This document shows, piece by piece, positions 1 to 13,393 of a stretch of DNA of 13,393 nucleotides. The notes beneath the pieces were generated by a model. It was not told where the DNA came from, ran no database searches, and worked only from the letters and a program-made list of their open reading frames with translations. Origin of the DNA: Stephanodiscus triporus (lineage: Eukaryota > Bacillariophyta > Thalassiosirophyceae > Thalassiosirales > Thalassiosiraceae). Location: positions 1 to 13,393 of the forward strand of contig JALLAZ010000938.1 of assembly GCA_036939755.1 (NCBI GenBank). The letters run 5' to 3'. Position 1 is the first letter of the stretch. Each line of letters starts with the position of its first letter. A program made the position numbers and the translations under genes.

Positions 1-900
1 TTGTTGTATGCTCAAAAGCCGGGAGTGGGGCCCTGTGGCGGCCGTAGGACGACGGTGACCATCATTAGGGGCTCCAGACCAAGATCTCCCGCCATTTTTT
101 TTTCAGAAAATTCTGGCAGGATGGCTAATTTGCAGTACTTGGAAAATGGGGGTGGTGATATGTCAAGACCGCACATCAAAAATCTCATCTCGCCAATTTT
201 TGATATTGCAACCCCTCAACGCATATCTGAATCATGGCCAAAATTGTCGAGACCATGGGAGGATTTCCAAACCCTCCCACAATGGAATCGTAGGTTTCGG
301 CAATGTTAGAACATCACAAATTTCCTGGGTGATGTTCTAACATCGCCAGTTCTTTTCTAATGCACCTCCCTGCTGAGGCTGAGATATCAGCACTTCCAGC
401 GTAAAAAAAACTATTTTTGAGTAATAAAATGGTGATGCTCTGGCCGCTTGCCTCCCCCCCTCCCTCCCCATCCTAGAGCTCCCCCCCCATCGAACCATCT
501 TCCCTAAGGGGTCCCATGCAAGGCACGCGCCATCGGGTTGGGTGGCGCCGCTGTTGGTTCCATTGTTTTGGGCGCCGAAATGCAACCCATCGAAAAACAG
601 AGGGGGGGGCGGGGTCTTGGGCTTAGGTGGCCACCGTTTGATTTGGAAACCCAACAATCAACCGAAAGTCGGCAGAAGCGTAAGGGGGGGGTGATAGAGG
701 CAAGGCACGCTGAGCGGCAAGCGAGGGAGAGGGCGTTGGTGTATCATTTGGGGGTGGCGAATAAGGTGACAAAAAGAATAAAACAAAAAAATACATCGTG
801 GCCTTAGATGGCCGCCAGCAATCAGCAAAACAACACACAACAGTCAACCAAAAACAGCGGCCGCGATGGAGGGGACTATGGAGGGGACGTGCAACGAGCG
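1..900. other. Intergenic DNA with G/C homopolymer tracts, no confident gene
   Basis: I recognise no gene here. The open frames on both strands lack family motifs and mostly begin at TTG or GTG. Visible structure: a perfect 15-bp hairpin at 303-343, C-runs around 450-490, G-runs at 602-616 and 684-691 (the first could form a G-quadruplex), an 11-bp direct repeat GCAAGGCACGC at 518-528 and 700-710, and a 12-bp tandem duplication ATGGAGGGGAC(T/G) at 866-877 and 878-889. The base composition is skewed and patchy, unlike the gene core. Confidence 0.5.
303..343. repeat. Perfect 15-bp inverted repeat (hairpin)
   Basis: ATGTTAGAACATCAC at 303-317 is followed by an 11-nt spacer and its exact reverse complement at 329-343. 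No T-tract follows directly and no coding frame is linked to it, so a terminator role is not supported. It may be a relic of a small foldback element or an RNA hairpin. Confidence 0.7.
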
Positions 901-1253
901 GGAGGCGCGGGGGAAGTGGGGTACCATTGTTTTGATGGCATTATAAGTTGAGAAGAGGTAAAAACTGAAATAAAATTGTTGAGTTTAGTGATTAATTTTT
1001 TCTTGGCCGGTTTTTACTATTTAATTAAACCCCGCCACACCGCCCTCGGTCAGCCCCTTCCGCAGAGGCTGCCGGGGTGGGGCGGCTCAAAACATCAAAG
1101 CCATGCCGCTAGACCGGCGACCGGCTCAACCATGGTGGTGGTGTTTGTTTTAGGTAACGAGCAGTTACCATACTAATTCCTACGCATAAATACATTAAAA
1201 CTAGTTCCCGCCAATTTTACAGCACCCCCCAGACCATGGTGTCCGCCTCTCCG
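901..1253. other. Intergenic, with one GC-rich hairpin
   Basis: No supported gene. An AT-rich stretch (about 940-1028) passes into a GC-rich block at 1029-1086. There CCGCCC at 1040-1045 and CAGCC near 1051 can pair with GGCTGCC at 1067-1073 and GGGGCGG at 1078-1084, giving an imperfect GC-rich hairpin. I see no tRNA or snRNA signature. Confidence 0.4.
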
Positions 1254-1491
1254 TAGCCCCCTTGACCCACTTGGAGTTGGAACCATGCCCCCATGCTTTA
1301 GGGGCATCTTCCTCAAGTGCATGGGAACAACCCCTATGCTTTTCATGTCTCACCTAAAGGTAGTTTGACTTTTGCAATACATTTAACAGCGGGGGGGTGC
1401 TATTCGACAAACTTTTTGCTAGCTTTTGCTAGTAATACAGTGGTAGCCCCAAAGGCCCACTTAGAAATGAAATCATGCCCCCATATTTTAG
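1254..1491 (+). repeat. Diverged 48-bp direct repeat, 190 bp apart
   Basis: Positions 1254-1301 and 1444-1491 align without gaps at a fixed offset of 190 bp. About 37 of 48 positions are identical. Both copies share TAGCCCC, CCCACTT and CATGCCCCCAT and end in TTTAG. This suggests an old tandem duplication of a unit of about 190 bp, or two relics of one repeat family. No coding frame spans both copies convincingly. Confidence 0.6.
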
Positions 1492-1497
1492 TATTGC

Positions 1498-1640
1498 TGC
1501 CATCGCCGCCACCGTTGTCGCCGCTACCATTTTTGCCACTACCATCTTCACCACAACCATCGTCACCACTATCACAAGTGGATGGCAGCGACAGCAATGG
1601 GCATTAATGACGTGGACAAAGACGTGACAACGTCGTCCAC
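1498..1640. repeat. Imperfect trinucleotide-rich low-complexity tract
   Basis: The sequence runs through degenerate CCN/ACC triplets (CCGCCACCG, CCACTACCATC, CCACAACCATC and similar), with period 3 visible by eye. It creates open frames rich in Pro/Ser on the plus strand and in Gly/Asp/Ser on the minus strand. These are expected by-products of the triplet repeat, so I do not call a gene. Confidence 0.5.
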
Positions 1641-2365
1641 CCCAATGTCATCGTCCCGATGTCAACCACAATGATGCACGACCATCCACAGCCTTGTGCC
1701 TCCTTCCCTCCAGGAACTTGTGATCACTTTCCCGCACATCGCCACCGATATCACCTGGTCGAAGGCCGCCGTACAACAGCCTTGCTCTTGCATCATCATT
1801 GTCCTCCCCGAAAACGATGATAAATGTGCCCCCATGGCGTATTCCATCACCCTACCACCCATCATCCCGTCCCCGTTGTAGTCCTCGAGGTCCAACGCGA
1901 TAATGTCCCCCATCAATGTTCTTCAGCAAGCGACGATCGGCAACACGCCGACGCAAACCTGAAATGCAAGCAAATGTCGAACGCCATCGTGTTTGTCATC
2001 ATCACAGTGACAAGCAACGAGGGACAACGCGCCTGGCGTTGATGCGCGCAAAAGCGCAAAGAGTTTCACCATGGTTATTGTGTCCGGAGCCCGTGAGGGG
2101 CTCGTCTTAGCTACTATTAGAAACTGCAACATTAGATTACCATAGAAGCAGAAGAAGCACAGCATAGGCATAAGTTAAACATGCCCACCCACCCACCCCC
2201 CCCACCCCCAGAACTTCAGCTAGCTGAGCGGATGGATATTCGAAAAGTTACTAATCGCCAACGGAGCTCGAAAAAAAACTGGGAGCATAATATCTGCACC
2301 CGTAGGGGTAAAGCTGTTAAAGTAGTTGTAGGTAGTGTTGATGTTGAGGGGAGATCTTTGTTGGA
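1641..2365. other. Intergenic, no recognised gene
   Basis: No family motif, tRNA or clear exon is visible on either strand. Short open frames (for example 1696-1881 plus and 1662-1916 minus) overlap one another and look like random opens in a slightly GC-rich, His/Pro-biased stretch. A C-rich run lies at about 2184-2209 (CACCCACCC followed by CCCCCCC). Confidence 0.4.
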
Positions 2366-2530
2366 TCTGTCGCAGCTAATAACGACTATTCCCGAATCTC
2401 GGCTTTAACCAGGTAGTTACTGGAATAAATCCACATCCGTTGGGCCCATTGGGTATTTTTTGAAAACTACCTGGTTGAAGCCGAGATATGGGAATAATAT
2501 TGTACTCTATTCGATATTAGCTGCGGCAGA
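2366..2530. repeat. Foldback (long inverted repeat) element
   Basis: The inner arms are 2387-2418 and 2465-2496 (32 nt each, 29 matching), separated by a 46-nt loop that holds the palindrome TGGGCCCA at 2441-2448. The outer arms are 2366-2385 and 2511-2530 (20 nt, 18 matching). The right arm carries 13 extra bases around 2497-2510 relative to the left. The structure looks like a small MITE-like or foldback element. I could not identify target-site duplications or a transposase. Confidence 0.75.
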
Positions 2531-2590
2531 GCTTTCTGCGACTCTGCCACTCCACTACTTAATCTCTGGACACGTGGATGTTTACTGTAG

Positions 2591-2863
2591 AGTGGTTCCG
2601 GTACATATGACGAAACTTCCAATATTTGTGTCACAGTTCGTGCGGCATCTACCAGCACTCAGAGTGTACTACACTCTACTTACATAATATTCCGAGTGTC
2701 CGAAGCTTCTTCTGTTGGATTTGGTGGTTTTGAGACAAACTCACAATTTGGTTGGCCAGTATTTAACGAAGTGGAAGAAAAACATCTGCTCGTGAGGCTG
2801 TTGAAAGCGTTTGACCGTTCTGGAATCAATATTGAGTTATATCTTTCCTACCAAACGAAGTGA
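2591..2863 (+). pseudogene. Coding-like open frame without start codon (unknown remnant)
   Basis: A frame open for 90 codons from just after the TAG at 2588-2590 to TGA at 2861-2863. It has no Met at all. Its composition looks like a real globular protein (for example the segments GFGGFETNSQFGWPVFNEVEE and HLLVRLLKAFDRSGINIELYL). I do not recognise a family. It could be a decayed gene, an exon of a gene whose other parts are lost, or chance. It lies 60 bp beyond the foldback element. Confidence 0.25.
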
Positions 2864-2924
2864 CGTGTCCGCAACTAACAGCCACGTCACATAACGGAAT
2901 CAGGAAAAATCATCGTCTCGAAAT

Positions 2925-3071
2925 ATGGTCGGAATTCGTTTTAATCATTTTCACCTGGGAATTCATACTAAATCGCCAAAAGAACTTCAAACCAAAGATA
3001 CCACCACAGAATTCGGCTTTCAGGAGGAGGGCCACGAATTTTTTGACATGCCCGAAGCCAGTCGTACGTAA
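2925..3071 (+). pseudogene. Short coding-like ORF ending at a GTAAGT donor-like site
   Basis: An ATG at 2925 opens 48 codons with protein-like composition (HLGIHTKSPKELQTKD, then FGFQEEGHEFFDMPEASRT) and stops at TAA 3069-3071. The sequence there is CGTAC followed by GTAAGT at 3068, a good splice donor. It may therefore be an exon fragment rather than a complete small gene. I found no convincing partner exon downstream. It is in a different frame from the 2591-2863 remnant, so the two may be pieces of one frameshifted gene. Family unknown. Confidence 0.2.
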
Positions 3072-3442
3072 GTTTGTACCAAGCTACTATTCCCCGATCC
3101 AAAAAGAGGTCTGGGGAAGGACGGACATGACGTCGAGTGTTCTTTGACATTTTTTAATCACATCCAATCCAGCAGATCTTGGCCATGTTGTTGATTGATA
3201 CGACCAGATCAAGAATGCCATTGATGCAATTACTTTATGCAGCCTACATTAAATACAGTCTTCCGATAGCTTGATAAATAACTGTCGATAGCTTGATAAT
3301 CGTCCTCGGTCGAGTTGCCAATACTCTCGAATCTACTTCCAAGTTTGGTCGTCATTGCCAATTTGCCAACCAACCGCCGTCGGCCATTTCTTGTTTTGCT
3401 CGACGCAGAACATATCATAGTCTTCCATTTCTTCTACTTTAA
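3072..3442 (+). promoter_or_regulatory. Upstream region of the CAMK-like kinase, with twin 14-bp repeats
   Basis: This stretch precedes the kinase ATG at 3443. The 14-mer CGATAGCTTGATAA occurs twice in the same orientation, at 3264-3277 and 3286-3299. The spacing is 22 bp start to start, close to two helical turns, and the sites lie 145-180 bp upstream of the ATG. Such phased direct repeats are typical of transcription-factor sites; that role is an inference. The last 25 bases before the ATG are pyrimidine-rich. No TATA box stands out. Confidence 0.4.
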
Positions 3443-5299
3443 ATGGAAGCATCATTCTCAACAGCTGAGGAGATCTCGTTGTTGAGCAATCAATCCGCTG
3501 CGTCGGCAGCGAGATCCACCTACTGGGTGGCACCGTTACCCGTCGCAACTTCTGCTGACAACGGTCCACTCAAACTCACCCTATCAGCCTACTGTCGGCC
3601 GGAGACCGCGGTCCGTCTCACCGACGCCTGTCCTACTCAACTGATACACACTAAATATGAACTCCTTGACCCGTCCCGCTGCAGGACGCTCGGACACGGG
3701 GCCTCAAGCACGGTCAGACTAGCCTATCGCCGGAGCGACGGTGAGCCCGTGGCGGTCAAGACGATTGCCAAGCACGATGCGCTGGGTCTGTGGAGCAAGA
3801 CGAACCGATGGCAACTAGACGAGCATAAATCCTTGTCATCCTCGAGGGATGCTTTGGGGGAGTTGAGGCAGCAAGTGAAGAGAACACCAAGACTTGATGA
3901 GGTGGACGTCCTTATGTCACTAAGGGATAGTCCCAATGTCGTCCAGTTGCTTGATGTGTATGAGACGCATCAGGAAGTACAGTTAGTATTGGAATATTGC
4001 GAGGGCGGAGACCTATTTGACTGTATCAAGAGACGGAAGCAGCGGGAAGCGGAGCCAGATGTAACCAGTCCGCCCCCCCTCATACATGGAAGCTTTACCG
4101 AGCTTGAAACGGCAACGGTCGCCAAAACGTTGCTTAGTGTGTTGCGAATTCTTCATTCAAGGAACATCGTGCATCGGGATATTAAACCCGAGAATATTTT
4201 GCTCATGGAAGAAGATGACTGCATGGATCAACTTGGAGCAGTAAAATTGACGGACTTTGGACTAGCAAGATTGTTGCACGATGATAATGAATTATCTTCT
4301 TCCAAGGCAAGTGTAGTTTCAGAGGAGCTATCATCGAAGCTACGCAGCAGGGCATACAGCCGCGTCGGTTCTGACTACTACGCTGCCCCCGAAGTTCACA
4401 TGGGATTGGGATACGACACGCCAGTCGATATTTACTCCCTTGGTATCACGTTGTATGTATTGCTCTGTGGCACACCTCCCTCCTCAACGTCATACTTCAA
4501 GTCAGAAGATGCAGATTTTTCAGATGGAGATTCAAGCTGCGCGGCATCTGTGTGCGAAGATATCTCTCACTCAAGTGAATGCTCAAGTTCGTCAGAGCTG
4601 TTCCCATCTGAGCTACAGATTTCGCCCTTGGCCCAAGATCTCATATCCAAGATGATTCATCCTGATCCTGAAAAGAGGATTGTTGCTTCAGAGGCATTGA
4701 AGCATCAATGGATCATCAATCATTCGGTTCATGAAGATACAGCGAAGGTGATGCGTGTTACTTCAAGGCTTTCTTTGTGTTCGAGCAGTGACAGTTTAAG
4801 GCCGAGGACATTGTCACGAGCTGAGTCTGAGTCAATCCTTCGAATCGGACCTGCTCTGTCTGTGATACCGCCAAGTAACTCTCCCATGCCGATGGTCGCC
4901 AAGGTCCCAAGTGCCGGCCAAACTCCTGATGCTTCCATCATTCCCATGCCTTTCACTCCAAATAAAAATTCTACAGCGATTGGCCTCACCCTTGCTGATG
5001 TTTGCAGCAAGCTTGCCCCCTTGGTAAATCAGCTGCAGCATCAGAGGAAGCGAAGACGCTGTCATTCTCATGGTGAAATTTCGTGTCTTGTGTCTTCCAG
5101 GAAGAATTCACGAAGATGTGCTGTAGATAAACAGTCCAAGAAGAAGCGAATTGCACATGCCAAGAAAAAAGCTTGCATGGAGCTCGATGTGGTGCACACT
5201 TCGACCATGTTTGCACATAATAGGATAGAGCGGAGATTCAAGTCGCCTACTCTGTTTTACGGACCCCTATTGCCTCAACAGTCCAAAAGCCCAGCCTGA
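3443..5299 (+). CDS. Serine/threonine protein kinase, CAMK-like
   Basis: A 618-residue intron-free eukaryotic protein kinase. The glycine loop GHGASSTV lies at 84-91, with Ser at the third Gly position as in many CAMK kinases. The ATP-binding Lys is 106 in VAVK, the probable helix-C Glu is 153, the catalytic loop HRDIKPEN is 244-251, DFG is 271-273, and RVGSDYYAAPE ends the activation segment near 317. The helix-F motif reads DIYSLG (329-334) instead of the usual DxWSxG. All catalytic residues are present, so it should be active. The VGSxYYxAPE form and PEN catalytic loop favour the CAMK group; no EF-hands follow. Insertions lie between beta-3 and helix C (about 108-150), before helix E (198-218), in the activation segment (281-305, Ser-rich) and an acidic Ser-rich stretch before helix G (350-390). 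The C-terminal tail (about 430-618) is disordered and basic, with nuclear-signal-like KRRR (536-539) and KKKR...KKK (567-577). The exact subfamily and substrate are not recognisable. Confidence 0.9.
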   Translation: MEASFSTAEEISLLSNQSAASAARSTYWVAPLPVATSADNGPLKLTLSAYCRPETAVRLTDACPTQLIHTKYELLDPSRCRTLGHGASSTVRLAYRRSDGEPVAVKTIAKHDALGLWSKTNRWQLDEHKSLSSSRDALGELRQQVKRTPRLDEVDVLMSLRDSPNVVQLLDVYETHQEVQLVLEYCEGGDLFDCIKRRKQREAEPDVTSPPPLIHGSFTELETATVAKTLLSVLRILHSRNIVHRDIKPENILLMEEDDCMDQLGAVKLTDFGLARLLHDDNELSSSKASVVSEELSSKLRSRAYSRVGSDYYAAPEVHMGLGYDTPVDIYSLGITLYVLLCGTPPSSTSYFKSEDADFSDGDSSCAASVCEDISHSSECSSSSELFPSELQISPLAQDLISKMIHPDPEKRIVASEALKHQWIINHSVHEDTAKVMRVTSRLSLCSSSDSLRPRTLSRAESESILRIGPALSVIPPSNSPMPMVAKVPSAGQTPDASIIPMPFTPNKNSTAIGLTLADVCSKLAPLVNQLQHQRKRRRCHSHGEISCLVSSRKNSRRCAVDKQSKKKRIAHAKKKACMELDVVHTSTMFAHNRIERRFKSPTLFYGPLLPQQSKSPA

Positions 5300-5483
5300 T
5301 TCTTTACCATACCAAGCTCATTTTCATTATTCTATAGTGCAACAAGTTGGTGTATTTTGCAATTCAGATGATTTGTCTATTGGTATATCTTTTGTATCAG
5401 TAAAAATGTTCTTTAAGTAAATGCTCTATTTTCTTCAACAATCAAAGCCTAAACAACATGACGTAGGAATTCTCCAATTCCAT

Positions 5484-6291
5484 TCAAGCAATCATGTCAT
5501 CGGCAATCACTTTGGCCTTATCAGCGCCATACAAATGTTCCCCAAGAGCGAGGGCGAACTTGAGGGCAGTGCCCGGACCTTTCGACGTAATCAAATTGCC
5601 CTGGACAACCACATCATCAGCGACAGGCGAAGACATTAACTTTAATAATCCTGGTGCAGGATAACAAGTGGCGCCCTCCCCAACCAATCCCTTGCCGGCA
5701 AGAACAATAGCCGGAGAAGCGCAAATAGCACCATATGCCTTCCCGGCGGCTTGTTGTTTTTCAAGGATAGAAATAAGTGCTGCCGAATCACGAAGATGCT
5801 CAGCTCCTGGCATTCCTCCCGGCAGCGCCACAAGATCCCAGTCTTGTCCAGTGGCCTCATCAATTGAAATGTCAGCCATAATCTGTTGAAAGATGCGCAC
5901 GTGAAAATCCATTCCGTATTAAATACATTCGTATTCGTAGGAATTCGCACTCAAACAAATATTCAATCGCGTCACATACTTTGATACCCCGGCTCATCTT
6001 GCACAAAAGTTCCCCACCAGGCTTGACCGATGCAACCACTACCTCGGCCCCAAACCGGGTGAGCGTATCAGTGATACACGTCGTTTCGATCTCCTCGCTA
6101 TCGTCGGCGATAGGAACGAGAACTCGCTTTGCGAATGATGACATGCTCAAGGTTGTTGATGAGGACGATGAAAAGCTGTTCTGGAAGTGGTTGTTGCTGA
6201 GGGGAGCTACGCGTAGGGCGCGGTAGGCTGCGAACGCGGATGATGATGATAATCTCCCGATCGATAGGGACAGTGCCATTATGGTTTTCAT
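5484..6291 (-). CDS. DJ-1/PfpI (ThiJ) family protein, two exons
   Basis: Exons are 6291-5980 and 5882-5484, giving 236 aa. The intron 5883-5979 (97 nt, phase 0) runs from GTATGT to CAACAG. The join reads SRGIK|IMADI, as expected for DJ-1. The conserved acid is Glu69 in SEEIET, the nucleophile is Cys158 in AICASPA on the nucleophile elbow, and SKGPGT (204-209) is the typical C-terminal motif. The His used by animal DJ-1 near the active site is replaced, the segment reading ATCYP (175-179), as I recall for plant-type DJ-1. Family members act as redox-sensitive cysteine proteins, with glyoxalase/deglycase activity debated. Residues 1-49 precede the core and contain SSSSAFAAYRALR (15-27), resembling a heterokont plastid presequence; Met50 is a possible cytosolic start. 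I chose the ATG at 6291 because it gives this full presequence; further in-frame codons lie upstream, so it is not proven. The gene converges with the kinase and diverges from the MAPK. Confidence 0.9.
5883..5979 (-). other. Intron of the DJ-1 gene
   Basis: Donor GTATGT at the 5979 end and acceptor CTTTCAACAG ending at 5883, read on the minus strand; 97 nt, phase 0. Joining the exons restores the DJ-1 motif order without gap or insertion. Translating through it instead yields unrelated sequence and breaks the domain. Confidence 0.9.
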
Positions 6292-6780
6292 GGTCTGCCG
6301 CCCTTCTCCACAGAGAAGTGTCAGTGACAGCGAAAAAAGATATGGTATTGTAGGGTCTCCTACGTAGATATCTACCATCGAGGCGTTGATGGTACTACAG
6401 TCTCCAGTACAATTGCACCAGGGGAAAAATCGAGATTTTCCCTTTGTACTGTTCCTACAGTAGCTGTCCACGAGAAGCTAGGGGAAGCTAGTGGTTCCCC
6501 TTACAAAGGGAAATATCTCGATTTTTCCCCTTGTGCAATTGTACTGGAGACTGTAGTAGTACTACTCTATGATATCTTTTTTCCTCAGCGCGAATCCAAG
6601 AGAGTGAATGAAAGTGACGGACACAAACCACCATGCCGCGGTTGGTGAAACTAGATATCTAGCTATGCCGACCAACCCACCACCAAAGTTCTTGCGAAAT
6701 CGGGAGCCTGGCAGTGCAGATGCCTTTGATTAGACCATAAACCATAGCGAATTTGTTCGTTATTACTTTCTTTGAAAAAC
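6292..6780. promoter_or_regulatory. Divergent promoter region between DJ-1 and MAPK
   Basis: This 489-bp spacer lies between two divergent start codons, so it must hold both promoters and 5' leaders. About half is a complex foldback element (6332-6583). Two 12-bp palindromes share the core TAGATATCTA: GTAGATATCTAC at 6364-6375 and CTAGATATCTAG at 6651-6662. Another palindrome, TGTCAGTGACA (6319-6329), abuts the element. The second 12-mer sits inside a larger inverted pair, GGTTGGT (6640-6646) and ACCAACC (6670-6676). No TATA box is evident. Whether the sites are bound by regulators is inference. Confidence 0.5.
6332..6583. mobile_element. Foldback/MITE-like element in the divergent promoter
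   Basis: The arms at 6392-6448 and 6502-6562 are almost perfect reverse complements over 57 bp: one substitution, one 3-nt and one 1-nt indel. The 53-nt loop itself carries a 7-bp stem (AGGGGAA 6480-6486 with TTCCCCT 6495-6501) and a direct repeat GAAGCTAG. Further out, the 12-mer GAAAAAAGATAT (6332-6343) has its exact reverse complement at 6572-6583, which suggests terminal inverted repeats of an element of about 252 bp. No clear target-site duplication and no coding capacity. Because DJ-1 starts at 6291, part of the hairpin may be transcribed in its 5' leader. Confidence 0.7.
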
Positions 6781-9726
6781 ATGTCAGGGAATGACGTGTA
6801 TGGCGTTGACAACGACGACGTTGCTCTGACAGAAGATAAGGTGAACAATCCAGGGCAAGAGCACGTGGGAGCTGCAATGAATGGGAAGGAACAAAGGGAT
6901 ACAGAATCATCGGCCTTGGCCGATACGGCTGATCACTCTAATAATGACTTGAAAAATATACATTCTGTAGGAGAAGTTGCAGAGCTAACTACGACTTTGG
7001 CAGAATCCGATGACAAGGAGGACAATGCGACCCCCCTTCCTACATTAAAGGACAAACCATTGAAGCGTCTATCCACTTCTGTTGAAAGAGTTGATCTTGA
7101 ATATTCTCTCGGACCTCTAGATTTGGCGCCATCAAACATCGAATCATCGGTCCCTTCCCCAACAGCATCGGCGAAGAGAAAAAAGATAGCACCCATGGCA
7201 CCCATGAACTCTGTGGAAGAGGCATTGATGCCGAAGTTTTGGCAAGATTCAGCATCCGTTAGCCAGAATAACATTGCTTCAGCTAGCTTTGATGTGGCCG
7301 AAGAAGAGTGTGGTACCTCGCCTTTGTCTGTGGAGGGTGTAGGTGTGCCAGTTGGGGAAGAGAACGCGGGTAGGATTATGGAGGCAGAAGAAGTGATGAG
7401 AGTTGCAACTCTTGCTGCGCAAGCAGACGGTACTAGTGAAGTCCTGGGGATTGAATCAAAAGGAAAGACAGCCGATGAAGTCAACGATTTCGATGACGTC
7501 GCTAGACAAGTTCAAGTTAGCATGCGAGAAAATGGCAGTGACGGCTCGAATAGCTTTTCGTCGGGATCGTCCTTTGTCGAATCCTACATTCTAGAAGATG
7601 AATACAGCATGCCTCTTCCGCCTGCACCACCCTCCACCCCAGCAGCGCCAAGAGATGCATTCGCACCGCTCCCATTTCAGGCATGTGTTACTCGTGGTAG
7701 GCTGTCGTATGGCGATGAGCTCAGACGTGATGAGTTAAATAGTGGCGATCAAGAGCATGTAAATCCTCTTTCAACTACATCTCATCACGAAGATAATTTG
7801 TCTCTACCTCTATCCTCTAGTAACGAGGATAAAACGCAACAGTCTGAAGAAAGTACTCCCTCCCGTTCACGACTGTCACAGAAACACCATGCAGAAGCAC
7901 CACCACCGGATCTTTCAGGAGCAGTCACTGAGCCACGAAGGGGAAACAGCTACCATACCGGCAAACCGAGACCAAGTCAGAGCACCCAGTCTGATTTTGA
8001 CAAATGGGATGTAGGAGATCGATATCAATTGCACAGAATCCTTGGTCGAGGATCGTACGGGGAGGTCGCTCAGGCGATAGACTTACAAGCCGCTGCATCA
8101 CATCAAAAAACAGATGGAGTGCAGGGTACCCCTCAGCAGAGTCGCTCGGCATATGTCGCTGTGAAGAGGATTTCCAAAGCCTTCGATCAGGAAGTCGATG
8201 CGATACGCCTTTTTCGAGAAATGCATATATTGAGGAGATTGAGGGGGCATCCGTGCGTTATCCAACTGGTTGATGTTGTTCAGCCTCGCAGTTCTGATTT
8301 AGAACATTTTCATGATCTCTACCTCGTTTTCGAGTATGTGGACACGGATTTATACAAGTTGATAATGTCTCCCCAATACCTCACAACAGAGCATATACAA
8401 ACATTTCTCTACCAGATGCTTGTTGGCCTCAAGTATATACATTGTTCCTCTGGTGAGTTTAATTATCATTCAAACACATCAGGGATATTATTACACTGCT
8501 GTTTATACTTAGGCCAATGCATTGGAATCTCCAGTAATTCACAGGGACCTCAAACCTGCGTGAGTATATCTGTTCCGTTAGTCTCGTCATACCTTTGAGC
8601 TCAACCTCAATCGACCTCTTTGTCCACTTTCTCTTGATGTTTACTGGGCATTATTTTAGCAAGTAAGTAGTTTTTTGCGAACACGAGGATCGCTGCCCAT
8701 CTTAGATTTCTACTAACACCTGTGTCATTTCAATTGTTGCATTTGCAGTATACTTCTGAACGAAGATTGCACCCTAAAAATTTGTGATTTTGGTCTTGCA
8801 AGAATTGTTCACAATAACAAATTATCACTGCCTACAGTAGCACTGAGAGCTGATGCCAATGACTTGATGGCTGGCTCGTCAATGCAAACGGTGCATGACG
8901 TTGCAGACGACGCACCACGTCCCAACTTATCGCGACAACTAACGAAGCATGTTGTGACACGCTGGTATCGCGCCCCTGAATTAATCCTAATACAGCCATA
9001 TGCATCGGCGGTTGATATTTGGAGCTTGGGATGTATCTTTGGCGAGTTACTGAGCATGCAAGAAGGAAGTGTTCCTAATTACCAAGAACGCGTTCCTCTT
9101 TTCCCGGGAGGTTCTTGTTACCCACTGTCTGGAGATCATGTCTCGACAGATACCAAAGAGCGGCAAGATCAACTGAGTGTCATATTTAGCGTGATAGGCA
9201 TGCCATCGGAAGAGGACCTTATGTCTGTCGGAAAGGTAAGACCCTCCTGAGCTTGTTTGATGAAACGTCCTTGTATGTTTCGAAAGTTAAATATTTATTT
9301 ATGATACACACCGTTGCATCAGGCCAATGAATACGTAAGCACTCTCAAAAAGAAACCAGGAAGAAGTTTGGAATCACTTTATCCTGCTGCAGATCCGGCA
9401 GCCATCGATTTGTTGAAGAAAATGCTTATGTTCAACCCAGCGAAAAGATGCACAGCAGAGGAAGCTTTAGATCATGAATTCTTGAAACATGTTAGAATGA
9501 ATTTGGACGTAAGTTTAAGTTGTATTGTGGTTCATTCTCTTTATTTCTATGTAGATCCTTTGAGGACAACGCCTAAGATATTTTGTTCGCTTCATTCTTT
9601 CCTGAATAGTTTTGCGCGGCACGACCTTTGGAAAGTCCGGAGTTTCTGGAAAAGAATAAAATCGATGTTGCCACAATAAAGGAAGAAACTTACAAGGAGG
9701 TGATGTGGTACCAACAGAATCCCTGA
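6781..9726 (+). CDS. MAP kinase with TKH activation motif, six exons including a 3-nt exon
   Basis: Proposed exons: 6781-8452, 8535-8559, 8660-8662, 8749-9235, 9323-9508, 9610-9726. They sum to 2490 nt, i.e. 829 aa plus TGA. Residues 1-410 are a disordered acidic Ser/Thr-rich extension with a nuclear-signal-like AKRKK (131-135) and a Pro-rich stretch from 278. The kinase domain follows: glycine loop GRGSYGEV (422-429), Lys462 in AVK, helix-C Glu480, catalytic loop VIHRDLKPAN (558-567), DFG 580-582, APE 642-644. TRWYRAPE and the C-terminal lobe motifs (LFPGGSCYPL, DLLKKMLMFNPAKR, EEALDHEFL) place it in the MAPK family. The dual-phosphorylation site reads T632-K633-H634 rather than TxY, and about 45 residues precede it in an enlarged activation loop. 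Both features recall the TSH-type MAPK (Map2) of Plasmodium. The start is the ATG at 6781 with A at -3. All introns are GT-AG. An AATAAA at 9828-9833 could serve as poly(A) signal. Confidence 0.9.
8453..8534 (+). other. MAPK intron 1
   Basis: 82 nt, phase 1, GTGAGT to CTCCAG. The nearer acceptor at 8512 would put the next exon out of frame. Only the AG at 8534 gives KYIHCSS|VIHRDLKP, matching the conserved MAPK catalytic region without a gap. Confidence 0.85.
8535..8559 (+). other. MAPK exon 2, a 25-nt microexon
   Basis: It begins after CTCCAG at 8534 and ends before GTGAGT at 8560. It encodes the last two bases of V558, then I H R D L K P and the first two bases of A566, so it carries the catalytic Asp562. 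Skipping it would shift the frame, since 25 is not divisible by 3, and remove the catalytic Asp. Confidence 0.85.
8660..8662 (+). other. MAPK exon 3, a 3-nt microexon (CAA)
   Basis: The context is TTATTTTAG|CAA|GTAAGTAG: a consensus acceptor and a consensus donor with three bases between. With it, GC+C and AA+T give Ala566-Asn567, restoring the invariant HRDLKPAN. Without it, exon 2 joined to 8749 gives KPAILL, in frame but missing the Mg-binding Asn. The 189-nt span 8560-8748 would be about twice any other intron here (81-101 nt). Split by this exon it becomes introns of 100 and 86 nt. RNA data are not available, so this remains a strong prediction. Confidence 0.8.
8663..8748 (+). other. MAPK intron 3 with consensus branch point
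   Basis: 86 nt from GTAAGT to TTTGCAG, with a perfect TACTAAC branch-point sequence at 8711-8717, 31 nt before the acceptor. The preceding intron 2 is 8560-8659 (100 nt, GTGAGT to TTTTAG). Confidence 0.8.
9236..9322 (+). other. MAPK intron 4
   Basis: 87 nt, phase 0, GTAAGA to GCATCAG. The join reads SVGK|ANEYVSTL and keeps the kinase C-lobe intact. Confidence 0.85.
9509..9609 (+). other. MAPK intron 5
   Basis: 101 nt, phase 0, GTAAGT to GAATAG. It joins RMNLD to FCAARPLESPEF, and the last exon ends EVMWYQQNP before TGA at 9724-9726, a normal MAPK-like C-terminus (EV followed by an aromatic and N/P near the end). Confidence 0.8.
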
Positions 9727-9879
9727 TTCATCGATTTGAATTTTTAGTAATAAGGTTTCATTTGCATGAGATAAATACAACGGAAATTTCCTTCGTCTAA
9801 GGTGTTGCCTTTCAGAGGATGATGTCAAATAAATACTAGAATATTCCAATCCACCTAGTATCGCCGGCACATTGTATCG
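9727..9879. other. Convergent 3' region of MAPK and PLPBP
   Basis: 153 bp between the two stop codons, which face each other. AATAAA at 9828-9833 could be the MAPK poly(A) signal. The two 3' untranslated regions must lie close together or overlap. Confidence 0.5.
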
Positions 9880-10893
9880 TTATTTGGGATTGTTGCTGTA
9901 ATCACGGTCACCAAAGATGGTTGATCCAACTCTAACACTTGTCGCACCCTTGGCAATCGCGACCTCGAAGTCACCTGACATCCCCATGCTCAATTCCAAG
10001 TCATTCGGATCCCGATCCAATATTGAAGCCACCTCATCACGACATAGGCGCAAGATATCAAAGCAAGAGTCATCCCCCGGCGCCCCAATCGTCATTAGTC
10101 CGTCAATTGAAAGCCATGAACATTCCTCGGATATTTTTTTGACCAGATCAGCTACTTCACAACCCGGTGATACTCCGCTTTTTGACTCTTCCCCACTAGT
10201 ATTGACTTGGATATAAATGCCCAACTTTTTCTTCTCCTCGACGTCCTTGTTCATTGTCTCCACTGCGCGGTTCAATTTTTCCGCTAATTTGACAGTGCTA
10301 ACCGTTTCAATGCAAGCAAGTTTGTTCAAACCGACGGCTTTCACGAGTGGCGCGGCCTTATTGGATTGAAGTGGTCCGATGAAATGCCAGGATACGTCGT
10401 CTGGTAATTCGCTCGCCTTGGTCATGAGTTCTTGGGCGTAATTTTCTCCAAAATAACGTTGACCATTCTGTGAATAAAAACAGGTATCGTCGTCATTAGT
10501 TTTGTTCTCCGTGAATTACATGCAACAATTCTGGTAAGCCCAGCTCACCTCATAGGCCGCTTGCAGAAACTCCAGCGGCTTCGTCTTCGATACCGCCACG
10601 AGCCTCACGCTTCCTGGAGGGCGATCGTTAGCTGCCACGGCATCACCCATCCGTTGTCTCACAGACGCTATGTTCGATGCGATATCCACTGCAATATCTG
10701 CATCCGAAGATGTTGACGCCGACATAACGAAAACGGAGGGAATTGCAGGGCGAGATGATACGGCGAATGCGAGCGGTGGGCGGAGTGCGGGTCCAAGTAT
10801 TCTCGATAGTGTTGATGAATAATATGCTGAGAATGGAGTGCGAAGGGCCGCAAATGCTGTGTATGCTGCAACTCCATGTCCGCCCATGGCCAT
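9880..10893 (-). CDS. YggS/PLPBP family PLP homeostasis protein, two exons
   Basis: Exons are 10893-10549 and 10467-9880, giving 310 aa. This non-catalytic fold-type III PLP-binding protein (YggS in bacteria, PROSC/PLPBP in animals) buffers pyridoxal phosphate supply. The PLP Schiff-base Lys is Lys103 in AVSKTKP. The family motifs follow in order: FGENYAQEL (121-129), WHFIGPLQSNK (142-152), LSIDGLMTIG, SMGMSGDFEVAI (275-286) and the phosphate-binding RVGSTIFG (294-301). The intron falls in AAYE|NGQRYFGEN at phase 0, an exact fit. Residues 1 to about 65 precede the family core, are Ala/Ser/Arg-rich with no acidic residue before about 63, and include YTAFAALRTPF (11-21), suggesting import into plastid or mitochondrion. 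Met57 is an alternative, cytosolic start. The ATG at 10893 is the first Met in the frame; the farther upstream frame begins only with TTG. Confidence 0.92.
10468..10548 (-). other. Intron of the PLPBP gene
   Basis: 81 nt, phase 0, minus-strand donor GTGAGC and acceptor TTATTCACAG. The join restores the AAYExGQRYFGENY signature of the family. Confidence 0.9.
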
Positions 10894-10920
10894 CGATGTT
10901 TTGTGGCGCAGAGTAGTACT

Positions 10921-11261
10921 GTACTGTACGTTTGACCTCAATTGGCAACTCGGTTTCTAAATATCGAGAATTCTGGCCTCAGACCCACTTAGATATTGTA
11001 GTGCAAGTGAAATAATAGGAAGTCCCACTTGGGGCATGGTTTGGGGACATAAACTGAACATCTCTCTCAAAACCCAACTCATGAATTGAGGGAGCTTATT
11101 TCTCGGCCCCTGCCCATGGGGTCGTCACCAGCAATAGTTTATACCACCCTTGACTCAATGGGGGGTGGTATAAACTATTAAGTTTGGTCGTGGCCCTCCT
11201 AACAGCTGAGAAATAGCTCCGTCAATTAAGGGGTTGCCAATTGAGGTCAAATGTACAGTAG
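10921..11261. mobile_element. Foldback element next to the PLPBP start
   Basis: Terminal inverted repeats of 28 bp with one mismatch: 10922-10949 (begins TACTGTACGTTTGACC) and 11233-11260. A second, perfect 17-bp stem lies near the middle: AATAGTTTATACCACCC (11133-11149) and its complement (11163-11179). Between these, the left sequence AATTGAGGGAGCTTATTTCTC (about 11084-11104) pairs imperfectly with the right-hand GAGAAATAGCTCCGTCAATT (about 11206-11226). The left half holds about 135 bp (roughly 10950-11083) with no counterpart on the right, as if something had inserted between CAACTC repeats. No transposase. Its left end lies 27 nt upstream of the PLPBP ATG, so it probably contributes promoter or 5' leader. 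Confidence 0.7.
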
Positions 11262-12025
11262 CCGTTTTTATTTTCATGATATTGTTTTCATGCATTTCCG
11301 AATCCGTGAGGGTTGGGGCCTTTGCGGCATTTAGGATGTCAAATATCTTTTTGCTCAGGGTGCTGTTAGGGGAAACTTTGTTCCTTTCCAGAAGAAATGT
11401 GCAATTCTTCAAATCCCCAATATTATTGTACTCCTTCCAGTGGGAAGAGAGGAATGTGATGGAAAACACAGATGTGTCTAGCAACATTGGCAGGAAGTGG
11501 GGTTCCCTAGAAGGAATCCACCATTTGCCACCCTTGAGTTCTTCTGGGGTATTAGCGTAGCCACTCTGTCCCTAATGGTCTCCATGACGTGAACATGCTC
11601 TACTTCATACTACACCATCAGTGCGAGGTCGCTGCAAAAAAAAACCTCCTTGGCAGAGTGATTGTCATCCCCTGGGACATAGCGTAGGTTGTACTGTACA
11701 GAGTATACTGGCATCCATTTCTACTACTCCAATAAACTTTTCTTGTGTTCTTTGTCCCATGCATCACGACAGTATCCAGGTTCCCAAGGTGGTTGTCGGT
11801 CAAAGCCAGTAATCCTCATACAATTTTGAGGAAGTATGAGTCCAACATGTCATCACCATCATTGCGGCCAGCGCTTTCCAGCAAGAATCCTGAGGACTGG
11901 ACAGAGCTGATCATGTATCTTTCAATGTAGTCAACATTGTTGACAACATTTTTGACTGCAGGTAGTACTGCAAGTTGAATGTCATGCTCCGCAAGGTGTG
12001 GTGCAAGCCAATGTGAGACAAAATG
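11155..12025 (-). pseudogene. Decayed minus-strand coding remnant, family unknown
   Basis: Three consecutive minus-strand blocks look like protein but lie in different frames. Block 1 (12025-11816) is 69 codons with no start, including HLAEHDIQLAVLPAVKNVV and DYIERYMISSVQSSGFLLE, ending TGA. Block 2 (11819-11605) reads MRITGFDRQPPWEPGYCRD, then has two adjacent TAG stops at 11726-11721, then NLRYVPGDDNHSAKEVFF, reaching a run of nine T that could mark a frameshift. Block 3 (11571-11155) is 138 codons, including KWWIPSREPHFLPMLLDTS and WKEYNNIGDLKNCTFLLER, whose tail reads into the foldback element. I recognise no domain. It could be a dead mobile-element gene, a broken host gene, or in part an intron-containing gene. 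I do not propose a repaired protein. Confidence 0.35.
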
Positions 12026-12502
12026 TTACCCCACTAACCTCATCTTAAGGTTATTTTTGTACCATTTTTTACATATGCTGAGGTTGTGACGTCACGAGAC
12101 CACCCACAACACACAACAAACTGCCACAAACACCGCAACCATGGTGGTGGATCCACTTGCCCCTCCAGCAATGTGGATTTGATCAATCCACACGATCAAA
12201 CACGCGGGCGCCCCGGAGGAAGGGTTGGGTGAGAGGTTTGGTTCTTGAAAAATGGTAGTAACTAGATATTGACATTCATATCGTAAGTCACCATTTATTT
12301 TTTAGGGAGAGAGATATGGAATTAAGTACCTACTGGGTGGCTGCCCTAAATCATTTTTTTTGTTTTTGTGTGCGATAGTTCTAAATTTAGCTGAAAATCT
12401 GGTCTTAAATCTGCGTGTTTCAATTTCTTGTGCTGTAAATAAATAGACTTGTTCTGGATGGCTATGTGGGAATTCGTGGGTATTTCCCAGTAGTGAGCCT
12501 AG
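12026..12502 (+). other. Intergenic stretch with a CRE palindrome and a short ATG frame
   Basis: TGACGTCA (12087-12094), a full palindromic CRE/bZIP site, is followed by an A/C-rich leader-like tract and ATG at 12141 in good context (ACC before ATGG). The frame from that ATG closes after 13 codons unless spliced. The pair TGGATT/AATCCA (12173-12189) forms a small hairpin around TGATC. The rest, 12240-12500, is AT-rich with no recognised feature. It could be the promoter and first exon of a gene whose later exon is the cysteine-rich frame at 12552, but no donor convinces me. Confidence 0.3.
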
Positions 12503-12551
12503 AGAGATATATATCCGCCTCTCCCCCCCCCCGCCTCACCGGTACTACCAG

Positions 12552-12835
12552 CAGACAAGTACAACATTGTGGCAAAGAAGGATCAGAGAATTCCACTACC
12601 AGCCAACCTAGAGAGTGTTTGTAATTTGGTTCTGAGAGGTGAATTCAAATCCAAAACTTGTCCCAGAATCTTTTATGCAAAGCTACATGAAATAAACATC
12701 AGTGCAACTAGCCCTATCAAGAAAACAAAGGGATGTCAATGCAAAGGGGGATTGTGTACTAAATCATGCGGCTGTAGGAAGACAGCAGTAACCTGTCACA
12801 GTGGTTGCTCATTTCTAGGTAACTGCTGTGTTTGA
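12552..12835 (+). CDS. CXC-like cysteine-rich C-terminal coding segment (partial)
   Basis: The frame is open from 12503 to TGA at 12833-12835 and contains no Met, so it is either a 3' exon or a truncated gene. A strong polypyrimidine tract (about 12517-12539) followed by AG at 12551 or 12554 makes a 3' exon starting at 12552 or 12555 plausible. The encoded segment has a basic lead-in (VCNLVLRGEFKSKTCPRIFYA) and ends in a cysteine cluster with spacing C-x-C-x4-C-x3-C-x-C-x6-C-x3-C-x5-CC. This resembles the CXC fold of Tesmin/TSO1 and pre-SET type zinc-binding domains. Similar Cys-rich tails also occur in algal repeat-associated proteins, as I recall. Exact family and function are not established. 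A palindrome array begins about 80 bp downstream. Confidence 0.4.
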
Positions 12836-12915
12836 TGTGCAGGTCTATAGGATTAGGGGAATAACAAATAGATGTCTACAATTGCATGGTCAACATAGTG
12901 TTATTTTTGATGTAA

Positions 12916-13260
12916 ATTCGATATTACATGGCATAGGACCATATAAAATTGAATATACAGGCCGATTTCCGATATTACATGGTCAGGATCCATGTAAAAT
13001 CGAATATACATGGACGGAGTGTTATATATGTTCGATTTTACATGGCAACAGACCATGTAAAATTGATATTACATGGCATGCGTGTCATGTAATATCAAAT
13101 ATACATGAAAGACCGTCTATGAATATTTGATTCTACATGATATACTTGCCATGTAATATCGAATATTGAAAATCCGGATTTTCGAATATTTTATATTGCA
13201 TGGCAAGCATATCATGTACAATCGAATATACATGGTCTGCAGGCTATGTAATATCGAATA
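12916..13260. repeat. Array of palindromes with stem consensus CGATATTACATGG
   Basis: At least seven successive imperfect hairpins use the same stem, roughly CGATATTACATGG - 7 to 10 nt - CCATGTAATATCG. Clear members: 12916-12931 with 12939-12954; 12970-12982 with 12990-13002 (one mismatch); 13033-13045 with 13053-13065 (one mismatch); 13063-13075 with 13086-13098 (perfect 13 bp); 13129-13139 with 13150-13160. The right part also forms one large imperfect palindrome, about 13105-13246, centred on CCGG at 13174-13177. Loop centres fall at spacings near 31 or 63 bp, apart from the first (51), suggesting an inverted half-unit of about 31 bp. The region is AT-rich. The unit is not CRISPR-like: there are no constant repeats with unique spacers. 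Confidence 0.75.
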
Positions 13261-13393
13261 TGACTGATGTGACTTTACATTTGCCACAACCCGCACACTC
13301 CCTACAAACATCATCATGCTTTTCAAGTGTGGAACATTCACATTTGTCATGGATAGCAAGGTTCATGGCAATCGCCCCTGCCAGATGTGTGGC
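13244..13393 (-). CDS. Cysteine-rich open frame entering from the right edge (partial)
   Basis: Read from the right edge on the minus strand, 49 codons stay open to TAG at 13246-13244. The segment KCECSTLEKHDD is followed by VCRECAGCGKCK: seven Cys in about 22 residues (C-x-C-x9-C-x2-C-x2-C-x2-C pattern), suggesting a zinc- or metal-binding motif. The last residues come from the palindrome array, so the natural end may lie earlier or be spliced. The start lies outside the window. It points towards the CXC-like frame at 12552 with the palindrome array between them. Family unknown; chance cannot be excluded at this length. Confidence 0.3.
   Translation of the reverse strand, partial: ATHLAGAIAMNLAIHDKCECSTLEKHDDVCRECAGCGKCKVTSVIFDIT

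Follow-up and report, generated by a model that had tools for sequence, protein, structure and literature searches.

In a diatom gene for a MAPK-like kinase, the three bases CAA at 8660-8662 very probably form an exon; it is predicted to be present in most transcripts and to supply the catalytic-loop residue Asn567. Exons of 3 nt and even of 1 nt are already known; what stands out here is the residue, the catalytic-loop Asn. In protein kinases, this Asn binds a catalytic metal.

Gene model and splice paths through the catalytic loop

The gene lies at 6781-9726 on the forward strand of the window, as we call the whole 13,393-nt stretch of DNA analysed, and its product of 829 residues consists of a long N-terminal extension followed by the kinase domain. 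Direct reading bore out the six-exon coding sequence of 2490 nt given in the original prediction: the exons (1672, 25, 3, 487, 186 and 117 nt) join without an internal stop, and all five introns (82, 100, 86, 87 and 101 nt) are GT-AG, with introns 2 and 3, at 100 and 86 nt, similar in length to the others as had been stated. The parts of the gene are as follows.

6781..8452, + strand: exon 1 (1672 nt), coding for the N-terminal extension and the N-lobe of the kinase up to YIHCSS; the kinase part is the PF00069 match
8453..8534, + strand: intron 1 (82 nt), GTGAGT..CAG
8535..8559, + strand: exon 2 (25 nt), remainder of a Val codon, IHRDLKP and bases 1-2 of Ala566
8560..8659, + strand: intron 2 (100 nt), GTGAGT..TTTTAG
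8660..8662, + strand: predicted exon 3 (3 nt, CAA), base 3 of Ala566 and bases 1-2 of Asn567
8663..8748, + strand: intron 3 (86 nt), GTAAGT..TTTGCAG, with a branch-point-like CTAAC about 33 nt 5' of exon 4
8664..8666, + strand: overlapping alternative 3-nt exon TAA, GCAAG-TAA-GTAGTT, with weaker sites and the protein unchanged
8749..9235, + strand: exon 4 (487 nt), ILLNEDC..DFG..LTKHVVTRWYRAPE..
9236..9322, + strand: intron 4 (87 nt)
9323..9508, + strand: exon 5 (186 nt)
9509..9609, + strand: intron 5 (101 nt)
9610..9726, + strand: exon 6 (117 nt), contains the stop codon

Positions 8654-8668 read TTTTAGCAAGTAAGT, and CAA is indeed flanked by TTTTAG and GTAAGT in the interval between exon 2 and 8749. 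Joining 8559 directly to 8749 gives HRDLKPAILLNED, which lacks the Asn, as the original prediction had noted. With CAA included, the codons at the junction are GCC AAT (Ala566-Asn567); with CAA skipped, they are GCT ATA (Ala566-Ile), confirming that skipping would remove Asn567 alone and keep the frame. The exon had been described as encoding the Asn. It would supply Asn567, but CAA is not itself an Asn codon and would instead complete Ala566 and start Asn567. By its length of 3 nt and its position between introns of 100 and 86 nt, it would fall among the microexons (here 1-15 nt, between two introns); exon 2, at 25 nt, is also very short.

Splice paths were listed from 8535 to acceptors below 8790, with introns of at least 40 nt and with GC and AT donors and AC acceptors included, giving 387 one-intron and 10,089 two-intron paths. 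Exactly one open GT-AG path with a single intron kept HRDLKP, and this was the Asn-less skip; the listing thus ruled out a one-intron model that uses another donor or another acceptor. Six open GT-AG paths with two introns were found, two of which restored the Asn. Three paths in all fitted HRDLKPxN..NEDC, namely CAA at 8660-8662, TAA at 8664-8666 and a non-canonical 10-nt exon, the last of which gives HRDLKPLNLILNED with the altered loop PLNLILN. Within 8560-8748, only a 3-nt exon yields HRDLKPANILLNED, and CAA, predicted to do so, is the sole solution with consensus sites.

As a null model, we used dinucleotide shuffles of the interval (n = 20,000; both introns at least 50 nt). Any AG-NAA-GT arose in 259 of the 20,000 shuffles, YAG together with GTRAG in three, and YAG-NAA-GTRAGT in one. 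A triplet with these sites is unlikely by chance, at about 1e-4, and the canonical sites on its two sides (TTTTAG and GTAAGT; 1 in 20,000 shuffles) go beyond chance. As such triplets are rare with consensus sites and commoner without them, the signal rests on splice-site quality together with the restoration of the expected residue.

The assembly was scanned as a whole (21.65 Mb, 1324 contigs). The exact 15-mer TTTTAGCAAGTAAGT had one match, plus one with a single mismatch, compared with two and three for the reversed control; the single-mismatch match lies in locus L040, at C57:21513-21527. Matches to YAGNAAGTRAGT numbered 43 on the two strands (24 + 19) against 53 (26 + 27) for the reversed control, a frequency of about 1e-6 per base and strand or about 2e-4 per 189 nt; with this lack of enrichment, nothing suggests that NAA 3-nt exons form a large class. 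No copies of introns 2-3 were found in the assembly besides the gene itself, leaving a gain by a repeat family unsupported.

The kinase domain matches PF00069 at 184.7 bits (curated cut-off 31.7). Its VAVK, HRD, DFG and APE motifs are intact, and the catalytic Lys, HRD, Asn, DFG and APE are all present in the spliced protein, the Asn only when the triplet is included. The gene had been called a MAP kinase. Its closest named relatives are indeed MAPKs, judged by source names and the PDB matches listed, but its activation loop (8942-8950, exon 4) reads TKH rather than the TxY of classical MAP kinases, so that MAPK-like is the fitting term. Among the 240 matched of the 265 related proteins listed, TKH occurs in 216, another TxH in 22 and TGY in two. 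The best solved match, 3rp9 (by name a mitogen-activated protein kinase), shows TGH at this place and aligns the same Asn, and the 60 PDB matches listed are all MAPK-named except 3nie (MAP2 kinase) and 3n9x (Phosphotransferase). A regular expression for the catalytic loop, which misses divergent loops, was run over 81 loci of the assembly (285 kb, overlapping) and found 22 loops; in 19 of them the Asn is contiguous, and the remaining three are interrupted by an intron. By eye, the Asn of the other two split loops (L071 and L075) apparently comes from the next ordinary exon; only the window's kinase among the 22 needs a microexon for it.

Catalytic loops and intron ends in related diatoms

Three protein searches, each taken to the best 120 of several thousand matches, gave 265 distinct proteins. 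Among the matches listed, the closest full-length relative comes from Cyclostephanos tholiformis (74.5% over 757 residues), so that the source of the window most likely belongs to the diatom order Thalassiosirales. A readable HRDxKP loop is present in 155 of the 265, and 152 of these have the Asn in the expected position. The other three are all genome gene models, and each reads HRDLKPAILLNED, identical to the skip product of the window.

P0121: Cyclostephanos tholiformis, ACHAXA_010598, Asn-less gene model
P0123: Thalassiosira sp. AJA248-18, ACHAXR_008376, Asn-less gene model
P0082: CCRYP_014493-RC, probably Cyclotella cryptica (the species for which we take the CCRYP prefix to stand), Asn-less gene model

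Gene finders place introns at GT or GC donors and AG acceptors. Given this rule, models reading HRDLKPAILLNED point, most likely, to a donor immediately after ..GC and an acceptor immediately before T ATA in each of the three genomes, that is, outer sites as in the window and an Asn codon in neither flanking exon. The genome models of Thalassiosira profunda (P0127, which groups with the window in the tree below) and Skeletonema menzelii (P0130) do contain the Asn, so either the arrangement varies or the exon was picked up by some of the pipelines.

Other sequences are closer to transcripts. P0122, P0124 and P0125 (872, 894 and 907 residues) have longest contigs of 2793, 3375 and 2880 nt; as these barely exceed the reading frames, they are probably spliced RNA, with intronless genes also possible. 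All three have the Asn, as do all MMETSP-named and CAMPEP-named sequences among the matches listed. No transcript-like sequence among these matches lacked the Asn, and none was traced to a species with the triplet.

Intron ends could be read in several frames. Seventeen exon-4 frames without HRD, apparently genomic, read xSIL(L/V/I)NED with varying residues before it. If the Ser is AGT, these frames appear to start after an AG (AG followed by T ATH) at the acceptor base of the window's intron 3. Three pairs among them are more than 95% alike, so the 17 frames represent fewer than 17 species, and one of them, P0164, is 99.4% identical to exon 4 of C. tholiformis. Five further frames start at MNEDC and P0112 starts at LLNEDC, and nothing upstream is visible in these. 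Together, the Asn-less models and the 17 frames suggest that the outer splice sites are conserved and that the exon was probably missed by annotation. An exon 2 ending in GCNAA would, however, equally account for the 17 frames; the outer junction is seen in three models and the exon-4 acceptor in the 17 frames, and the triplet itself is read in one species. Searches of genome and viral contig collections returned no DNA of the relatives, and the donor-junction pattern had no match in the viral contigs.

For two exon-4 frames, exon and intron ends did not agree in their likeness to the window. P0158 matches exon 4 (8749-9235) at 99.4%, yet its preceding intron end differs (FSRS versus CICS), and P0161 is only 89% like exon 4, yet has the same intron end as the window. 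This mismatch may reflect recombination or a chimeric contig.

A different arrangement is suggested by two sequences, P0047, which reads VRNILLNED and is Skeletonema-like (97.7% to P0129 and 93.6% to P0130 of S. menzelii), and P0136, a Thalassiosira exigua model that reads MFSNILLNED, lacks any HRD loop and is outside the 155. Both are consistent with an AG directly before NAAY, which would mean that they have intron 2 but lack intron 3, and they apparently share the acceptor position of intron 2 with the window. In P0148, the loop is contiguous with exon 1 on a 16.9-kb contig, which is probably genomic for that reason and indicates that introns 1-3 can all be missing. The architecture therefore differs within the order, between the xSILLNED frames, P0047 and P0136, and P0148.

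A tree was built from 49 rows hand-picked from the 265 proteins and the window, some frames having kept read-through intron letters at their 3' ends. A supported group of 30 (99/96) holds the window, the 17 frames, P0121, P0123, P0136 and P0127, and also P0122, P0124 and P0125; P0082 together with P0112, and the Skeletonema rows, fall outside it. The xSILLNED label changes four times on the tree, three of these changes being forced by supported branches. With P0082 outside and T. exigua inside, losses or repeated gains of intron 3 are possible.

Competing readings and a proposed order of splicing

That a 3-nt exon supplies the catalytic-loop Asn, the central claim of the original prediction, is well supported by the single consensus-site solution, the chance of about 1e-4, the Asn in 152 of 155 loops and the junction of the three models. 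The microexon is most likely constitutive, judging from the sequences compared. The three Asn-less models argue the other way, as they could also mean real skipping or loss of the Asn. In a regulated switch, the triplet would be left out in some conditions to give a full-length, probably catalytically dead kinase without Asn567. At 3 nt the exon is in frame and its skip would cost exactly one residue, and the skip path has good GT-AG sites. Moreover, the C. cryptica annotation was produced with MAKER from transcriptome and protein evidence and included a search for alternative splicing, according to the excerpted text of PMC7466962, and the suffix -RC of one Asn-less model perhaps marks one among several isoforms. 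However, the same model results when an aligner fails to place 3 nt, and we infer that alignment-based annotation would drop such an exon and that P0082 stems from the annotation of PMC7466962. The Asn-less rows listed are genome models alone (three of the 155 loops), as expected from a gene finder, and the MMETSP and CAMPEP rows all have the Asn. The switch of one residue that had been put forward is thus unsupported, and we regard it as improbable. A kill switch shared across the Thalassiosirales, with splicing setting the ratio of active kinase to a dead, partner-binding decoy, would likewise be improbable.

The remaining readings keep less of the weight. TAA (8664-8666) used in place of CAA, or alongside it, would restore the same protein, HRDLKPAN, through GCT AAT, but its acceptor GCAAG and donor GTAGTT are unlike those of the other introns (CAG or TAG, GTRAG), and CAA directly follows the first AG and is followed by a full GTAAGT donor, making this use of TAA very unlikely. 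It is harder still to believe that the kinase truly belongs to an Asn-less lineage in the Thalassiosirales and that the splice-like triplet is a coincidence. Three genome models without Asn would fit such a lineage, but a triplet with these sites has a chance of about 1e-4, VAVK, HRD, DFG and APE are intact, and probable transcripts of the same clade carry the Asn. An error of assembly or base calling, with the Asn in a normal exon of the true genome, is scarcely credible even for a single draft assembly: such an error would need to produce an acceptor and a donor that match, as well as the 189-nt interval, and the junction is common to the models of three genomes and the exon-4 acceptor to the 17 frames of relatives.

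For a constitutive CAA exon, exon definition would be implausible, as 3 nt would hardly be recognisable as a unit. Introns 2 and 3 are thus probably removed stepwise by intron definition. Either order of removal would end in inclusion, because only direct excision from 8560 to 8748 skips CAA, and intron 3, with its full GTAAGT and CTAAC, may leave first. Intron 3 may have been gained (or lost elsewhere) three bases downstream of intron 2; given the Skeletonema-like and T. exigua sequences, which appear to have intron 2 but no intron 3, the triplet would be a remnant between the two introns.

Other ultra-short exons and neighbouring genes

Exons of comparable size are described in several papers, cited here from excerpts of their text. 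Drosophila homothorax (hth) has a 3-bp micro-exon, and NCAM and troponin T are listed with it as further 3-nt cases (PMC7392893). Like the diatom triplet, the homothorax exon measures 3 nt and keeps the frame, and it is conserved clade-wide; unlike it, the homothorax exon is produced from a 48-nt exon by alternative splicing, and its place is between two domains (PMC7392893). The diatom triplet was found without a longer form and sits in a catalytic loop. In Arabidopsis APC11, a single-nucleotide exon missed by annotation was experimentally found to be constitutive, and stepwise removal by intron definition was argued for, the second intron leaving first at the 9-nt exon of potato invertase (PMC4674806). 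The diatom exon resembles it in being ultra-short and probably missed by annotation, with stepwise intron removal proposed for both, but in the plant gene a skip of 1 nt shifts the frame, whereas a 3-nt skip would keep it. Closest in its route of discovery is Fusarium CYP621A, whose one-nucleotide exon in the P450 PKG motif came to light because a conserved motif could not be built without it; that exon occurs in orthologues across species and is confirmed by transcript reads (PMC12940212), whereas the diatom exon is of 3 nt and predicted. Plant microexons of 1-15 nt are conserved and widely missed by annotation, and the three leading host motifs in Chlamydomonas include Pkinase (PMC8831610); these belong to the green lineage, and the excerpt of that paper names no catalytic-loop Asn case and no diatom. 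In searches of the open-access literature, we found no micro-exon in a diatom kinase and no microexon in the catalytic loop of a protein kinase; what turned up for microexons together with diatoms dealt, judging by its title, with synapse proteins, or else with rice micro-exons and a diatom proteome as separate subjects.

If real, this would be a near-minimal exon in a diatom that carries a residue indispensable to the enzyme, so that standard gene models make an active kinase look dead. Three public diatom models apparently do so already, with consequences for automated pseudokinase lists and diatom signalling annotations. The gene would also offer a clean natural test of the spliceosome on two introns three bases apart.

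Several other features lie near the MAPK-like kinase gene in the window.

3443-5299, + strand: second protein kinase gene, upstream and on the same strand, a single frame of 618 aa (PF00069, 191.7 bits)
5484-6471, - strand: gene of the DJ-1/PfpI family, spread over two reading frames that overlap and match PF01965 at profile positions 1-49 and 47-162
9880-10425, - strand: reading frame that encodes an alanine-racemase N-terminal domain (PF01168)
10516-10941, - strand: frame with no Pfam match
6393-6558: inverted repeat just upstream of the MAPK-like kinase gene, with arms of 53 nt, 92% complementary, spaced 60 nt apart

The DJ-1/PfpI gene is probably split by an intron; the first of its two matches scores 24.8 bits, under the cut-off of 26.6. 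The frame at 9880-10425 presumably resembles the YggS/PLPBP pyridoxal-phosphate protein, and the inverted repeat is perhaps a small mobile element.
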